Shown here piece after piece: positions 1 through 64,000 of a stretch of DNA of 64,000 nt (its first letter is position 1; every line of letters begins with the position of its first letter). The DNA comes from Noviherbaspirillum cavernae. Its GTDB lineage: Bacteria; Pseudomonadota; Gammaproteobacteria; Burkholderiales; Burkholderiaceae_D. Below the pieces are notes generated by a model. The model was not told the DNA's origin. It was given only the letters and a program-made list of their open reading frames with translations, and made no database searches. The stretch is taken from NCBI RefSeq assembly GCF_003590875.1, contig NZ_QYUN01000002.1, positions 2,976,001-3,040,000 of the forward strand, in the 5' to 3' direction. Both the position numbers and the translations under genes were made by a program.

Positions 1-261
1 ACCAGCATCGCCGCGCGCCAAAACGACACCACCTGGCAGCACACGCAAATCTCGGACGTCACCCTTTCCACATTGACCGACGCGATGATCCGCGCCTACT
101 GCGCAACGACGGAGCCGTATGACAAGGCCGGTGCCTACGGCATACAGGGCATGGCGGCGGTCTTCGTCGAAAAGATCGTCGGCAGCTACACCGGCATCAT
201 GGGTCTACCCTTGCACGAAACCGCGCAGCTGTTGCGCAAGGCCGGCATTTCCGTGCTATGA
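1..261 (+). CDS. Maf-family nucleotide pyrophosphatase, C-terminal part
   Basis: The reading frame is open from the first base, so the gene starts outside the window and only about 86 residues are seen. The stretch reading EPYDKAGAYGIQGMAAVFVE followed by GSYTGIMGLPLHET is the C-terminal signature of Maf/YhdE-type proteins, which hydrolyse non-canonical or canonical nucleoside triphosphates (dTTP/UTP or m7GTP subfamilies). The stop overlaps the start of rng by 4 nt (ATGA), and maf-rng is a common proteobacterial pair. The subfamily cannot be decided without the N-terminal half. Confidence 0.9.
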   Translation, partial: TSIAARQNDTTWQHTQISDVTLSTLTDAMIRAYCATTEPYDKAGAYGIQGMAAVFVEKIVGSYTGIMGLPLHETAQLLRKAGISVL

Positions 262-1721
262 GCGAAGACATTCTCGTCAACATCACGCCGCAGGAAACAC
301 GCGTCGCGCTGATCCTGCAAGGCGCAGTACAGGAACTCCACATCGAGCGCACCCTGTCGCGCGGCATGGCCGGCAACATCTATCTCGGCAAGGTAGTGCG
401 CGTGCTGCCCGGCATGCAATCCGCGTTCATCGATATCGGACTGGAGCGCGCCGCCTTCTTGCATGTTGCCGATATCTGGGAAGCGCGCCCGCACGACAAT
501 CCCACCGCGCCATCGATGCCGATTGAAAAGCTGCTGCACGACGGCCAGTCGCTGATGGTGCAGGTCATCAAGGACCCGATCGGCACCAAGGGGGCGCGCC
601 TGTCGACGCAGATTTCGATCGCCGGGCGCATGCTGGTCTATCTGCCGCAAGACCCGCACATCGGCATTTCGCAGCGCATCGAGAACGAGAGCGAACGGGA
701 AGCGCTGCGCGGCAAGGTGCAGCGCCTGTTGCCGCCCGAGGAAAAAGGCGGCTTCATCATCCGCACCATGGCCGAAGACGCATCCGAAGCCGATCTGCAG
801 ATGGATATCGACTATCTGCGCAAGACCTGGTCGACCATCGCGCAGCAGACCAAGACGCGACCCGCACCCAGCCTGCTGTACCAGGACCTGAGCCTCGCGC
901 AGCGCGTGCTGCGCGATTTCGTCGGCGACGACACCCTGAGCATCCAGGTGGACTCACGGGAAAACTTTCAAAAGCTGCAGCAGTTCGGCGCGATCTACAC
1001 GCCGTCCGTGCTGGCCAAGCTGACCCACTACACCGGTGAGCGCCCGCTGTTCGACCTGTACGGCGTGGAAGAGGAAATCCAACGCGCGCTGGGCCGCCGC
1101 GTCGATCTGAAGTCCGGCGGCTACCTGATCATCGACCAGACCGAGGCGATGACCACCATCGACGTCAACACCGGCAGCTATGTCCACGGCCGCAACTTCG
1201 ATGACACGATCTTCAAGACCAATCTCGAAGCGGCGCACGCCATCGCGCGCCAACTGCGCCTGCGCAATCTCGGCGGCATCATCATCCTCGACTTCATCGA
1301 CATGGAGAACGCGGAGCATCGCAGCGCGGTGCTGGCCGAACTGAACAAGGCGCTGTCGCGCGACCGCACCAAGGTATCGGTGTCCGGCTTCTCGCAGCTC
1401 GGACTGGTCGAAATGACACGCAAGCGCACCCGCGAGTCGCTGTCGCATATCCTGTGCGAAACCTGCCCGGCCTGCAGCGGCAAGGGCCAGGTCAAGACCG
1501 CACGCACCATCTGCTATGAAATCCTGCGCGAACTGCTGCGCGAGGCGAAGCAGTTCAACCCGCGCGAGTTCCGCATTCTCGCCTCGCAGGTCGTGGTCGA
1601 CATGTTCCTCGAAGAAGAATCGCCACACCTGGCGATGCTGGGCGACTTCATCGGCAAGCCGATCTCGCTGCAGGTGGAGACGGTGTACCACCAGGAACAG
1701 TACGACATCATCCTGATGTGA
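258..1721 (+). CDS. rng: Ribonuclease G
   Basis: This 487-residue protein matches the usual RNase G length (E. coli about 489) and lacks the long RNase E C-terminal scaffold. An S1-type RNA-binding region lies near residues 35-120 (MAGNIYLGKVVRVLPGMQSA). The two catalytic metal-site aspartates are visible in TTIDVNTG and in GGIIILDFIDM. The zinc-link region CETCPACSGKGQ carries the paired cysteines that hold the dimer together. The enzyme makes 5'-end-dependent endonucleolytic cuts in rRNA precursors and mRNAs in the cytoplasm. The start overlaps the maf stop, implying translational coupling. Confidence 0.97.
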   Translation: MSEDILVNITPQETRVALILQGAVQELHIERTLSRGMAGNIYLGKVVRVLPGMQSAFIDIGLERAAFLHVADIWEARPHDNPTAPSMPIEKLLHDGQSLMVQVIKDPIGTKGARLSTQISIAGRMLVYLPQDPHIGISQRIENESEREALRGKVQRLLPPEEKGGFIIRTMAEDASEADLQMDIDYLRKTWSTIAQQTKTRPAPSLLYQDLSLAQRVLRDFVGDDTLSIQVDSRENFQKLQQFGAIYTPSVLAKLTHYTGERPLFDLYGVEEEIQRALGRRVDLKSGGYLIIDQTEAMTTIDVNTGSYVHGRNFDDTIFKTNLEAAHAIARQLRLRNLGGIIILDFIDMENAEHRSAVLAELNKALSRDRTKVSVSGFSQLGLVEMTRKRTRESLSHILCETCPACSGKGQVKTARTICYEILRELLREAKQFNPREFRILASQVVVDMFLEEESPHLAMLGDFIGKPISLQVETVYHQEQYDIILM

Positions 1722-1748
1722 ATTTTCAGGCGGCCTCAAATATGAAGT

Positions 1749-1776
1749 GCAATACATACATGCAAGTATGTATTGC
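1749..1776. repeat. Perfect 11-bp inverted repeat after rng
   Basis: GCAATACATAC and GTATGTATTGC are perfectly complementary arms separated by six bases (ATGCAA). The element starts 28 nt after the rng stop and ends 60 nt before the next likely start codon. No run of T follows, so it is a poor intrinsic terminator. An operator or a 5'-UTR hairpin for the downstream gene is equally possible. Confidence 0.6.
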
Positions 1777-1836
1777 GATGGGGGTCTATCTTCGGCAACG
1801 CATTTAGGCCAGCAACCAGCCTTGGAGGTCGCAAAT

Positions 1837-2394
1837 ATGTCCAACATCAATGCCACTGGAGCATATCGTCTTACCGGTACAGCAATTTCTATTTCAGAAC
1901 TTGCAAAGAACAAGCCCGGCATGGTGGTCAAAGCGACCGACGAACAGATCGCCGAGATCAAATTGCACGAGGAGCAGGTGCAAGCGCGTGACGCAGTCAA
2001 TAATCGTTACGCCGAACAGCACCCGGACAAGGTCTATGGCCAGGTTGTGGTCGATGGGAAGCTCTTTGCAACGGTTTACGATTCGGGCGTTGCGACCATG
2101 CCATACCAGATCCCCGGCCTGTCAAATGAGGGCTTCGGGACAGAATTGACGCAAACCAGGCTTGCCGAAATCGCGAAGGCCGCGAATGGCGAGATTATCC
2201 ATTCCAGTTTCTTCCCGGATGCGGGAATCTCTTTTCGCAGCGCTCCGGAATCGGACCTTCCTCCCGTTACGGCACGCAGTCTGATTGACTTCACGCGCGA
2301 ACTGAGCTGGGCACGGGAGCGATCCCGCATGGAGGCAATGGAGCAGCGCGTCCAAGGGCAGGACTCTCCTCTTGGCGAAACAAAAGTGAAATAG
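1837..2394 (+). CDS. Hypothetical protein, 185 aa
   Basis: I do not recognise this gene. The frame is open from 1747, but the ATG at 1837 has a clear GGAGG-type ribosome site six nucleotides upstream (CTTGGAGGTCGCAAAT), so the 185-residue form beginning MSNINATGAYRLTG is preferred. The protein is hydrophilic, with no signal peptide or membrane segment. It has an acidic/basic helical stretch around residues 30-65 and a charged C-terminus rich in E, R and Q. It stands alone: rng upstream is separated by a palindrome, and the next gene has its own operators. Its codon use is slightly less GC-biased than rng, so acquisition by transfer is possible but unproven. Confidence 0.75.
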   Translation: MSNINATGAYRLTGTAISISELAKNKPGMVVKATDEQIAEIKLHEEQVQARDAVNNRYAEQHPDKVYGQVVVDGKLFATVYDSGVATMPYQIPGLSNEGFGTELTQTRLAEIAKAANGEIIHSSFFPDAGISFRSAPESDLPPVTARSLIDFTRELSWARERSRMEAMEQRVQGQDSPLGETKVK

Positions 2395-2585
2395 GTTTGC
2401 TCTGACCTGTTGATGTGAGATGAATCGGGGCTGGGAGCAATCAGCCGGCCCTCTCTACTTTCCAAGCCATGCCTGCCGGCAACCGCGCCGCCGTACTGGA
2501 TAGCACCGGCGGCTGACCTCTTCCCACCGACCGCGCGCCCCCTTTCCAACCGCTTTCGACTGCCTTTCGGCAATTTTTTTCAGCG

Positions 2586-4679
<2,094 letters not shown>

Positions 4680-4727
4680 ACAACACAACAGCGGTAGACA
4701 CCTGCAATCATTCTTTTGGAGATTTCC

Positions 4728-5159
4728 ATGACAAATTCCCTTTCCGCGTTGAAGCCCGCCGTCGCCGCATCGCTTTCAACATGGCACGTCATGGTGGCAA
4801 AAGGCGATCTCGCTGCGCTGCCCTCGATCGTGCATCCGGATGCGGTGTTCCGCTCGCCGATGGCGTTCTCGCCATACAAGTCGGCCGATGCCGTCGTGCT
4901 CGTCCTCAACACTGTCATCCGCGTGTTCGAGAATTTCACCTATCACCGCGAACTTGCCACGGATGACGGCCTGAATGTCGTGCTCGAATTCAGCGCCAAC
5001 GTCGGCGACAAGGAGTTGAAGGGCATCGACATGATCCGCTTCGACGCACAAGGCAGGATCGTCGAGTTCGAAGTCATGATCCGGCCAGCCAGCGGCTTGC
5101 AGGCGCTGGGACAGGAAATGGGGAAGCGCCTCGGACAACAGCTGCCGGCGTACAAATGA
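4728..5159 (+). CDS. SnoaL/NTF2-like protein
   Basis: This 143-residue protein is small, soluble and resembles the NTF2/SnoaL alpha+beta-barrel fold (WHVMVAKGDLAALPSIVHPD near the N-terminus, DMIRFDAQGRIVEFEVMIRP near the C-terminus). A TTG at 4716 also opens the frame, but the ATG at 4728 has GGAG six nucleotides upstream. It follows the flavin reductase by 48 nt and is probably co-transcribed with it. Members of this fold are isomerases, dehydratases or ligand binders, so it may process the same substrate. No catalytic residues can be assigned. Confidence 0.8.
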   Translation: MTNSLSALKPAVAASLSTWHVMVAKGDLAALPSIVHPDAVFRSPMAFSPYKSADAVVLVLNTVIRVFENFTYHRELATDDGLNVVLEFSANVGDKELKGIDMIRFDAQGRIVEFEVMIRPASGLQALGQEMGKRLGQQLPAYK

Positions 5160-5167
5160 ATCCTGGC

Positions 5168-5197
5168 GGGGTTCGAGCGGCAATGCGGCTGAACCCC
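5168..5197 (+). terminator. Possible weak terminator hairpin
   Basis: GGGGTTC (5168-5174) pairs with GAACCCC (5191-5197) just after the NTF2-like gene, with further GC pairs possible inside the loop. There is no T-run, so intrinsic termination would be inefficient. Confidence 0.3.
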
Positions 5198-5266
5198 GGA
5201 TTCGGCGGCGTGCGCCTTCGGATCCGCGTGGGATAATCGCCCCCGCGCGTCAACTTCTCATCCCTC

Positions 5267-5806
5267 ATGTCCCTACCCCACGCACTTCTCACCTCCCTGA
5301 TCGAGCATCCTAGTTCGGGTCTGGAACTGGCCCGCCGCTTCGACCGTTCGATCGGCTACTTCTGGCATGCGACGCATCAGCAGATTTACCGGGAGCTGGG
5401 ACGGCTGGAGAATGCCGGCTGGGTCGAATCCCTGCCCCCCGAGTCGGGGCGCGGGCGCAAGAAGGTGTACCGCGTGCTGCCTGCCGGTCGCAGGGAATTG
5501 AAGCGCTGGACCGCGGAAAGCCAGGACCCCAGGCCCATGCGCGACGAATTGATGCTGCGGTTGCGCGCCGAAGCGGTGATCGGCCCGACCGCAATCAGGC
5601 AAGACATCGAGCGCCGGCGCGAGATGCATCGCCAGCAACTCGCGCTCTACCGGCAGCTCGAAGCGAGCGATTTCCCCTCGGACGATCTGTCGCGCGAGAA
5701 ACAAATTCAGCACCTGATCCTGAGCGCCGGCATCATGCTCGAAACGCTGTGGGTCGAGTGGTCGGAAAAAGCGATCGAGGTACTGTCGCAACCGGCGCAG
5801 AAATAG
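5267..5806 (+). CDS. PadR-family transcriptional regulator
   Basis: The 179-residue protein begins with the PadR winged-helix signature: ALLTSLIEHPSSGLELARRF, then QIYRELGRLENAGWVES, then a basic wing containing GRGRKKVYRV. The C-terminal half (about 95-179) is a helical dimerisation region typical of the longer PadR subfamily. PadR proteins are usually repressors that release DNA on binding phenolic or hydrophobic ligands. The gene follows the flavin reductase and NTF2-like genes in the same direction, so regulation of those genes through the palindromes at 2586-2645 is a reasonable hypothesis. Confidence 0.9.
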   Translation: MSLPHALLTSLIEHPSSGLELARRFDRSIGYFWHATHQQIYRELGRLENAGWVESLPPESGRGRKKVYRVLPAGRRELKRWTAESQDPRPMRDELMLRLRAEAVIGPTAIRQDIERRREMHRQQLALYRQLEASDFPSDDLSREKQIQHLILSAGIMLETLWVEWSEKAIEVLSQPAQK

Positions 5807-5866
5807 CCGGAATCCTATTCCCCTGCAAGCGCAGCATCGACCATGAAATGGCCTTATTGCGCAAAG

Positions 5867-5890
5867 CGTTATATCATTTCATATATAACG
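5867..5890. promoter_or_regulatory. ModE box (molybdate-responsive operator)
   Basis: CGTTATAT-N8-ATATAACG is a perfect 8-bp inverted repeat with the 24-bp overall size of the enterobacterial ModE operator. It ends 17 nt before the modE start and therefore overlaps the expected promoter or leader. ModE with bound molybdate should repress modE and the transport genes here. Confidence 0.85.
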
Positions 5891-5907
5891 AATAGGCCAA
5901 TGAAGCC

Positions 5908-6717
5908 ATGCCCTCACCGAAACCCATGAAAATCCAGGGCCGCCTGTGGCTCGAACAGGACGAGCGCAGCCTCGCCGGCCATGGCCGCATCGACTTGCTG
6001 CAACGCATTGCCGAATCCGGCTCGATCAGCCAGGCGGCCAAGAGCATCGGCATGAGCTACAAGGCGGCATGGGATGCGGTCGATGTGATGAACAACCTGT
6101 CCGGCGCGCCGCTGGTGGAACGCAGCACCGGCGGCAAGGGCGGCGGCGGCACCCATCTGACGGAGCGCGGCCAGCGCCTGATCGCCTCGTTCAGGCGGAT
6201 CGAGGAAGAACATCGCCGCTTCCTGCAATCCCTGGGCGAACACATCGACGACTTCGCGGACACGTACCAACTGATTCGGAGATTGAACATGAAGACCAGC
6301 GCACGCAACCAGTTCTACGGCAAGGTCAGCCGCATCAAGCACGGTGCCGTCAACGACGAGATCGAGATCGAATTGCCGGGCGGCGACAGGATCGTTGCCG
6401 TCATCACGCAGGAAAGCACGCAGCATCTGGGACTCGCAATCGGCTCTGACGCGATCGCGCTGATCAAGGCACCGTGGGTGATGCTCGCCACCGGCGCGGA
6501 CGACCTCAAGCTGTCGGCGAGCAACCGCCTGTCCGGCAGCGTGGTCAAGCTGACGCCGGGCGCAGTGAATACGGAAGTGATCCTCCAGCTGCGCGGCGGT
6601 GCCACAGTCTGCGCCATCGTCACCAACGACAGCGCCGCGGAACTCGCGCTGGCCGAAGGCAGGCCGGCGACCGCCATCTTCAATGCCTCGCATGTCATCG
6701 TCGGGGTGCCGGCATGA
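5908..6717 (+). CDS. modE: Molybdate-dependent transcriptional regulator ModE
   Basis: The 269-residue protein has the full ModE layout: an N-terminal LysR-like helix-turn-helix ([30 protein letters not shown]), a linker to about residue 125, and two C-terminal Mop/TOBE molybdate-binding repeats (SARNQFYGKVSRIKHGAVND and SASNRLSGSVVKLTPGAVNT). Its length matches the E. coli protein (262 aa). The ModE box directly upstream suggests negative autoregulation by molybdate sufficiency. The stop overlaps the modA start by 4 nt, so regulator and transporter are translated together, unlike E. coli where modE is divergent from modABC. Confidence 0.95.
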   Translation: MPSPKPMKIQGRLWLEQDERSLAGHGRIDLLQRIAESGSISQAAKSIGMSYKAAWDAVDVMNNLSGAPLVERSTGGKGGGGTHLTERGQRLIASFRRIEEEHRRFLQSLGEHIDDFADTYQLIRRLNMKTSARNQFYGKVSRIKHGAVNDEIEIELPGGDRIVAVITQESTQHLGLAIGSDAIALIKAPWVMLATGADDLKLSASNRLSGSVVKLTPGAVNTEVILQLRGGATVCAIVTNDSAAELALAEGRPATAIFNASHVIVGVPA

Positions 6718-7466
6718 GCCGCCTGATTTCCGTTTTCGTCGCCCTGCTGCTCCTGTCGCAGCAAGTGCTGGCCGACACGCTGACGGTTGCCGTTGCCGCC
6801 AACGTGCAATACGCATTCGACGATCTGCAGGCGGAATTCAAGAAGGAAACCGGACACGACATCAAGCCGATCTACAACTCGTCCGGCAAGTTCGCCGCGC
6901 AAATCCTGAACGGCGCGCCATTCGATGTGTTCCTGTCGGCCGACATGGAATACCCGGACACGCTATACAAGAAAGGTGCCACCGCCACCGCGCCGAAGAT
7001 ATATGCCTACGGCACGCTGGTGCTGTGGAGCATGAACGATATCGACCTGTCCAATTGGCAAGGCACGCTTGCCGATCCGGCCGTCAAGAAAATCGCCATC
7101 GCCAATCCGAAGACCGCCCCCTATGGCCGAGAAACTTTCAAGGCCCTCGCCTACTACAAGCTCGATGAAACGCTGAAACCCAAAATCGTGCTCGGCGAAA
7201 GCATCGCGCAGACCAACCAGTACATTCACTCCAGAGCGGCCGACGCCGGCTTCACCGCCAAATCGGTCGTGCTGTCGCCGGAGATGAAGGGCCAGGGAAA
7301 GTGGATCGACGTGCCAAAGGAGGCGTACCAGCCGATTGCACAAGGCGCGGTGATCCTCAAGCATGGCCAGGCCACCAACCCGAAGCTGTCGCAGCAATTC
7401 CACGACTTCCTGCATTCGGCGAAGGCACGGGCGATATTTGAACGCTACGGCTACGCCCTGCCATGA
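6714..7466 (+). CDS. modA: Molybdate ABC transporter, periplasmic binding protein ModA
   Basis: The ATG at 6714 lies in the ATGA overlap with modE and gives a 250-residue precursor with a clear signal peptide (MSRLISVFVALLLLSQQVLA, cleavage after LADT or nearby). Family motifs are LTVAVAANVQYAFDDLQAEF at the mature N-terminus and YNSSGKFAAQILNGAPFDVF, which supplies serine ligands for the oxyanion. It captures molybdate or tungstate in the periplasm and hands it to ModB. The frame is open further upstream inside modE, but the signal peptide fixes this start. Confidence 0.95.
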   Translation: MSRLISVFVALLLLSQQVLADTLTVAVAANVQYAFDDLQAEFKKETGHDIKPIYNSSGKFAAQILNGAPFDVFLSADMEYPDTLYKKGATATAPKIYAYGTLVLWSMNDIDLSNWQGTLADPAVKKIAIANPKTAPYGRETFKALAYYKLDETLKPKIVLGESIAQTNQYIHSRAADAGFTAKSVVLSPEMKGQGKWIDVPKEAYQPIAQGAVILKHGQATNPKLSQQFHDFLHSAKARAIFERYGYALP

Positions 7467-7870
7467 ACCGACTGCCGGGACGCATCGCACACATCGAAAT
7501 CGCCGGCAGCATCGCGCTGGTGGACGTCGAAGTGGGCGGCCAACGCTTCACCGCGACGCTGGTCGGCGCCAGTGACGAAGCTTCGACATGGCCGATCGAC
7601 ATGCCAGTGACGCTGCTGTTCAAGGAAACCGAAGTCTCGCTCGCGAAGAACCTGTCCGGCCTGATCAGCATGCGCAACCGCATTCCGGCCACGGTGACCG
7701 CCATCGAACGCGGGCAGCTGCTGACCAGGGTCACGCTCGACTTCATCGGCTGCGAACTGGTGTCGATCATCACCACCCGTTCATCGCACGCCCTTGCGCT
7801 GGAGATCGGCGACGCGGTCGAAGGATTGGTGAAGGCCAATGAAATGACGCTGCTGCCGGAGTCGGTCTGA
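7463..7870 (+). CDS. Stand-alone Mop/TOBE molybdate-binding protein
   Basis: This 135-residue protein consists of two TOBE/Mop-like repeats (about 4-65, diverged, and about 66-133, with LSGLISMRNRIPATVTAIER). It starts in an ATGA overlap with modA and its stop shares a base with the modB start (TGATG), so it is tightly coupled inside the operon. Dimop proteins such as ModG bind molybdate in oligomers and serve in storage or homeostasis. A stand-alone Mop gene between modA and modB is unusual and may also supply the regulatory domain that the shortened ModC has partly lost. Confidence 0.85.
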   Translation: MNRLPGRIAHIEIAGSIALVDVEVGGQRFTATLVGASDEASTWPIDMPVTLLFKETEVSLAKNLSGLISMRNRIPATVTAIERGQLLTRVTLDFIGCELVSIITTRSSHALALEIGDAVEGLVKANEMTLLPESV

Positions 7871-8538
7871 TGAGTTTCGACTGGCAGCCGCTGCTGCTCA
7901 CCTTCCGCCTGGCAGCCATCACCACCGCCATTCTGCTCGTTATCGGCATCCCCCTCGCCTGGTGGATCGCGCACACCCGCATCCGCCTCAAGCCCGTGGT
8001 CGAAACCCTGGTCAGCATGCCGCTGGTACTGCCGCCGTCAGTGCTGGGGTTCTATCTGCTGCTCGCATTCAGCCCGCAGAACGCATTCGGTCAATGGCTG
8101 GAGCAATGGTTTCACCTGCGCCTGGTATTCAGCTTCGAAGGCCTGATCATCGGCTCGGTGATCTTCAGCCTGCCGTTCATGGTGCATCCGGTGCAGGCGG
8201 GCTTCCAGAATCTGCCGGGATCGCTGCTCGAAGCATCGCGCACGCTCGGCAAACCGGACATCGTCACCCTGTTCCGCGTGCTGCTGCCCAACATCAAACC
8301 GGCATTGCTGTCCGGCGCGGTGCTCAGCTTCGCCCACACGGTCGGGGAATTCGGCGTCATCCTCATGATCGGCGGGAACATCCCCGGCGTCACCAAGGTC
8401 GCCTCCATCGCCATCTACGACGAAGTCGAAAGCCTGAACTACGCCGCGGCGAATTTCTACGCCGCCGTGCTGTTCGCGGTGACCTTCGCGATCCTGCTGA
8501 CGGTGTATGTCGTGAACAAGAAATTGAAAGCGATATGA
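7870..8538 (+). CDS. modB: Molybdate ABC transporter permease ModB
   Basis: The 222-residue inner-membrane protein has about five hydrophobic segments and the permease-ATPase coupling EAA loop (ASRTLGKPDIVTLFRVLLPN, about residues 119-138). Length and motifs agree with ModB (E. coli 229). LVSMPLVLPPSVLGFYLLLA is the characteristic proline-rich ModB/CysT stretch. The start shares a base with the preceding stop codon. Confidence 0.95.
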   Translation: MSFDWQPLLLTFRLAAITTAILLVIGIPLAWWIAHTRIRLKPVVETLVSMPLVLPPSVLGFYLLLAFSPQNAFGQWLEQWFHLRLVFSFEGLIIGSVIFSLPFMVHPVQAGFQNLPGSLLEASRTLGKPDIVTLFRVLLPNIKPALLSGAVLSFAHTVGEFGVILMIGGNIPGVTKVASIAIYDEVESLNYAAANFYAAVLFAVTFAILLTVYVVNKKLKAI

Positions 8539-8539
8539 C

Positions 8540-9418
8540 GTGATCGAAATCGCCTTCACCAAGACATTACAAAGCGCAACCGGCCGGCTCGAACTGGATG
8601 TCCATGCCGGCATTGAATCCGGCAGCTTCGTCACGCTGTTCGGCCCCTCCGGCGCAGGCAAGACAAGCATCCTGCGCATCCTCGCCGGCGTGACCACACC
8701 CGATCACGGCAGCATCGTGGTGGACGGCGTGACCTGGTTCGACTCCGACAAGCGCATCAACCTGCCGCCCCAAAAGCGCGCCATCGGCTTCGTGTTCCAG
8801 GACTACGCACTATTCCCCAATCTCAGCGTGCGGCAGAACGTCGCATATGCCGTCACCGCGAACGACGCAGCTTGGGTGGACGAGTTGCTCGACCTGATGG
8901 GCCTGACGGCACTGCAACACCGCCTGCCGGACACCCTGTCGGGCGGACAGAAGCAGCGCGTCGCACTGGCCCGCGCCATCGCCAGAAGACCCCGCCTGCT
9001 GCTGCTCGACGAACCGCTATCGGCGCTCGACGCACAACTGCGCAGCCAATTGCAGGACGACCTGCTGCGGCTGCACCAGCGCTTCGGCCTCACCACCCTG
9101 CTAGTCAGTCACGATCTGGGAGAGGTCTTCAAGCTGTCGCAGCGAGTATTGCGTCTTGAAAACGGCCGCATCATGCAGTCCGGCTCACCCGCCGAAGCCT
9201 TCCTGCAAAAGCAGCTCGCAGGAAAACTCCAGCTGCACGCACAGGTCCTGACCATACGACGCGAAGAAGTCATTCATATCGTCACACTGCTGATCGGGCA
9301 GGATATCGTCGAAGTGATCGCCTCTGACGATGAGGTACTGGGATTGCGGCAAGGGGATTTTATTTCGATGTCGGCAAAGGCATTCAGTCCGTTGCTGATC
9401 AACAGCAGGGGGAGTTAG
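8540..9418 (+). CDS. modC: Molybdate ABC transporter ATPase ModC
   Basis: The GTG at 8540, one base after the modB stop, gives 292 residues. The ATPase domain is complete: Walker A GPSGAGKTS, Q-loop FVFQDYALFPNL, signature LSGGQKQRVALARAI, Walker B LLLLDEPLSALD and switch LVSHD. The C-terminal regulatory region after about residue 210 is short compared with E. coli ModC (352 aa), holding at most one degenerate TOBE domain. The last gene of the mod operon. Confidence 0.93.
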   Translation: MIEIAFTKTLQSATGRLELDVHAGIESGSFVTLFGPSGAGKTSILRILAGVTTPDHGSIVVDGVTWFDSDKRINLPPQKRAIGFVFQDYALFPNLSVRQNVAYAVTANDAAWVDELLDLMGLTALQHRLPDTLSGGQKQRVALARAIARRPRLLLLDEPLSALDAQLRSQLQDDLLRLHQRFGLTTLLVSHDLGEVFKLSQRVLRLENGRIMQSGSPAEAFLQKQLAGKLQLHAQVLTIRREEVIHIVTLLIGQDIVEVIASDDEVLGLRQGDFISMSAKAFSPLLINSRGS

Positions 9419-9830
9419 CGGTCCTGGCCATCGAGTGCGGCAGTTGCTGACCGCTGAACTGCCAATTGCAAACGCATTTGTTCATGCGCAAAGCATATGG
9501 AGTTATTTTGGATGGGGATCATCGCCTTGAATTCGCACCAAACGATCTCGCCGGATTCTCATCCTCGATCAACTTGTACGCAGTGCCGTCGAAGCGGTAA
9601 CGCGCCTACTGAGCACGAATGGAACTCCGCAGCGTTCGCAAGTGGCAGATCTCGTACACGACGTATTCCTTGAAGTCTTCGCTTCAAATTGGATAACCGA
9701 GTTTTGTCTGCACATGAAGCTTGCGCGTGGCCAAATTCTGCAAAGATAGCCATGCACGAGCAATGGCTTGTCACAGTCAGCCAGGTTCATTTATTGGTTC
9801 GCATTCATAGCGCACGCGCTCATGCCACCT
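9419..9830. other. Gene-free stretch between modC and the T6SS island
   Basis: No intact gene is supported in these 412 bases. A weak hairpin (GGCAGTT at 9439-9445 pairing with AACTGCC at 9457-9463) could end the mod transcript. The middle holds a decayed minus-strand coding remnant, listed separately. Base composition falls here toward the AT-rich level of the following effector genes. Confidence 0.5.
9519..9710 (-). pseudogene. Decayed coding remnant
   Basis: Reading the minus strand in one frame down to the stop at 9519-9521 gives fragments such as SEDFKEYVVYEICHL, then a stop, then ARYRFDGTAYKLIEDENPAR and a final stop. The protein-like composition interrupted by at least two in-frame stops suggests a degenerated gene, possibly an old immunity or adaptor gene of the adjacent T6SS island. 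The original family is not recognised, and chance cannot be excluded over such a short span. Confidence 0.35.
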
Positions 9831-10571
9831 TCATTTGGAATAGATCCGCCTTTCCAATGGACCAATGGGACAATCCTCGTTCCATGTCCGACTACATTGT
9901 GCTTCAACTTCAGACTTGACGCGGAAGTCATAAAACATTTCGACGGCGCGCCCACTCTCTTCCACGTAGTTCCATCGATATTGATAAACGCCTCTACGCA
10001 GCTCCAAGGATGGATTGGGAATATATGCTCGTTCAGATTGAGCCAAGGTAAAGACAGACTTGAATTCTTTGTCATACATGAGATAGTCATGCAAACTCAT
10101 TGCACTCCCACGCTTTGATTTATAAAAACACGACACAACAAAGAAAGAGAACTGTGGAGAATTCCTGAGAACACTGAAGTTCGATTCTTCACACCCCTCA
10201 GCCGCACCTAGTATGAACCCATATTGAACACCGCCGTCCGCAACTCGAAATTCCCGCAGTTTTCCCTTGCCTTTTCCTGACACAAAAATTCCCATCCTGA
10301 GGTTGTTCGCCCTTTCGATGAGCAAGTCGACCCCGGACGTAGCGAAAAGCGATCGCTGATCGTCCGGCAACCTCTGCTGACGCTCCAACTCCAACTCAAT
10401 GTCGATAGCGCGGTAACAATCGGTCGAGTCGTAGTTCACGTGATCCTTGCATTGCACGAGCTTTGAACGCAACTCCTTTGCGCGAGAATTCTCATACTTA
10501 TCGACACCGAAGGCCGGAGAGAGAAATCCCATTAAAAACAGAATAGGAAGGTAGAAATTTTTCATGATCAT
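9831..10571 (-). CDS. Exported hypothetical protein, candidate T6SS immunity protein
   Basis: The 246-residue protein has a signal peptide (MKNFYLPILFLMGFLSPAFG, cleavage near FG-VD) and about six cysteines in the mature part, consistent with a disulfide-bonded periplasmic protein. An in-frame ATG at 10565 gives an equally good start. It begins 7 nt after the stop of the peptidoglycan-hydrolase effector gene and shares that gene's AT-rich composition. Effectors attacking peptidoglycan are normally paired with a periplasmic immunity protein encoded next door, so that role is inferred from position and export. No known immunity family (Tai4, Rap, Tsi) was recognised. Confidence 0.75.
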   Translation of the reverse strand: MIMKNFYLPILFLMGFLSPAFGVDKYENSRAKELRSKLVQCKDHVNYDSTDCYRAIDIELELERQQRLPDDQRSLFATSGVDLLIERANNLRMGIFVSGKGKGKLREFRVADGGVQYGFILGAAEGCEESNFSVLRNSPQFSFFVVSCFYKSKRGSAMSLHDYLMYDKEFKSVFTLAQSERAYIPNPSLELRRGVYQYRWNYVEESGRAVEMFYDFRVKSEVEAQCSRTWNEDCPIGPLERRIYSK

Positions 10572-10578
10572 GTTTCAT

Positions 10579-12603
10579 CTAACTGCAACGATTCAAGAAT
10601 GGCAATGGATCCATGCGGCCATCAAGCCCCGTTGATATGTTTGGAGAATGGCGTGATTCGAAATGTAGGTGTCCTCCATTCGCAATTGAATCCATTCCTT
10701 TCGCATTACCGCTGTCACCGGTTTTTCCAAGAATTTCTCCAGATTTCACGTAGCTACCTTCCTGCACATTGATGCTACTGAGATGCGCATAATAGAAATG
10801 GACCAACTCATTGTTTGGATATTTGCTTTGATAGTATTGTCTTTGCTTTGCCGGAAGATCATTCACATCGACCTGCAAGGTAATGGCGGCGCCATATCCG
10901 GTCGTCACGGCAAACGCTCTGATAACTCTTTTTATTCGTCCATTTGCGACCGCATAGACAGGTGTACCAACCTTGGCAACCAAGTCGATCCCTTGATGCG
11001 CTTTCGTTCCGCCGTTGCGAACCATACCGAAGGTCGCGCTTCTACGACTAGCCAAAAGCGCCGTACGAATTGTGCATTCATCTAGTGGGTCCTGCCAACT
11101 CATCGCCGCGCCGGCCTGCTCCGTGGGGAGCTGAAATGGAAGGGAGACCTCTTTTGAATTTGGTGAAGGTGGACCTGCCGGAAGACCCAACGTCTTGCAG
11201 ATTTCTTCCATACTTCTTGCGCGAAATCCGGCTGGGTTTACCATAAATTGCGTGATGCTTATATTGGAATCCACATAGCTGAACAGCCAATGGACATACG
11301 CCTTGACGGGCTCGCGATTAAAGCGCGCAATATATGCGTCTGCCTTTTCCTTAATTTGTGCCTTCAAAAGCTTCTCGGCTTCCGGTGCTGTCAAAGTACC
11401 TTTAACAATCGCAGCAGCTCCGTGCGCGCCTTCGTGATGGGCAAAGTACATAGCCTTTGCAAGATCCTCCGGCTCGAGCGAATCAATATTAATTCCCCGT
11501 TTTCTTAGGCGATCCAAGTTGATTTGGCCGTACAATGCCGCGCTATCGATCGCATACTCTGCGTCAAACCGCCAGCGCAAAGCCGGGTCTGTGGCGATCC
11601 GATGATGAGTTTGCCCCTTACGTCCGGAAATCACATAGATTCCACCCTCTCTCTTCCCGGAGATTTTTTCGTAGCCATTCTCCTGCGTAAGACGAATATT
11701 CATAAACGAGCGGCTATCGGTGCACATCTCCAGCCATGTTTCAGACATGAATTGCGTCAATCCAGCGGCATTTGTCTTCTCGTTTTTGCTATCCGCGTTC
11801 CATTCGCCGCCGCGAAGCTTTGCAGCCTCGGCATGTATCAATGCCGCCAAGGCATGTGGTGTGAAACCATACTTTTTTGCGCTGGCGATTATGAATTTTC
11901 GGTACTTTTCGTTGGCCGGTATCAAGTATAGGTTTTCGTCAGCAAATACTGTCGCCACGATATGTGTCGGATTGCCACCTTCGAGACGAGTCTCGGTGAT
12001 GAGCGGCTCCGGCAGCCTCGTGGGCGGAGTCTTAGACTGTTGTCTTGGGCGCTTGCCATCGGTCGGCTGCGCATGTATATCCTGATTTTTATGCTTGATC
12101 TTCTTCTGCAATTGAGACGTCGTTGCATCTTGCTTTCCTTGCTGTGTCCAATACCGACTCTTGATCAATATTTGACGTGAATTGATGATCAACGATTTCT
12201 TCCCCAAAGGTAGAACCTTATGTTCATCAATCAATTCATATTTTCCCTCGATGTTTTGCAATCGCACTTTTAAGCCTTTGGCGTGATCGTCAATCAATAT
12301 CGGCCCAACTTCTCCTCCGACATTTGTAGTGAATTCCTTTTCTTTACCATCAAAGGAAAGCTTGAGTTTTGCAAAAGCAATCGGTGCACGAATCAAATCA
12401 ACAATTCTAAGAGTGAGTTCGCAGTCGTTCTCCGCAGATATATTCGGAAGGCGTAGTTTTTGTCCGGGGTGAAGTGTATGCGCTGCCTTCCCTTTCAATC
12501 CATTTTCGGTGGCAAGCAGGTCAATGTTTATATCGAATTTTTTACTGATTCCCCATAACGTGTCGTCTTTTCTCACGATATAAATTTTTGTTTGAAGTGT
12601 CAT
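10579..12603 (-). CDS. LysM + lysozyme-like + M23 peptidase protein, probable T6SS effector
   Basis: The start at 12603 (MTLQTKIYIVRKDDTLWG) leaves an 10-nt gap from vgrG; frames open further upstream overlap vgrG and are not needed. The 674-residue protein has three parts. Residues 5-53 are a LysM peptidoglycan-binding domain (DDTLWGISKKFDIN ... LHPGQKLRLP). Residues about 235-440 resemble a lysozyme/transglycosylase fold, with candidate catalytic Glu259 in ALIHAEA and GLTQFMSETW downstream. Residues about 525-672 are an M23 zinc endopeptidase with H536 and D540 in HQGID, H607 in YYAHLS, and H645/H647 in HLHFE. It has no Sec signal peptide, as expected for VgrG-delivered cargo. It could cut both glycan and peptide in prey cell walls. 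Codon composition is far more AT-rich than the vgrG core, suggesting a swapped-in cassette. Confidence 0.9.
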   Translation of the reverse strand: MTLQTKIYIVRKDDTLWGISKKFDINIDLLATENGLKGKAAHTLHPGQKLRLPNISAENDCELTLRIVDLIRAPIAFAKLKLSFDGKEKEFTTNVGGEVGPILIDDHAKGLKVRLQNIEGKYELIDEHKVLPLGKKSLIINSRQILIKSRYWTQQGKQDATTSQLQKKIKHKNQDIHAQPTDGKRPRQQSKTPPTRLPEPLITETRLEGGNPTHIVATVFADENLYLIPANEKYRKFIIASAKKYGFTPHALAALIHAEAAKLRGGEWNADSKNEKTNAAGLTQFMSETWLEMCTDSRSFMNIRLTQENGYEKISGKREGGIYVISGRKGQTHHRIATDPALRWRFDAEYAIDSAALYGQINLDRLRKRGINIDSLEPEDLAKAMYFAHHEGAHGAAAIVKGTLTAPEAEKLLKAQIKEKADAYIARFNREPVKAYVHWLFSYVDSNISITQFMVNPAGFRARSMEEICKTLGLPAGPPSPNSKEVSLPFQLPTEQAGAAMSWQDPLDECTIRTALLASRRSATFGMVRNGGTKAHQGIDLVAKVGTPVYAVANGRIKRVIRAFAVTTGYGAAITLQVDVNDLPAKQRQYYQSKYPNNELVHFYYAHLSSINVQEGSYVKSGEILGKTGDSGNAKGMDSIANGGHLHFESRHSPNISTGLDGRMDPLPFLNRCS

Positions 12604-12613
12604 TGCGCGGCCT

Positions 12614-15600
12614 TTATGAATGGTTCTTTTCTTCTTCACGCCCGTCTTCATCACTCGCACTAGAGGACGCTTCGTGGTCTTCTGGCATCTGGTATTGATC
12701 GGATTCGAGTTCTTCGAAAGTACTAGTCCAAGCGCGATAGCCTGCAAGCGCGCTGTATTCTTCGGAATCCTCTTTGATATCAAGACCAATTTCACCGCCA
12801 GCCGACGCGATTGATTTTTTCAGAACAGTTTTGTCTTGTCGGCGATACATTTCTATTTGAGCCCCTTCCAATCCCTTTCCCTCGAGAGTAAGTAGCTTGA
12901 ACTGCTTTGCATGCGGAACGGAAGCATAGCTAGGCAAAAAAGGCAACGCCACCGTCCTGCTCGCCGGCCCGTCCAGCACCTTCATCCCGGCCTTGAACTC
13001 CACCTTACCCGGTGCATGGATCTCGATGCTGCCGCCGGCGATCTTCAGGTACGCGCCGCCGGCGGTGAGCAGCACGTGGTCCTTCGCCGCCGCTTCCACG
13101 CTGGCGTGCGTGCTGCTGATCGACACGTCCTTGTCCGCCGCCGCGCTGATCGCGCCGCTGTGGGCCTGCACCGAGACCTTGCCGCTGGCGGCGTGCAGCT
13201 TGATGCCGCAGTCGCCCTGTTCCTTGCGTTGCGCCCTGGCGTCACCGCGGGTGAACAGGCTGATGCCGGATCTGGCGGCCGCAGCGACGTTGCGGCCGGC
13301 GGTGGCGCTGGCGTCGAGTCCGCCGGTGACGGTGGCGGCATCGGCGACGAGGTGCGCGTCCTGCGGCGTCAATAGCGCGATGCCGGCAGGGGCGCTGATC
13401 ACGAGGTCGGGGCGGCCGAAGGCGGGGACCTTGCCGGCACCCCCACCTTGCTGCGTGCCGATGCCATCCTCGCTGTGCGCGAGCGAGGCAAGCGCGCGCT
13501 TGAGGACGGTTTCGGGACGTTCGTGCCGGGCCTTGTCCAGGGTCTTGCCGGCAAATGCGTTGTGCTGTTGCGCGCTGTCGGCGAGGTTTGCTTGCAGTTC
13601 GTGCGCCTGCTGCAGCTGCCGCTGCGCTTCCTGCGCGTCCATCTGTGCGCCGCTGCCACCCGGACGGGCGTCGGCACTGATCAGCAGGCCATGGCCGGCG
13701 CGCAAGGCGCCGTATGCCTCGGTGGTGAGTTCGGTGCCGTGGCCGTGGCTTTGCCGGCGTTCGTTGTCCTTCTGGCGCTTGATGTGGCCGAGGTTCAGTT
13801 GGGTGGCGTGGCCGGTGGTGGACAGCCGCGTGCCGACCTGGCCGGTGCTGTCGTCGAATACCAGTGCATTGCTGCCGCCCTGTCCGTCGTGGCTGTGGCC
13901 GATTTCCTGGGTCTTGAAGCCCGACAGCACGGCGTTGTGCGCGTGCGCGCCGCTTGCGCCGGCGAACCAGGCGGGGGCGTTGCCGGTGGCGGTGCCTGCG
14001 CCCTGCCCGACGGCGTTGCCTTGCGCGTCGTCCATGCCGCGTCCGTTGTAGAGGCTGCCGACGATGATCGGACGGTCGATGTCGCCTTCGAGATAGTCGA
14101 GCAGCACTTCCTGGCCGATTCTCGGGACGAAGCTGCTGCCCCAGTTGGGGCCGGCGGCGGTTTCGGCCACGCGCACCCAGACATAGGCGCCTTCGTTGCC
14201 GGGAGCGTTGTCGCCGCCTTGCGGGTGGGACTGGCGGCCGTGGCTCCGGCTGCCGCGCTGCCAGTGCATCTGCACCTTGACGCGGTGGTCGCGCTCGGTG
14301 TTGAGGTCCTGCCCCGCCACGCCGACCACGATGGCGGTGTGGGGGCCGGTGACGGTAGGCCGGGGATGCAGCAGCGCACCACGTCCGTCGGCGGTCAGCG
14401 GCCGCCATGGCACGTCGGCGCGCACGGCAGTGAAGCGGTTTTCGTAGAGCGGGGCGGCGTCCGCTTCCGGTGCCGGCGTGCCGGCGGTGTTGGCGAACAC
14501 GCCGGCGATCAGGCTGCGCGCGTCGGAGGACAGGTTGTTGCGGGCGCGGTGGCGGACGTGGATGACAGCGAAGGTCGCGGCGGCGTCCCCGCTGCGCCGG
14601 CGCTCGGCATCGTACAGGGCGTGGCCGGTCAGCACGAAGGTGGTGGCGGGCGCGAGCGTGCGCACCGTGCTGCTGCCGCGGCAGGTGCGGTCGCGCGCCT
14701 CGAACGCTTCGAGCATGCGGCGGGCGGCGCGTTCGGCTTCGGCGCGCGTGGCAAAACGCTCGAGTCCCGGATGATCGATGACAGGCAGCGCCGGGATGGC
14801 GGCGCTGTCCTGTGTACTGTCGGCGTGCGCGTCGAGCACGGCGACCTGCGCCGGATTCCAGCTGGCGACCGACACGGCGTTGGGCACGATGCGCTGGCCG
14901 GCCTGCCAGGCGGTGATGCTGTCGGCCTGTTCGGTGGCGGCGGCGCGGTGGTAGCGGATCGCATCCTGTGCGTTTGGCGTGAATGCGCCGTTGTGGTCGC
15001 CGATGACCAGGGTGTGGCTGCCGAGGGCGGCGCTGCCTGCATCGCCGCTGTGCTCGAACCAGTAGAACAGGCCTTCGTCGGCCAGCAGGCGCTCGACGAA
15101 GGTCCAGTCGCCTTCCTCGAACTGGGTACGGATGTCGTGGCGCGGATAGCCGTCCCGATCGGCCAGCGCCAGACGCCAGGACGGTGCGAGCCGGCCGTTG
15201 TCGCGATAGCCGCCGAAGATGTCATCGAGGATGTCGAACACGCTCGCGTCCTGCCAGACGTAGCTGTCGCGCCGGTGGCGCAGGAAGGCGGTCCAGGGTT
15301 CCAGCGTGAGGACATGGCGGGTGAAGCCGCCGTCGCTGCCGAGGCGCTCGATCGCGGTGAGATGGCCGTGCAGCGGTCGCAGCGCGCTGCGGCTGTGCTG
15401 CGTCAGGATTTCCAGCAGCGCCGGCTGTCCCAGCAGACCGTGCAGGTCCAGCCGCGCGTCCGTGCTCAACGCATGGATGCGGAAGCAGAACCCCTGGCTC
15501 AATCCTTCTTCACCCTCGATGCGCTCGACCAGCAAGGCATCCGCGCCGAGCGACGTGGTGAGGCGCAGCAGGCGGGTGTCCTGGGTGTACCGGGTCAGAT

Positions 15601-15640
15601 GCGCACGCAAGGCGGCGTTGTGGGTGATCGTGTCCGACAT
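12614..15640 (-). CDS. vgrG: Type VI secretion spike protein VgrG (TssI)
   Basis: The start at 15640 (MSDTITHNAALRAHL) gives 1008 residues; upstream extension codes for AT-rich non-homologous sequence. Parts: gp27-like hub (about 1-380), gp5 OB-fold region (VKVQMHWQRGSRSHG, NWGSSFVPRIGQEVLLDYLE, GSLYNG), then a DUF2345 beta-helix region (about 620-900) and a 100-residue variable tail rich in E, D and S. It forms the trimeric puncturing tip on the Hcp tube. No other tss genes, Hcp, PAAR or DUF4123 adaptor lie in the window, so this is an orphan vgrG island served by an apparatus elsewhere. The base composition changes abruptly near 12910-12960, inside the gene, at the beginning of the tail. 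Confidence 0.95.
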   Translation of the reverse strand: MSDTITHNAALRAHLTRYTQDTRLLRLTTSLGADALLVERIEGEEGLSQGFCFRIHALSTDARLDLHGLLGQPALLEILTQHSRSALRPLHGHLTAIERLGSDGGFTRHVLTLEPWTAFLRHRRDSYVWQDASVFDILDDIFGGYRDNGRLAPSWRLALADRDGYPRHDIRTQFEEGDWTFVERLLADEGLFYWFEHSGDAGSAALGSHTLVIGDHNGAFTPNAQDAIRYHRAAATEQADSITAWQAGQRIVPNAVSVASWNPAQVAVLDAHADSTQDSAAIPALPVIDHPGLERFATRAEAERAARRMLEAFEARDRTCRGSSTVRTLAPATTFVLTGHALYDAERRRSGDAAATFAVIHVRHRARNNLSSDARSLIAGVFANTAGTPAPEADAAPLYENRFTAVRADVPWRPLTADGRGALLHPRPTVTGPHTAIVVGVAGQDLNTERDHRVKVQMHWQRGSRSHGRQSHPQGGDNAPGNEGAYVWVRVAETAAGPNWGSSFVPRIGQEVLLDYLEGDIDRPIIVGSLYNGRGMDDAQGNAVGQGAGTATGNAPAWFAGASGAHAHNAVLSGFKTQEIGHSHDGQGGSNALVFDDSTGQVGTRLSTTGHATQLNLGHIKRQKDNERRQSHGHGTELTTEAYGALRAGHGLLISADARPGGSGAQMDAQEAQRQLQQAHELQANLADSAQQHNAFAGKTLDKARHERPETVLKRALASLAHSEDGIGTQQGGGAGKVPAFGRPDLVISAPAGIALLTPQDAHLVADAATVTGGLDASATAGRNVAAAARSGISLFTRGDARAQRKEQGDCGIKLHAASGKVSVQAHSGAISAAADKDVSISSTHASVEAAAKDHVLLTAGGAYLKIAGGSIEIHAPGKVEFKAGMKVLDGPASRTVALPFLPSYASVPHAKQFKLLTLEGKGLEGAQIEMYRRQDKTVLKKSIASAGGEIGLDIKEDSEEYSALAGYRAWTSTFEELESDQYQMPEDHEASSSASDEDGREEEKNHS

Positions 15641-15894
15641 GAGATTTCTTGCAAGGAAGGAAGCGAAAAAGAACCGGATTTCAGCACGGAATTGCTTTTT
15701 TTGCAATTTTTTCCATGAGGCAATTTCAGTGAAATCACTCAATGGATGAATGCATGAACAGTGATAAAAAATAATGCCTTTTACGAAACCAAACATGTTC
15801 TTTCTGTTCCACATCTATTGATGTGGCGAACGCGGTGTCGCAGTCCGTGCGGCGACGTCGCACCAGGTTTAGTTAACTGACAGAAAGGGATTTG

Positions 15895-17355
15895 ATGAAA
15901 CCACTTACCACCGCCGCCGGCGCACCTGTCGCCGACAACCAGAACTCCATCACGGCCGGCGAGCGCGGTCCGATGCTGTTGCAGGATGTCTGGTTCCTGG
16001 AAAAGCTGGCGCATTTCGACCGCGAAGTGATTCCCGAGCGGCGCGTCCATGCCAAGGGTTCCGGCGCATTCGGCACCCTGACCATCACGCATGACATCAC
16101 GCGTTATTCGAAGGCGAAGCTGTTTTCCGAGGTCGGCAAGAAAACCGATCTGTTCATCCGCTTTTCCACCGTCGCCGGCGAGCGCGGCGCGGCGGATGCG
16201 GAGCGCGATGTGCGCGGCTTCTCGATCAAGTTCTACACCGAGGAAGGCAACTGGGATGTGGTCGGCAACAACACGCCTGTGTTTTTCGTTCGCGATCCGC
16301 TGAAGTTCCCCGATTTCATCCACACGCAAAAACGCGATCCGAAAACCAACATGCGCAATCCGACTGCCGCATGGGATTTCTGGTCGCGCCATCCGGAATC
16401 GCTGCACCAGGTCACGATCCTGATGAGCGATCGCGGCTTGCCGCAGAACTACCGGCAGATGCATGGCTTCGGTTCGCACACCTTCTCGTTCGTCAATGCG
16501 AACAATGAACGCTTCTGGGTCAAGTTCCATTTCAAGTCGATGCAGGGCATCGCCAACTACACCAATGAAGAGGCGGTGGACATCATCGGCACGGATCGCG
16601 AATCGGCGCAGAAGGATTTGTTCGACAGCATCGAGAAAGGCAGCTTTCCGAAATGGCGCATGTGCGTGCAGGTCATGCCGGAGACCGACGCTGCCACCTA
16701 TCCGATCAATCCCTTCGATCTAACCAAGGTCTGGCCGCACAAGGACTATCCGCTGATCGATGTCGGCGTTCTCGAATTGAATCGCAATCCGGAGAACTAT
16801 TTCGCCGATGTCGAACAGGCCGCGTTCTCTCCGGCCAACGTGGTGCCCGGCATCGGCTTCTCGCTGGACAAGATGCTGCAGGGACGGCTGTTCTCGTATG
16901 GCGATGCGCATCGCTACCGACTCGGCATCAACCATCACAACATTCCGGTGAATGCGCCGCGCTGCCCCTTCCACAACAGCTTCCATCGCGACGGCGCGAT
17001 GCGCACCGACGGCAATCTCGGCGGCACAGTGAATTACGAGCCGAACCGGTTCGGCGAGTTTGCGCAGGACCCGAATGCGGACGAGCCGCCGCTGGCGATC
17101 AGCGGAGCGGCCGATCGCTACGATCATCGCGTGGACACGGATTACTACAGTCAGCCCGGCGCCCTGTTCCGCTTGATGAACGATTCGCAGAAGCAGCAGT
17201 TGTTCGACAATATCGCCGCGGCGATTGCGGGCGTGCCGGACGATATCAAGCGTGTGCAGCTCGGACATTTCAGCAAGGCCGATCCGGCATACGGCGCGGG
17301 AGTGGAGAAAGCATTGGACATGCCGTTGCATGAAACGCCGAACGCGATTCCGTAA
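15895..17355 (+). CDS. katA: Monofunctional haem catalase
   Basis: At 486 residues this is a small-subunit (clade 3 type) catalase that breaks down hydrogen peroxide in the cytoplasm. Seen: the distal histidine motif [12 protein letters not shown], the distal asparagine in [17 protein letters not shown], and the proximal haem-ligand tyrosine in [15 protein letters not shown]. The ATG at 15895 has AGAAAGGGA just upstream; a TTG one codon earlier is less likely. It is divergent from vgrG across 254 bp with no recognised OxyR gene nearby. The final codons [11 protein letters not shown] are followed after 149 nt by a good terminator. Confidence 0.95.
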
Positions 17356-17503
17356 GCGTGCATGTCTCGTATCAGGATGACATGAGGGAACTCGAACGGG
17401 AGCGTGTGCCACATACAGATGACATTCATCGCATGCGTTCGGCGTGACAACCGATAGCGCCTGTGCCGGGCGAGACAGCTTGTTTGTTGCTGTCGAAATC
17501 ATC

Positions 17504-17537
17504 ATGGCTGCCGCGACGATGGCAGCCATTTTTTTTT
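17504..17537 (+). terminator. Rho-independent terminator
   Basis: ATGGCTGCC (17504-17512) pairs perfectly with GGCAGCCAT (17521-17529) over an 8-nt loop, and eight more T residues follow the stem base. It is the only feature seen in the 339-bp gap between the catalase and antiporter genes and probably ends the catalase transcript. Confidence 0.85.
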
Positions 17538-17694
17538 GCATCGAAGCAGTGCATTGCATCGACGTTGCCGCAATTTGCAGCATCTCCACGCATGCGTTAT
17601 TGTTCGTGCACATTCCAATTTCCCATCGTCAATTTTTCTATGGAAATTGTGACAACCTCCTCCACTCCTCCATCATTGAAAGGGCTCCTCACGC

Positions 17695-19443
17695 ATGCAT
17701 GCAATCGGGTTCATACAAGATCTTGCGGTGATCATGGCAATTGCCGGTATCGTCACCATCCTGTGCCATCGCTTCAAGCAGCCGGTGGTGCTCGGCTACA
17801 TTGTGGCCGGCGTCATCCTCGGGCCGCATACGCCGCCGTTCCAGCTTGTCGAAGATGAGCACACGATCCAGATTCTTGCCGAACTCGGCGTGATATTCCT
17901 GTTGTTTTCGCTTGGTCTGGAATTCAGCATCAAGAAACTGTTCCGCGTGGGCGTCACTGCGCTGCTGGCGGCGGCGAGCGAAATCGCGCTGATGCTCTGG
18001 GTCGGCTACGAGATCGGCATGTTCTTCGGATGGAGCAAGATGGACTCCATCTTCCTCGGCGCGATGCTCGCCATTTCATCGACCACCATCATCGTCAAGG
18101 CGCTGGATGAACTCGGCATGAAGCGCGAAAAATTCGCGCAGCTCATTTTCGGCATCCTGATCGTTGAAGATATTCTTGCCATCGGCATGATCGCTCTGCT
18201 GTCGGGTATCGCAACCAGCGGCACCGTCAATACCGAAGATGTGTTTGCGACGCTCGGCAAGCTGTCTCTCTTCATGATCGTGGCGCTGGTGCTGGGCTTC
18301 TTGATCGTCCCCAGACTGCTGACCTATGTCTCTCGCTTCAAGAGCAAGGAAATGCTGCTGATCACCGTGCTGGGGCTGTGCTTCGGATTCTGCCTGCTGG
18401 TGGTGAAACTGGAATACAGCGTCGCGCTGGGTGCCTTCATGATCGGCGCGGTCATGGCGGAAGCGCGCCAGCTGCATATGATCGAACGCTTGATCGAGCC
18501 GATACGTGACATGTTCAGCGCCATCTTCTTCGTCACGGTCGGCCTGTTGTTCGACCCCAAGGTGCTGTCCATGTATGCCATGCCGATTGCCGTCATCACG
18601 GTCGCCGTCATCATCGGCAAGGTGCTTTCATGCGGCGTCGGCACGTTTCTCGCAGGCCACGACGGCCGCACCTCGCTGCGCACCGGGATGGGAATGGCGC
18701 AGATCGGCGAGTTCTCGTTCATCATCGCCGCGCTTGGTCTGACGCTCAAGGTCACGAGCGAATTTCTGTATCCGATGGTGGTGGCGGTATCCGCCATCAC
18801 GACGCTCCTGACGCCTTATCTCATCAAGCTCGCCGATCCGCTGTCAGCCAGGGCCGCAAGCGCCATGCCGCACGGCGTGTCGCAATTCTTCAGCCGCTAT
18901 CCCGCCTGGCTGCAAACGCTCCAGCCGCAAGGCGACAAGGCGCAGATGACCAGCATCGTTCTGCGCATCCTGATGCAGGTCATGGTGAACTTCGCGCTGG
19001 TGGTGGCCGTGTTCGTGGCGAGCGGCTATGTGGCCTCGGCCATCTGGCGGAACTGGACCATATGGGGTACGGATGCGGACATGCAAAAGGCGATCGCCTG
19101 GGGCAGCGCGCTCTTCATTTCATTGCCGTTCCTGATTGCCGCCTACCGCAAGCTCAAGGCCTTGAGCATGCTGCTGGCCGAACTGTGGGTCACATCGGCG
19201 CATCAGGGCAAAGCCAGGAAGCTCGTGTCGGAAATCATCCCGTTTGCGTCGATCATGGCGATCCTGCTGATCATCGCGAGCCTGAGCATCAGCATTCTGC
19301 CGCCGCTGGAGTATGTCGCCGTCATATTGATTGCGGCGACCGTGCTCACTTTCATCCTCTGGAAACCGTTCGTGAAAGTGCATGCGCGCCTGCAGATCGC
19401 ACTGTTCGAAACGCTGAACGAGGACAAGAACGCGCAGCACTGA
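17695..19443 (+). CDS. CPA2-family cation:proton antiporter (KefB/C-like) without RCK domain
   Basis: The first 385 or so residues are a Na+/H+-exchanger-type membrane core: GYIVAGVILGPHTPP, ELGVIFLLFSLGLEFSIKKL, FLGAMLAISSTTIIVKALDE and VEDILAIGMIALL, which are CPA2/Kef hallmarks. The usual cytoplasmic TrkA-N/RCK nucleotide-binding domain is missing. Residues about 420-582 instead contain about four further hydrophobic segments and a short charged tail. It probably exchanges K+ or Na+ for H+ across the inner membrane. The ATG at 17695 follows an AAAGGG-like site. Confidence 0.88.
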   Translation: MHAIGFIQDLAVIMAIAGIVTILCHRFKQPVVLGYIVAGVILGPHTPPFQLVEDEHTIQILAELGVIFLLFSLGLEFSIKKLFRVGVTALLAAASEIALMLWVGYEIGMFFGWSKMDSIFLGAMLAISSTTIIVKALDELGMKREKFAQLIFGILIVEDILAIGMIALLSGIATSGTVNTEDVFATLGKLSLFMIVALVLGFLIVPRLLTYVSRFKSKEMLLITVLGLCFGFCLLVVKLEYSVALGAFMIGAVMAEARQLHMIERLIEPIRDMFSAIFFVTVGLLFDPKVLSMYAMPIAVITVAVIIGKVLSCGVGTFLAGHDGRTSLRTGMGMAQIGEFSFIIAALGLTLKVTSEFLYPMVVAVSAITTLLTPYLIKLADPLSARAASAMPHGVSQFFSRYPAWLQTLQPQGDKAQMTSIVLRILMQVMVNFALVVAVFVASGYVASAIWRNWTIWGTDADMQKAIAWGSALFISLPFLIAAYRKLKALSMLLAELWVTSAHQGKARKLVSEIIPFASIMAILLIIASLSISILPPLEYVAVILIAATVLTFILWKPFVKVHARLQIALFETLNEDKNAQH

Positions 19444-19467
19444 CGGCTTGCCGCGGCCGGGACGTTC

Positions 19468-20217
19468 TCAGAAACTCCCGGCGAACTGATAGCGGCTGCC
19501 GGGATGCCACATCGTCACGAAGGAGGCGACCTGCGCCTGCGACAGCGTGCGGCGCTTCAGCACGAGGCACGGCTCCTTCGCGCGGATATGCAGCATTTCC
19601 GCGATCTCGCGCGGCGGGCTGAGTGCCTCGATGCTGTAGTTCACGCCTTGCAGCGGCGCGGCCGCCATCAGGTATTCGTTCGGCGTGATGGCGGAAAAAT
19701 CCTGCTGCATGTATTCCGGCGCGACGTCGGGATTGACCCAGCGGTCTTCAAGCTGGATCGGAATGTCGTTCTCGAAATGCACGATCAACGAGTGGAACAA
19801 CAGCTCGCCGATCTCCACCCCGAAGGTTCCCGCCATGTGCTCGCCCGCTTTGCCGCGCTCGAGCAGGTGCAGCTCGCTGCGATGCCTGTGGCCGCGCGCG
19901 CGCACCTCTTCCGCAATGCTCTTGATCTCCACCAGCGTGGCCTGGTACTTGTGCTGCGCGACGTAGGTGCCGGAGCCCTGAATGCGCGTCAGCAGCTGAT
20001 CGTCTGTCAATTCGCGCACCGCGCGGTTGACGGTCATGCGCGAGACGCCGAACTGCTTCGCCAGAACCTGTTCCGATGGAATCGCGTCGCCTTCCTTCCA
20101 GTATCCCGCGTGAATCTGCCCGAGCAGATAGTCCTTGATCCGCTGAAACACCGGCACGGCACTGTTCTGAGCTTGTTCTTCTGCTTTCAAATTCTTCTCC
20201 AAACCGGAAGCCGCCAT
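19468..20217 (-). CDS. hutC: Histidine-utilisation repressor HutC (GntR/HutC family)
   Basis: The 249-residue protein has an N-terminal GntR winged helix (about 22-90: VFQRIKDYLLGQIHAGYWKE, IPSEQVLAKQFGVSRMTVNR, TRIQGSGTYVA) and a C-terminal UTRA effector domain ending in SQAQVASFVTMWHPGSRYQF. HutC proteins release DNA upon binding urocanate. The gene is divergent from a transport-plus-hut gene string, and a perfect palindrome of the TGTA-type HutC half-site lies in the shared promoter region. Confidence 0.95.
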   Translation of the reverse strand: MAASGLEKNLKAEEQAQNSAVPVFQRIKDYLLGQIHAGYWKEGDAIPSEQVLAKQFGVSRMTVNRAVRELTDDQLLTRIQGSGTYVAQHKYQATLVEIKSIAEEVRARGHRHRSELHLLERGKAGEHMAGTFGVEIGELLFHSLIVHFENDIPIQLEDRWVNPDVAPEYMQQDFSAITPNEYLMAAAPLQGVNYSIEALSPPREIAEMLHIRAKEPCLVLKRRTLSQAQVASFVTMWHPGSRYQFAGSF

Positions 20218-20274
20218 TGTAATTGCCTGCCGTCACACCCCACCTGTCTACGCAAAAAATAAAATTCTTGCGCC

Positions 20275-20290
20275 AGTTGTATATACAACT
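20275..20290. promoter_or_regulatory. Probable HutC operator
   Basis: AGTTGTATATACAACT is a perfect 16-bp palindrome containing the TTGTATATACAA core reported for HutC operators in Pseudomonas. It sits 57 nt upstream of hutC and 125 nt upstream of the divergent transporter gene, so one site could control both directions. Confidence 0.8.
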
Positions 20291-20415
20291 TATCATAAGC
20301 TCGGGCCGATTTGAAGCTGTACCGGTTTCAATAAGTCGCGGATCGCGTTGAAGCAACGAACACGAAAAAGATCCGGCATGCGTTTGTTTTCAAACATTCC
20401 AAAGGAGAGGAATTC

Positions 20416-21570
20416 ATGATTCAGTCCCACCGTAAGCAGTTACTCACTACCGCAGCAATCTGTGCCGCTCTGGCAGCGCCGACCGCCTTCGCGGACATCA
20501 AGATCGGCTTCAACGCCCCACTGACCGGCTTCGCCGCAGCGGACGGCAAATCATCGCTGGAAGGCGCGAAGCTGGCCGTGGCGCAAGCCAATGCCAAGGG
20601 TGGCATCAATGGCGAGAAGATCGAACTGGTTGTCTATGACGATCAGGCGTCGCCGAAGGAAGCCGTACCGGTCGCCACCAAGCTGGTGGAAAAAGACAAG
20701 GTGGTGGGTGCGGTGTCCGGTTCCTACTCCGGCTCGACCCGCGCCGCTGCCGGCATTTTCCAGCAGGCCAAGGTGCCTTACGTCACCGCTTACGCGCTGC
20801 ATCCGGACATCACCTTGACCGGCGACTACATGTTCCGCTCCTCCACCATGGGCGAAGTGCAAGGCCGTGCCGGTGCGCAACTGGTGCAAAACCTGGGCAA
20901 GAAGAAAGCCGCGCTGATCACACTGAAGAACGACTTCGGCCAGGCACTGGCCGCCGGCTTCAAGGAAGGCGCTGGCAAGTTCGGCGTGCAAGTCGTCAGC
21001 GAATACGAATACGGCATTCAAGACCGCCAGTTCGGCGCGCTGGTGTCCAAGGTCAAGTCCGACAATCCTGACGTCATCTACGCCACCGGCTATTACTTCA
21101 ACGCCGGCCCGCTGGTCAGCCAGCTGCGCGCCGCAGGCGTGACAGTGCCGGTGATCGGCCAGGAAGGCTATGACTCCGACAAGTTCATCGAAATCGCCGG
21201 AGCCGCTGCCGAAGGCGTTTATGTGACCACCTCGCTGGATCGCGATTCCGAATCCCCGGTGACCAAGTCCTTCATCGCCGAATTCCGCAAGTCGGCCGGC
21301 TTCAACGCCGACATGGTGGCAGCGTCGGCCTACACCGCGACTTCGGTGCTGATCGAGAGCCTGAAGAAGAGCGGCGGCAAGGGCGGCGAGGCGCTGAAGA
21401 ACGCGCTGGCAGCTGGCACCTTCGAAACGCCGATCGGCAAGCTTGCGTTCAACGACCTGCATGAAGTGAAGAAGGACGTGCAAGTGCAGATCGTGAAGGA
21501 CAAGGCCTTCCGTCGTCACTCGGTGATCACCGGTCCGCTGGTGACGCCGCCGTCGAAGGCTGGGAAGTAA
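20416..21570 (+). CDS. LIV-type ABC transporter substrate-binding protein
   Basis: The 384-residue precursor has a signal peptide (MIQSHRKQLLTTAAICAALA, cleavage after AFA) and a type I periplasmic binding fold like LivJ/LivK (DIKIGFNAPLTGFAAADGKS, then GAVSGSYSGSTRAAAGIFQQ). The serine/glycine/threonine stretch around GSYSGST normally binds the ligand alpha-amino and carboxyl groups. Position directly behind the HutC operator and ahead of hutUHGDI suggests the ligand is histidine or urocanate rather than leucine. AGGAGAGG precedes the start. Confidence 0.92.
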   Translation: MIQSHRKQLLTTAAICAALAAPTAFADIKIGFNAPLTGFAAADGKSSLEGAKLAVAQANAKGGINGEKIELVVYDDQASPKEAVPVATKLVEKDKVVGAVSGSYSGSTRAAAGIFQQAKVPYVTAYALHPDITLTGDYMFRSSTMGEVQGRAGAQLVQNLGKKKAALITLKNDFGQALAAGFKEGAGKFGVQVVSEYEYGIQDRQFGALVSKVKSDNPDVIYATGYYFNAGPLVSQLRAAGVTVPVIGQEGYDSDKFIEIAGAAAEGVYVTTSLDRDSESPVTKSFIAEFRKSAGFNADMVAASAYTATSVLIESLKKSGGKGGEALKNALAAGTFETPIGKLAFNDLHEVKKDVQVQIVKDKAFRRHSVITGPLVTPPSKAGK

Positions 21571-21600
21571 TTCCAGACGCATCAGCGACTGACAGTAACG

Positions 21601-21673
21601 GTAGGGTGGGCACGAAGTGCCCACCTTGGGTCTACCGATGCAAAACTGCGTGGGCACTTCGTGCCCACCCTAC
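21601..21673. repeat. REP-like palindromic pair
   Basis: The unit GTAGGGTGGGCACGAAGTGC (continuing CCAC, 21601-21624) is repeated as an exact reverse complement at 21650-21673, giving 24-bp arms around a 25-nt spacer. Each arm is itself palindromic (GTGGGCAC/GTGCCCAC). It lies between the binding-protein and permease genes, where such elements often stabilise or attenuate polycistronic mRNA. Related units occur at 26763 and 28745. Confidence 0.85.
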
Positions 21674-21749
21674 GAATATTGCAAAGAGGAAGGCGTACCG
21701 CAAATACCGCCTGTCCACTGAAACAACCTAACGCAATCAAGGACTCACC

Positions 21750-22613
21750 ATGCTCTTCCTGGAGCTGATCGCACAGGGTCTCGTACAAGGCAGCATCTAC
21801 GCCCTCGTGGCGCTGGGGCTGACGCTGGTGTACGGCCTGCTGCGCATTCTGCACGTGGCACATGCCGCGTTATTCACACTCGGCGGGTACATCGGCGTGC
21901 TCGTCATGAACTCTTCCGGCAGCATGTCGCTGGCATTCATGGCCGCGATGGTGGCGGCGGGCATCATGGGCATCGCCATGTATCGCCTGTGCTACGCGCC
22001 GATGCTGAAGCAGCCGCCCTTCGTGGCGCTGATTGCATCGATCGGCCTGTACATCGCCTTCGAGGAATTGTTCCGCATCATCTTCGGCGCGTCCGGCCTG
22101 TCCTATCAGGCACCGCCGCTGCAAGAACAAGTCGCTTTGTTCGGCGGACTGCAATTCAAGCAAGCCGAACTGATGGTCATGGCCAGCACCGCCATCATCA
22201 TCGCCGTGCTCGGCTATCTGCAAAACAAGACGCGCGTCGGCGTCGCCTGCCAGGCGACCGTGTCCGATCCGCAGATGGCGCAGTCCTTCGGCATCAGCCT
22301 GAACAAGGTGCGCGACATCAACTTCTTCGTCGGTTCCGCACTGGCCGGTTTCGCCGGCGTGTGGGTCGCGCTGCTGAACAATCTGGTCGAACCGACCATG
22401 GGCAGCGTGCCGTCCTACAAGGGTCTGGCGATCATCGTGCTGGGTGGCATGGGCTCGGTGCGCGGCACCTTGCTGGCGGCGCTGATCCTGGGCGTGGTCG
22501 AATCCTTCGGCACGATCTATCTCGGCAAATTCCTCGACCGTAACGCGATTGCCTTCGCGTTCCTGATCATTGTGCTGATGTTGCGTCCGCAGGGACTGTT
22601 TGCGCGGAGATAA
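21750..22613 (+). CDS. LIV-type ABC transporter permease (LivH-like)
   Basis: This 287-residue inner-membrane protein has about eight hydrophobic segments. LVQGSIYALVALGLTLVYGL at the N-terminus and KGLAIIVLGGMGSVRGTLLA near the C-terminus are LivH signatures. It pairs with the LivM-like permease 8 nt downstream to form the translocation channel. Confidence 0.93.
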   Translation: MLFLELIAQGLVQGSIYALVALGLTLVYGLLRILHVAHAALFTLGGYIGVLVMNSSGSMSLAFMAAMVAAGIMGIAMYRLCYAPMLKQPPFVALIASIGLYIAFEELFRIIFGASGLSYQAPPLQEQVALFGGLQFKQAELMVMASTAIIIAVLGYLQNKTRVGVACQATVSDPQMAQSFGISLNKVRDINFFVGSALAGFAGVWVALLNNLVEPTMGSVPSYKGLAIIVLGGMGSVRGTLLAALILGVVESFGTIYLGKFLDRNAIAFAFLIIVLMLRPQGLFARR

Positions 22614-22621
22614 GAAGAATC

Positions 22622-23467
22622 ATGGATTACGAAATTTCCCTACTGACCTCGATGGGCATCAGCGTGCTGTTCGCCCTGTCGTTAAACCTGATCACCGGTT
22701 TCTGCGGCCAGATCAGCCTCGGCCACGCGGCCTTCCTCGGCATCGGCGCCTATCTGTCGGCGATGCTGTGCAAGACCGGCCTGCCTTTCTTCGCGACGCT
22801 GCCGCTGGCAATGCTGCTGGCCGGCTTCATCGGCGTCATCGTCGGTCTGGCCAGCCTGCGGGTGCGGGCCGACTTCCTCGCCATCACGACGATGGGCGTG
22901 GGCTTCCTGTTCGTCGGCATCGTGCGCCAGCAGGACTGGCTCGGTGGCGAACTGGGCGTGTCGGGCATTCCCGATTCCGGCCTGTCGAAGATCGGCTTCA
23001 TGACGCTGACGCTGGTGCTGTGCGCGGCGACGGCGGCGCTCTGCATCTACATCAAGAAGTCGTGGATGGGCCGCGTGTTCAACGGCGTGGCGGAAGATGA
23101 AGACACCATGCGCGTGCTCGGCATCGACGTGCCGCGTTACAAGCTCGCCGCGTTCGCCATCGGCACCGCGCTGGCAGGCCTGGCTGGTGCGCTCTATGCG
23201 CAGAACCTGAAGTTCATCGGCCCCGACAGCTTCGGCTTCGTCGAATCGATCACCGTGCTGTCGATGGTCGTCGTCGGCGGCATCGGCTCCGTACCTGGCG
23301 TGGTGTTCGGCGCAGCGGTGTTGTCCGCCCTGCCGGCCTGGTTCCAGTTCATCGGCGACTACAAGCTGCTGGTGTACGGCGGCCTGCTGTTCCTGATGAT
23401 GCGCTTCTCGCCCAGCGGCGTGGCCGGCATGGTGTCCCGCGTCTTCAACAAGGGAGGTCGCGCATGA
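22622..23467 (+). CDS. LIV-type ABC transporter permease (LivM-like)
   Basis: The 281-residue protein has LivM motifs: ALSLNLITGFCGQISLGHAA near the N-terminus and LSMVVVGGIGSVPGVVFGAA near the C-terminus. The multi-pass hydrophobic profile indicates the second membrane half of the transporter. Its stop overlaps the ATPase gene by 4 nt (ATGA). Confidence 0.93.
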   Translation: MDYEISLLTSMGISVLFALSLNLITGFCGQISLGHAAFLGIGAYLSAMLCKTGLPFFATLPLAMLLAGFIGVIVGLASLRVRADFLAITTMGVGFLFVGIVRQQDWLGGELGVSGIPDSGLSKIGFMTLTLVLCAATAALCIYIKKSWMGRVFNGVAEDEDTMRVLGIDVPRYKLAAFAIGTALAGLAGALYAQNLKFIGPDSFGFVESITVLSMVVVGGIGSVPGVVFGAAVLSALPAWFQFIGDYKLLVYGGLLFLMMRFSPSGVAGMVSRVFNKGGRA

Positions 23468-24279
23468 CGTCTGCAAACAAGACTCCCCTGCTGTCGGCCA
23501 ACGGCGTCACGGTGCGCTTCGGTGGCCTGACCGCCATCGACAACGTATCGTTCGACGTCTACCCCGGCGAACTGCTGGGCCTGATCGGCCCGAACGGCGC
23601 AGGCAAGACCACCATGCTGCGCGCCATCACCGGCGTCGTGCGTGCCACCGAAGGCAATGTCACGCTGGAAGGCGAATCGCTGAACGGCTTGCCGATTCAC
23701 AAGCGCATCCAGAAAGGCTTGTCGCTGTCGCAGCAATTGGTCAAACCGTTCCGTGAAATCTCGGTGCTGGACAACGTCGCACTGGCTGCCGGCGTGGCGC
23801 GCACGCACTCGCCGCTCAAGTCCTTGATGCATGTCTCGCAAAAGGAAGAAGAAGCCATCGGCCGCCAGATGCTGGAGCGTGTCGGCATCGCTGCACACGC
23901 CGACCAGAAGCCCGGCATCCAGCCGCTCGGCATCTTGAAGCGACTGGAAATGGCGCGTGCACTGGCGTTGAAGCCCAAGCTGTTTCTGCTGGACGAACCG
24001 CTGGCCGGGCTCAATTCCAAGGAAGCGAACGCGCTTGCCACCACCATCGCCGAGATCAACCGTCAGGGCGTGACGATCATCCTGATCGAGCACAACCTCG
24101 GTGAAGTGATGCGCATCTGCCAGCGCCTCGTGGTGCTGGACAACGGCCGCAAGATCGCCAGCGGCGAACCGCGCGCGGTGATGAACGATCCCGCCGTGCG
24201 CGCTGCCTATCTCGGCGGCGACACGATCGCGGAAGCAGGCGTGAAGGAAACAGCACACGCAGGAGACGCTCATGCTTGA
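23464..24279 (+). CDS. LIV-type ABC transporter ATPase (LivG-like)
   Basis: The 271-residue ATPase has Walker A GPNGAGKTT, Walker B LFLLDEPLAGLN and switch histidine LIEHN. The signature segment reads QPLGILKRLEMARAL, lacking the canonical LSGGQ; LivG proteins are already relaxed here (often SYGxQRR), but this form is more divergent than usual. It overlaps the permease gene upstream and the second ATPase gene downstream by 8 nt, so all transporter genes are translationally linked. Confidence 0.92.
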   Translation: MTSANKTPLLSANGVTVRFGGLTAIDNVSFDVYPGELLGLIGPNGAGKTTMLRAITGVVRATEGNVTLEGESLNGLPIHKRIQKGLSLSQQLVKPFREISVLDNVALAAGVARTHSPLKSLMHVSQKEEEAIGRQMLERVGIAAHADQKPGIQPLGILKRLEMARALALKPKLFLLDEPLAGLNSKEANALATTIAEINRQGVTIILIEHNLGEVMRICQRLVVLDNGRKIASGEPRAVMNDPAVRAAYLGGDTIAEAGVKETAHAGDAHA

Positions 24280-24976
24280 AATCAAAAACATGTCATGCGG
24301 CTACGGCGCATTCGAAGCGGTCGGCGACCTGTCGCTGACCCTGAAGCCGGGCAGCATCACCGGCCTGCTCGGCGCAAACGGCGCAGGAAAATCCTCCACA
24401 CTGATGTGCGTCGCGGGCCACGTCGCGATGAAAAGCGGCGACATGCTGTTCGAAGGCGAAAGCATCAGCAAGCTCTCGCCCGAGCAGCGCGTCAAGCGCG
24501 GCATCGCCATCTCGCCCGAAGGCCGTCGCCTGTTCAAGGACTTGACCGTGGAAGACAACCTGCGCGTCGGCGGCCTGATCCAGCCGGCCTCGCATTTCGC
24601 GAAGGACCGCGATTACGTGCTGAGCATGTTCCCGCGCCTTGGCGAACGCCTGACCTCGCTGGCGGGCAACCTGTCCGGCGGCGAACAGCAGATGCTCGCC
24701 ATCGGCCGTGCGCTGATGACGCGACCCAAGCTGATCATGATCGATGAACTGTCGCTGGGCCTGATGCCCAAGGTCATCGACCTCTGCTATCGCGCCCTGA
24801 AGCAATTGCAGCAGGACGGCATGACGATTCTGCTGGTGGAACAAAACACCGACCGCGTGCTGTCGGTGGCCGACGATGTCTGCGTGCTCGAATCGGGCCG
24901 CACCGTCTGGCAAGGCAAGGCTGACGACGCGCGCAACGACCCAACTTTAGCTGCGGCCTATCTGGGTTTGCATTGA
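24272..24976 (+). CDS. LIV-type ABC transporter ATPase (LivF-like)
   Basis: The 234-residue ATPase shows Walker [10 protein letters not shown], canonical signature [16 protein letters not shown], Walker [14 protein letters not shown] and switch [18 protein letters not shown] sequence ([20 protein letters not shown]) is typical of LivF. It forms the heterodimeric motor with the LivG-like protein. The next gene, hutU, starts 40 nt later, consistent with one transcript. Confidence 0.93.
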
Positions 24977-25016
24977 TACCTGTATCGACACACTCAACGA
25001 GTTTGAAGGACACACC

Positions 25017-26735
25017 ATGACTACCATCACCGAGAACACCACCCTGACCAACGACCCGCGCTGGGACGCATCCCGCGAGATCCGCGCGCCGCGCGGCAGC
25101 GAGAAGGTCTGCAAGAGCTGGCAGACCGAAGCGGCCTACCGCATGCTGCAAAACAACCTCGACCCCGAAGTGGCCGAGAACCCGAAGCACCTCGTGGTGT
25201 ACGGCGGCATCGGCCGCGCCGCCCGCAACTGGGAATGCTACGACAAGATCCTCGACGTCCTGAAGAACCTGAACGACGACGAATCGCTCTTGGTGCAATC
25301 CGGCAAGCCGGTCGGCGTGTTCCAGACCCATGCCGACGCCCCGCGCGTCTTGCTCGCCAACTCCAACCTCGTGCCGAAATGGGGCAACTGGGAGCACTTC
25401 AACGAACTCGACCGCAAGGGCCTGTTCATGTACGGCCAGATGACCGCCGGCTCCTGGATCTACATCGGCAGCCAGGGCATCGTGCAAGGCACCTATGAAA
25501 CCTTCGGCGAAGCCGGCCGCCAGCACTTCGGCGGCAGCCTCGCCGGGCGCTGGATCCTGACCGCGGGTCTGGGCGGCATGGGCGGCGCGCAACCCTTGGC
25601 CGCCACCCTGGCCGGCGCCGTCTCGCTCAACATCGAATGCCAGCAAAGCAGCATCGACTTCCGCCTGCGCACCCGCTATCTCGACAAGCAGGCGAAGGAC
25701 ATCGACGACGCCATCGCCCTGATCAAATACCACACCGAACGCAAGGAAGCCGTCTCCATCGGCCTGCTCGGCAACGCCGCCGAAATCCTGCCGGAACTGG
25801 TCAAGCGCGCCAAGGCCGGCGGCATCAAGCCCGACCTCGTCACCGACCAGACCTCGGCGCACGACCTGATCAACGGCTACCTGCCGGCCGGCTGGACTGT
25901 CGCGCAATGGAAAGCCGCGCAACAGGACCAGAGCCAGCACGCCAAATTGAGCGATGCCGCCGCCAAGTCCTGCGCGATCCACGTGCAAGCCATGCTCGAC
26001 TTCCAGGCGCTCGGCAGCTACGTGGTCGACTACGGCAACAACATCCGCCAGGTCGCGCTGGATCAGGGCATCAAGAATGCGTTCGACTTCCCCGGTTTCG
26101 TGCCGGCCTACATCCGTCCGCTGTTCTGCGAAGGCAAGGGCCCGTTCCGCTGGGTGGCGCTGTCCGGCGACCCGGAAGACATCTACAAGACCGATGCCAA
26201 GATCAAGGAACTGTTCCCCGACAACAAGCACGTGCACAACTGGCTCGACATGGCGCGCGACCGCATCGCCTTCCAGGGCTTGCCGGCACGCATCTGCTGG
26301 CTCGGCCTGGGCGAACGCCACATCGCCGGTCTCGCCTTCAATGAAATGGTCAAGAACGGCGAACTGAAAGCCCCGATCGTGATCGGCCGCGACCACCTCG
26401 ACACCGGCTCGGTCGCCAGCCCGAACCGCGAAACCGAAAGCATGAAGGACGGCACCGACGCCGTGTCCGACTGGCCGCTCTTGAACGCGCTCCTGAACAC
26501 CGCCGGCGGCGCCACCTGGGTCAGCCTGCACCATGGCGGCGGCGTCGGCATGGGCTACTCGCAGCACTCCGGCGTGGTGATCGTGGCCGACGGCACCGAG
26601 GCGGCAGCCAAGCGGCTGGGCCGGGTGCTGGTCAACGACTGCGGCTCCGGCGTGATGCGTCACGCGGATGCCGGCTACGAGACGGCGATTGCGTGTGCCA
26701 AGCGCAATGGCTTGAACCTGCCGATGATCAAGTAA
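25017..26735 (+). CDS. hutU: Urocanate hydratase
   Basis: The 572-residue protein has the family length (about 555-570). Urocanase hallmarks include [38 protein letters not shown] and [18 protein letters not shown], which build the tight NAD+-binding site, and [16 protein letters not shown] near the C-terminus. It converts urocanate to imidazolonepropionate in the cytoplasm. Placement first among the catabolic genes, straight after the transporter, hints that urocanate uptake may matter. Confidence 0.97.
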
Positions 26736-26762
26736 AGCAGCGCAAGAAGAGCAGGAAACAGC

Positions 26763-26786
26763 GTGGGCACGGTGTGCCCACCCTAC
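26763..26786. repeat. Single REP-like unit after hutU
   Basis: GTGGGCAC-GGT-GTGCCCACCCTAC is the same 24-bp unit as the right arm at 21650-21673, differing only in its central triplet (GGT instead of TTC). It begins 28 nt after the hutU stop. Arms are preserved while the loop varies, implying selection on the hairpin. Confidence 0.8.
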
Positions 26787-27198
26787 CCATGGCAAGACCA
26801 CGCACGGTCGCGCCGGAGGGTTTTGCAGTTCCGCTGTGACGCTGCCGCGAAAGCGATGTGTCAAACGGATAAAGAAGCGAAACCTGTCTGAGTCCTCGCG
26901 CAGCGAGGGCGAGTTCGTTTCGCTTCCCGCTTGCTGCATTGTTTTCGCGGGAACCCGAAGGGCAGCGGCTGTGCGGTCGCCTTTCTTTGCTTACTTTCTT
27001 TGGCGAAGCAAAGAAAGTGAGTGGCCGCCGGGCCACCCCCGGCCTGTCCCCACGAAGTAACAACGGCAGTAACGAAGGAAAGATCCCGGATCCCGGCGTT
27101 CGCTGGAATGACGGAGATATGCGACAGTTCTCTCTTCGTAGCATATATTCATAGCAAGACGAGCAAAGACCGAACCACCTTATAAAAGGGTATCGACC
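26787..27198. other. Intergenic region with dispersed-repeat hairpin
   Basis: No gene is supported between hutU and hutH. ACTTTCTTTG (26993-27002) pairs exactly with CAAAGAAAGT (27009-27018) over six bases, extended by further pairs, followed by a GC-rich segment (GGCCGCCGGGCCACC). This looks like a dispersed intergenic repeat of the type common in Burkholderiales. A separate promoter for hutH could lie near 27120-27160 but no clear -35/-10 pair was found. Confidence 0.55.
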
Positions 27199-28740
27199 AT
27201 GCAAAACAGTCTGACTCTCCACCCCGGCAACCTCACCCTAAGCAAGCTCCGCCAAATCTGGCGCGACGCCCCCAGGCTGACGCTGGACCAATCCGCCTAC
27301 GCAGGCATCAACGCCTCCGCTGCAACCGTCCAGAAAATCGTCGACCGCGGCGCGCCCGCCTACGGCATCAACACCGGCTTCGGCAAACTCGCCAAGACCC
27401 ACATCCCCGACGACCAGCTTGAACAGCTGCAACGCAACCTGATCCTGTCGCACTCGGTCGGCAGTGGCGAGTTGATCGACGACGCCATCGTGCACCTGAT
27501 CCTCGCGATGAAAATCGGCAGCCTCGCACGCGGCTACTCCGGCATCCGCGCCACCGTGATCGACACCATGATCGCGATGCACAACGCCGGCATCATGCCC
27601 TGCATTCCGTGCAAGGGTTCGGTCGGCGCCTCGGGCGATCTCGCGCCGCTGTCGCACATGACGCTGGCGTTGTTGGGCGAAGGCAATGTCCGTGTCGCAG
27701 GAAAGATATTGCCGGCGCAGATAGCATTGAAAGAAGCAGGTATTGCACCGGTCGTGCTGGCCGCGAAGGAAGGCCTCGCATTGATCAACGGCACGCAAGT
27801 ATCGACCGCCCTCGCGCTGCACGGCCTCTTCCTTGCCGAACGCATGCTGGAAGCCGCAACCGTCACCGGCGCGCTGTCGGTCGATGCCGCCAAGGGCAGC
27901 GATGCCCCCTTCGATCCGCGCGTGCATGCGGTGCGTGGCCAGCCGGGCCAGATTGCGCTGGCGGAAATCTATCGCCAGCTGCTCGCAGGCAGCGAAATCC
28001 GCCGCTCGCATCTCGACAACGACGAGCGCGTGCAAGACCCCTACAGCCTGCGCTGCCAGCCGCAAGTCATGGGTGCCTGCCTCGACCTGATCGGCAATGC
28101 CGCGCGCACGCTGTTGATCGAAGCCAATGCCGTCACCGACAATCCGCTGGTCTACGCGAAGGAAGGCGACGTGATTTCCGGCGGCAACTTCCACGCCGAG
28201 CCGGTCGCCTTCGCCGCCGATACGCTGGCGCTCGCGATTGCCGAAATCGGCGCGCTCTCGGAACGCCGCATCGCGCTGCTGATCGACGCCACGCTCTCGG
28301 GCCTGCCGCCCTTCCTTGTGCAGTCGTCGGGCCTGAACTCCGGCTTCATGATCGCGCACGTCACGGCAGCGGCACTGGCCTCCGAGAACAAGTCGCTCGC
28401 ACATCCCGCCAGCGTGGACAGCCTGCCGACTTCCGCCAATCAGGAAGACCATGTGAGCATGGCGACCTTCGCCGGACGCCGCCTGCACGACATGGCGCAC
28501 AACACCGCGACCATCATCGGCATCGAAGCGCTAGCTGCCGCGCAAGGCATCGATTTTCACAAGCCGCTGGCAACGTCGCCGAAGCTGGCGGCGATGCACG
28601 AAGGCTTGCGCAGGCAGGTCGCGTTCTACGACAAGGACCGCTTGTTCGCGCCGGATATCGAGGCGGCGAAACAGATGGTGCTGCAGGGCGACCTGAGCGC
28701 GACCTGCCGTGAATTGTTTGGCGATTTGTACGTCGCGTAA
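27199..28740 (+). CDS. hutH: Histidine ammonia-lyase
   Basis: The 513-residue enzyme deaminates histidine to urocanate. The MIO prosthetic-group tripeptide A144-S145-G146 lies in [15 protein letters not shown], and the proton-abstracting tyrosine region is in [14 protein letters not shown] (about residue 55). [17 protein letters not shown] and [15 protein letters not shown] are further family signatures. It is separated from hutU by 463 bp of repeats, so it may have partly independent expression. Confidence 0.97.
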
Positions 28741-28744
28741 AAAC

Positions 28745-28798
28745 GTAGGGCGGGTCCCACCCGCCATCATGCACAGCGGCGGGTGAGACCCGCCCTGC
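28745..28798. repeat. REP-like inverted repeat between hutH and hutG
   Basis: GTAGGGCGGGTCCCACCCGCC (28745-28765; shown in its full 21-base extent only by position) pairs with the segment at 28778-28798 with a few mismatches. It starts 4 nt after hutH stops. The GTAGGGYGGG start matches the units at 21601 and 26763, so the same family recurs three times in this regulon. Confidence 0.7.
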
Positions 28799-28837
28799 AA
28801 CCGACACCGAGCAAAAGCAGAAAACGAGGACCACACC

Positions 28838-29800
28838 ATGCATCAACAACCCGACATGAGCCGCTGGCAAGGCCGCATCGACAACGCCGAAGGCGAACTC
28901 GGCCGCCGCTGGCACCAGATCGTCCGCCCGCTTGCCGCGACAACGGAAGGCAAAGGCATCGCCCTGATCGGCTTCGCATGCGACGCCGGCGTGGCGCGCA
29001 ATCACGGGCGCATCGGCGCCAAGAACGGCCCGGCCGCCATCCGCACGGTGCTCGGCAACATGCCGGTGCACCGCTGCACCTCCATCCACGATGCCGGCGA
29101 CATCGTGTGCGTCGCCGAGGAAAAGAACGACGGACTGGAATCAGCGCAGAACTCGCTGTCGGCGGAAATCGATCAGTTGCTGGATCGCGGCCTGCTGCCC
29201 ATCGCCCTGGGCGGCGGACATGAAATCGCCTTCGGCTCCTTCGGCGGCCTGGCGCGCCATCTCGCAAAAAAAGAGAAGGCGCCACGCATCGGCGTCATCA
29301 ACCTCGATGCGCATTTCGACCTGCGCATGGCCGAACAGGCCAGTTCCGGCACACCCTTCCGCCAGATCGCGGAAGATTGCCAGGCACGCGGCTGGCCCTT
29401 TCAGTACTGCTGCCTCGGCGTCAGCAATTTCGCCAACACCGAAGCCCTGTTCGAGCGCGCGCGCAAGCTGGGCGTGACGTGGCGGCTGGACGACGAGATG
29501 GGTGTCGCGCAACTCGACCCGACGCTCGCCACGCTCGCGAACTTCATCGCGCAAGTCGATTACCTCTACTTCACGATCTGTCTTGACGTGCTGCCGGCCG
29601 CAGTCGCGCCCGGCGTCAGCGCACCCGCGCCGCGCGGCGTGCCGATGGAAGTGATCGAACCCATCGTCGACATGGTGGCCGCCAGCGGCAAGCTGCGCGT
29701 CGCCGACATCGCCGAGCTGAACCCGCATCACGACATCGACCAGCGCACCGCCCGCGTCGCCGCCCGCTTCGTGGCTCGGCTGGCCGAACGTACCAGCTAA
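28838..29800 (+). CDS. hutG: Formimidoylglutamase
   Basis: The 320-residue protein belongs to the arginase/ureohydrolase superfamily. Binuclear manganese ligands are visible in LGGGHEIAFG, in NLDAHFDLR and in ICLDVLPAAVAPGVSAP. It hydrolyses N-formimidoyl-glutamate to glutamate and formamide, the last step of the one-step hut branch. No hutF deiminase is present here, supporting that branch over the two-step route. GAGGA precedes the ATG. Confidence 0.93.
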   Translation: MHQQPDMSRWQGRIDNAEGELGRRWHQIVRPLAATTEGKGIALIGFACDAGVARNHGRIGAKNGPAAIRTVLGNMPVHRCTSIHDAGDIVCVAEEKNDGLESAQNSLSAEIDQLLDRGLLPIALGGGHEIAFGSFGGLARHLAKKEKAPRIGVINLDAHFDLRMAEQASSGTPFRQIAEDCQARGWPFQYCCLGVSNFANTEALFERARKLGVTWRLDDEMGVAQLDPTLATLANFIAQVDYLYFTICLDVLPAAVAPGVSAPAPRGVPMEVIEPIVDMVAASGKLRVADIAELNPHHDIDQRTARVAARFVARLAERTS

Positions 29801-29802
29801 TC

Positions 29803-30408
29803 ATGCGCAAATTCGACGCCAGCAATTGCAAGGTGATGCCTTGGAAAAACGGCGGCGGCATCACGACCGAGATCGCCATCGAACCGGCCGATGCCACGCT
29901 CGACAATTTCGAATGGCGCATCAGTTCGGCGCAGGTCGCCACATCGGGGCCGTTCTCGCATTTTCCGGAAATCGACCGCTCGCTGGCGGTGCTCGAAGGC
30001 AGCGGCTTGCAGCTGCGTGTCGATGACGCACAGCAGGCGACGCTGACGGCGGCGAGCACCCCCTTCGTTTTTCGCGGCGAGCAAGGCATCGAAGCCACCT
30101 TGCTCGACGGCCCGATCACGGATTTCAACGTCATGACGCGCCGCACGCGCTGGACGCATGCGCTGGAACGCCTGCAGTTTTGCGGAGACACGTCGCTGGC
30201 ACGTCGCGCGGATCAAGTGTTCATCTACTGCGCACGCGGCGCCGACATCGCGTGCAGCAACGCGCTCGGACAAGGCATCGCGCTGGACGCCGGCGATTCG
30301 GTCCTGGTCGGCAGTACCGACGGCGAGCAGATTCAACTCTCTTCCGCATCGCCCGCCGATCTTTACATCGCCCATCTCTCATTACAGGAAGCAAAGAATG
30401 CCCGTTGA
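29803..30408 (+). CDS. hutD: HutD-family protein
   Basis: The 201-residue cupin-like protein opens with the HutD/Ves signature ([20 protein letters not shown]) and contains [18 protein letters not shown]. HutD in Pseudomonas is thought to cap excessive hut expression, possibly by binding urocanate or formylglutamate; its chemistry is not settled. It starts 2 nt after hutG and overlaps hutI by 11 nt. Confidence 0.92.
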
Positions 30409-31651
30409 TCAGCCTCTCCATTGGGATTCCCTCTGGATCAATGTCCATCTCGCCACTGTTGCCGACGCCAACGGCTACGGCGACATCCGCGACGGCGCGA
30501 TCGCCGTCAAGGATGGCCGCATCGCATGGCTGGGAGCGCGCAGCGCACTGCCCGCCGGTTATCAGGCAAAGGAAACGCACGACGGCGAGGGCTGCTGGCT
30601 CACGCCCGGCCTGATCGACTGCCACACGCACATCGTGTACGCAGGCAACCGCAGCGACGAATTCGAAGCGCGCCTGAACGGCGTGGCCTATGAAGAGATT
30701 GCAAAGCGCGGCGGCGGCATCGTCTCGACCGTGCGCGCCACCCGCGCCGCGACGGAAGACGCGCTGTACGCCGCCAGCCTGCCGCGCGTGCGCAATCTGC
30801 TGGCCGAAGGCGTCACCACGCTCGAAATCAAATCCGGCTACGGCCTCGACCTCGAGAGCGAACGCAAGATGCTGCGCGTGGCGCGCAAGCTCGGCGCAAC
30901 GCTGCCGGTGCGCGTCAAGACCACCTTCCTCGGCGCGCACGCACTGCCGCCGGAGTATGCGGGACAGGCCGACGCCTACATCGACCTGATCTGCGAACAG
31001 ATGCTGCCTGCGCTGGCCGACGAAGGACTGGCCGACGCGGTTGATGCCTTCTGCGAAAAAATCGGCTTCTCCAGCGCGCAGACCGAACGCGTATTCGAGG
31101 CGGCAAAGGAACGCGGCCTGCCGGTGAAACTGCACGCCGAACAACTCTCCGATCAGGGCGGCGCGGCACTCACCGCCCGCTATCGCGGTCTCTCCGCCGA
31201 TCACCTCGAATATCTGTCGGACGAAGGCATCGCCGCGATGGCCGCCGCCGGCACCGTCGCCGTGCTGTTGCCTGGCGCGTTCTACTTCCTGCGCGAAACC
31301 AAATTCCCGCCGCTGCAGGCATTGCGCGACGCCGGTGTGCCGATCGCCATTTCCACCGACTGCAACCCCGGCACCTCGCCCATGACCTCGCTGCTGCTGG
31401 CGATGAACATGGCATGCACCATCTTCCGCATGACGCCGCAGGAAGCGCTGGCAGGCGCGACCATCCACGCAGCCAGGGCGCTCGGCATGGAAAAGGATTG
31501 CGGCAGTCTGGCAGTCGGCAAGCTTGCGGATTTTGCGCTGTGGGCGATTGACCGTCCGGGCGATCTGGCGTATGCGATCGGCGGGAATCCGTGCCAGGCA
31601 GTGGTGAATGCGGGGGTCAAGCGCGGCGCCCGGATCGACGCGGCCGGCTGA
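30398..31651 (+). CDS. hutI: Imidazolonepropionase
   Basis: The start at 30398 ([20 protein letters not shown]) overlaps the end of hutD and gives 417 residues; the frame is open further upstream within hutD. The amidohydrolase metal site includes [12 protein letters not shown] (paired histidines) and [13 protein letters not shown], with the aspartate in [12 protein letters not shown]. It hydrolyses imidazolonepropionate to formimidoylglutamate. The last gene of the regulon, followed by a strong hairpin. Confidence 0.96.
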
Positions 31652-31674
31652 ACGCGCCTCGCTTGCAGCAGGGA

Positions 31675-31701
31675 GCGTGTCCGCAGCATGAGCGGACACG
31701 C
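31675..31701. terminator. Bidirectional terminator-like hairpin
   Basis: GCGTGTCCGC (31675-31684) and GCGGACACGC (31692-31701) form a perfect 10-bp stem over a 7-nt loop between the convergent hutI and waaF stops. There is no strong T-run on either side, so efficiency is uncertain. Confidence 0.6.
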
Positions 31702-31720
31702 GGCCGGGTTCACCCTCGCC

Positions 31721-32767
31721 TCAATGAGACGCCAATACGGGCTGCAACGGCTCCCATGCCATTTCTGCGGAAATTTCCTTCATGCATCGGTGATGACCCA
31801 AGGGACATTCGCGCTGCTTGCAGGGCGAACATTCCAGCCCGAGCCACAATGACGTGGCGACATCCGAGAACGGCGGCGCGTGTTTCGGATCAGTCGGCCC
31901 GTAGATTGCCACGATCGGCCGATTCAAGGCAGAGGCGATGTGCAGCAAGCCGGAATCGTTGCTCACCACGGCATTCGCTTTCGCGATCAGGGCAATCGCG
32001 TCGCCCAGCGAGGTAACACCGGCAAGGTTGTGTACGCCCGGCGCTGCGGCGACGATCTCGTCGCACACCGGCTTGTCTTTTCCGGAACCGAGCAAGGCGA
32101 TCTGTGCCTGCGGATGCGCACGCAGGATGATCTTCGCCAGATCGGCAAAATGCGACGTCGGCCAACGCTTGGCCGATCCGAATTCGGCACCCGGCGCAAA
32201 TACCACCAGCGGCAGCTCCATGCGCAATCCGATCCTCGACAAGGCGGCCTCTTGCTGCACCTCAGGCACGTTCAGCGACGGACGCGGCAGCGCGGACGGT
32301 GCCGGCACCTCGCGCGCAGGTGGTGCGGCAAGCGCGGCATAGAAAGACACCATGGGACGAGGCGCGGCACGATTGTCACGATGGATGACGTTGAGCAGGC
32401 CGTACCGCATTTCGCCGCGATACCCGACCCGGCGCGGAATCCCGGCCAGCCAGGGAATCAGCGCGAACTTCAGCGTGTTGGGCAGCACGTAGGCCTCGGC
32501 ATAGCCTCTTTGCTTCAGACGCGCGGCAAACTCGCGGCGCTCCCGCAATTGCAGCGCACCATGCCTGAACGGCGCTTCCAGCACTGTGTCAACCTCGCGC
32601 ATCGCCCGCCATGCCGGCGCCACCCAGCCCGGTGCAAGCACATCGATCGGGTGATCGGGATGCCGCTGGCGCAGCAGTTGCAGCAATGGCTGCGCCATCA
32701 CCGCATCGCCGATCCAGTTCGGCGAGATGACGAGAATACGAGGCACGCCGGATGCAACGGATGTCAT
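31721..32767 (-). CDS. waaF: ADP-heptose:LPS heptosyltransferase II
   Basis: The 348-residue family-9 glycosyltransferase shows the WaaF N-terminus (RILVISPNWIGDAVMAQPLL), VVFAPGAEFGSAKRWPTSHF, and the nucleotide-sugar site region NDSGLLHIASALNRP. It adds the second heptose to the LPS inner core at the cytoplasmic face. The start overlaps the stop of the AhpD-like gene by 4 nt, placing it last in a waaL-msbA-ahpD-like-waaF chain. Confidence 0.95.
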   Translation of the reverse strand: MTSVASGVPRILVISPNWIGDAVMAQPLLQLLRQRHPDHPIDVLAPGWVAPAWRAMREVDTVLEAPFRHGALQLRERREFAARLKQRGYAEAYVLPNTLKFALIPWLAGIPRRVGYRGEMRYGLLNVIHRDNRAAPRPMVSFYAALAAPPAREVPAPSALPRPSLNVPEVQQEAALSRIGLRMELPLVVFAPGAEFGSAKRWPTSHFADLAKIILRAHPQAQIALLGSGKDKPVCDEIVAAAPGVHNLAGVTSLGDAIALIAKANAVVSNDSGLLHIASALNRPIVAIYGPTDPKHAPPFSDVATSLWLGLECSPCKQRECPLGHHRCMKEISAEMAWEPLQPVLASH

Positions 32768-33351
32768 GTGCGCGGCACCCGTCCCATCAGGTAAAACTCG
32801 TCGTTCGGCCGCATGGACACCACGTTCGCCATGCGGTTGGACAAGCCGAAGAAGGCGGTGATCGCGGCGATGTCCCAGACATCTTCGTCATCGAATCCGT
32901 GCTGGTGCAAGAGCGCGTAATCGTCTTCGGTCACGTCCTGCGAACGCAGGCAAACCTTGAGCGCAAAATCCAGCATCGCCTTCTGGCGCGGCATGATATC
33001 GGCTTTCAAGTGATTCACCGCGATCTGGTCGGCCACCAGCGGCTGCTTGGAGTAGATGCGCACCAGTGCGCCATGCGCCACCACGCAATACAGGCAACCG
33101 TTCCTTGCACTGGTCGCGGTGACGATCATTTCGCGATCGGCCTTGGTCAGGCCGCCGGTGTCCTTCAGCATCAGCGCATCGTGATAGGCGAAGAATGCGC
33201 GGAATTCATCGGGCCGATGCGCGAGGGCAAGAAAGACATTCGGCACAAAGCCTGCCTTTTCCTGCACGGCCAGAATCATCTGCTTGATGTCATCCGGCAA
33301 CTCAATCAACTCGGGCACGGGGAAGCGGGAGATGGGCGGCGTGTTGGTCAT
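32764..33351 (-). CDS. AhpD-like peroxidase-related protein
   Basis: This 195-residue helical protein belongs to the carboxymuconolactone decarboxylase/AhpD superfamily, peroxidase-related subgroup. The redox pair is C-L-Y-C in TATSARNGCLYCVVAHGALV, followed by the conserved histidine. It is wedged between msbA and waaF with 4-nt overlaps on both sides. A thiol peroxidase inside an LPS operon has no obvious biosynthetic role; it may protect envelope assembly from oxidants, or its linkage may be incidental. Confidence 0.88.
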   Translation of the reverse strand: MTNTPPISRFPVPELIELPDDIKQMILAVQEKAGFVPNVFLALAHRPDEFRAFFAYHDALMLKDTGGLTKADREMIVTATSARNGCLYCVVAHGALVRIYSKQPLVADQIAVNHLKADIMPRQKAMLDFALKVCLRSQDVTEDDYALLHQHGFDDEDVWDIAAITAFFGLSNRMANVVSMRPNDEFYLMGRVPRT

Positions 33352-35087
33352 GATGCAAGCTCCTTTTCGAACTGCAGATGGTACAGATTGGCATAGACCC
33401 CATTTCTGGCAAGAAGCTCCGCATGCGGCCCCGATTCCACGATCCGGCCGCCCACCAGCACGACAATGCGGTCTGCCCGTTCAATCGTGGACAGGCGATG
33501 CGCAATGACCAGCGTCGTGCGGCCTTGCATCAGCTCGTCCAGCGCCGCCTGCACGGCGCGCTCGGATTCCGAATCGAGCGCCGAAGTCGCTTCGTCCAGG
33601 ATCAGGATCGGCGCATCCTTGTAGATTGCGCGCGCAATGGCGAGGCGCTGGCGCTGACCGCCCGACAGGCGCATGCCGTTGTCTCCGACCGGCGTTTCCA
33701 ACCCTTGCGGCAAGTTCGCGATCACCTCGCTCAGATGCGCCGCTCTCGCCGCGGCCTCGATACGCGCACGATCCGGATTCGCGTCGCCATACGCGATATT
33801 GGCCGCCACGGTATCGTCGAACAGCACGACGTTCTGGCTCACCATCGCGATCTGCGCGCGCAGGCTTTCCAGTGCAAGCTGTCCGATCGGCTCGCCATCG
33901 AGGCGGATTTCGCCGCTGGTGACGCGATAGAACTCCGGCACCAGGTTGACCAGCGTCGATTTGCCGCCGCCCGACATGCCGACGAATGCCACGGTCTCGC
34001 CCGGCATGATCTTCAGATCGATGCCGGCAAGCGCAGGCTGGTTCTGCCCCGGATAGGAGAAGCCGACGTCGACGAACTCCAGCCTGCCGTCGACGCGCCC
34101 CGTCAGTCGCTTGCCGTCGCCGCGCTCCGGCGCGGTATCGATCAGCGCGAACACCGCCTCGGCCGCCGCCATCCCGCGCTGCAAGGGCCCGTTGACTTCG
34201 GCGATATGCTTCAGCGGCGTCAGCAGCATCAGCATCGCGGTGATGAATGATGCAAAACCGCCGACAGTCGCCTCGCCTCGGCCCGACTGGATCAAGGCAA
34301 TCACGATCACCACCGACACCGCACAGGCCGTCATGATCTGCGTGATCGGCACCGTCGCGGCGAAGGTGCTGGCCATGCGCATCGCATAGCTGCGCAGCTT
34401 GCCGGCGCGGGCTGCGAAACGCGTCTGTTCGTAGTGATTGCCGCCGAAGATCTTGATGACTTGCTGCGCCCGCGTGGTTTCCTCGATGACCTGCGTCAAC
34501 TCGGCGTTGACCGCGAGATAGTCGCTGTTCAGCTTGCGCAGGCGCTTGCCCGTCATGCGCACCACGACCGCGATCAGCGGCAGCAGCACCAGCGTGATCA
34601 GCGTCAGACGCCAGTTCAGCCACAGCAGATAGCCCAGCAGACCGATCACCGTCAGGGTGTCGCGAATCAGGGACGTGAACACGTTGCGGATCATGTCGAT
34701 GATCTGCTGCACTTCAAACATCATCGAATTGATCACCCGCGCCGATGAGCCTGTCACATAAAAGCTGACGGGCACGTCGAGCAGGCGGTTGAACATCTGC
34801 TGCCGCAACTCGTTGAGCAAGCGCGTCGAAACCCACGTCATCATGTACGTGGTCGTGAAGGTGGAAGCGCCGCGCAAGGTGAAAATCCCGACCACGAAGA
34901 CCGGCACGGCCCACAGCGAGAACGACGGTGCGCCGGAGAAGCCCTTGTCCAGCAGGATCTTCATCATCGCCGCCAGGGACGGCTCGGTCAGCGCCGTCAC
35001 CATCATGCCGATGAACGCCAGCGCGAGGCGGCCCTTGTACGGAGGAAGCATCAGGGCGAGACGCTTGAAGTGCGTCGGCGGTTTCAT
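33348..35087 (-). CDS. msbA: Lipid A export permease/ATPase MsbA
   Basis: The 579-residue half-transporter has six membrane segments in its first 320 residues (AFIGMMVTALTEPSLAAMMK near the start) and a C-terminal ATPase: Walker A GMSGGGKSTL, signature LSGGQRQRLAIARAI, Walker B ILILDEATSALD, switch VIAHRL. It flips lipid A-core across the inner membrane as a homodimer. Position next to the O-antigen ligase and waaF supports MsbA over a generic exporter. Confidence 0.94.
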   Translation of the reverse strand: MKPPTHFKRLALMLPPYKGRLALAFIGMMVTALTEPSLAAMMKILLDKGFSGAPSFSLWAVPVFVVGIFTLRGASTFTTTYMMTWVSTRLLNELRQQMFNRLLDVPVSFYVTGSSARVINSMMFEVQQIIDMIRNVFTSLIRDTLTVIGLLGYLLWLNWRLTLITLVLLPLIAVVVRMTGKRLRKLNSDYLAVNAELTQVIEETTRAQQVIKIFGGNHYEQTRFAARAGKLRSYAMRMASTFAATVPITQIMTACAVSVVIVIALIQSGRGEATVGGFASFITAMLMLLTPLKHIAEVNGPLQRGMAAAEAVFALIDTAPERGDGKRLTGRVDGRLEFVDVGFSYPGQNQPALAGIDLKIMPGETVAFVGMSGGGKSTLVNLVPEFYRVTSGEIRLDGEPIGQLALESLRAQIAMVSQNVVLFDDTVAANIAYGDANPDRARIEAAARAAHLSEVIANLPQGLETPVGDNGMRLSGGQRQRLAIARAIYKDAPILILDEATSALDSESERAVQAALDELMQGRTTLVIAHRLSTIERADRIVVLVGGRIVESGPHAELLARNGVYANLYHLQFEKELAS

Positions 35088-35180
35088 TGTTCAGCTCGCT
35101 GTATCAACATGTGCAACCTTGCTTGAAAATCAATCGGCACCGCCTGGCAGCGGCTGCGATCGGGAATTGGATTGTTCATA

Positions 35181-36467
35181 CTAACCGACGCGATCCGCGA
35201 CGGCCGCGCCGCCGCCCCATCGCATCGGGACGCCGCGCCGCGCCTGCGCATACAGGCAACCGGCAAGGAGCGCGAACCAGTGGCCTTCCGTGACATCCCA
35301 CAACAAACTGTTGAACATGGCCGAGATGAAGAAGACCCCGCACAGTATCAGCACGCAGTCCGCCGCGTAGGAGGCGTTCTTGCGGCCGCCGAAAGCCAGC
35401 GATGCCATGAGCAATGCGTACAGCACCAGCCCCGCTGCGCCCAGCTGCACGCCGATCAGGATGATTTCGCTGTGCGGTTGATGCCGGCGCGACTGCATCT
35501 CACTGCCTACCGGCCATACCGTTTTTGCGATGGGGGAAAATGCTTCCTGGAACGAACCGGTTCCCGAACCCAGCAAGGGGTTTTCCGCAATCAGCCTCAG
35601 GCCGCCGCGATAAAACGCCAGGCGAATGCCGCTTGAACTGAATACCTCCGAGCCGGCAGGCGAACCGGAATGATTTTCCATCTCTGAAACGAGACGCTGA
35701 ACGCGGGATTTGACATTGTTCGACATAAAGTAAGTACCGGCGAACAACATGAGCACGGTCATGATGCTGATCACCAGCATTTTCGGTCTGGCATGAAACC
35801 GCGCGAGCGACAGCACCATCAAGCCGACAAACAACACGATGTAACCGGTACGTCCCTGCGTCAGAAAAATGATCGGGAACGCAAAAAAGAGTCCGCCAAC
35901 AATCGAGAGTATCCGCGTGCGCGTCGTCGCCGCGTAATGGTAATAAGCAAAGCACGCCACTGCGGCAAAGCCGAGCAGGACGCCGGTCGTGATGTGATTC
36001 TTGAAAACCACCGCATTGTGCGGGTCGGGCACGCGCTTGATGCCGATGCTTCCCGGAACCAGGCCCAGCCGCGCGAGATACGAGGAAACGGCAAGAATGG
36101 CCGCACCGGCCATGAACGCGATCATCGCGCGCTTCGTCAACTTGTCGTCGCGCCAGGCCAGCGCCATGCCCAGCGGAATCAACAGCAACTTGAGGTATTT
36201 GCCGATACCGCCGCGCACCTCATTGGCGGGCGCGATGGTCCACAGGGTGCCGAGGATGAACAGTCCGAACAATGCAAGCGCAAGCAAGGATGGCCGCAAA
36301 CGCAAGCCGTCCCGCAATTCCCTGTCTGCATACAGCGCAAATGGAAAGCTCAGGTAAGCCAGCCATACGAAAACGTTCGTCAGCGCCGTGGATGTCGAAA
36401 CAAAAAACAGCGCCAGCACGAAGAACCAACCCGCCATGCGCGTGGCCGCCACTCCCGATATCCTCAT
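35181..36467 (-). CDS. O-antigen ligase family protein (WaaL-like)
   Basis: The 428-residue protein has about ten to twelve membrane segments and a large periplasmic loop late in the sequence, including SSGIRLAFYRGGLRLIAENP and MQSRRHQPHSEIILIGVQLG with the RX-type and H residues of the Wzy_C/WaaL domain. Start: AAAGGGA abuts the ATG at 36476 with no spacing, while the in-frame ATG at 36467 is 9 nt from it and is preferred. It likely joins a lipid-linked glycan to lipid A-core in the periplasm; O-antigen polymerase or another bactoprenol-glycan ligase are alternatives. Confidence 0.88.
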   Translation of the reverse strand: MRISGVAATRMAGWFFVLALFFVSTSTALTNVFVWLAYLSFPFALYADRELRDGLRLRPSLLALALFGLFILGTLWTIAPANEVRGGIGKYLKLLLIPLGMALAWRDDKLTKRAMIAFMAGAAILAVSSYLARLGLVPGSIGIKRVPDPHNAVVFKNHITTGVLLGFAAVACFAYYHYAATTRTRILSIVGGLFFAFPIIFLTQGRTGYIVLFVGLMVLSLARFHARPKMLVISIMTVLMLFAGTYFMSNNVKSRVQRLVSEMENHSGSPAGSEVFSSSGIRLAFYRGGLRLIAENPLLGSGTGSFQEAFSPIAKTVWPVGSEMQSRRHQPHSEIILIGVQLGAAGLVLYALLMASLAFGGRKNASYAADCVLILCGVFFISAMFNSLLWDVTEGHWFALLAGCLYAQARRGVPMRWGGGAAVADRVG

Positions 36468-36660
36468 CAAATCCATTCCCTTTAATTGCCAGGCCGCCGT
36501 TCCGCGAAAGCCTGCGCGATTATATTGGATTATCCCGAATCGACACCATGCGTCTCGCGCCGGAACGCCGCGCCCTGGCAGCCCATCGCAAGCGCAAACC
36601 GATGCCCTATAATCCAAGCGCCTCTTTCTGTCGCCATCCGAATATCGTGCAAAACAAACA

Positions 36661-37476
36661 ATGAATACCCCTCCCGAAACAGCGGCGGTTCGCCTGTCCG
36701 TGATCCTGATCACGAAGAATGAAGTGCATAACATCAAGGCATGTCTGAATAGCGTGGATTTCGCGGACGAGATCATCGTGGTCGACTCCGGCAGCACGGA
36801 TGGCACGGTCGAACTGGCGCGCGCGGCCGGCGCTGTTGTCATCGAGACCACGGATTGGCCGGGATTCGGCCCGCAGAAAAACCGCGCACTCGAGGCTGCG
36901 CGCGGCGAATGGGTGCTGTCGATCGATGCCGATGAACGCATCACGCCGGAACTCGCCGATGAGATCAGGCAGGCGATTGAACAACGCGCATCGGCCGACG
37001 CCTGCGACATTTCGCGCCGCTCGTGGTATTGCGGCCGCTTCATCAAGCATTCCGGCTGGACGCCCGACTACGTGACGCGCCTGTTCAGGCGCGGGAAGGC
37101 GAAATTCACCAACGACATCGTGCATGAGCACCTGGTCGTCGAAGGCAGTACGCAACGCCTCAAGTCCGTGATGCTGCATTACAGCTTCCGGGATTTTTCG
37201 CAAGTGCTGCAAAAAATTGACAACTATTCCACACTATCTGCACGACAAGCTTACGCGCGCGGCAGGCGCGCCAGTGTGGGCCAGGCCGTACTGCATGGCA
37301 TGTGGGCTTTCATGCGCACCTATTTCCTGCGCCTGGGCTTTCTGGATGGCGCGAACGGTCTGGCGCTGGCAATTTCCAATGCGGAAGGCAGCTACTACCG
37401 GTACCTGAAAATCTGGCTGCTCGATCAACAGGATCCGCTTGCGTCATCGTCCGCAAATACCGTGGACAGGCGCTGA
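36661..37476 (+). CDS. Family-2 glycosyltransferase (WaaE/KdtX-like)
   Basis: The 271-residue protein has the GT-A fold start LSVILITKNEVHNIKACLNS, the nucleotide-sugar motif IIVVDSGSTDGT, the metal site LSIDADE and the WaaE-type segment RRGKAKFTNDIVHEHLVVEG. WaaE/KdtX enzymes add a glucose to the LPS inner-core heptose in the cytoplasm. It is divergent from the ligase gene across 184 bp and followed by a second glycosyltransferase, in keeping with an LPS core cluster. Confidence 0.9.
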   Translation: MNTPPETAAVRLSVILITKNEVHNIKACLNSVDFADEIIVVDSGSTDGTVELARAAGAVVIETTDWPGFGPQKNRALEAARGEWVLSIDADERITPELADEIRQAIEQRASADACDISRRSWYCGRFIKHSGWTPDYVTRLFRRGKAKFTNDIVHEHLVVEGSTQRLKSVMLHYSFRDFSQVLQKIDNYSTLSARQAYARGRRASVGQAVLHGMWAFMRTYFLRLGFLDGANGLALAISNAEGSYYRYLKIWLLDQQDPLASSSANTVDRR

Positions 37477-37531
37477 TCGCCATGTGCGCAACCCTTGTGA
37501 AAACTTGTCAACGACACGCCAGCTTCGAAAC

Positions 37532-38401
37532 ATGACTTCAAAAAATGACATGCTGATTTCGGTCATCGTCACCACCTACAATCGACCGGATGCGCTGACG
37601 GAGGTGATGCATGCGCTGCTGGATCAGACCGACCGGAACTTTGAAGTGATCATCGCGGACGACGGCTCGGCCGAGCCCACGCGACAAGCCATCCTGCCGT
37701 TCCGCAAAACCAGCCGGAGCCGCGGACCGCAGCGCTTCGTTCATGCATGGCAACCGGATGACGGTTTCAGGGCATCGGCTGCGCGCAATCTCGGCGTGTT
37801 CGCTTCGCGTGGTGAATATCTCATTTTCCTCGATGGCGATTGCGTTCCGCGACCCGATTTCGTCGCCAGGCACCGGCTGCTGGCGGAAGCGGGCTTCATG
37901 GTGTCGGGCAGCCGCGTGCTGCTGTCGGAGCAATTCACGCAACGTCTGCTGTCCACGGACGCGTCCGCCCCGGTTCACTCCATGGGCTTGCCGTACTGGA
38001 TGATGCAAAGAATCCTCGGCAACGCCAACAAGGTCGTTCCGCTGCTGCACTTCCCCGATACACGCTTGCGCCATTACCGTTCGGTCAAGTGGAGCAGGAT
38101 CAAGAGCTGCAATCTCGCCATGTGGCGCAGCGACTATGCGGCGGTGAACGGGTTCGATGAAAGCTTTGTCGGCTGGGGCCATGAAGACGCCGACCTCGTG
38201 CTGCGCCTTGCGCGGCACGGCGTCAGGCGCAAGGGTGGCGCGTTCTCGACCGAAGTCTTTCATTTGTGGCATCGGGAAAATACACGTGCCACCGAATCGG
38301 AAAATCGCCAGCGCGTGGAAGAACGCATGCGCAGCGGCTTGATCAAGGCCGAAAGCGGCTTGTCCGCCCATCCCAAGCCGGAAGATCGCATCGAGACCTG
38401 A
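37532..38401 (+). CDS. Family-2 glycosyltransferase
   Basis: The start at 37532 (MTSKNDMLISVIVTTYNRPD) gives 289 residues; a longer frame begins inside the previous gene and lacks homology-like sequence. Motifs are VIIADDGSAEPTRQ, the DXD-type FLDGDC and the C-terminal GT-A/galactosyltransferase segment SCNLAMWRSDYAAVNGFDES followed by GWGHEDADLVLRL. The acceptor and sugar are unknown; LPS core extension is likely from context. Confidence 0.9.
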   Translation: MTSKNDMLISVIVTTYNRPDALTEVMHALLDQTDRNFEVIIADDGSAEPTRQAILPFRKTSRSRGPQRFVHAWQPDDGFRASAARNLGVFASRGEYLIFLDGDCVPRPDFVARHRLLAEAGFMVSGSRVLLSEQFTQRLLSTDASAPVHSMGLPYWMMQRILGNANKVVPLLHFPDTRLRHYRSVKWSRIKSCNLAMWRSDYAAVNGFDESFVGWGHEDADLVLRLARHGVRRKGGAFSTEVFHLWHRENTRATESENRQRVEERMRSGLIKAESGLSAHPKPEDRIET

Positions 38402-38419
38402 GTCGCGCTCAGGCCTCGC

Positions 38420-39334
38420 TCAAAACCGGTCCCAATCCGGCTGCGGCCCGAAGTGCTCCATCAGATGATCGATGAACGCGCGCACCTTCGGCTGCATGTA
38501 GCGATTGGGCATGTAGGTCGCGTAGAGCGACGTATCCGGGTTGGCTTCGCTGTCCGGCAGGATCACCTTCAAGCGGCCGCTCTTCAGGTAGCGGCCAAGG
38601 ATATAGGTGGGAAACAGCACGATCCCCATGCCATCCAACGCAAGTTGCAGCAACACTTCCGAATTGTTGACGCGGCATTTTCCGGAGATCGGCAGGACGA
38701 CTTCCTTGTTCCCGATCCGGTAATGCCAGCCGCCGCTGCGGGGCGCCGGTATGCCTTGGTAGAGCAGGCATTGGTGGTTCAGCAAATCCTGCGGCGTGTG
38801 CGGCGTGCCGTGGCGTGCGAGATATTCCGGCGACGCGACCGTGACCCAGCGTACCGGCGCGATCTTGCGTGCCACCATCGCGGGCGCAGGATGATCGGTG
38901 ATGCGGATGGCGAGGTCGTAACCCTCATCGACGATATCGACCATGCGGTCGCTCGCATTGAGTTCGACCTCCACGTTTTCATGACGCTGCAGAAAGGTCC
39001 GCAATGCCGGCGCAAGATGCAGCGAGGCGAAGATCACCGGCGAGGTGATTCTCAGCACGCCGCGCGGCTCGGCCTGCAGTTGCGTCACGGTTTGCGTTGC
39101 GGCATCGATTTCGTGGCTGATGCGCACGCAGTGTTCGTAATACGCCGCACCGATTTCCGTCAGGCTCATGCGGCGCGTGGTGCGGTTGAGCAATCTGACG
39201 CCGAGCGCACTTTCCAGGCTGCTGACCTGCTTGCTGACCAGCGATTTCGACGTGTTCAGCATGTGCGCGGCGCTTGAAAAGCTTTTCGTTTCCACCACCT
39301 TGGCAAACGTCATCATTTCCGCGAGTCGTTCCAT
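38420..39334 (-). CDS. LysR-family transcriptional regulator
   Basis: The 304-residue protein starts with a LysR helix-turn-helix (MMTFAKVVETKSFSSAAHML, LVSKQVSSLESALGVRLLNR) of the CrgA/AaeR-like subgroup and has a C-terminal periplasmic-binding-like effector domain. It is divergent from a DUF2917 gene. A palindrome 23 nt upstream of its start is a good candidate operator. The inducer is unknown. Confidence 0.92.
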   Translation of the reverse strand: MERLAEMMTFAKVVETKSFSSAAHMLNTSKSLVSKQVSSLESALGVRLLNRTTRRMSLTEIGAAYYEHCVRISHEIDAATQTVTQLQAEPRGVLRITSPVIFASLHLAPALRTFLQRHENVEVELNASDRMVDIVDEGYDLAIRITDHPAPAMVARKIAPVRWVTVASPEYLARHGTPHTPQDLLNHQCLLYQGIPAPRSGGWHYRIGNKEVVLPISGKCRVNNSEVLLQLALDGMGIVLFPTYILGRYLKSGRLKVILPDSEANPDTSLYATYMPNRYMQPKVRAFIDHLMEHFGPQPDWDRF

Positions 39335-39356
39335 CGTCTCTCCTTCGCATCGATTT

Positions 39357-39378
39357 ATTGTTCTTCATTGAGAACAAT
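39357..39378. promoter_or_regulatory. Probable LysR operator
   Basis: ATTGTTCT-N6-AGAACAAT is a perfect 8-bp inverted repeat in the 145-bp divergent region between the LysR gene (start 39334) and the DUF2917 gene (start 39480). Its size and dyad symmetry suit a LysR-type recognition site, implying autoregulation. Confidence 0.55.
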
Positions 39379-39479
39379 CTTATTCCATTTTGTCGGATTG
39401 TAATTATCTGGCAACAAACCATAATGTGCTTCACAGAGGCCATATCGACGAGCGCCTCCCGTCAGCAAAGGAGAACGTC

Positions 39480-39869
39480 ATGCGCGCTGCCATCCATGCC
39501 AATACCGGCTCCTCGCCGCGATACGAAAACCGCCAGCCGCCGGATCACACAACGATGGAATTGAACCCGCATGGCAGCACGGTCCGGTTGCAGGGAGAAC
39601 AGCATCTCGCCATGCATGACGCACTCGGCTGGAGCGTGCGCGCACTGTCGGGCACCGTCTGGATCACGCAGGACCGCGACCCGCGCGACGTCGTGCTGCA
39701 AGCGGGGGAATCATTCACGCTCGATCGCAACGGCGCGGCGCTGCTGACCCCGATCGGGCGAACCGAGTTTCGGCTGCAACATGCCTGCGCAGATCGTGCC
39801 GCATGCGGCAGCGCATCCGGACGGCGGCCCTGGCAGCCGCGGTCCGGCCCGCAAGCGCAGACGGCATAA
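39480..39869 (+). CDS. DUF2917 domain protein
   Basis: The start at 39480 has AAAGGAGAAC immediately upstream and gives 129 residues. The core (about 27-95) contains LAMHDALGWSVRALSGTVWI and TQDRDPRDVVLQAGESFTLD, a small beta-rich, cupin-like unit seen in DUF2917 proteins of Burkholderiales. The C-terminus is low-complexity and basic. No function is known. It probably shares a transcript with the acetyltransferase gene 23 nt downstream. Confidence 0.8.
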   Translation: MRAAIHANTGSSPRYENRQPPDHTTMELNPHGSTVRLQGEQHLAMHDALGWSVRALSGTVWITQDRDPRDVVLQAGESFTLDRNGAALLTPIGRTEFRLQHACADRAACGSASGRRPWQPRSGPQAQTA

Positions 39870-39892
39870 GCCGAAACAACATGGAGGACACG

Positions 39893-40564
39893 ATGGAACA
39901 GCGCCTGCTTCCCTCCTTCCACTGGTGGCGATACCTGCGGCCTGGTCCCGGCAATGGCGCATCGCCGTCCGCGCCGATGCGCGATCGCTGGCGGCTGAAG
40001 AACGGCGCGGCTGTCGCCATCCGCGTCGCGCAATCCGGCGATGCGCCACTGATGCAGGACATGGTGCGCGGCTTGTCGATGGAAAGCCGCTATCACCGCT
40101 TCTTCTATCCAGTGCGCGAATTGACGCCCGATTTGCTCGACCGCTTCGTGCAAGCCGACCCAATGGGCTCGATGACCTTGCTGGCAGTGAGCGGGAAAGG
40201 GAAAGATGAAGTTGCAGTCGGCATGGCGCAGTGCGCAGCCGACCCGTATCCGCTGCGCGGCGAATTTGCAGTGGTCGTGACCGACGCATGGCAGCGCCTC
40301 GGCATCGCAACACGGCTGCTGCGCAATGTGATCTGCATCGCACGCGCAGCAGGGATCGAGCGCCTCGAAGGCGACATCATGTCGGACAACGAACCGATGC
40401 GCCGCCTGCTGGCAGGCATGGGGTTTGAAACGGGCATCCACCCGGATGGCGCGTATCTGGAAAAAGCATGGAAGGTGCTTGATCAGCCAACCCGGGATTG
40501 CTCGGGCTTGACGGGCCTGGTTGCCGGACGCAGCCATCAATCGCAAGCCGTGTTGCACGCGTGA
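39893..40564 (+). CDS. GNAT-family N-acetyltransferase
   Basis: The ATG at 39893 is five nucleotides after GGAGG, favouring the 223-residue form over upstream starts. The GNAT core is seen in AVAIRVAQSGDAPLMQDMVR, EFAVVVTDAWQRLGIATRLL (acetyl-CoA pyrophosphate loop, here WQRLGIA) and ERLEGDIMSDNEPMRRLLAG. The pattern resembles the stand-alone acetyltransferase domain of Pat-type protein lysine acetyltransferases, but without the CoA-ligase part. The substrate is unknown. Confidence 0.88.
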   Translation: MEQRLLPSFHWWRYLRPGPGNGASPSAPMRDRWRLKNGAAVAIRVAQSGDAPLMQDMVRGLSMESRYHRFFYPVRELTPDLLDRFVQADPMGSMTLLAVSGKGKDEVAVGMAQCAADPYPLRGEFAVVVTDAWQRLGIATRLLRNVICIARAAGIERLEGDIMSDNEPMRRLLAGMGFETGIHPDGAYLEKAWKVLDQPTRDCSGLTGLVAGRSHQSQAVLHA

Positions 40565-40604
40565 GGATGGCGCGCCGGACAGGGCGTCCGGCGCCATCGC
40601 ACAA

Positions 40605-41630
40605 TCAGGACTGCAGCGCGGCCTTGTTCAAGCGATCGATAATGCGGCGTGCACGATTGGCGCCCGCATCGACATGGATATCGATCATCGGCAGATCCCC
40701 GAAGCGGCACATGTTCTGATACTGCGCTTCAATCACCACCTTGTCTTCCGCGAAAGTTGCTTCGGTCTGGCTATACACCAGCTCGCTCATGTCGGGCCTG
40801 TCCGGATGGGAGTTGCTGGCAATGGTCCAGAAATAATGCGAGGTCGTCTCCGTCTCCGGCGTGATGCCGTGGAAACCGCGCATATGGAAACCGCCACGAT
40901 TCGGGTTGTCGAGCGGCTCCGTATCGGCATCAACCGCACCGGTCCAGATGTTCAGATGCGAGACGTGGAAATCGATTTCCTGCCAGCGGTCGATCAATCC
41001 CTTGAACGGCCATGCCTGGCTGTAGGTCGCCGGCGGCTGCGATGCCTTCATCCAGCGCACGACGCGCACGTAGTCGTCGTCGCTTTCAACCCGGGTCGGC
41101 GCTTCCATGTGAATCTGCGGATTGCCGCCAATGGTTTTCAAATGCACGTAGCCCAGATGACTCAGGTCCAGCAGATTGTCATGGATCAACTGATACGGCG
41201 CGTTGTAATGGAACAGGCCGCCCTTGTACTTGTAGCGCGGGTCGTCATGCGCGGCGATTTCCGGAGGCAGTGACGTCGGCTCGCTGTCAGGCTGATCGCT
41301 CAGCCAGATCCAGACGATCTGGTTGCGCTCGGCCACCTTGTATGCCTCGACGCGGCACTTGGATGGAATGCGCGCCTGCCCCGGTATCTCGACGCACTGA
41401 CCGTTCGGCGCATAAAGCAATCCGTGATAACCGCAGCGAATGCCGCCCTTGTCAATTATGCCGCAGGAAAGCGGCAGTGCACGGTGACAGCAGCGGTCGT
41501 CCAATGCCGCAACTTCACCGGCAACGGTACGGAACAGGACGAGCGGACGGTTGAGTATCGTGCGTGCGACAGGTTTGTCCTGGAGTTCCCAGGCATACGC
41601 CGCGACATACCATTGATTCATCGGAAACAT
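40605..41630 (-). CDS. Rieske non-haem iron oxygenase, VanA-like
   Basis: The 341-residue oxygenase has a Rieske 2Fe-2S site (C-C-H in DDRCCHRALPLS, then C-G-Y-H in IRCGYHGLLY) and a mononuclear iron facial triad region NLLDLSHLGYVH. Length and the opening MFPMNQWYVAAYAWEL match the vanillate O-demethylase oxygenase family, which acts on aromatic ethers or carboxylates. The partner flavin/ferredoxin reductase (VanB) is not adjacent. The gene lies downstream of a solute-binding protein gene and divergent from a LysR regulator. Confidence 0.92.
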   Translation of the reverse strand: MFPMNQWYVAAYAWELQDKPVARTILNRPLVLFRTVAGEVAALDDRCCHRALPLSCGIIDKGGIRCGYHGLLYAPNGQCVEIPGQARIPSKCRVEAYKVAERNQIVWIWLSDQPDSEPTSLPPEIAAHDDPRYKYKGGLFHYNAPYQLIHDNLLDLSHLGYVHLKTIGGNPQIHMEAPTRVESDDDYVRVVRWMKASQPPATYSQAWPFKGLIDRWQEIDFHVSHLNIWTGAVDADTEPLDNPNRGGFHMRGFHGITPETETTSHYFWTIASNSHPDRPDMSELVYSQTEATFAEDKVVIEAQYQNMCRFGDLPMIDIHVDAGANRARRIIDRLNKAALQS

Positions 41631-41645
41631 GATCGTATTTTTTCT

Positions 41646-42830
41646 TTACTTGGTGGATTCTTTGACCGGGTCTTTCACCCCGTCGAATTTGTCGATTTCG
41701 GTGGCGACCAGCTTGCCGGCCTGCCTGTCGATGCGACGGATGTAGATCGTCTGCACGATGTCGCGGGTGGCCGGATCGATCGTCACGGTGCCGCGCGGGC
41801 TGGTGCTGGAATAGCCCTTGACGGCTTCCATGAATGCCGCGCCATCGGCATTGCCGTTGGTCTTGGCCAGCGTCCTCGCGATCAGCGCCATGCCGTCATA
41901 GGAGGAGGCCGCGAGGAAGCTCGGCTTGAATTTGCCATTGACCGTCTTCGAGAATGCATCGAGGAACTTTGCATTTTCCGCACCCGGCCGGGTGTAGGAA
42001 TAGAAGCCGGAGGAATAGATGCCGACCAGCGCATCGCCGCCCTCGCCCAGCACGTCATCGTCGCCCCAGCCTTCGCCGCCGAGGAAGCGGATGCCTGCCT
42101 TGTCGAGGCCCTTCTCGCGGTATGCCTTGGTGAACGACACCATAGGCTGGCCGTTGGGCAGGAATACATGCACGGCATCCGGCTTCTCATCCTTGATCCG
42201 CTGCACGAAGGCGCCATAGTCGACCGTGGATAGCGGCATGCGCACCGAGCCGACGATCTTGCCGCCCAGTCCGGTGAAGGTGTTGTTGAACCAGGTTTCG
42301 GCATCGAGGCCTGGACCGTAATCGGAGACGACGGTGAACACGCGGCGCGAGCCGGACTTGTATGCCCATTCAGCGAGCGGCTTGGCCGACTGCGCAATCG
42401 TGTAGGAGACACGCGTCACGTACGGCGAACGCGAGGTGATGGCGGACGCAGCGGCATTCATCACCACCATCGGTTTCTTCGCCTGATCCGCGATGCCTGC
42501 GGCCGCCATCGCGTTCGGCGTGAACACGAAGCCCGCGAGAATATCGACACGGTCGCGCGTGATCAGCTCTGTGGCGAGACGTTTCGCGACATCCGGCATC
42601 GTGCCGGTATCGTCCTTGTAAATGATCTCGATCTTCTTGCCGGCAACCGAATCGCCATGCAGGCGCAGATAGGTCTCGATGCCGGCCCGCATCTGCGCGC
42701 CGCTTTCTGCGGCGGTACCCGAGAGCGTCGTGATGACGCCGACCTTGATGGTTCCTTGTGCAAGTGCTGTGGAAGTCAGGCCGGTCAAGATCAGTCCGGC
42801 GCAGCAAAGCGCGGTCTTCATGCGATGCAT
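41646..42830 (-). CDS. LIV-type solute-binding protein for an aromatic-compound locus
   Basis: The 394-residue precursor has a signal peptide (MKTALCCAGLILTGLTSTAL, cleavage near ALA-QG) and a type I binding fold (TIKVGVITTLSGTAAESGAQ). GGAG lies seven nucleotides before the ATG at 42830. No permease or ATPase is beside it, yet it is 15 nt from the Rieske oxygenase gene, so it probably binds that enzyme's substrate or a relative and uses a transporter encoded elsewhere. Confidence 0.9.
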   Translation of the reverse strand: MHRMKTALCCAGLILTGLTSTALAQGTIKVGVITTLSGTAAESGAQMRAGIETYLRLHGDSVAGKKIEIIYKDDTGTMPDVAKRLATELITRDRVDILAGFVFTPNAMAAAGIADQAKKPMVVMNAAASAITSRSPYVTRVSYTIAQSAKPLAEWAYKSGSRRVFTVVSDYGPGLDAETWFNNTFTGLGGKIVGSVRMPLSTVDYGAFVQRIKDEKPDAVHVFLPNGQPMVSFTKAYREKGLDKAGIRFLGGEGWGDDDVLGEGGDALVGIYSSGFYSYTRPGAENAKFLDAFSKTVNGKFKPSFLAASSYDGMALIARTLAKTNGNADGAAFMEAVKGYSSTSPRGTVTIDPATRDIVQTIYIRRIDRQAGKLVATEIDKFDGVKDPVKESTK

Positions 42831-42962
42831 GGGTTGTCTCCTGGTTTCGTTATCGGAATGAATGCACGCTCTTGTCGGTTGGCGCTTTCATGTCATGTTA
42901 ATGCGTTCGTGTTATATATCAATGGCATTTGGCACATAACATTTATTCGAATTTCAAATATC

Positions 42963-43874
42963 ATGTGGGATCTCGACATTGATCTGAACCTGCTGCCGGT
43001 CGTGCTGGCGGTCACGGAAGAACGCAGCGTGAGCCGCGCCGCGCAACGGCTGGGGTGGACCCAGCCCAAGGTCAGCATTGCGCTGAACAAGCTGCGCGCC
43101 AGCCTAGGCGATCCGCTTTTCATTCGCACCTCTCACGGCATGGAGCCGACGCCGCGCGCACTGTCGCTGATCGCGCCAACGAAGGACATCCTGCAGCGCG
43201 TGAAATCCAATGTGCTGTTGAACGAGGCCTTCGACCCGGCAGCGACGACGCGCAAGTTCACGTTCGCACTGTCGGACATCGGCGAGATGACCTTCCTGCC
43301 GAAGCTGCTCGCGTATTTCGAAAAGCATGCGCCCAATGCATCGGTATCATCCGTGACGCTGCCGCCGAACGAGATCGCGAATGGACTCGAGAGTGGCGAT
43401 GTCGACCTCGCCTGCGGCTACTTCCCCGATCTGAAGAAGCGGAATTTTTTCCAGCAGCGCCTGTTTCCGCATTCCTTCATCTGCCTGCTGAATGCGGATC
43501 ACCCGATCAAGGGGGAACAACTTTCCATGAAGGACTTTCTTCGTCTGGGCCACGCGGTAGTCCGGGCAGAAGGACGGAGTCAGGAAATCTTCGAGCAGCT
43601 GCTCCAGAAGCACAAGATCGAACGGCATGTCGTGCTCTCCACACCGCACTTCATGTCCATTCCGTTCATCATCGCATCGACGAATCTTCTGGTGACTGTA
43701 CCGTACGCCGTCGGCGAATCCTTTGCCAGGATCGCCAACATCCGCTTGATCAAACCGCCGATGGAAATTCCCTATTTCGACTTGAAACAGCACTGGCATC
43801 GGAAGTACCACAAGGATGAAGCCAATATGTGGGTCCGCGCGGTGGTGTCAAAGCTGTTCGGGAATCCGCAGTAA
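42963..43874 (+). CDS. LysR-family regulator, NodD/LinR-like
   Basis: The start at 42963 (MWDLDIDLNLLPVVLAVTEE) gives 303 residues; the frame extends upstream but overlaps the divergent gene. The helix-turn-helix reads RSVSRAAQRLGWTQPKVSIA, followed by NKLRASLGDPLF, a subgroup common among aromatic-degradation regulators. It is divergent from the binding-protein/Rieske pair across 132 bp and is their likely activator. Confidence 0.92.
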   Translation: MWDLDIDLNLLPVVLAVTEERSVSRAAQRLGWTQPKVSIALNKLRASLGDPLFIRTSHGMEPTPRALSLIAPTKDILQRVKSNVLLNEAFDPAATTRKFTFALSDIGEMTFLPKLLAYFEKHAPNASVSSVTLPPNEIANGLESGDVDLACGYFPDLKKRNFFQQRLFPHSFICLLNADHPIKGEQLSMKDFLRLGHAVVRAEGRSQEIFEQLLQKHKIERHVVLSTPHFMSIPFIIASTNLLVTVPYAVGESFARIANIRLIKPPMEIPYFDLKQHWHRKYHKDEANMWVRAVVSKLFGNPQ

Positions 43875-43887
43875 GTGCTGCATAAAA

Positions 43888-43915
43888 AACCCGCTGGCCT
43901 TTCGGACAGCGGGTT
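43888..43915 (-). terminator. Terminator between LysR gene and dnaE
   Basis: AACCCGCTG (43888-43896) pairs perfectly with CAGCGGGTT (43907-43915). On the minus strand a run of T follows, a good intrinsic terminator for dnaE. On the plus strand the trailing GTTGTTGT is weaker but may also serve the LysR gene. Confidence 0.85.
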
Positions 43916-43951
43916 GTTGTCAGTCAACCAGGATACGACTGGGAAACGCGT

Positions 43952-46900
43952 TCAGTATTCCACCGTCGCGCCCTGCACTCCCAGCCGGTCGAACAGGGTC
44001 TGCTTCAGCGCATCGACCGGCGACACGCGCCAGTCGTCAGCCAGGCGAATTTCGCAACCGACGCCCGGCAGCGCGTAGCGCATCGTCAGCGGCAGGCCGG
44101 TATCGGAGCGATACGGCGCGAGGATGGTCTTGATCTGTGCCGCATCGATGCGATTCGACAGCGAGAATGCAAACTGCTTGCCGAACTGCACGCGCGCCGT
44201 CGCGATATCCATCACCTTGTCCGCCGTGATGCGCAAGCCACCGGAGAAGCGATCCTCGGACACCTTGCCCTGCACGGCGAGGAATTCATCCTCCTTGAAC
44301 AGGTTGCGGTTCGGATCGAAGAGTTCGTTGTACACCGTGACATCCACCGTCGCCGTCTTGTCGTCCAGCGTCACGATCACCATCTTGCCGCGCTGGGTCA
44401 TCTGGGTGCGTACGGCGGTGATCACGCCGGCGATCAGGCGCTGGTCGCGCGCCGGCTCCAGCTTCACCAGCGGCGTGCGGGCGAACTTTCGCACCTCGTC
44501 CGCATAGGCGTCGAACAGGTGGCCGGACAGGTAGAAACCGAGTGCGACCTTTTCTTCCGTGAGCCTTTGCTTGTCGCTCCATGGCGGGGCTTTCACGTAT
44601 TCCAGCGGTGCTTCCATGCCGGAGTCCGCGTCGCCGAACAGGCTGACCTGATTGGCCGAGGCCTCGGCCTGTTCCGCGCATTCCATCGCGAAATTCACCG
44701 ACGCCAGCAGCACCGCGCGATCCGCATTGAGACTGTCGAATGCGCCGGCGCGAATCAGCGCTTCGATCGTGCGGCGGTTGATCTGGCGCTTGTCGACGCG
44801 CTTGACGAAATCGAACAAGTCGGCGAACGGTCCACCCTGCCGCGCCGCGATGATCGCTTCGATGGCATTCTGGCCCGAGCCCTTGACTGCGCCGAGGCCG
44901 TAGCGGATCTTGTTCGCCTTCTGGCCCGGCTCGCCGACCGGCGTGAAGCGATAAACCGACAGGTTGATGTCCGGCGGCAGCAGCGTGAGGCCGCACACGT
45001 CAACCGCGTCTTCGACCAGAATCTTGATCTTGTCGGTGTCGTCCATCGCGAGCGACAAGTTGGCCGCCATGAACGCGGCGGGATGATGCGCCTTCAGGTA
45101 TGCAGTGTGATACGACAGCAATGCATACGCGGCGGCGTGCGACTTGTTGAAGCCGTAGCCCGCGAACTTTTCCATCAAATCGAAAATCTCGTCGGCCTTC
45201 TCCTGCGACAGCCCGTTCTTCGCCGCGCCTTCGCGGAAGATCAGGCGGTGCTCCGCCATTTCTTCCGGCTTCTTCTTGCCCATCGCGCGGCGCAGCAAGT
45301 CCGCGCCGCCGAGCGAGTAACCGCCGATGACCTGCGCCATCTGCATCACCTGCTCCTGATACACCATGATGCCGTAGGTTTCGGACAGGATGCCTTCGGT
45401 GCGCGGGTCGGGATATTCGAAGCGTTCGCCGTGCTTGCGTCGGCAGAAATCCGGGATCAGATCCATCGGGCCTGGGCGATACAGCGCCACCAGCGCGATG
45501 ATGTCCTCGAAGCGGTCGGGCCGCGCATCCTTCAGCATGCCTTGCATGCCGCGGCTTTCAAGCTGGAACACGGCGACCGTTTTCGCCTTGGTCAGCAGCT
45601 CATAGGAAGCGCGGTCGTTGAGCGGCAATTTCTCCAGCGAGAAATCCGCCATCGCCGGATCGAGCCGCTTGATGTAGCGCACGGCGCGGTCGAGAATCGT
45701 CAGCGTGGTCAGCCCCAGAAAGTCGAACTTCACCAGGCCGACCGCTTCCACGTCGTCCTTGTCGTACTGCGACACCACGCCCGAATCGCCGCCCTGCGTG
45801 TACAGCGGGCAGAAATCGGTCAGCTTGCCCGGCGCGATCAGGACGCCGCCGGCGTGCATGCCGATGTTGCGCGCGATGCCTTCGACCTGCTGCGCGAGAT
45901 CGAGCAATTGCTTGACCTCTTCTTCGTTTTCCATGCGCTCCTTCAAGAGCGGCTCTTCCTCGATCGCGTCGGCGATCGTCACCAGCTTGCCCGGCTTGAA
46001 CGGGATCAGCTTGGAAATGCCGTCGCAGAAGGTATAGCTCATGTCGAGCACGCGGCCGACATCGCGCACCGCGCCCTTGGCCGCCATCGTGCCGAAGGTC
46101 GCGATCTGCGACACCGCGTCGCGGCCGTAGCGATCCTTCACGTACTGGATCACGCGATCGCGGTTCTCCTGGCAGAAGTCGATATCGAAGTCGGGCATCG
46201 ATACCCGTTCCGGATTCAGGAAGCGTTCGAACAGCAGGTTGTATTCGAGCGGATCGAGGTCGGTAATCTTCAACGCGTACGCCACCAGCGAACCCGCACC
46301 GGAGCCCCGGCCCGGCCCGACCGGCACGCCGTTGTTCTTGCCCCACTGGATGAAGTCCGCCACGATCAGGAAGTAGCCGGGGAAGCCCATCTTGATGATG
46401 GTGTCGGTTTCGAATTTCAGGCGCTCTTCATAGCGCGCACGGTTCGTCTCGCGCTTCTCGGGATCGGCGAACAGCTGCACCAGGCGTTCTTCCAGCCCGG
46501 TTCTCGCCTGCTGCACCAGGAAGTCATCGAGCGACATGCCGTCCGGCGTCGGGAACAGCGGCAGCTTCGGCTTGCCCAATTCCAGTTGCAGGTTGCAGCG
46601 CTTGGCAATCTCGATCGAGTTTTGCAACACGGCCGGCATGTCGGCAAACAGCTCGACCATCTCGGCCTGCGACTTGAATGCCTGCTGCTCATTGAAGCGC
46701 TTGACGCGGCGCGCATTGGCGAGGATCTCGCCTTCGGCGATACAGGTGCGTGCCTCGTGTGCGATGAATTCTTCGCGCGTCAGAAACTGGGTCGGATGCG
46801 TCGCCACCACCGGCAGGTTCAGCTTCGCCGCCAGCGCCACCGTCTGCCGGACGTGGCTTTCCATGTTCGGCTGGCCGTAGCGCTGTATCTCAAGGTAGAA

Positions 46901-47398
46901 ATGATTCGGGAAGATACGCGTCCAGCGTTCGGTGCAGCGTTGCGCCGCCTCCATGTTGCCATTGTCGATTGCAATCCCGACATCACCCGATTGCGCCCCC
47001 GACAAGGCGATCAGTTCGCTCGCCGCGCCGCCTTCCAGCCAGTCGGCGCGAATCTCCGCACGGCCGCGATAGACATTGGTCAGCCAGGCCCTGGACAGCA
47101 ACTCGCACAACTGCAGATAGCCGGTGCGATTCTTGACGAGCAACAACAGGCGCGATGGCTTGTCGCGGTCGTCGTCATTGCTGATCCAGACGTCGCAACC
47201 GGCGATCGGCTTCATGCCCTTGCCGCGCGCGGCCTTGTAGAACTTGACCATGCCGAACAGGTTGGCAAGATCGGTAATCGCCAGCGCAGGCTGGCCGTCT
47301 TTGGCGGCGGCCTTGATGACGTCATCGATGCGCACGAGGCCATCGACAATGGAGTATTCGGAGTGGAGGCGGAGATGGATGAAGTGCGGCGATGTCAT
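43952..47398 (-). CDS. dnaE: DNA polymerase III alpha subunit
   Basis: At 1148 residues this matches DnaE1. An N-terminal PHP domain (FIHLRLHSEYSIVDGLVRID) precedes the polymerase palm with PVGPGRGSGAGSLVAYAL and the catalytic aspartates of VSMPDFDIDFCQ. A helix-hairpin-helix and an OB-fold (VITAVRTQMTQRGKMVIVTL) follow, and the C-terminal tau-binding region completes it. It is the replicative polymerase catalytic subunit. Gene starts 160 bp from the divergent trhO. Confidence 0.97.
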   Translation of the reverse strand: MTSPHFIHLRLHSEYSIVDGLVRIDDVIKAAAKDGQPALAITDLANLFGMVKFYKAARGKGMKPIAGCDVWISNDDDRDKPSRLLLLVKNRTGYLQLCELLSRAWLTNVYRGRAEIRADWLEGGAASELIALSGAQSGDVGIAIDNGNMEAAQRCTERWTRIFPNHFYLEIQRYGQPNMESHVRQTVALAAKLNLPVVATHPTQFLTREEFIAHEARTCIAEGEILANARRVKRFNEQQAFKSQAEMVELFADMPAVLQNSIEIAKRCNLQLELGKPKLPLFPTPDGMSLDDFLVQQARTGLEERLVQLFADPEKRETNRARYEERLKFETDTIIKMGFPGYFLIVADFIQWGKNNGVPVGPGRGSGAGSLVAYALKITDLDPLEYNLLFERFLNPERVSMPDFDIDFCQENRDRVIQYVKDRYGRDAVSQIATFGTMAAKGAVRDVGRVLDMSYTFCDGISKLIPFKPGKLVTIADAIEEEPLLKERMENEEEVKQLLDLAQQVEGIARNIGMHAGGVLIAPGKLTDFCPLYTQGGDSGVVSQYDKDDVEAVGLVKFDFLGLTTLTILDRAVRYIKRLDPAMADFSLEKLPLNDRASYELLTKAKTVAVFQLESRGMQGMLKDARPDRFEDIIALVALYRPGPMDLIPDFCRRKHGERFEYPDPRTEGILSETYGIMVYQEQVMQMAQVIGGYSLGGADLLRRAMGKKKPEEMAEHRLIFREGAAKNGLSQEKADEIFDLMEKFAGYGFNKSHAAAYALLSYHTAYLKAHHPAAFMAANLSLAMDDTDKIKILVEDAVDVCGLTLLPPDINLSVYRFTPVGEPGQKANKIRYGLGAVKGSGQNAIEAIIAARQGGPFADLFDFVKRVDKRQINRRTIEALIRAGAFDSLNADRAVLLASVNFAMECAEQAEASANQVSLFGDADSGMEAPLEYVKAPPWSDKQRLTEEKVALGFYLSGHLFDAYADEVRKFARTPLVKLEPARDQRLIAGVITAVRTQMTQRGKMVIVTLDDKTATVDVTVYNELFDPNRNLFKEDEFLAVQGKVSEDRFSGGLRITADKVMDIATARVQFGKQFAFSLSNRIDAAQIKTILAPYRSDTGLPLTMRYALPGVGCEIRLADDWRVSPVDALKQTLFDRLGVQGATVEY

Positions 47399-47558
47399 CG
47401 GTGTATTTTACCGCGCCTGCCTCCTTCCGCCGGGCAATCCTTGCGGCAATCACAGTCAATTTCGTCTGTCCGCCGCCGAAGCGATGGCGAACCGCGACGA
47501 TGGCACTCATCCCCGTTTATAATGTTGGCAAATCAAAGACTTACAGAGATTTTCACTC

Positions 47559-48425
47559 ATGCAGCCAGCCAATCCCTACGTCAACATCTCCGCTTACAAA
47601 TTTGTCACGTTCAACGATACGCTTGAAAAGCGTTCGCAATTCCGCGCACTGTGCGAAGAACTGAGCCTGAAGGGCACCATTCTTCTCAGCCCGGAAGGCA
47701 TCAACCTGTTTCTTGCCGGCCTGCGCGAACAGATCGACACCTTCCTCACATGGCTGCGCGCCGATCAGCGCTTCGCCGATCTGGAAGTCAAGGAAAGCCT
47801 GTCGGACCGGCAGCCGTTCACGCGCATGCTGGTCAAGTTGAAGCGCGAAATCATCACGATGAAGCATCCTCTGATCAAGCCGGAAGAAGGCCGCGCACCC
47901 GCCGTTGCAGCGACGACATTGAAGCGCTGGCTGGATCAGGGGCACGACGATGCCGGCAAGCCGGTGGTGATGGTCGATACGCGCAATGCATTCGAAGTCG
48001 ATGTCGGCACATTCGACAACACGGTCGACTATCGGATCGAGAAATTCAGCGAATTCCCGGATGTGATCGCGGCGCACAAGGATGATTTCGAAGGCAAGAC
48101 GATCGTGACCTTCTGCACCGGCGGCATCCGCTGCGAAAAGGCCGCAATCCACATGCAGAACGTCGGCTACGACAGCGTGTATCAACTCGAAGGCGGCATT
48201 CTGAAATACTTCGAGGCAGTGGGCGGCGCGCACTACACCGGCGACTGCTTCGTCTTCGATTACCGCACCGCGCTGAATCCGAAACTGGAGGCGACGCAAA
48301 CCGCGCAATGTTTCGCTTGTCGCGCCGTGGTCACGCCGCGCGAACAGTTGTCACCGTATTACATTCCAGGAAAATCCTGCCCGCATTGCCAGAAGGAAGT
48401 GCGGGCAGAGTTGCAGGAAGCATAA
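47559..48425 (+). CDS. trhO: tRNA uridine-34 hydroxylase TrhO (rhodanese family)
   Basis: The 288-residue protein has an N-terminal acylphosphatase-like domain ([33 protein letters not shown]) and a rhodanese domain with the catalytic cysteine loop [12 protein letters not shown]-terminal cysteine-rich part (CFACRAVVT ... CPHCQKEV) may bind metal. TrhO hydroxylates U34 of several tRNAs using oxygen, the first step toward cmo5U/mo5U. A TATAAT at 47518-47523 is a plausible -10 element. Confidence 0.93.
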
Positions 48426-48441
48426 TTCCATACTGGAACGC

Positions 48442-48471
48442 TTGAGTGGCTTCCTGCGGGAAGCCACTCAA
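48442..48471. terminator. Bidirectional hairpin between trhO and pirin gene
   Basis: TTGAGTGGCTTCC (48442-48454) and GGAAGCCACTCAA (48459-48471) form a perfect 13-bp stem with a 4-nt loop between convergent genes. No long T-run follows, but stem stability and position support a shared terminator. Confidence 0.7.
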
Positions 48472-48476
48472 TGACA

Positions 48477-49175
48477 TCAAGTCAGATCGAACAGCAACAC
48501 TTCCGCATCCCTTCCCTGCGTCACGTCAATTTTCGGCTCGCTCACCGCTTTCAACGCATCCCCGGTCTTGAGCGGCACGCCATTGACGGTCACTTCTCCA
48601 CGCGCAACATGCAGATAGGCACGACGGCCTTTTGCGATCGGCATGCTCGCGTTTTCGGCACCGCTGAACAGTCCCGCATATACCTTGGCATCCTGATGAA
48701 TCGTGACCGAACCATCCTGCCCGTCGGGACTGGCAATCAGGCGAAAATGGCCGCGCTTGTCTTCCTCCGAAAAGCGTTTTTCTTCGTAGCCCGGCGCAAT
48801 CCCGCGCGCATTCGGTTCGATCCAGATTTGCAGGAAATGCGTCTGCCGATCCGGCAGCTGGTTGAACTCCGAATGCATGACACCGGTACCGGCACTCATG
48901 CGCTGCACGTCGCCGGGCCGGATCACGCTGCCATTGCCCATGCTGTCTTTGTGCGCAAGCGCGCCTTCCAGCACGTAACTGATGATTTCCATGTCCCGAT
49001 GACCATGCGAGCCGAAACCCGAGCCGCCGCTGATGCGATCGTCATTGATCACGCGTAATGCGCCGAATCCCATGTGCTGTGGATCGTGGTAATCGGCGAA
49101 CGAGAAACTGAAGTGCGAATTGAGCCATCCGTGATCGGAATGGCCGCGCTCTTCGCTTTTGCGTAACTCAATCAT
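48477..49175 (-). CDS. Pirin-family protein (YhhW-like)
   Basis: The start at 49175 ([20 protein letters not shown]) has AAGGA nine nucleotides upstream and gives 232 residues. The N-terminal cupin carries the metal ligands in [20 protein letters not shown] and the matching histidine/glutamate in [11 protein letters not shown]. Bacterial YhhW-type pirins show quercetin 2,3-dioxygenase activity in vitro; the natural role is unsettled. Confidence 0.92.
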
Positions 49176-49275
49176 GTTGTCATTCCTTTCATGCAAGCGC
49201 ATTGCGTCGATATGAGCAGCGTTTGTTCTGTTTTACCATGACGTTATTCGACAACCAGGCACGAAGACAATTCTG

Positions 49276-50145
49276 ATGACGCATTACATCGGCCGTTTCG
49301 CCCCCTCTCCAACCGGCCCTCTGCACAAAGGTTCGCTGGTCGCGGCCATGGCCAGCTATCTGGATGCGAAAGCGCAGCAGGGAAAATGGCTGGTGCGCAT
49401 CGAAGACATCGACGAGGCGCGCACGGTACCGGGCTCGGCGGAATCCATTCTCGAAACCTTGAGCGCACTGGGCATGCAATGGGATGGCGAGGTGGTGTGG
49501 CAAAGCCGGCGCAAGCCTCTCTACGAGGCCGCGTTCGAACGGCTGGGCTCGCATGCCTATGCCTGCGGCTGCACGCGGCGCGAGATTGCCGATTCGCGGC
49601 TCGGCGTGGCATCCGATGGCGCGGCCGTCTATCCGGGAACCTGCCGCCATGGTTTGGCTGAAGGAAAGGCTGCACGCGCCTACCGGCTGCGCGTACCCGA
49701 TGCGGGAACTGACTGTATTGCGTTCGCGGATCGCTGGATGGGTTCCATCTCGCAACATCTGGCCACCGAAGTGGGCGATTTCGTATTGAAGCGCGCGGAT
49801 GGTTTCTGGGCCTATCAACTGGCAGTGGTGGTGGATGACGGCGAGCAAGGCGTAACGCATGTAGTGCGCGGCGCCGATCTGCTGGAATCGACGGCGCGGC
49901 AGATTTATCTGCAAGGCCTGCTCGGCCTGCCGTCACCGCGCTATCTGCATGTGCCGATGGTAACCAATGAGGCGGGTGAAAAGCTGTCGAAACAGACCGG
50001 CGCCCATGCACTCGACCTGTCGCAACCGCTGGAAGAATTGCAGGCGACCGCCGCATTCCTCGGTCTTGCGATCAAAGAGACACGATCGGTGGAGGATTTC
50101 TGGGTGCGGGCAGCGTACGCGTGGAGGCAACGCTTTCCCGCATAG
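49276..50145 (+). CDS. gluQ: Glutamyl-Q tRNA(Asp) synthetase
   Basis: This 289-residue protein is a truncated glutamyl-tRNA synthetase lacking the anticodon-binding domain. The HIGH-like motif is in [17 protein letters not shown], the KMSKS-like in GEKLSKQTG. Zinc cysteines appear in [10 protein letters not shown] and the distal YPGTCRH. It attaches glutamate to queuosine in the tRNA(Asp) anticodon. Confidence 0.95.
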
Positions 50146-50220
50146 GTTCGTTCGCCTGCAACGCGTGTGCGAAATTACGCACCATGGCCGCCTGAATCCG
50201 CGGCCTCTCATCAGGGTTGG

Positions 50221-51660
50221 TCAGCGCTTGGGCGTGCCGCCCAACAATGCGGCGACCTTCGTTTTTTGCGGCTTGGTAGTGGCGGGTTTATTGGCCACAG
50301 CGGTGTCGCTTTCCGCATGTCCGGTGGATGGCTCCGGCTCATACGGCTTCAGGAACCACGGATCGACCTTTTCCTTGCGCGGGCCGTAGGCGCTGCGGCC
50401 GTACTGCGCACCCCGGCTCGGCGATGCGCCGGATTCGCTGTCGTCGCGGCGCGGACGCCGCTCGCTCGACCGCTGCGGCACGAAGCCGCTCAGTTGCAGG
50501 CGAGCGATATTGTGCTTGATCAGTTTTTCAATGTCGGCGAGCAGCCGCGTGTCCTTGTCGGTGTACAGCGAAATCGCGTCGCCCGATGCTCCTGCACGGC
50601 CGGTGCGGCCGATGCGATGCACATAGTCCTCGGCGTTGTACGGCAAGTCGAAATTGATGACACAAGGCAGTTCCGCGATATCCAGTCCGCGCGCCGCGAC
50701 GTCGGTGGCAACCAGCACTTCGATCGTGCCTTGCTTGAATGCCTCCAGCGCGGCCATGCGTTCGGCCTGCGTCTTGTCGCCGTGAATCGCGGAGGCCTTC
50801 ACACCTTCCTTCTCCAGATGACGCGACAGGCGCGATGCGCCGATCTTGGTGTTGGAGAAGACGATGACCTGCTTCAAGCCGCGATCGCGGATGATGTGCG
50901 CAATCGCATCGCGCTTGGCTTCCTCTTCGACTTTGTAAAGCACCTGCGTCACGTTGTCGGCGGTCGCATTGCTGCGCGCGACTTCGATCGTCACTGGATT
51001 CTGCAGGAAGCTGGCTGCCAGTTTCTTGATGTCAGGAGAAAAGGTCGCGGAGAACATCAGGTTCTGCCGCTGCTTCGGCAACAGATTGATGATGCGTTGC
51101 AAGTCCGGCAAGAAACCCATGTCCAGCATGCGATCGGCTTCATCCATGACGAGGATTTGCGTCTGTCCGAGATTCAGGGTTTTCTGCTGCACATGGTCGA
51201 GCAGCCGTCCCGGCGTGGCGATCACGATTTCCACCCCGGCACGCAAGGCCGCGGTCTGCGGTGCCATGTCGACCCCGCCGAAAACCACGGTCGCGCGCAA
51301 CGGCGTGTGTCGCGAGTACGCCTTGACGTTATCGGCAACCTGGTCGGCCAGTTCGCGCGTCGGCGTCAGGATCAGCGCACGCACCGGATGGCGCGCCGGC
51401 GATGCACTTGTGTTTGCATGCTCCAACAGCGATTGAATGATTGGCAACGAGAAACCGGCGGTCTTGCCTGTGCCCGTCTGCGCGGCACCCATGACATCAC
51501 GGCCTTGCAGCACGATGGGAATCGCTTCGGCCTGGATCGGTGTCGGATGCGTATAACCTTGATCGGCAAGCGCACGCAAAATATCGGGCGACAAGCCGAA
51601 GTCTTCGAAGCGGACAGCCGGCGCGGCATTTTGCATAGATGCTAACTGTGTATCGGACAT
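50221..51660 (-). CDS. rhlE: DEAD-box RNA helicase RhlE-like
   Basis: The start at 51660 (MSDTQLASMQNAAPAVRFED) gives 479 residues; upstream extension is non-homologous. Motifs: Q motif FEDFGLSPDILRALADQGYT, Walker A GAAQTGTGKT, DEAD in VMDEADRMLD, SAT in MFSATFS, and HRIGRTGR. The C-terminal 90 residues are basic and low-complexity, as usual for RhlE. It unwinds RNA in ribosome assembly or decay. Confidence 0.93.
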   Translation of the reverse strand: MSDTQLASMQNAAPAVRFEDFGLSPDILRALADQGYTHPTPIQAEAIPIVLQGRDVMGAAQTGTGKTAGFSLPIIQSLLEHANTSASPARHPVRALILTPTRELADQVADNVKAYSRHTPLRATVVFGGVDMAPQTAALRAGVEIVIATPGRLLDHVQQKTLNLGQTQILVMDEADRMLDMGFLPDLQRIINLLPKQRQNLMFSATFSPDIKKLAASFLQNPVTIEVARSNATADNVTQVLYKVEEEAKRDAIAHIIRDRGLKQVIVFSNTKIGASRLSRHLEKEGVKASAIHGDKTQAERMAALEAFKQGTIEVLVATDVAARGLDIAELPCVINFDLPYNAEDYVHRIGRTGRAGASGDAISLYTDKDTRLLADIEKLIKHNIARLQLSGFVPQRSSERRPRRDDSESGASPSRGAQYGRSAYGPRKEKVDPWFLKPYEPEPSTGHAESDTAVANKPATTKPQKTKVAALLGGTPKR

Positions 51661-52111
51661 GGTAATAATTACTCTGCCGCAGTAGGGTACGGCGCTGCTA
51701 GGGTTAGGGATGCGAATTGACCCCGGTGACGAAGCCGCCAGAAATTGACGCTCTTTCAATATGTAACCCTTCATTATACGCCTCACCCGATATGCCGGGG
51801 CACGGGCACGCGCATCCAACGCGGCGCATTCAATCTCGAAAGAGCACGACCCAGGTCTGACAATGCGCACGTCAAAAAATTGCGCGGCATTCCAGCATGA
51901 CAACGAACGTCGCATGCAATATCCCTCGGACTGCATTCGTGCAACCGAAGCGCACGAGAATGATATCTCTCAATAAGCATTCGATGCGGACGTAATCCAA
52001 TGGTTGAAGACGTCGTGACGGATGCATCACCGCATCCGTCACGGACCCGTGCATGCACTCGCGCATTGCATCGGAACCGCAACACGAAAAGAGCCCCCTC
52101 CGAATTCATCC
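51661..52111. other. Divergent region between rhlE and the GNAT-like cluster
   Basis: No gene is supported in these 451 bases. The region probably holds the rhlE promoter and 5' leader and the promoter of the first GNAT-like gene. The only clear structure is the inverted repeat at 52014-52043, listed separately. Confidence 0.5.
52014..52043. repeat. Perfect 12-bp inverted repeat upstream of GNAT-like cluster
   Basis: CGTGACGGATGC (52014-52025) and GCATCCGTCACG (52032-52043) are perfectly complementary across a 6-nt spacer. It ends 68 nt before the first gene's ATG. It could be an operator or a 5'-leader hairpin; no T-run follows. Confidence 0.6.
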
Positions 52112-53215
52112 ATGGACGCACAACAGATCAACATATCGGTGTACGAAAACCTGGTTCCTGACTTTGCGGAAGCAGAATTGGAAAACCTGTACGGAAATAT
52201 CTATTCATCGCTTGCACAACTGCGTGCGTGCGGGAATCTCGAAGGCATCAACACGTACGCGGTGCGGGATGGCGACAGACCTGTTTGCATTCTGCTGTTC
52301 CGCCGCCGCAAGACAAAACTGCAGGTTGTCAACGAAGGCATGGCGATCGGCGAAAAAGAAATGCGGCGCTTCGCCGAACACATGTTCGCGACATGCAGTT
52401 CGCTCAATCTCATTTCGTTTCATGCGATCGCAACGGACATGCGCCGGCTGCCGTTTCCGCATCAACGCTACAACTGCCTCGAAGACATCGTGCTGGCGCT
52501 GCCTCGCACGCCGCAGGCCTATCTGGCGAGCATGGGAAAGTCCACGCGCAGCTACATCAACCGTTACATGAACAAGATCAGGCGCGAACTGCCGACATTG
52601 CGTTTTCAAGTGCATGTGAACGAGGAAGTGAGCGAACAGCAGCTGCACGACGTCATTCAACTCAACAAGTACCGCATGGCAGAAAAGAACAAGGTGTGGT
52701 CGATCGACGGCAGCGAACGCATCGTCAGGCTCGCGAGATCGCGCGGACTGACCGGCATCATGGAGATCAATGGACGAGTCTGTGCCGGTGTTGTCAATTT
52801 CCGTGCCGGCGATAACTATTTTCTCGAACTGCTGTCGCACGATCCCGCATACAACGATTACCGACTCGGCACGCTGTGCTGTTACCTGACCATTTGCGAA
52901 TGCATCACGCGCGGCGGCAGGGAATACCATTTCCTGTGGGGGCAGAACGAATACAAATACCGCCTGCTGGGAGTGCAGCGCGATCTGGATCACGTCGCCA
53001 TCTATCGCTCGCGCGCGCATATGCTGCTGCATGCCGATACCGCACTGAACAATACCGTCAAGAGTGCCGTGCGTCGCACAAAGGTCTGGCGGCATCACGC
53101 ACAGCATGGCGGCAGGCACGATGCTGCTTCGCGTCTCGCACTCAATATTCTGAATCGGATCAGTACCATCAAACACCACGCCGATGGGCTGCTGGCAAGG
53201 CAGAAACAAGGATAA
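52112..53215 (+). CDS. GNAT/FemAB-like protein, tandem paralogue 1
   Basis: The 367-residue protein is soluble, without signal peptide. Its second half resembles the CelD/BioF2-like acetyltransferase fold (Pfam type Acetyltransf_6): NGRVCAGVVNFRAGDNYFLE at about 220-239, DYRLGTLCCYLTICECITRG at 249-268, and HFLWGQNEYKYRLLG at 273-287, matching the family's FLxGxxxYK hallmark. Family members are proposed to acylate cell-envelope glycans, but no substrate is known here. The blocks SSLAQL, FPHQRYNCLEDIVL, MGKSTRSYIN and GVQRDLDHVAIYRSR are shared with the two following genes. Start at 52112 was preferred over upstream in-frame starts because conserved sequence begins here. Confidence 0.85.
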   Translation: MDAQQINISVYENLVPDFAEAELENLYGNIYSSLAQLRACGNLEGINTYAVRDGDRPVCILLFRRRKTKLQVVNEGMAIGEKEMRRFAEHMFATCSSLNLISFHAIATDMRRLPFPHQRYNCLEDIVLALPRTPQAYLASMGKSTRSYINRYMNKIRRELPTLRFQVHVNEEVSEQQLHDVIQLNKYRMAEKNKVWSIDGSERIVRLARSRGLTGIMEINGRVCAGVVNFRAGDNYFLELLSHDPAYNDYRLGTLCCYLTICECITRGGREYHFLWGQNEYKYRLLGVQRDLDHVAIYRSRAHMLLHADTALNNTVKSAVRRTKVWRHHAQHGGRHDAASRLALNILNRISTIKHHADGLLARQKQG

Positions 53216-53225
53216 ACATACATAT

Positions 53226-53264
53226 ATGAACACCGGAGACTACCTGGATGAAAACCATATATGA
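53226..53264 (+). CDS. Possible 12-codon leader peptide
   Basis: An ATG at 53226 opens MNTGDYLDENHI and stops at TGA 53262-53264, which overlaps the ATG of paralogue 2 (53261-53263) in an ATGA arrangement. AAGGA lies 13 nt upstream, rather far. The phrase CATATATGAAC occurs at both this start and the next one, so a small duplication is another explanation. Confidence 0.3.
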   Translation: MNTGDYLDENHI

Positions 53265-54409
53265 ACTCGGACAGCGTCACCGTTTCGCTCTACGAACATT
53301 CCGTTCCATCCTTCATGGAAGCGGAGATGGATCGTCTGTATGAACACATCCATTCATCACTGGCGCAATTTCGCGTGTACGGCAATCTGGCCGATGCCAC
53401 CAGTACTTACGTTGTCCGGAAAGACGGCAAGGTCACAACCGCCTTGTTGTTTCAGATCAGCAAAACGCACGTGCGGGTCCTCAATGAGCAGATCAGCATT
53501 GACTCGCAGGAACTTGAGCGCTTTGCAAATCACATCTTCACCACATACAAATCGGTCCATCGCATCACCTTTCACGCGATCAGGGGGGAGACCGCAACGA
53601 TTTCCTTCCCTCATCAGCGCTTCAACTGCACGGAAGATATCGTCGTCAACTTGCCGGCTACGCGCGAAAAATACCTTGCCAGTCTCGGCAAGAATACGCG
53701 CAGAAACATCAAGCGCTATACCGATCGATTGATGCGCTGCTTCCCGAGCTTTCGCTACGAGTTTTACGAGCATGACGCGGTGAGTGCCGAGCAGTTGCAG
53801 ACGATTATCGGTTTCAACCGTGCACGGATGGCGGGAAAGCAGAAGGTCTCGACCATCGACGATGATGAGGCGGAGCGGATAGTGCAGCTCGCGCAGACCT
53901 GTGGCGTGGTCGGCATCGCGACCATCGATGGACGCATATGCGCCGGCGGCATCGGTTACCGTGCCGGCGAAAACTATTTTCTGAATGTGATCGCGCACGA
54001 TCCGGCATATGACGATTACTGGATAGGCGTGCTGTGCTCGTACCTGACGATCTGCGAATGCATTGCGCGCGGCTGCAAGGAATTCCATTTTCTCTGGGGC
54101 CGCTACGAATACAAGTTCGCACTGGGCGCTGTGCAACGCGATCTGGATCACCTCGTCATCTACCGATCCCGCGTGCAGCTTTTTCTGAACGGCGTCACCG
54201 CTTCGCGGATCGCCTGCACCGGCTATATCCGGATGGCGAAGTTCTGGATGCTGGATCAAGCGAGGCAACAGGGCAGCGACCGTTTTCCGGCACGCGCAGC
54301 TGTGTATGTCGTGACTCGCCTGCGCAGCCTGAAGCGCACGGCGTCGGGCATGCTTGCGCAGCGCAAGAAAACCATTTCCTTGCCGGAAGAACCCATCAAC
54401 GATATCTGA
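53261..54409 (+). CDS. GNAT/FemAB-like protein, tandem paralogue 2
   Basis: The 382-residue protein is clearly paralogous to its neighbours: SSLAQFRVYGNL near residue 32, RVLNEQI, FPHQRFNCTEDIVVNLP, YLASLGKNTRRNIKRY, ARMAGKQKVSTID, DGRICAGGIGYRAGENYFLN, and EFHFLWGRYEYKFALGAVQR. Its C-terminus is slightly longer (ending SLPEEPINDI). The gap to paralogue 1 is 45 nt and the start lacks a strong ribosome site, so coupling through the short upstream frame is possible. Predicted role: transfer of an acyl or aminoacyl group, substrate unknown. Confidence 0.85.
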   Translation: MNSDSVTVSLYEHSVPSFMEAEMDRLYEHIHSSLAQFRVYGNLADATSTYVVRKDGKVTTALLFQISKTHVRVLNEQISIDSQELERFANHIFTTYKSVHRITFHAIRGETATISFPHQRFNCTEDIVVNLPATREKYLASLGKNTRRNIKRYTDRLMRCFPSFRYEFYEHDAVSAEQLQTIIGFNRARMAGKQKVSTIDDDEAERIVQLAQTCGVVGIATIDGRICAGGIGYRAGENYFLNVIAHDPAYDDYWIGVLCSYLTICECIARGCKEFHFLWGRYEYKFALGAVQRDLDHLVIYRSRVQLFLNGVTASRIACTGYIRMAKFWMLDQARQQGSDRFPARAAVYVVTRLRSLKRTASGMLAQRKKTISLPEEPINDI

Positions 54410-54611
54410 CGGAAAGCCGTTTGAGCAGACACAATGGCCCGCGCATTAGCGCTGGAAGAATTCATGCTGGCGATGCAAGATGAATCGTTTTCCATTCCCG
54501 TCTCCCGCACTTGTCCTCACCCTTCCCCGATAACTCCGGCATATCAATTCGATTGCGGCTTCGGAAATTTTCCGCTGCCGCGTTATCCGTCAATTTTTCA
54601 CCGTTCAATTC

Positions 54612-55721
54612 ATGCAATCGCACAATATTGCCATTTCATTCCACGAGAATTCCGTTCCCTCTTTTTCCGGCCCCGAAATGGAACGGCTGTATGGGCACTT
54701 GTATTCCTCACTCGCACAATTCAGCGTGTACGGCAACCTCACGACAGACACCTGCACCTATGTCGCGCGGCAGCACGGGATTGTGATTGCGCTCCTTCTT
54801 CTGCGGATCGAAGGCGAACACGTGCGGGTTCTCAATGAACAGATCGATGTGGGCGCTGCGGAAATCGAGCGGTTTGCGCGCTACATGTTCTCGTCGCGAC
54901 CGTCACTGAAAACCATCCGCTTCCGCGCAATCCAGACCACGCTGCATCGCTTTTCATTCCCCTGCCAGCAGGTCAACATATCCGAAGACATCGTCGTGTC
55001 GCTGCCGGATACCAGCGACGATTACGCGGCACGCCTGGGCAAGGCCACGCGCAAGAACATCAAGCATCACCTCAGCAGATTGAGGCGCAGCTTTCCGACG
55101 CTGGTGCATCAGGTCCGTGCCAGGGAAGAGGCAAGCGAGCAGCATGTGCGCGAGATCGTCGCATTGAATCGCGCACGAATGGCTGGAAAGAACAAGGTGT
55201 CGTACATCGACGACGAGGAAGAGGAGCGCATCGTGCGCCTCGTGAAGCTGTGCGGCGTCGTCAGCGTGATGACGCTCGATGACCGGGTGTGTGCCGGCGT
55301 GATCTGCTATCAGGTCGGCTCGAACTATTTTTCACTGGTGAATGGGCATGCCACGGAATACGACGATTACCGTCTCGGCACGCTCTGCTTCCATCAGACG
55401 ATTTGCGCGTGCATCGAGCGCGGCGGCAAGGAGTTCCATTTCATGTGGGGCCAGTATCCGTACAAGTACATGCTGCTGGGCGTTCAGCGTGACCTCAACA
55501 ATCTCGTCATCTATCGCTCCCGCATGCAAGTGCTGCTCAACAGCCACACGGCCATGCGGATCGCATTCAGCGCGCAGATGCGCCGTGTGAAGTTCTGGCT
55601 GCTTCAGCAGGGCGAGAAGAAAAACGATCCGCGTCTGGCGGCGCGGATCATTCCTCACTGCTTGAGCATTCTGAAAAACCTGCGGCAGCACACTGCCGGG
55701 CTGCTGCCGCAGCGAAAATAA
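54612..55721 (+). CDS. GNAT/FemAB-like protein, tandem paralogue 3
   Basis: The 369-residue third copy carries the same blocks: SSLAQFSVYGNL, VRVLNEQID, NISEDIVVSLP, RLGKATRKNIKHH, ARMAGKNKVSYIDDEEEERI, DDRVCAGVICYQVGSNYFSL, DYRLGTLCFHQTICACIERG and EFHFMWGQYPYKYMLLGVQR. Active-site-region residues are retained, so all three copies look functional rather than decaying. It starts 202 bp after paralogue 2, in a gap without a recognised terminator. Substitutions cluster in the N-terminal half, suggesting different partners or acceptors. Confidence 0.85.
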   Translation: MQSHNIAISFHENSVPSFSGPEMERLYGHLYSSLAQFSVYGNLTTDTCTYVARQHGIVIALLLLRIEGEHVRVLNEQIDVGAAEIERFARYMFSSRPSLKTIRFRAIQTTLHRFSFPCQQVNISEDIVVSLPDTSDDYAARLGKATRKNIKHHLSRLRRSFPTLVHQVRAREEASEQHVREIVALNRARMAGKNKVSYIDDEEEERIVRLVKLCGVVSVMTLDDRVCAGVICYQVGSNYFSLVNGHATEYDDYRLGTLCFHQTICACIERGGKEFHFMWGQYPYKYMLLGVQRDLNNLVIYRSRMQVLLNSHTAMRIAFSAQMRRVKFWLLQQGEKKNDPRLAARIIPHCLSILKNLRQHTAGLLPQRK

Positions 55722-55752
55722 GACTGCAGACGAAACACGATTGCGCAGGCGC

Positions 55753-56760
55753 TCAATGATGGTAACCGATATCCGATCGCACCTTTCCCCGAAACACCCA
55801 ATACGACCAGAACACATAGAGCAGAATGACCGGTAGCAGGAACATGGTGCCGATGATCAGGAACTGCTGGGAGATGGGTGCAGTCGCGGCATCCCACAGC
55901 GTGATCGAAGGCGGCGCAACATAGGGCCACAGCGATATGATCAGCCCGGTATAGGCGAGGAAAAACAATCCCATCGCGCACAGGAAGGGCAGCACCTCGC
56001 GCCCTCTTCGCAAGGAATCCCACAGCAGCCATGCAATCGCGGCGGTCAGAATCGGCACCGGCGCGAAGAAGAACAGATTCGGCATGCTGAACCAGCGCTC
56101 CGCGATGCGCGCATCCTTCAGCGGCGTCCACACGCTGATCATCACGATGAAGAGCAGAATGCCGAACAGGCACCAGCGCGCCTTGTCGCGCGCCCACTGC
56201 TGCAGATCGCCCTGCGTTTTCATGTACAGCCAGGTGGCGCCGAGCAGCATATAGCCGACCACCAAGCCCAGTCCGGTCAGCAGCGGGAACGGCGCGATCC
56301 AGTCCCAGCTCGTGCCGGAGAATGCGCGCCCGGACACGGGGAAACCCATGATGAAATTGCCCAGCACCACGCCCTGCGCATAGGTCGCCACCAGCGAGCC
56401 GTAGGCGAATGCCGCGTTCCACACGCTTTTTTTCGCGCCTGGCGCGTCGCGGAATTCAAATGCCACGCCGCGAAATATCAGGCCCAGCAGCATTACAAGG
56501 ATAGGGAAGTACACAGCCGGCATGATCACCGCAAATGCCAGCGGAAACACCGCAAGCAGCCCGCCTCCGCCGAGGATAAGCCAGGTTTCATTGAAGTCCC
56601 AGATCGGCGCGACGGAGCCAACCATCAGATCGCGGTCGTGCTCGTTCCTGCGCAGCGCAAAAAGGATGCCGACCCCGAGATCGAAGCCGTCGAGCAGCAC
56701 GTACATCAGCACGGCCAACGAGAGGATCGCGGCCCACAAGGGTACGAGGTCAAGATTCAT
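55753..56760 (-). CDS. cydB: Cytochrome bd-type quinol oxidase subunit II
   Basis: The start at 56760 (MNLDLVPLWAAILSLAVLMY) gives 335 residues and overlaps the cydA stop by 11 nt. It has about eight or nine membrane segments and CydB signatures such as DGFDLGVGILFALRRNEHDR and VAPIWDFNETWLILGGGGLL. It supports the haem-bearing subunit I. No cydX-like small frame follows in the 31-nt gap to the GNAT-like gene. Confidence 0.95.
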   Translation of the reverse strand: MNLDLVPLWAAILSLAVLMYVLLDGFDLGVGILFALRRNEHDRDLMVGSVAPIWDFNETWLILGGGGLLAVFPLAFAVIMPAVYFPILVMLLGLIFRGVAFEFRDAPGAKKSVWNAAFAYGSLVATYAQGVVLGNFIMGFPVSGRAFSGTSWDWIAPFPLLTGLGLVVGYMLLGATWLYMKTQGDLQQWARDKARWCLFGILLFIVMISVWTPLKDARIAERWFSMPNLFFFAPVPILTAAIAWLLWDSLRRGREVLPFLCAMGLFFLAYTGLIISLWPYVAPPSITLWDAATAPISQQFLIIGTMFLLPVILLYVFWSYWVFRGKVRSDIGYHH

Positions 56761-58168
56761 CGCGTGCTCCTGCAGGCGAGGTTGCGGTATCCAGCGTGTC
56801 CGTCGCGGCGGAAAGCGGACGCGACGGACGTGCATGGGTTTCGGCAATCTGCGGCTCTGCCGCCGGCGTCGGCCCTATCCGGACCAGCCTGCGCAGCAGC
56901 AGGTAGCCGCCGCCGAAGATGATGAGATACGCCACCGCGTACAAGCTTAGTGACAGCGCAACGTCCGACGCGGTAAGCGATGGCGTGACGCCTTCCGAGG
57001 TTCGCATCAAGCCATAGATAATCCACGGCTGCCGCCCCACCTCTGTGGTCGTCCAACCGGCCAGCACGGCGATGAAGCCCGCCGGCGCAGTCCACGTGCA
57101 GAGCCGCAGATACCACGGACTGTCAAACAGCTTTCCTCGTCGCCAAAGCAGCAGCCCGCAGATCACGACAAACAGCATGATCATCGCAATGCCGACCATG
57201 ATGCGAAAGGCAAAGTACACGATCGCCACCGGCGGCCGGTCTTCCTTCGGCCACTCCTTCAGACCTTTGACCTCGCCATCGAGCTCATGCGTCAGGTAGA
57301 GGCTGCCGAGCTTGGGGATCGCGATTTCGAAGTGATTCTTTTCCGCCTCCTGATCGGGCAGCGCAAAGATCGATGCGGGCACACCTCTTTGCGTTTCCCA
57401 CAAACCCTCCATTGCCGCCACCTTCACCGGCTGGTATTTCAGGGTATTGAGGCCGTGCAGATCGCCGACGATGACTTGCAGCGGCACCATGACGGTCAGA
57501 AACACCAATGACATGCGCACCATGATTCTGCTTTCGGCAAGGGCACGGCCCTGCCGCAGGTAGTAGGCACCGACACTCAGGATCACAAACGCGGTTGTCA
57601 CCAGAAACGCGCTGACCGTATGCACAAGGCGGTACGGAAAGGAAGGCGTGAAGATCACCTCGAACATACTGGTCGGGAAGAACCGGCCATCGATCACCTC
57701 ATAGCCGGCCGGCGTCTGCATCCAGCTATTGACTGCCAGAATCCAGAACGACGACAGCACCGTGCCAAGCGCGACCATCACCGCCGACATCGCATGCGCC
57801 CATTGCGGCACGAGTTTTCTGCCGAACAGCAAAACGCCGAGGAAAGCCGCCTCGAGGTAGAACGCAGTCAGCACTTCATAGGCAAGCAGGGAACCGATCA
57901 CGTTCGACGCACCATCGGAAAACCGGCTCCAGTTGGTGCCGAACTGGAAAGGCATCACAATGCCCGACACCACGCCCATACCGAACGAGATCGCGAAGAT
58001 CTTGATCCAGTACGCTGACAGACGCCGCACCACATCATTTCCGGTGATCCAATAGCGCACCTCCAGCGTCGCGATATAGCACGACAAACCAACTGTGAAT
58101 GCCGGCAGCAGAATATGGAAAGCGATGAGCCAGGCGAACTGGATCCGGGAAAGCAGCAATGCATCCAT
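56750..58168 (-). CDS. cydA: Cytochrome bd-type quinol oxidase subunit I, cyanide-insensitive type
   Basis: The start at 58168 (MDALLLSRIQFAWLIAFHIL) has AAGGGG six nucleotides upstream and gives 472 residues. Haem-ligand region RIQFAWLIAFHILLPAFTVG and signature GWTTTEVGRQPWIIYGL are present. The quinol-binding Q-loop between KYQPVKVAAMEGLWETQRG and FRIMVGIAMIM is short, as in CioA-type oxidases. The enzyme reduces oxygen with quinol in the inner membrane with high tolerance of cyanide and low oxygen. No cydDC is nearby. Confidence 0.94.
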   Translation of the reverse strand: MDALLLSRIQFAWLIAFHILLPAFTVGLSCYIATLEVRYWITGNDVVRRLSAYWIKIFAISFGMGVVSGIVMPFQFGTNWSRFSDGASNVIGSLLAYEVLTAFYLEAAFLGVLLFGRKLVPQWAHAMSAVMVALGTVLSSFWILAVNSWMQTPAGYEVIDGRFFPTSMFEVIFTPSFPYRLVHTVSAFLVTTAFVILSVGAYYLRQGRALAESRIMVRMSLVFLTVMVPLQVIVGDLHGLNTLKYQPVKVAAMEGLWETQRGVPASIFALPDQEAEKNHFEIAIPKLGSLYLTHELDGEVKGLKEWPKEDRPPVAIVYFAFRIMVGIAMIMLFVVICGLLLWRRGKLFDSPWYLRLCTWTAPAGFIAVLAGWTTTEVGRQPWIIYGLMRTSEGVTPSLTASDVALSLSLYAVAYLIIFGGGYLLLRRLVRIGPTPAAEPQIAETHARPSRPLSAATDTLDTATSPAGARDES

Positions 58169-58580
58169 GAAGAACCCCTTGGTATAGCTGCATGCAGCGA
58201 CAGCCTGTTTTCGGCGGAACGACATTTACTGCACAGACGGAACTGCGCAGATGCACTACGCGTAACTGCTACATGAGCATGCGGCTGGAGAAGCGCCTCT
58301 CGAACGCGAAACGAATTGCGTGACGGCGACCATGCAGGCATCCTGCATTCATCGTTGCCGGCGGCCAAGCCTCAAGACAGCACACTTTCATGAGCTGCCA
58401 CCGATCACAAGGTAACCGATCAGACTGCCCGCAAGAATTCGCCGTTCAAAACATGGATGGTCCAGCGATGCGTTTCGTTATGACCGCATGCCTGCACATC
58501 TAGTTCAATTGACAAGTTTTCTGACCGCCAAGTTCATGACGCAGGGATTGCCGGACAGGGAACGGCGCTGCAGAAACGAC
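58169..58580. other. Upstream region of cydAB
   Basis: No gene is supported in these 412 bases. They must hold the cydAB promoter (minus strand). I saw no clear FNR, ArcA or RoxR-type palindrome and no other structure. Confidence 0.45.
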
Positions 58581-58608
58581 AAGGGGTTAGCATAATCGCT
58601 AACCCCTT
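58581..58608 (-). terminator. Terminator hairpin after the tRNA gene
   Basis: AAGGGGTTAGC (58581-58591) and GCTAACCCCTT (58598-58608) make a perfect 11-bp stem with a 6-nt loop, 8 nt past the tRNA CCA end on the minus strand. The following T-run on the minus strand is short (GTCGTTT). Confidence 0.75.
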
Positions 58609-58616
58609 GATTTTGA

Positions 58617-58695
<79 letters not shown>

Positions 58696-58720
58696 GTCAA
58701 GCTTTGCTACTTAACTTAAC

Positions 58721-61219
58721 TTAACTGCCCTCGAGGAAACTCTTGAGCTTGTCGGAGCGGGATGGATGCCGCAACTTGCGCAGCGCCTTGGCCTCTATTT
58801 GGCGGATGCGCTCGCGTGTCACATCGAACTGCTTGCCGACTTCTTCCAGGGTATGGTCAGTCGACATTTCGATGCCGAAACGCATGCGCAGCACTTTCGC
58901 TTCACGCGGCGTCAAGGAGTCCAGCACGTCCTTGACCACACCACGCATCGATGCGTGCAATGCCGCATCGGCAGGTGCCAGCGTATTGTTGTCTTCAATG
59001 AAGTCGCCGAGATGGGAATCGTCGTCGTCGCCGATCGGTGTTTCCATCGAGATCGGCTCTTTCGCGATCTTCATGATCTTGCGGATCTTGTCTTCCGGCA
59101 TTTCCATCTTGATCGCCAACGTTGCCGGATCCGGTTCGGCACCGGTTTCCTGCAGGATTTGGCGCGAGATGCGATTCATCTTGTTGATCGTTTCGATCAT
59201 GTGCACCGGAATACGGATGGTGCGCGCCTGGTCTGCGATGGAGCGTGTGATGGCCTGCCGGATCCACCATGTCGCATAGGTCGAGAACTTGTAGCCGCGA
59301 CGGTATTCGAACTTGTCCACCGCCTTCATCAGGCCGATGTTGCCTTCCTGGATCAGATCGAGGAACTGCAAACCACGATTGGTGTATTTTTTCGCGATCG
59401 AGATCACCAGACGCAGATTGGCCTCGGTCATTTCGCGCTTGGCCTTGCGCGCCTTCATTTCGCCGGCAGCCATCTTCTTGTTGATGTTGCGCAGATCCGG
59501 CAGCGGCAACACGACGCGCGCCTGCAAATCGATCAGTTTTTGCTGCAATTCCTTCACGGTCGGCACGTTGCGACCGAGGATGGCGCTGTATGACTCGTTA
59601 GCGACGACTTCGGCGTCGATCCAGTCGAGATTGGTTTCATTGCCGGGAAAAGTCTTGATGAAACGGACGCGCGGCATGCCGCACTTGTTCACCACGACAT
59701 CCAGAATCTGCTTCTCGATGTGGCGCACTTCATCGACCTGGCCGCGCAGCGTGTCGCACAGTTTCTCGACGAATTTCGCGGTGAAGCGGATGCTCAACAA
59801 CTCGTTCGAAATCGTTTCCTGCGCCTTGACGTAGGGCTTGGAGTTGTAACCCTCCTTCTCGAAGGCCTTGCGCATCTTGTCGAACTGCGACGAGATTTCG
59901 CCGAACTTCGCCAACGCATCGCGCTTCAACTGCTCGAGCTGCTCAGCCGAGAAGCCGGCAGCACCGCCCGAAGCGTTGCCTTCGTCTCCTTCTTCCTCGT
60001 CTTCCTCGTTGTCGTCCTCTTCATCATCGGGGGCGACGGCAGGCGCGGCGGCGGCAATCGTTTGCTCGGGCGCGTTCAGATCGACCAGTCCGTCAACGAT
60101 TTCATCGATCTTGATTTCATCCCTTTCGACCTTGTCGGCGGCGGCCAGAATTTCGGCAATCGTAGTCGGGCAGGCGGAGATCGCCTGAATCATGTCCTTC
60201 AGGCCTTCCTCGATCCGCTTCGCGATTTCGATTTCGCCTTCGCGAGTCAACAGTTCCACCGAGCCCATTTCACGCATGTACATGCGCACCGGGTCGGTGG
60301 TACGACCGAAGTCGGAATCCACGGTGGACAAGGCGGCTTCGGCGGCGGCTTCGGCTTCGTCATCGCTGGCGACGTTGGCAACACTGTCGGACAACAGCAG
60401 CGTCTCCGCATCCGGCGCGTGTTCGTAGACGGCGATGCCCATGTCGTTGAACGTGCCGATGATGCCTTCGATCGCTTCCGGGTCGACGATATTTTCCGGA
60501 AGATGGTCGTTGATTTCGGAATACGTGAGGAAACCGCGATCCTTGCCGAGCTTGATCAGGGTTTTCAGTTTCTGGCGACGCTGTTCGAGCTCTTCCTCGC
60601 TCGCCTCGGTATCGGAGGAGAACGCATCTTTCAGCAAGGCCTTTTCCTTGGCCTTGCGGTCCTTCGCCCGTGCCTTGTCGGCGGCCTTGAGTTCGGCGCG
60701 TTCGACAGCATTCAACGCGGCGACTTCATCGTTCTCGGGCTGGAATTCCTTCGGCTTGCGGCCGCGACGACCCGGAACTTTCACTGTCGGCAACACATAG
60801 CCGGATGTATCAATCGCGGCCAATGCCGCAGCATCGGTTGTCTGGCTGACAGCCATCACTTTCGTTTCGGACTTCGGTTCCGCTTTTGCGGTCGTTTTGA
60901 CAGGCTTGTTCGAAGTCTTCAATTCAGTCTTCTTGTTTGTCACGGGCGCTTTCAGATTCTCGGTAGCTGGTTTTCCGACAGCTTTGGACGACGGCTTTGC
61001 TTTCGGCTCCGCCGTTTTGGCGACCGGCTTTGGCGCGGCCTTGGCGGTCTTTGCCGGAGCTGCATTTGCGATTTTCGCCTTGCCTGTTGACTTGGCGGCA
61101 ACAGATTTCTTCACGGCAGGCTTTGCTATCGACTTGCTGGAGGCAGTTTTAGTTGCAGCCGATTTCGCGTTTTTTGCGGTAACGGTCGTTTTCGCGGGTT
61201 TCTTCATTGCGTTCGCCAT
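58721..61219 (-). CDS. rpoD: RNA polymerase primary sigma factor (sigma-70)
   Basis: The ATG at 61219 ([12 protein letters not shown]) gives 832 residues, well above E. coli's 613; starts at 61249 and 61207 are also possible. Residues 1 to about 125 are a lysine/alanine/threonine-rich tail. Region 1.1 follows ([20 protein letters not shown]), then 1.2 ([20 protein letters not shown]), an acidic insert ([17 protein letters not shown]), region 2 ([40 protein letters not shown]), region 3 and region 4.2 ([20 protein letters not shown]). It directs core polymerase to housekeeping promoters. Confidence 0.96.
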
Positions 61220-61438
61220 GGAATCAATACCAACTGGAATTGCCCTCATTGCTCGAATGATGACGCAAGTGGAGCCGATTAATGTGTTTTGGATTCGCCC
61301 GCGCGATGTTCCTGAAAATTCCCGTGTGTCCTGATGGAATTCAATTCGCCAAACGAATTACTCTAAGGCCTTGAATCAAAAGCTTTTAATTATATCACTC
61401 AGAGCAATGTTGCTCCAGTCCCAAGCATGTATCGCCAA

Positions 61439-63232
61439 TCAGCGCGGCATGTTTTCGACCTCTGCCTGACGCCGGAGTTGCTCCTGCTGTTGCGACAGTT
61501 CACGATAGCGGAGACGCGCTTCTTCCGTTTGCAGTCCCGCCGCGACCAAGGAGGCGAGTTCGGCCTTCAATACTTGCATTCTAGTCTGCCGTACCGCTCC
61601 GGCAAGTTCCAGCCGCGCCGCCTCCAGATCCGATTCGGAATCTGCTGCAATTTCGGCAACAAGTGCATCGAAATCCGGACCTGTTGCTCGCAATTGTTCC
61701 GCCAAGGCTGCGAAATTGGCTTGCTGACCAAGCGATTGGCACGCAGCAATCAGTTGGCCAAGCATGGCAGCATTGTCCGGCGCAAGATGTGCTGCCGCAG
61801 CAAGTGCTGACTCATCCAGATCCGCAGCCAGGACGGGATGCGCCACCAGCAGTCGGATCATCTGGCGCTCCAGCCCCATCGGCGGCGTGCGCTTGGTCCG
61901 TGGTGGCGCAATTTTCGTGCGAGCAACCGGTTGCACCAGTTCGAACAAGGCCTCGATCTCCGCCGGCGTGGTTTGCGTCAATTGAGCCAGGCCACGCACG
62001 ATCTGCAGCCGCAGCCCCGATGCCGGCATCGCCTGCAATAATGGCTTGGCCTCGAACTGTACCCGCGCCCGCCCTTCCGGAGTGCTCAAATCGTTATCGC
62101 CTACCACTTCATTCAGCAGAAATTGCGACAACGGCATCGCATCCCGCACTTCGCGTTCGAACGCTTCCGCCCCCGATTCACGGATATAGCTGTCCGGATC
62201 ATGTTCGGACGGTAGAAAGAGGAATTTCAGCGTCTTGTTGTCGGACGCATAAGGCAGGCACGCTTCCAGGGCGCGCCGCGCCGCGCGCCGCCCCGCGGCA
62301 TCACCGTCAAAGCTGAAAATCACCTGATCGGTCTGACGCAACAGCTTTTGCACATGAGTGGACGTACAAGCCGTGCCGAGCGTGGCTACCGCCTGCGGAA
62401 ATCCAAGCTGGGCCAATGCCACCACGTCCATGTAGCCTTCCGTGACCAGCGCATAACCAGCATCGCGAATCGCCTGCCGCGCCTCGAACAAGCCATACAG
62501 CTCGTTACCCTTTTGAAATAAGGGTGTCTCGGGCGAATTCAAGTATTTCGGTTCGCCGCCATCGAGCACCCGTCCGCCGAAACCGATCACCTGGCCTTTG
62601 GTGTTGCGGATCGGGAACATGATGCGGTCGCGGAAGCGATCGTAACGCTTGTGACGGCCGCCCTCATCGTCATCCTTGTCGATGACGAGGCCGGCCTCGA
62701 CCAGGGCGGCAATGTCGTAATCCGGGAATACCGCGCGCAGGCTGTCCCAGCCTTCGGGCGCGTAGCCAAGGCCGAATCTGGCAGCGATTTCCCCCGTCAA
62801 GCCACGGCCCTTCAGATAAGCAATTGCATTCTGCGCAGCGCGAAGCTGCTGCCGGTAGAAATCACCGGCGCTCGTCATCACTTCGGATAACGCAAGACTC
62901 TTTGCCTGCACCTCGGCGCGCTGCGCCGGCGGCAGTCGATCCTGGTCCGGCACGATCATGCCCACGCCTTGCGCAAGATCCTTGACCGCTTCGACAAAGC
63001 CGAGGCCGGAGTATTCGATCAGAAAGCCGATCGCGGTTCCGTGCGCGCCGCAACCGAAGCAGTGATAAAACTGCTTGGTGGGACTGACCGTGAAACTCGG
63101 CGATTTTTCGTTATGGAACGGGCACAGGCCCATGTAGTTGGCGCCGCCCTTCTTCAGTTGCACATAGCGCCCGACCACGTCGACGATATCGACGCGGTTG
63201 AGCAGATCCTGGATGAAGGATTGTGGAATCAC
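61439..63232 (-). CDS. dnaG: DNA primase
   Basis: The 597-residue protein has the CHC2 zinc finger (CPFHNEKSPSFTVSPTKQFY then HCFGCG) at about 38-62, the primase core with TOPRIM motifs VTEGYMDVVAL and FDGDAAGRRAA, and a C-terminal helicase-interaction domain. It primes lagging-strand synthesis at the fork. The order rpsU-yqeY-dnaG-rpoD is the classic macromolecular-synthesis cluster. Confidence 0.97.
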   Translation of the reverse strand: MIPQSFIQDLLNRVDIVDVVGRYVQLKKGGANYMGLCPFHNEKSPSFTVSPTKQFYHCFGCGAHGTAIGFLIEYSGLGFVEAVKDLAQGVGMIVPDQDRLPPAQRAEVQAKSLALSEVMTSAGDFYRQQLRAAQNAIAYLKGRGLTGEIAARFGLGYAPEGWDSLRAVFPDYDIAALVEAGLVIDKDDDEGGRHKRYDRFRDRIMFPIRNTKGQVIGFGGRVLDGGEPKYLNSPETPLFQKGNELYGLFEARQAIRDAGYALVTEGYMDVVALAQLGFPQAVATLGTACTSTHVQKLLRQTDQVIFSFDGDAAGRRAARRALEACLPYASDNKTLKFLFLPSEHDPDSYIRESGAEAFEREVRDAMPLSQFLLNEVVGDNDLSTPEGRARVQFEAKPLLQAMPASGLRLQIVRGLAQLTQTTPAEIEALFELVQPVARTKIAPPRTKRTPPMGLERQMIRLLVAHPVLAADLDESALAAAAHLAPDNAAMLGQLIAACQSLGQQANFAALAEQLRATGPDFDALVAEIAADSESDLEAARLELAGAVRQTRMQVLKAELASLVAAGLQTEEARLRYRELSQQQEQLRRQAEVENMPR

Positions 63233-63275
63233 GGCAATTTTGCGGCGGCCAACGGTCTCGGAAACGGCAAAAGGA

Positions 63276-63725
63276 TCATGCCTTGCTCAATGCGGCCTTC
63301 ACCAAGGCGGACACGGCAGTCATGTCGGCGCGGCCGGCAAGTTTCGGCTTGAGCACGCCCATTACCTTGCCCATGTCCTGCGGTCCGGCCGCACCGGTCG
63401 CGGCAACAGCAGCGGCGACTTCGGCCTGGATTTCGGCTTCGGACATGGCGGCCGGCATGTAGGCGGACAGAACTGCAAGCTCGGCCTTTTCGATGTCGGC
63501 CAGATCCTGGCGGCCGCCGGCTTCGAACTGGGTGATCGAATCCTTGCGCTGCTTGATCATCTTTTCGACGATGGCGAGGACATGCGCGTCGGTCAGCTCG
63601 ATGCGTTCATCGACTTCCTTCTGCTTCATTGCGGCGGTAAGGAGACGGATGGTGCCGAGCCTTGCGGCATCCTTGGCGCGCATCGCCGCCTTCATGTCTT
63701 CAGTGATTTGCTCTTTGAGGCTCAT
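63276..63725 (-). CDS. GatB/YqeY domain protein
   Basis: The start at 63725 has GGAG six nucleotides upstream and gives 149 residues (MSLKEQITEDMKAAMRAKDA). It matches YqeY, a helical protein resembling the GatB tail domain (AVLSAYMPAAMSEAEIQAEV, KVMGVLKPKLAGRADMTAVS). Its function is unproven; tRNA or amidotransferase association is proposed for the domain. It sits between rpsU and dnaG as usual. Confidence 0.92.
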   Translation of the reverse strand: MSLKEQITEDMKAAMRAKDAARLGTIRLLTAAMKQKEVDERIELTDAHVLAIVEKMIKQRKDSITQFEAGGRQDLADIEKAELAVLSAYMPAAMSEAEIQAEVAAAVAATGAAGPQDMGKVMGVLKPKLAGRADMTAVSALVKAALSKA

Positions 63726-63793
63726 TTTTTCTCCATTCTCGACAGTATTGACCTGCCAAGCATACAAAATTATCCGGCAAGCCATAAACGCCA

Positions 63794-63823
63794 AAACCCG
63801 CTGCGGCAGTCCGGAGCGGGTTT
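63794..63823 (-). terminator. Terminator/attenuator after rpsU
   Basis: AAACCCGCT (63794-63802) and AGCGGGTTT (63815-63823) form a 9-bp stem 33 nt after the rpsU stop on the minus strand, followed by TTGG. In this cluster such a hairpin typically limits read-through from rpsU into dnaG and rpoD. Confidence 0.7.
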
Positions 63824-63856
63824 GCACGGCACCGCACTAGCGTGCGGCAGCAGGAA

Positions 63857-64000
63857 TCAGTACATCTTTTTCGGCAATTGCTGGCTGCGGATGCGCTTGT
63901 AGTGGCGCTTGACGGCAGCTGCGAGCTTGCGCTTACGTTCAGCAGTCGGCTTTTCGTAAAACTCGCGCGCACGCAACTCGGTCAGCAGACCGGTTTTTTC
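63857..64000 (-). CDS. rpsU: 30S ribosomal protein S21, C-terminal part
   Basis: The last 47 residues plus stop are present; the N-terminus lies beyond the window edge. The sequence [20 protein letters not shown] and the ending QQLPKKMY match bS21, a small basic 30S protein needed for translation initiation. Confidence 0.96.

Follow-up and report, generated by a model that had tools for sequence, protein, structure and literature searches.

In Caulobacter crescentus, HfsK and its two paralogs (CC2278 and CC1244) are tandem-GNAT proteins, with FemX as the nearest relative of solved structure. In the available excerpts of the primary papers, the three are described as tuning the cohesion and adhesion of the holdfast, and HfsK and CC2278 as failing to complement each other (PMC5362036, PMC8449245). 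The same excerpts place hfsK and both paralogs outside the core holdfast locus (PMC8449245), propose that HfsK acts together with a polysaccharide deacetylase (PMC5362036, PMC8449245), and leave the exact role of HfsK, its donor included, open (PMC5362036). As far as these excerpts go, the precedent is two-sided: the Caulobacter triple mutant loses adhesion (PMC5362036, PMC8449245), whereas deleting hfsK and both paralogs in Hirschia baltica leaves holdfast and biofilm unchanged, one hfsK paralog there being assigned to another polysaccharide pathway (PMC8449245).

Other described proteins come into the comparison as well. The FemABX enzymes (FemX of Weissella and Staphylococcus, FemA) are aminoacyl transferases of Gram-positive peptidoglycan with a tandem GNAT fold. 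EPS clusters of the PEP-CTERM type carry a FemAB-related protein, which we take to be the one described by model TIGR03019, and for a Burkholderiales EPS cluster a table, the part of the source available, lists a FemAB-related gene beside a nodB-type deacetylase (PMC3684757). Finally, Sba18 and Sbb17 (PDB 9wqw-9wqy) are streptothricin-type, aminoacyl-tRNA-dependent peptide synthases whose acceptor is a small molecule, streptothrisamine.

Here, we analyse three adjacent genes of Noviherbaspirillum cavernae (the host; genome size 4.66 Mb) that lie on the forward strand of a 64,000-nucleotide stretch, hereafter the window. The coordinates and lengths originally read from the letters hold: copy 1 (52112..53215) encodes 367 aa, copy 2 (53261..54409, 45 nt past the end of copy 1) 382 aa, and copy 3 (54612..55721, 202 nt past the end of copy 2) 369 aa. 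The reading frame of copy 1 is open from 52022 (397 aa), and the ATG at 52112, which gives the 367 aa, aligns with M1 of copies 2 and 3, a position conserved in at least 90% of a 17-row alignment. Pairwise identities are 47% (copies 1 and 2), 44% (copies 1 and 3) and 50% (copies 2 and 3). The motif blocks described by the original prediction do occur in the same order in all three proteins, yet not every block is present in every copy. GKxTRxxI and HFxWG are common to the three, while SSLAQF becomes SSLAQL and NRARMAGKxK becomes NKYRMAEKNK in copy 1, RVCAGV becomes RICAGG and GVQRDL becomes AVQRDL in copy 2, and FPHQRxNxxEDIV becomes FPCQQVNISEDIV in copy 3.

A profile search, proposed along with the original prediction, places all three proteins in PF13480 (Acetyltransf_6; E 1e-16 to 1e-18), with scores of 67.9 bits (copy 1), 61.8 bits (copy 2) and 63.4 bits (copy 3), over the curated cut-off of 22 bits. 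FemAB_like (PF04339) is matched by copy 3 only, under its cut-off. For PF02388 (FemABX), a scan at E <= 10, with filters that drop most matches above E about 0.1, returned no row for any copy, and the whole host genome has no match at E <= 0.001. Among NCBIfam models there is no match for copies 1 and 3 and a single one, far under cut-off, for copy 2; the lack of a meaningful match here sets the trio apart from the FemAB-related protein of PEP-CTERM clusters. Sequence searches of the PDB gave no real relative. PHROG and PADLOC were empty at E <= 0.001, by which we rule out a phage or defence role; the best viral fold match of copy 3 comes from a phage and carries the name FemAB family, and we take it as a statement about fold only. 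The family itself comprises 787 proteins at E <= 1e-3 (query counted), named by their sources only as 'hypothetical protein', 'GNAT family N-acetyltransferase' or similar, and among the open PMC papers listed, none deals with these proteins in either Noviherbaspirillum or the Oxalobacteraceae.

Structure prediction gives copies 2 and 3 the tandem GNAT fold of FemX and FemA, at 10-12% identity to FemABX over the aligned structure, and copy 1 would share this fold given its 44-47% identity to the other two. The GNAT/FemAB-like assignment of the original prediction is thereby borne out, and the PF13480 domain combined with this predicted fold makes acyl or aminoacyl transfer, as first proposed, the likely chemistry. 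The trio shares the fold with FemABX but differs from these enzymes in its failure to match PF02388, and the Gram-positive peptidoglycan context is absent here. It shares only 11-14% identity with Sba18 and Sbb17. Like the Caulobacter proteins, as excerpted, the trio consists of tandem-GNAT proteins with FemX as the closest solved relative, and like HfsK it carries a C-terminal extension that FemX lacks. In the family this extension is a basic tail after the core, with a mean net charge of +9.0 (90 family rows) vs +1.5 for the remaining protein. The tails of copies 1, 2 and 3 have 67, 79 and 66 residues and net charges of +9, +9 and +11; that of copy 2 lies beyond residue 303 (54170..54406, forward strand). 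HfsK is described in the same excerpts as binding c-di-GMP; the trio is likened to it by fold, C-terminal extension and the genomic setting of the family.

The PF13480 core of copy 2 spans residues 144-285 (53690..54115, forward strand) and ends in a YK motif. The alignment behind the family tree has 92 rows, two of which (L010_3 and L051_8341) represent a single gene from a single genome. In it, K285 (numbered as in copy 2) does not vary (92/92) and is preceded by an aromatic residue in 90/92 rows and by Y284 itself in 90/92. This pair was matched to F304-K305 of Weissella FemX by motif order and by where the structural alignment begins and ends, and on that footing residues 284-285 may be equivalent to the catalytic pair of FemX. 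The canonical acyl-CoA P-loop of GNAT enzymes, Q/R-x-x-G-x-G/A, precedes helix alpha3 (PMC4964394). At the corresponding residues 240-272, it occurs in 0/92 rows; elsewhere the pattern is found in 13/92 second domains (21/92 after shuffling) and 11/92 first domains. An invariant lysine in a FemX-like motif, together with the lack of a CoA P-loop at the expected place, leads us to favour an aminoacyl-tRNA donor slightly over acyl-CoA. This falls short of proof, and CoA could still be used, given that atypical P-loops are known. A more specific proposal is that aminoacyl-tRNA, as with FemX, is used to hang amino acids on EPS amines after NodB-type deacetylation, the trio forming a set of three specificities that lays down a tRNA-supplied amino-acid pattern. 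We regard this as a tentative possibility, with the balance clearly against it.

The most direct departure from the original prediction concerns how the three genes came together. In a 92-row family tree they fall in different branches, and forcing them into one clade lowers the log-likelihood by 107 units (AU p 9.6e-5). The phylogeny proposed with the prediction thus contradicts a tandem triplication at this site, which tree and AU test together lead us to reject. Copy 2 groups with an N. massiliense gene (L051_9887, SH-aLRT 99), copy 1 lies in a 10-row group with another (L051_8341, SH-aLRT 86), and copy 3 forms a deep branch that is left unplaced. The tree is of a 'quick' type with several long branches, and neither copy 1 (support 86) nor copy 3 is firmly placed. 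Against their N. massiliense counterparts, dN/dS-type estimates are about 0.17 for copy 2 and about 0.25 for copy 1, with dS near saturation in both, which points to purifying selection on these two copies. The size of the family and a dN well under dS for copies 1 and 2 put the likeness far beyond chance. That the copies are clearly diverged was rightly noted from the letters; judged from the sequences, the trio is a set of three anciently diverged subtypes standing side by side. The two N. massiliense genes adjoin in divergent orientation (L051_8341 on the reverse and L051_9887 on the forward strand), and the pairing of copies 1 and 2 may therefore be older than the host genome.

This divergence bears on the idea that the three are partly redundant paralogs performing one reaction and kept for dosage or expression timing. 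Their adjacency, the fold common to copies 2 and 3 and the invariant residues in all three would suit it; an identity of 44-50%, separate branches and the purifying selection seen in copies 1 and 2 speak instead for distinct, kept roles, and the Caulobacter pair HfsK and CC2278, in the excerpts, lacks cross-complementation. We consider redundancy improbable. There is no case for recent transfer either: the GC of the copies is 0.55-0.57 vs 0.60 for the window, and their GC3 (0.68-0.75) falls inside the range of five neighbour genes (0.67-0.80).

The family is concentrated close to the host. In a search of 60 genomes it was found in 26, the host's own counted: in all 15 of the same genus (2 to 7 copies each), in 10 of the 21 others of the host's bacterial family and, as a weak match (G050, E 1e-4), in one of the 24 from other families of the order. 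Strong matches are confined, among the genomes searched, to the host's bacterial family. A short-pattern scan of named genomes gave 45 loci, of which 42 bear that family's name or genus names that we place in Oxalobacteraceae, and three are titled only Burkholderiales or Proteobacteria. Across 195 genomes of the host's bacterial family, 50 (own counted) have a match at E <= 1e-30, with 1 to 7 copies per genome.

These counts also weigh on the sequential scheme that builds on the original prediction: a self-contained set, like FemX, FemA and FemB, that takes three successive steps on one acceptor with one residue each. Three distinct subtypes with a Fem fold, adjacent in one direction with short gaps, are what such a set would look like, and side-by-side pairs of two old subtypes are kept in other genomes (L044, L049, L050, L063, L064, L086, L091). 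Yet by a hand tally that leaves contig ends aside, a neighbouring pair occurs in 14 of the 50 family genomes (divergent in two), the trio in the host alone, and many members stand single in EPS clusters or as orphans. With copy numbers running from 1 to 7, we hold this scheme to be very improbable.

Family members share the company of EPS genes. To describe their surroundings, neighbour genes were clustered by similarity and 12 EPS-type clusters named by eye, with a Pfam check on representatives or own-genome counterparts of most clusters (OafA and Fcl left out); that the labels are partly by eye counts against an EPS reading. A frequent arrangement is Wza, Wzc, the family gene and a GMC oxidoreductase; a second is GH16, the family gene, GT4, NodB, OafA, WecG and GT4; and a third has two family genes next to GT11. 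Flanks of at least 8 kb were present in 80/90 members, of which 39 have at least one labelled EPS-type gene within 8 kb, 24 have at least two, and 41, the window's three copies among them, have none. When eight control stretches (133 kb) were searched for representatives of the same genes by tblastn, a method other than that used for labelling, no match was returned.

The GMC oxidoreductase served as a marker of the EPS cluster, with family and marker searched at E <= 1e-30, a strong match set at E < 1e-170 and counts made by hand. Strong matches occur in 32/195 genomes; three genomes with weaker GMC matches only (G022, G087, G182) were dropped from the count. A family gene is present in 31/32 genomes with a strong GMC match vs 19/163 without (Fisher p 9e-22 by genome, inflated by shared ancestry, and 3e-4 by genus). 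The 19 family genomes without the strong marker tell against the EPS reading, as does the one genome (G062) that has the marker without a family gene. Outside the genus, the family match ends at most 300 nt upstream of the GMC gene on the same strand in 16/20 GMC genomes; in the remaining four it lies about 1.1 kb away (G026, G090), elsewhere (G061) or is missing (G062). Among the 12 GMC genomes of the genus, G003, G006 and G014, like the host, have no family gene within 600 kb of GMC, G004, G005, G010 and G013 have one 6-11 kb away, and in G002, G007, G011 and G012 the GMC gene is near a contig end. The family thus tracks the EPS cluster in the host's bacterial family, a co-occurrence confounded by shared ancestry, and the excerpts likewise describe relatives of HfsK as clustered with EPS genes.

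For the trio, this coupling is seen at the level of the family, not through its own position. None of the 12 labelled EPS-type clusters is present in the window, and Pfam on 10 larger window ORFs found no EPS gene. The statement that no pathway genes lie around the trio agrees with these window results, but many relatives of the three genes sit in EPS clusters. The genes are flanked by what we take, from reading the neighbour sequences, to be rhlE (50221-51936, reverse strand) and cydB-cydA-rpoD (reverse strand). In 16-kb stretches around the closest cydB genes of three relatives (G002, G005, G013), cydA and cydB are present, with no rhlE and no family gene. Insertion at a conserved rhlE-cydB junction is ruled out for these stretches, where the site is not kept, and the position gives no conserved regulatory link. 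Promoter-like sites number 0 vs 2.7 in shuffles and terminator-like sites 5 vs 4.5, which is chance level. In L066, L068, L073 and L102 a family gene lies near rpoD, in another clade and another orientation.

The host has an EPS cluster of its own at C2:1.445-1.462 Mb (loci L135 and L136). It contains Wzc (L135:10045-12300) and, after a gap of 135 nt, the GMC oxidoreductase (L135:12436-14082), two polysaccharide deacetylases (L135:15359-16186 and L136:1566-2405), and Wza, GalE, GH16 genes, GT4, WecG and further GT4 genes. No family gene lies in either locus, and the three window genes are the full complement returned by a whole-genome family query (PF13480 at large occurs at eight places). A distance of about 1.58 Mb therefore separates the trio from the cluster it would be expected to serve. 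In Caulobacter, as excerpted, the three paralogs are at separate places; here they are adjacent. The label 'self-contained' does not survive these results, as the family tracks the EPS cluster and the host keeps one elsewhere in its genome.

Such a distance invites the view that the EPS link of the relatives is not valid for orphan copies and that the trio acts on another envelope target: lipid A/LPS, phospholipid (like MprF), a peptidoglycan precursor (like FemX) or protein. Against it, the occurrence of the family follows the EPS cluster overall, the host has such a cluster but no member inside it, and the trio, unlike full-length MprF, has no segment hydrophobic enough to span a membrane (19-residue means peak at 0.96 to 1.47). 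We find this view doubtful.

Our preferred reading, held with modest confidence, is that the three are HfsK-like cytoplasmic transferases of the FemX fold, which modify an amine of EPS precursors with an acyl or aminoacyl group. A NodB/HfsH-type deacetylase would uncover amines in the EPS repeat; at least one protein of the trio, working in the cytoplasm or on the membrane face, would attach an acyl or aminoacyl group to them, and the product would give the secreted polymer a different charge and a different cohesion. The predicted fold of copies 2 and 3, the family, the ancient divergence, the selection on the first two copies, the genomic link between family and EPS and the lack of a family gene in the host's own cluster are results of the analysis; from them we infer that EPS is the target, that the acceptor is an amine, that the proteins act in trans and that they reside in the cytoplasm. 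The amine probably belongs to an amino sugar from which the NodB/HfsH-type deacetylases encoded in the EPS cluster have removed the acetyl group.

The kind of enzyme is already known; here three old subtypes stand together, away from the EPS cluster. The work ties a family named only 'hypothetical protein' or GNAT to EPS modification within one bacterial family. N. cavernae offers a clean test case, since its EPS cluster has no family gene and its three distinct copies share a single site that can be deleted, and the trio makes the question of the HfsK donor directly testable.

Same-direction pairs of genes of the FemX-fold tandem-GNAT transferase family (PF13480) occur at seven loci (L044, L049, L050, L063, L064, L086 and L091), where two old family subtypes have been retained; in the family tree, the paired subtypes fall into separate clades, one per subtype. 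At six of the seven, a gene labelled GT11 (glycosyltransferase-type) adjoins the pair. Four genomes (L066, L068, L073 and L102) carry rpoD approximately 4-5 kb from a single family gene, which belongs to a clade other than that of the window copies, and the arrangement around rpoD differs from that at the window array.

Two further PF13480 genes are found in the N. cavernae genome 65-82 kb from the window array (contig coordinates C2:3096807 and C2:3113630). Together with a nearby Wzz match (C2:3121398), they perhaps mark a second exopolysaccharide (EPS) locus. In other genomes of the phylum (L138 and L139), a FemAB-like gene directly follows a deacetylase-like gene on the same strand; with the latter resembling a polysaccharide deacetylase by eye, this is perhaps a further case of transferase-deacetylase pairing.

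The EPS cluster of N. cavernae also contains a GMC-type FAD oxidoreductase gene (L135:12436-14082, C2:1448436-1450082), which recurs in the EPS clusters of relatives. Among genomes outside Noviherbaspirillum with a strong GMC match, 16 of 20 have the GMC gene directly after a family gene. The oxidoreductase might oxidise a sugar of the EPS repeat unit.
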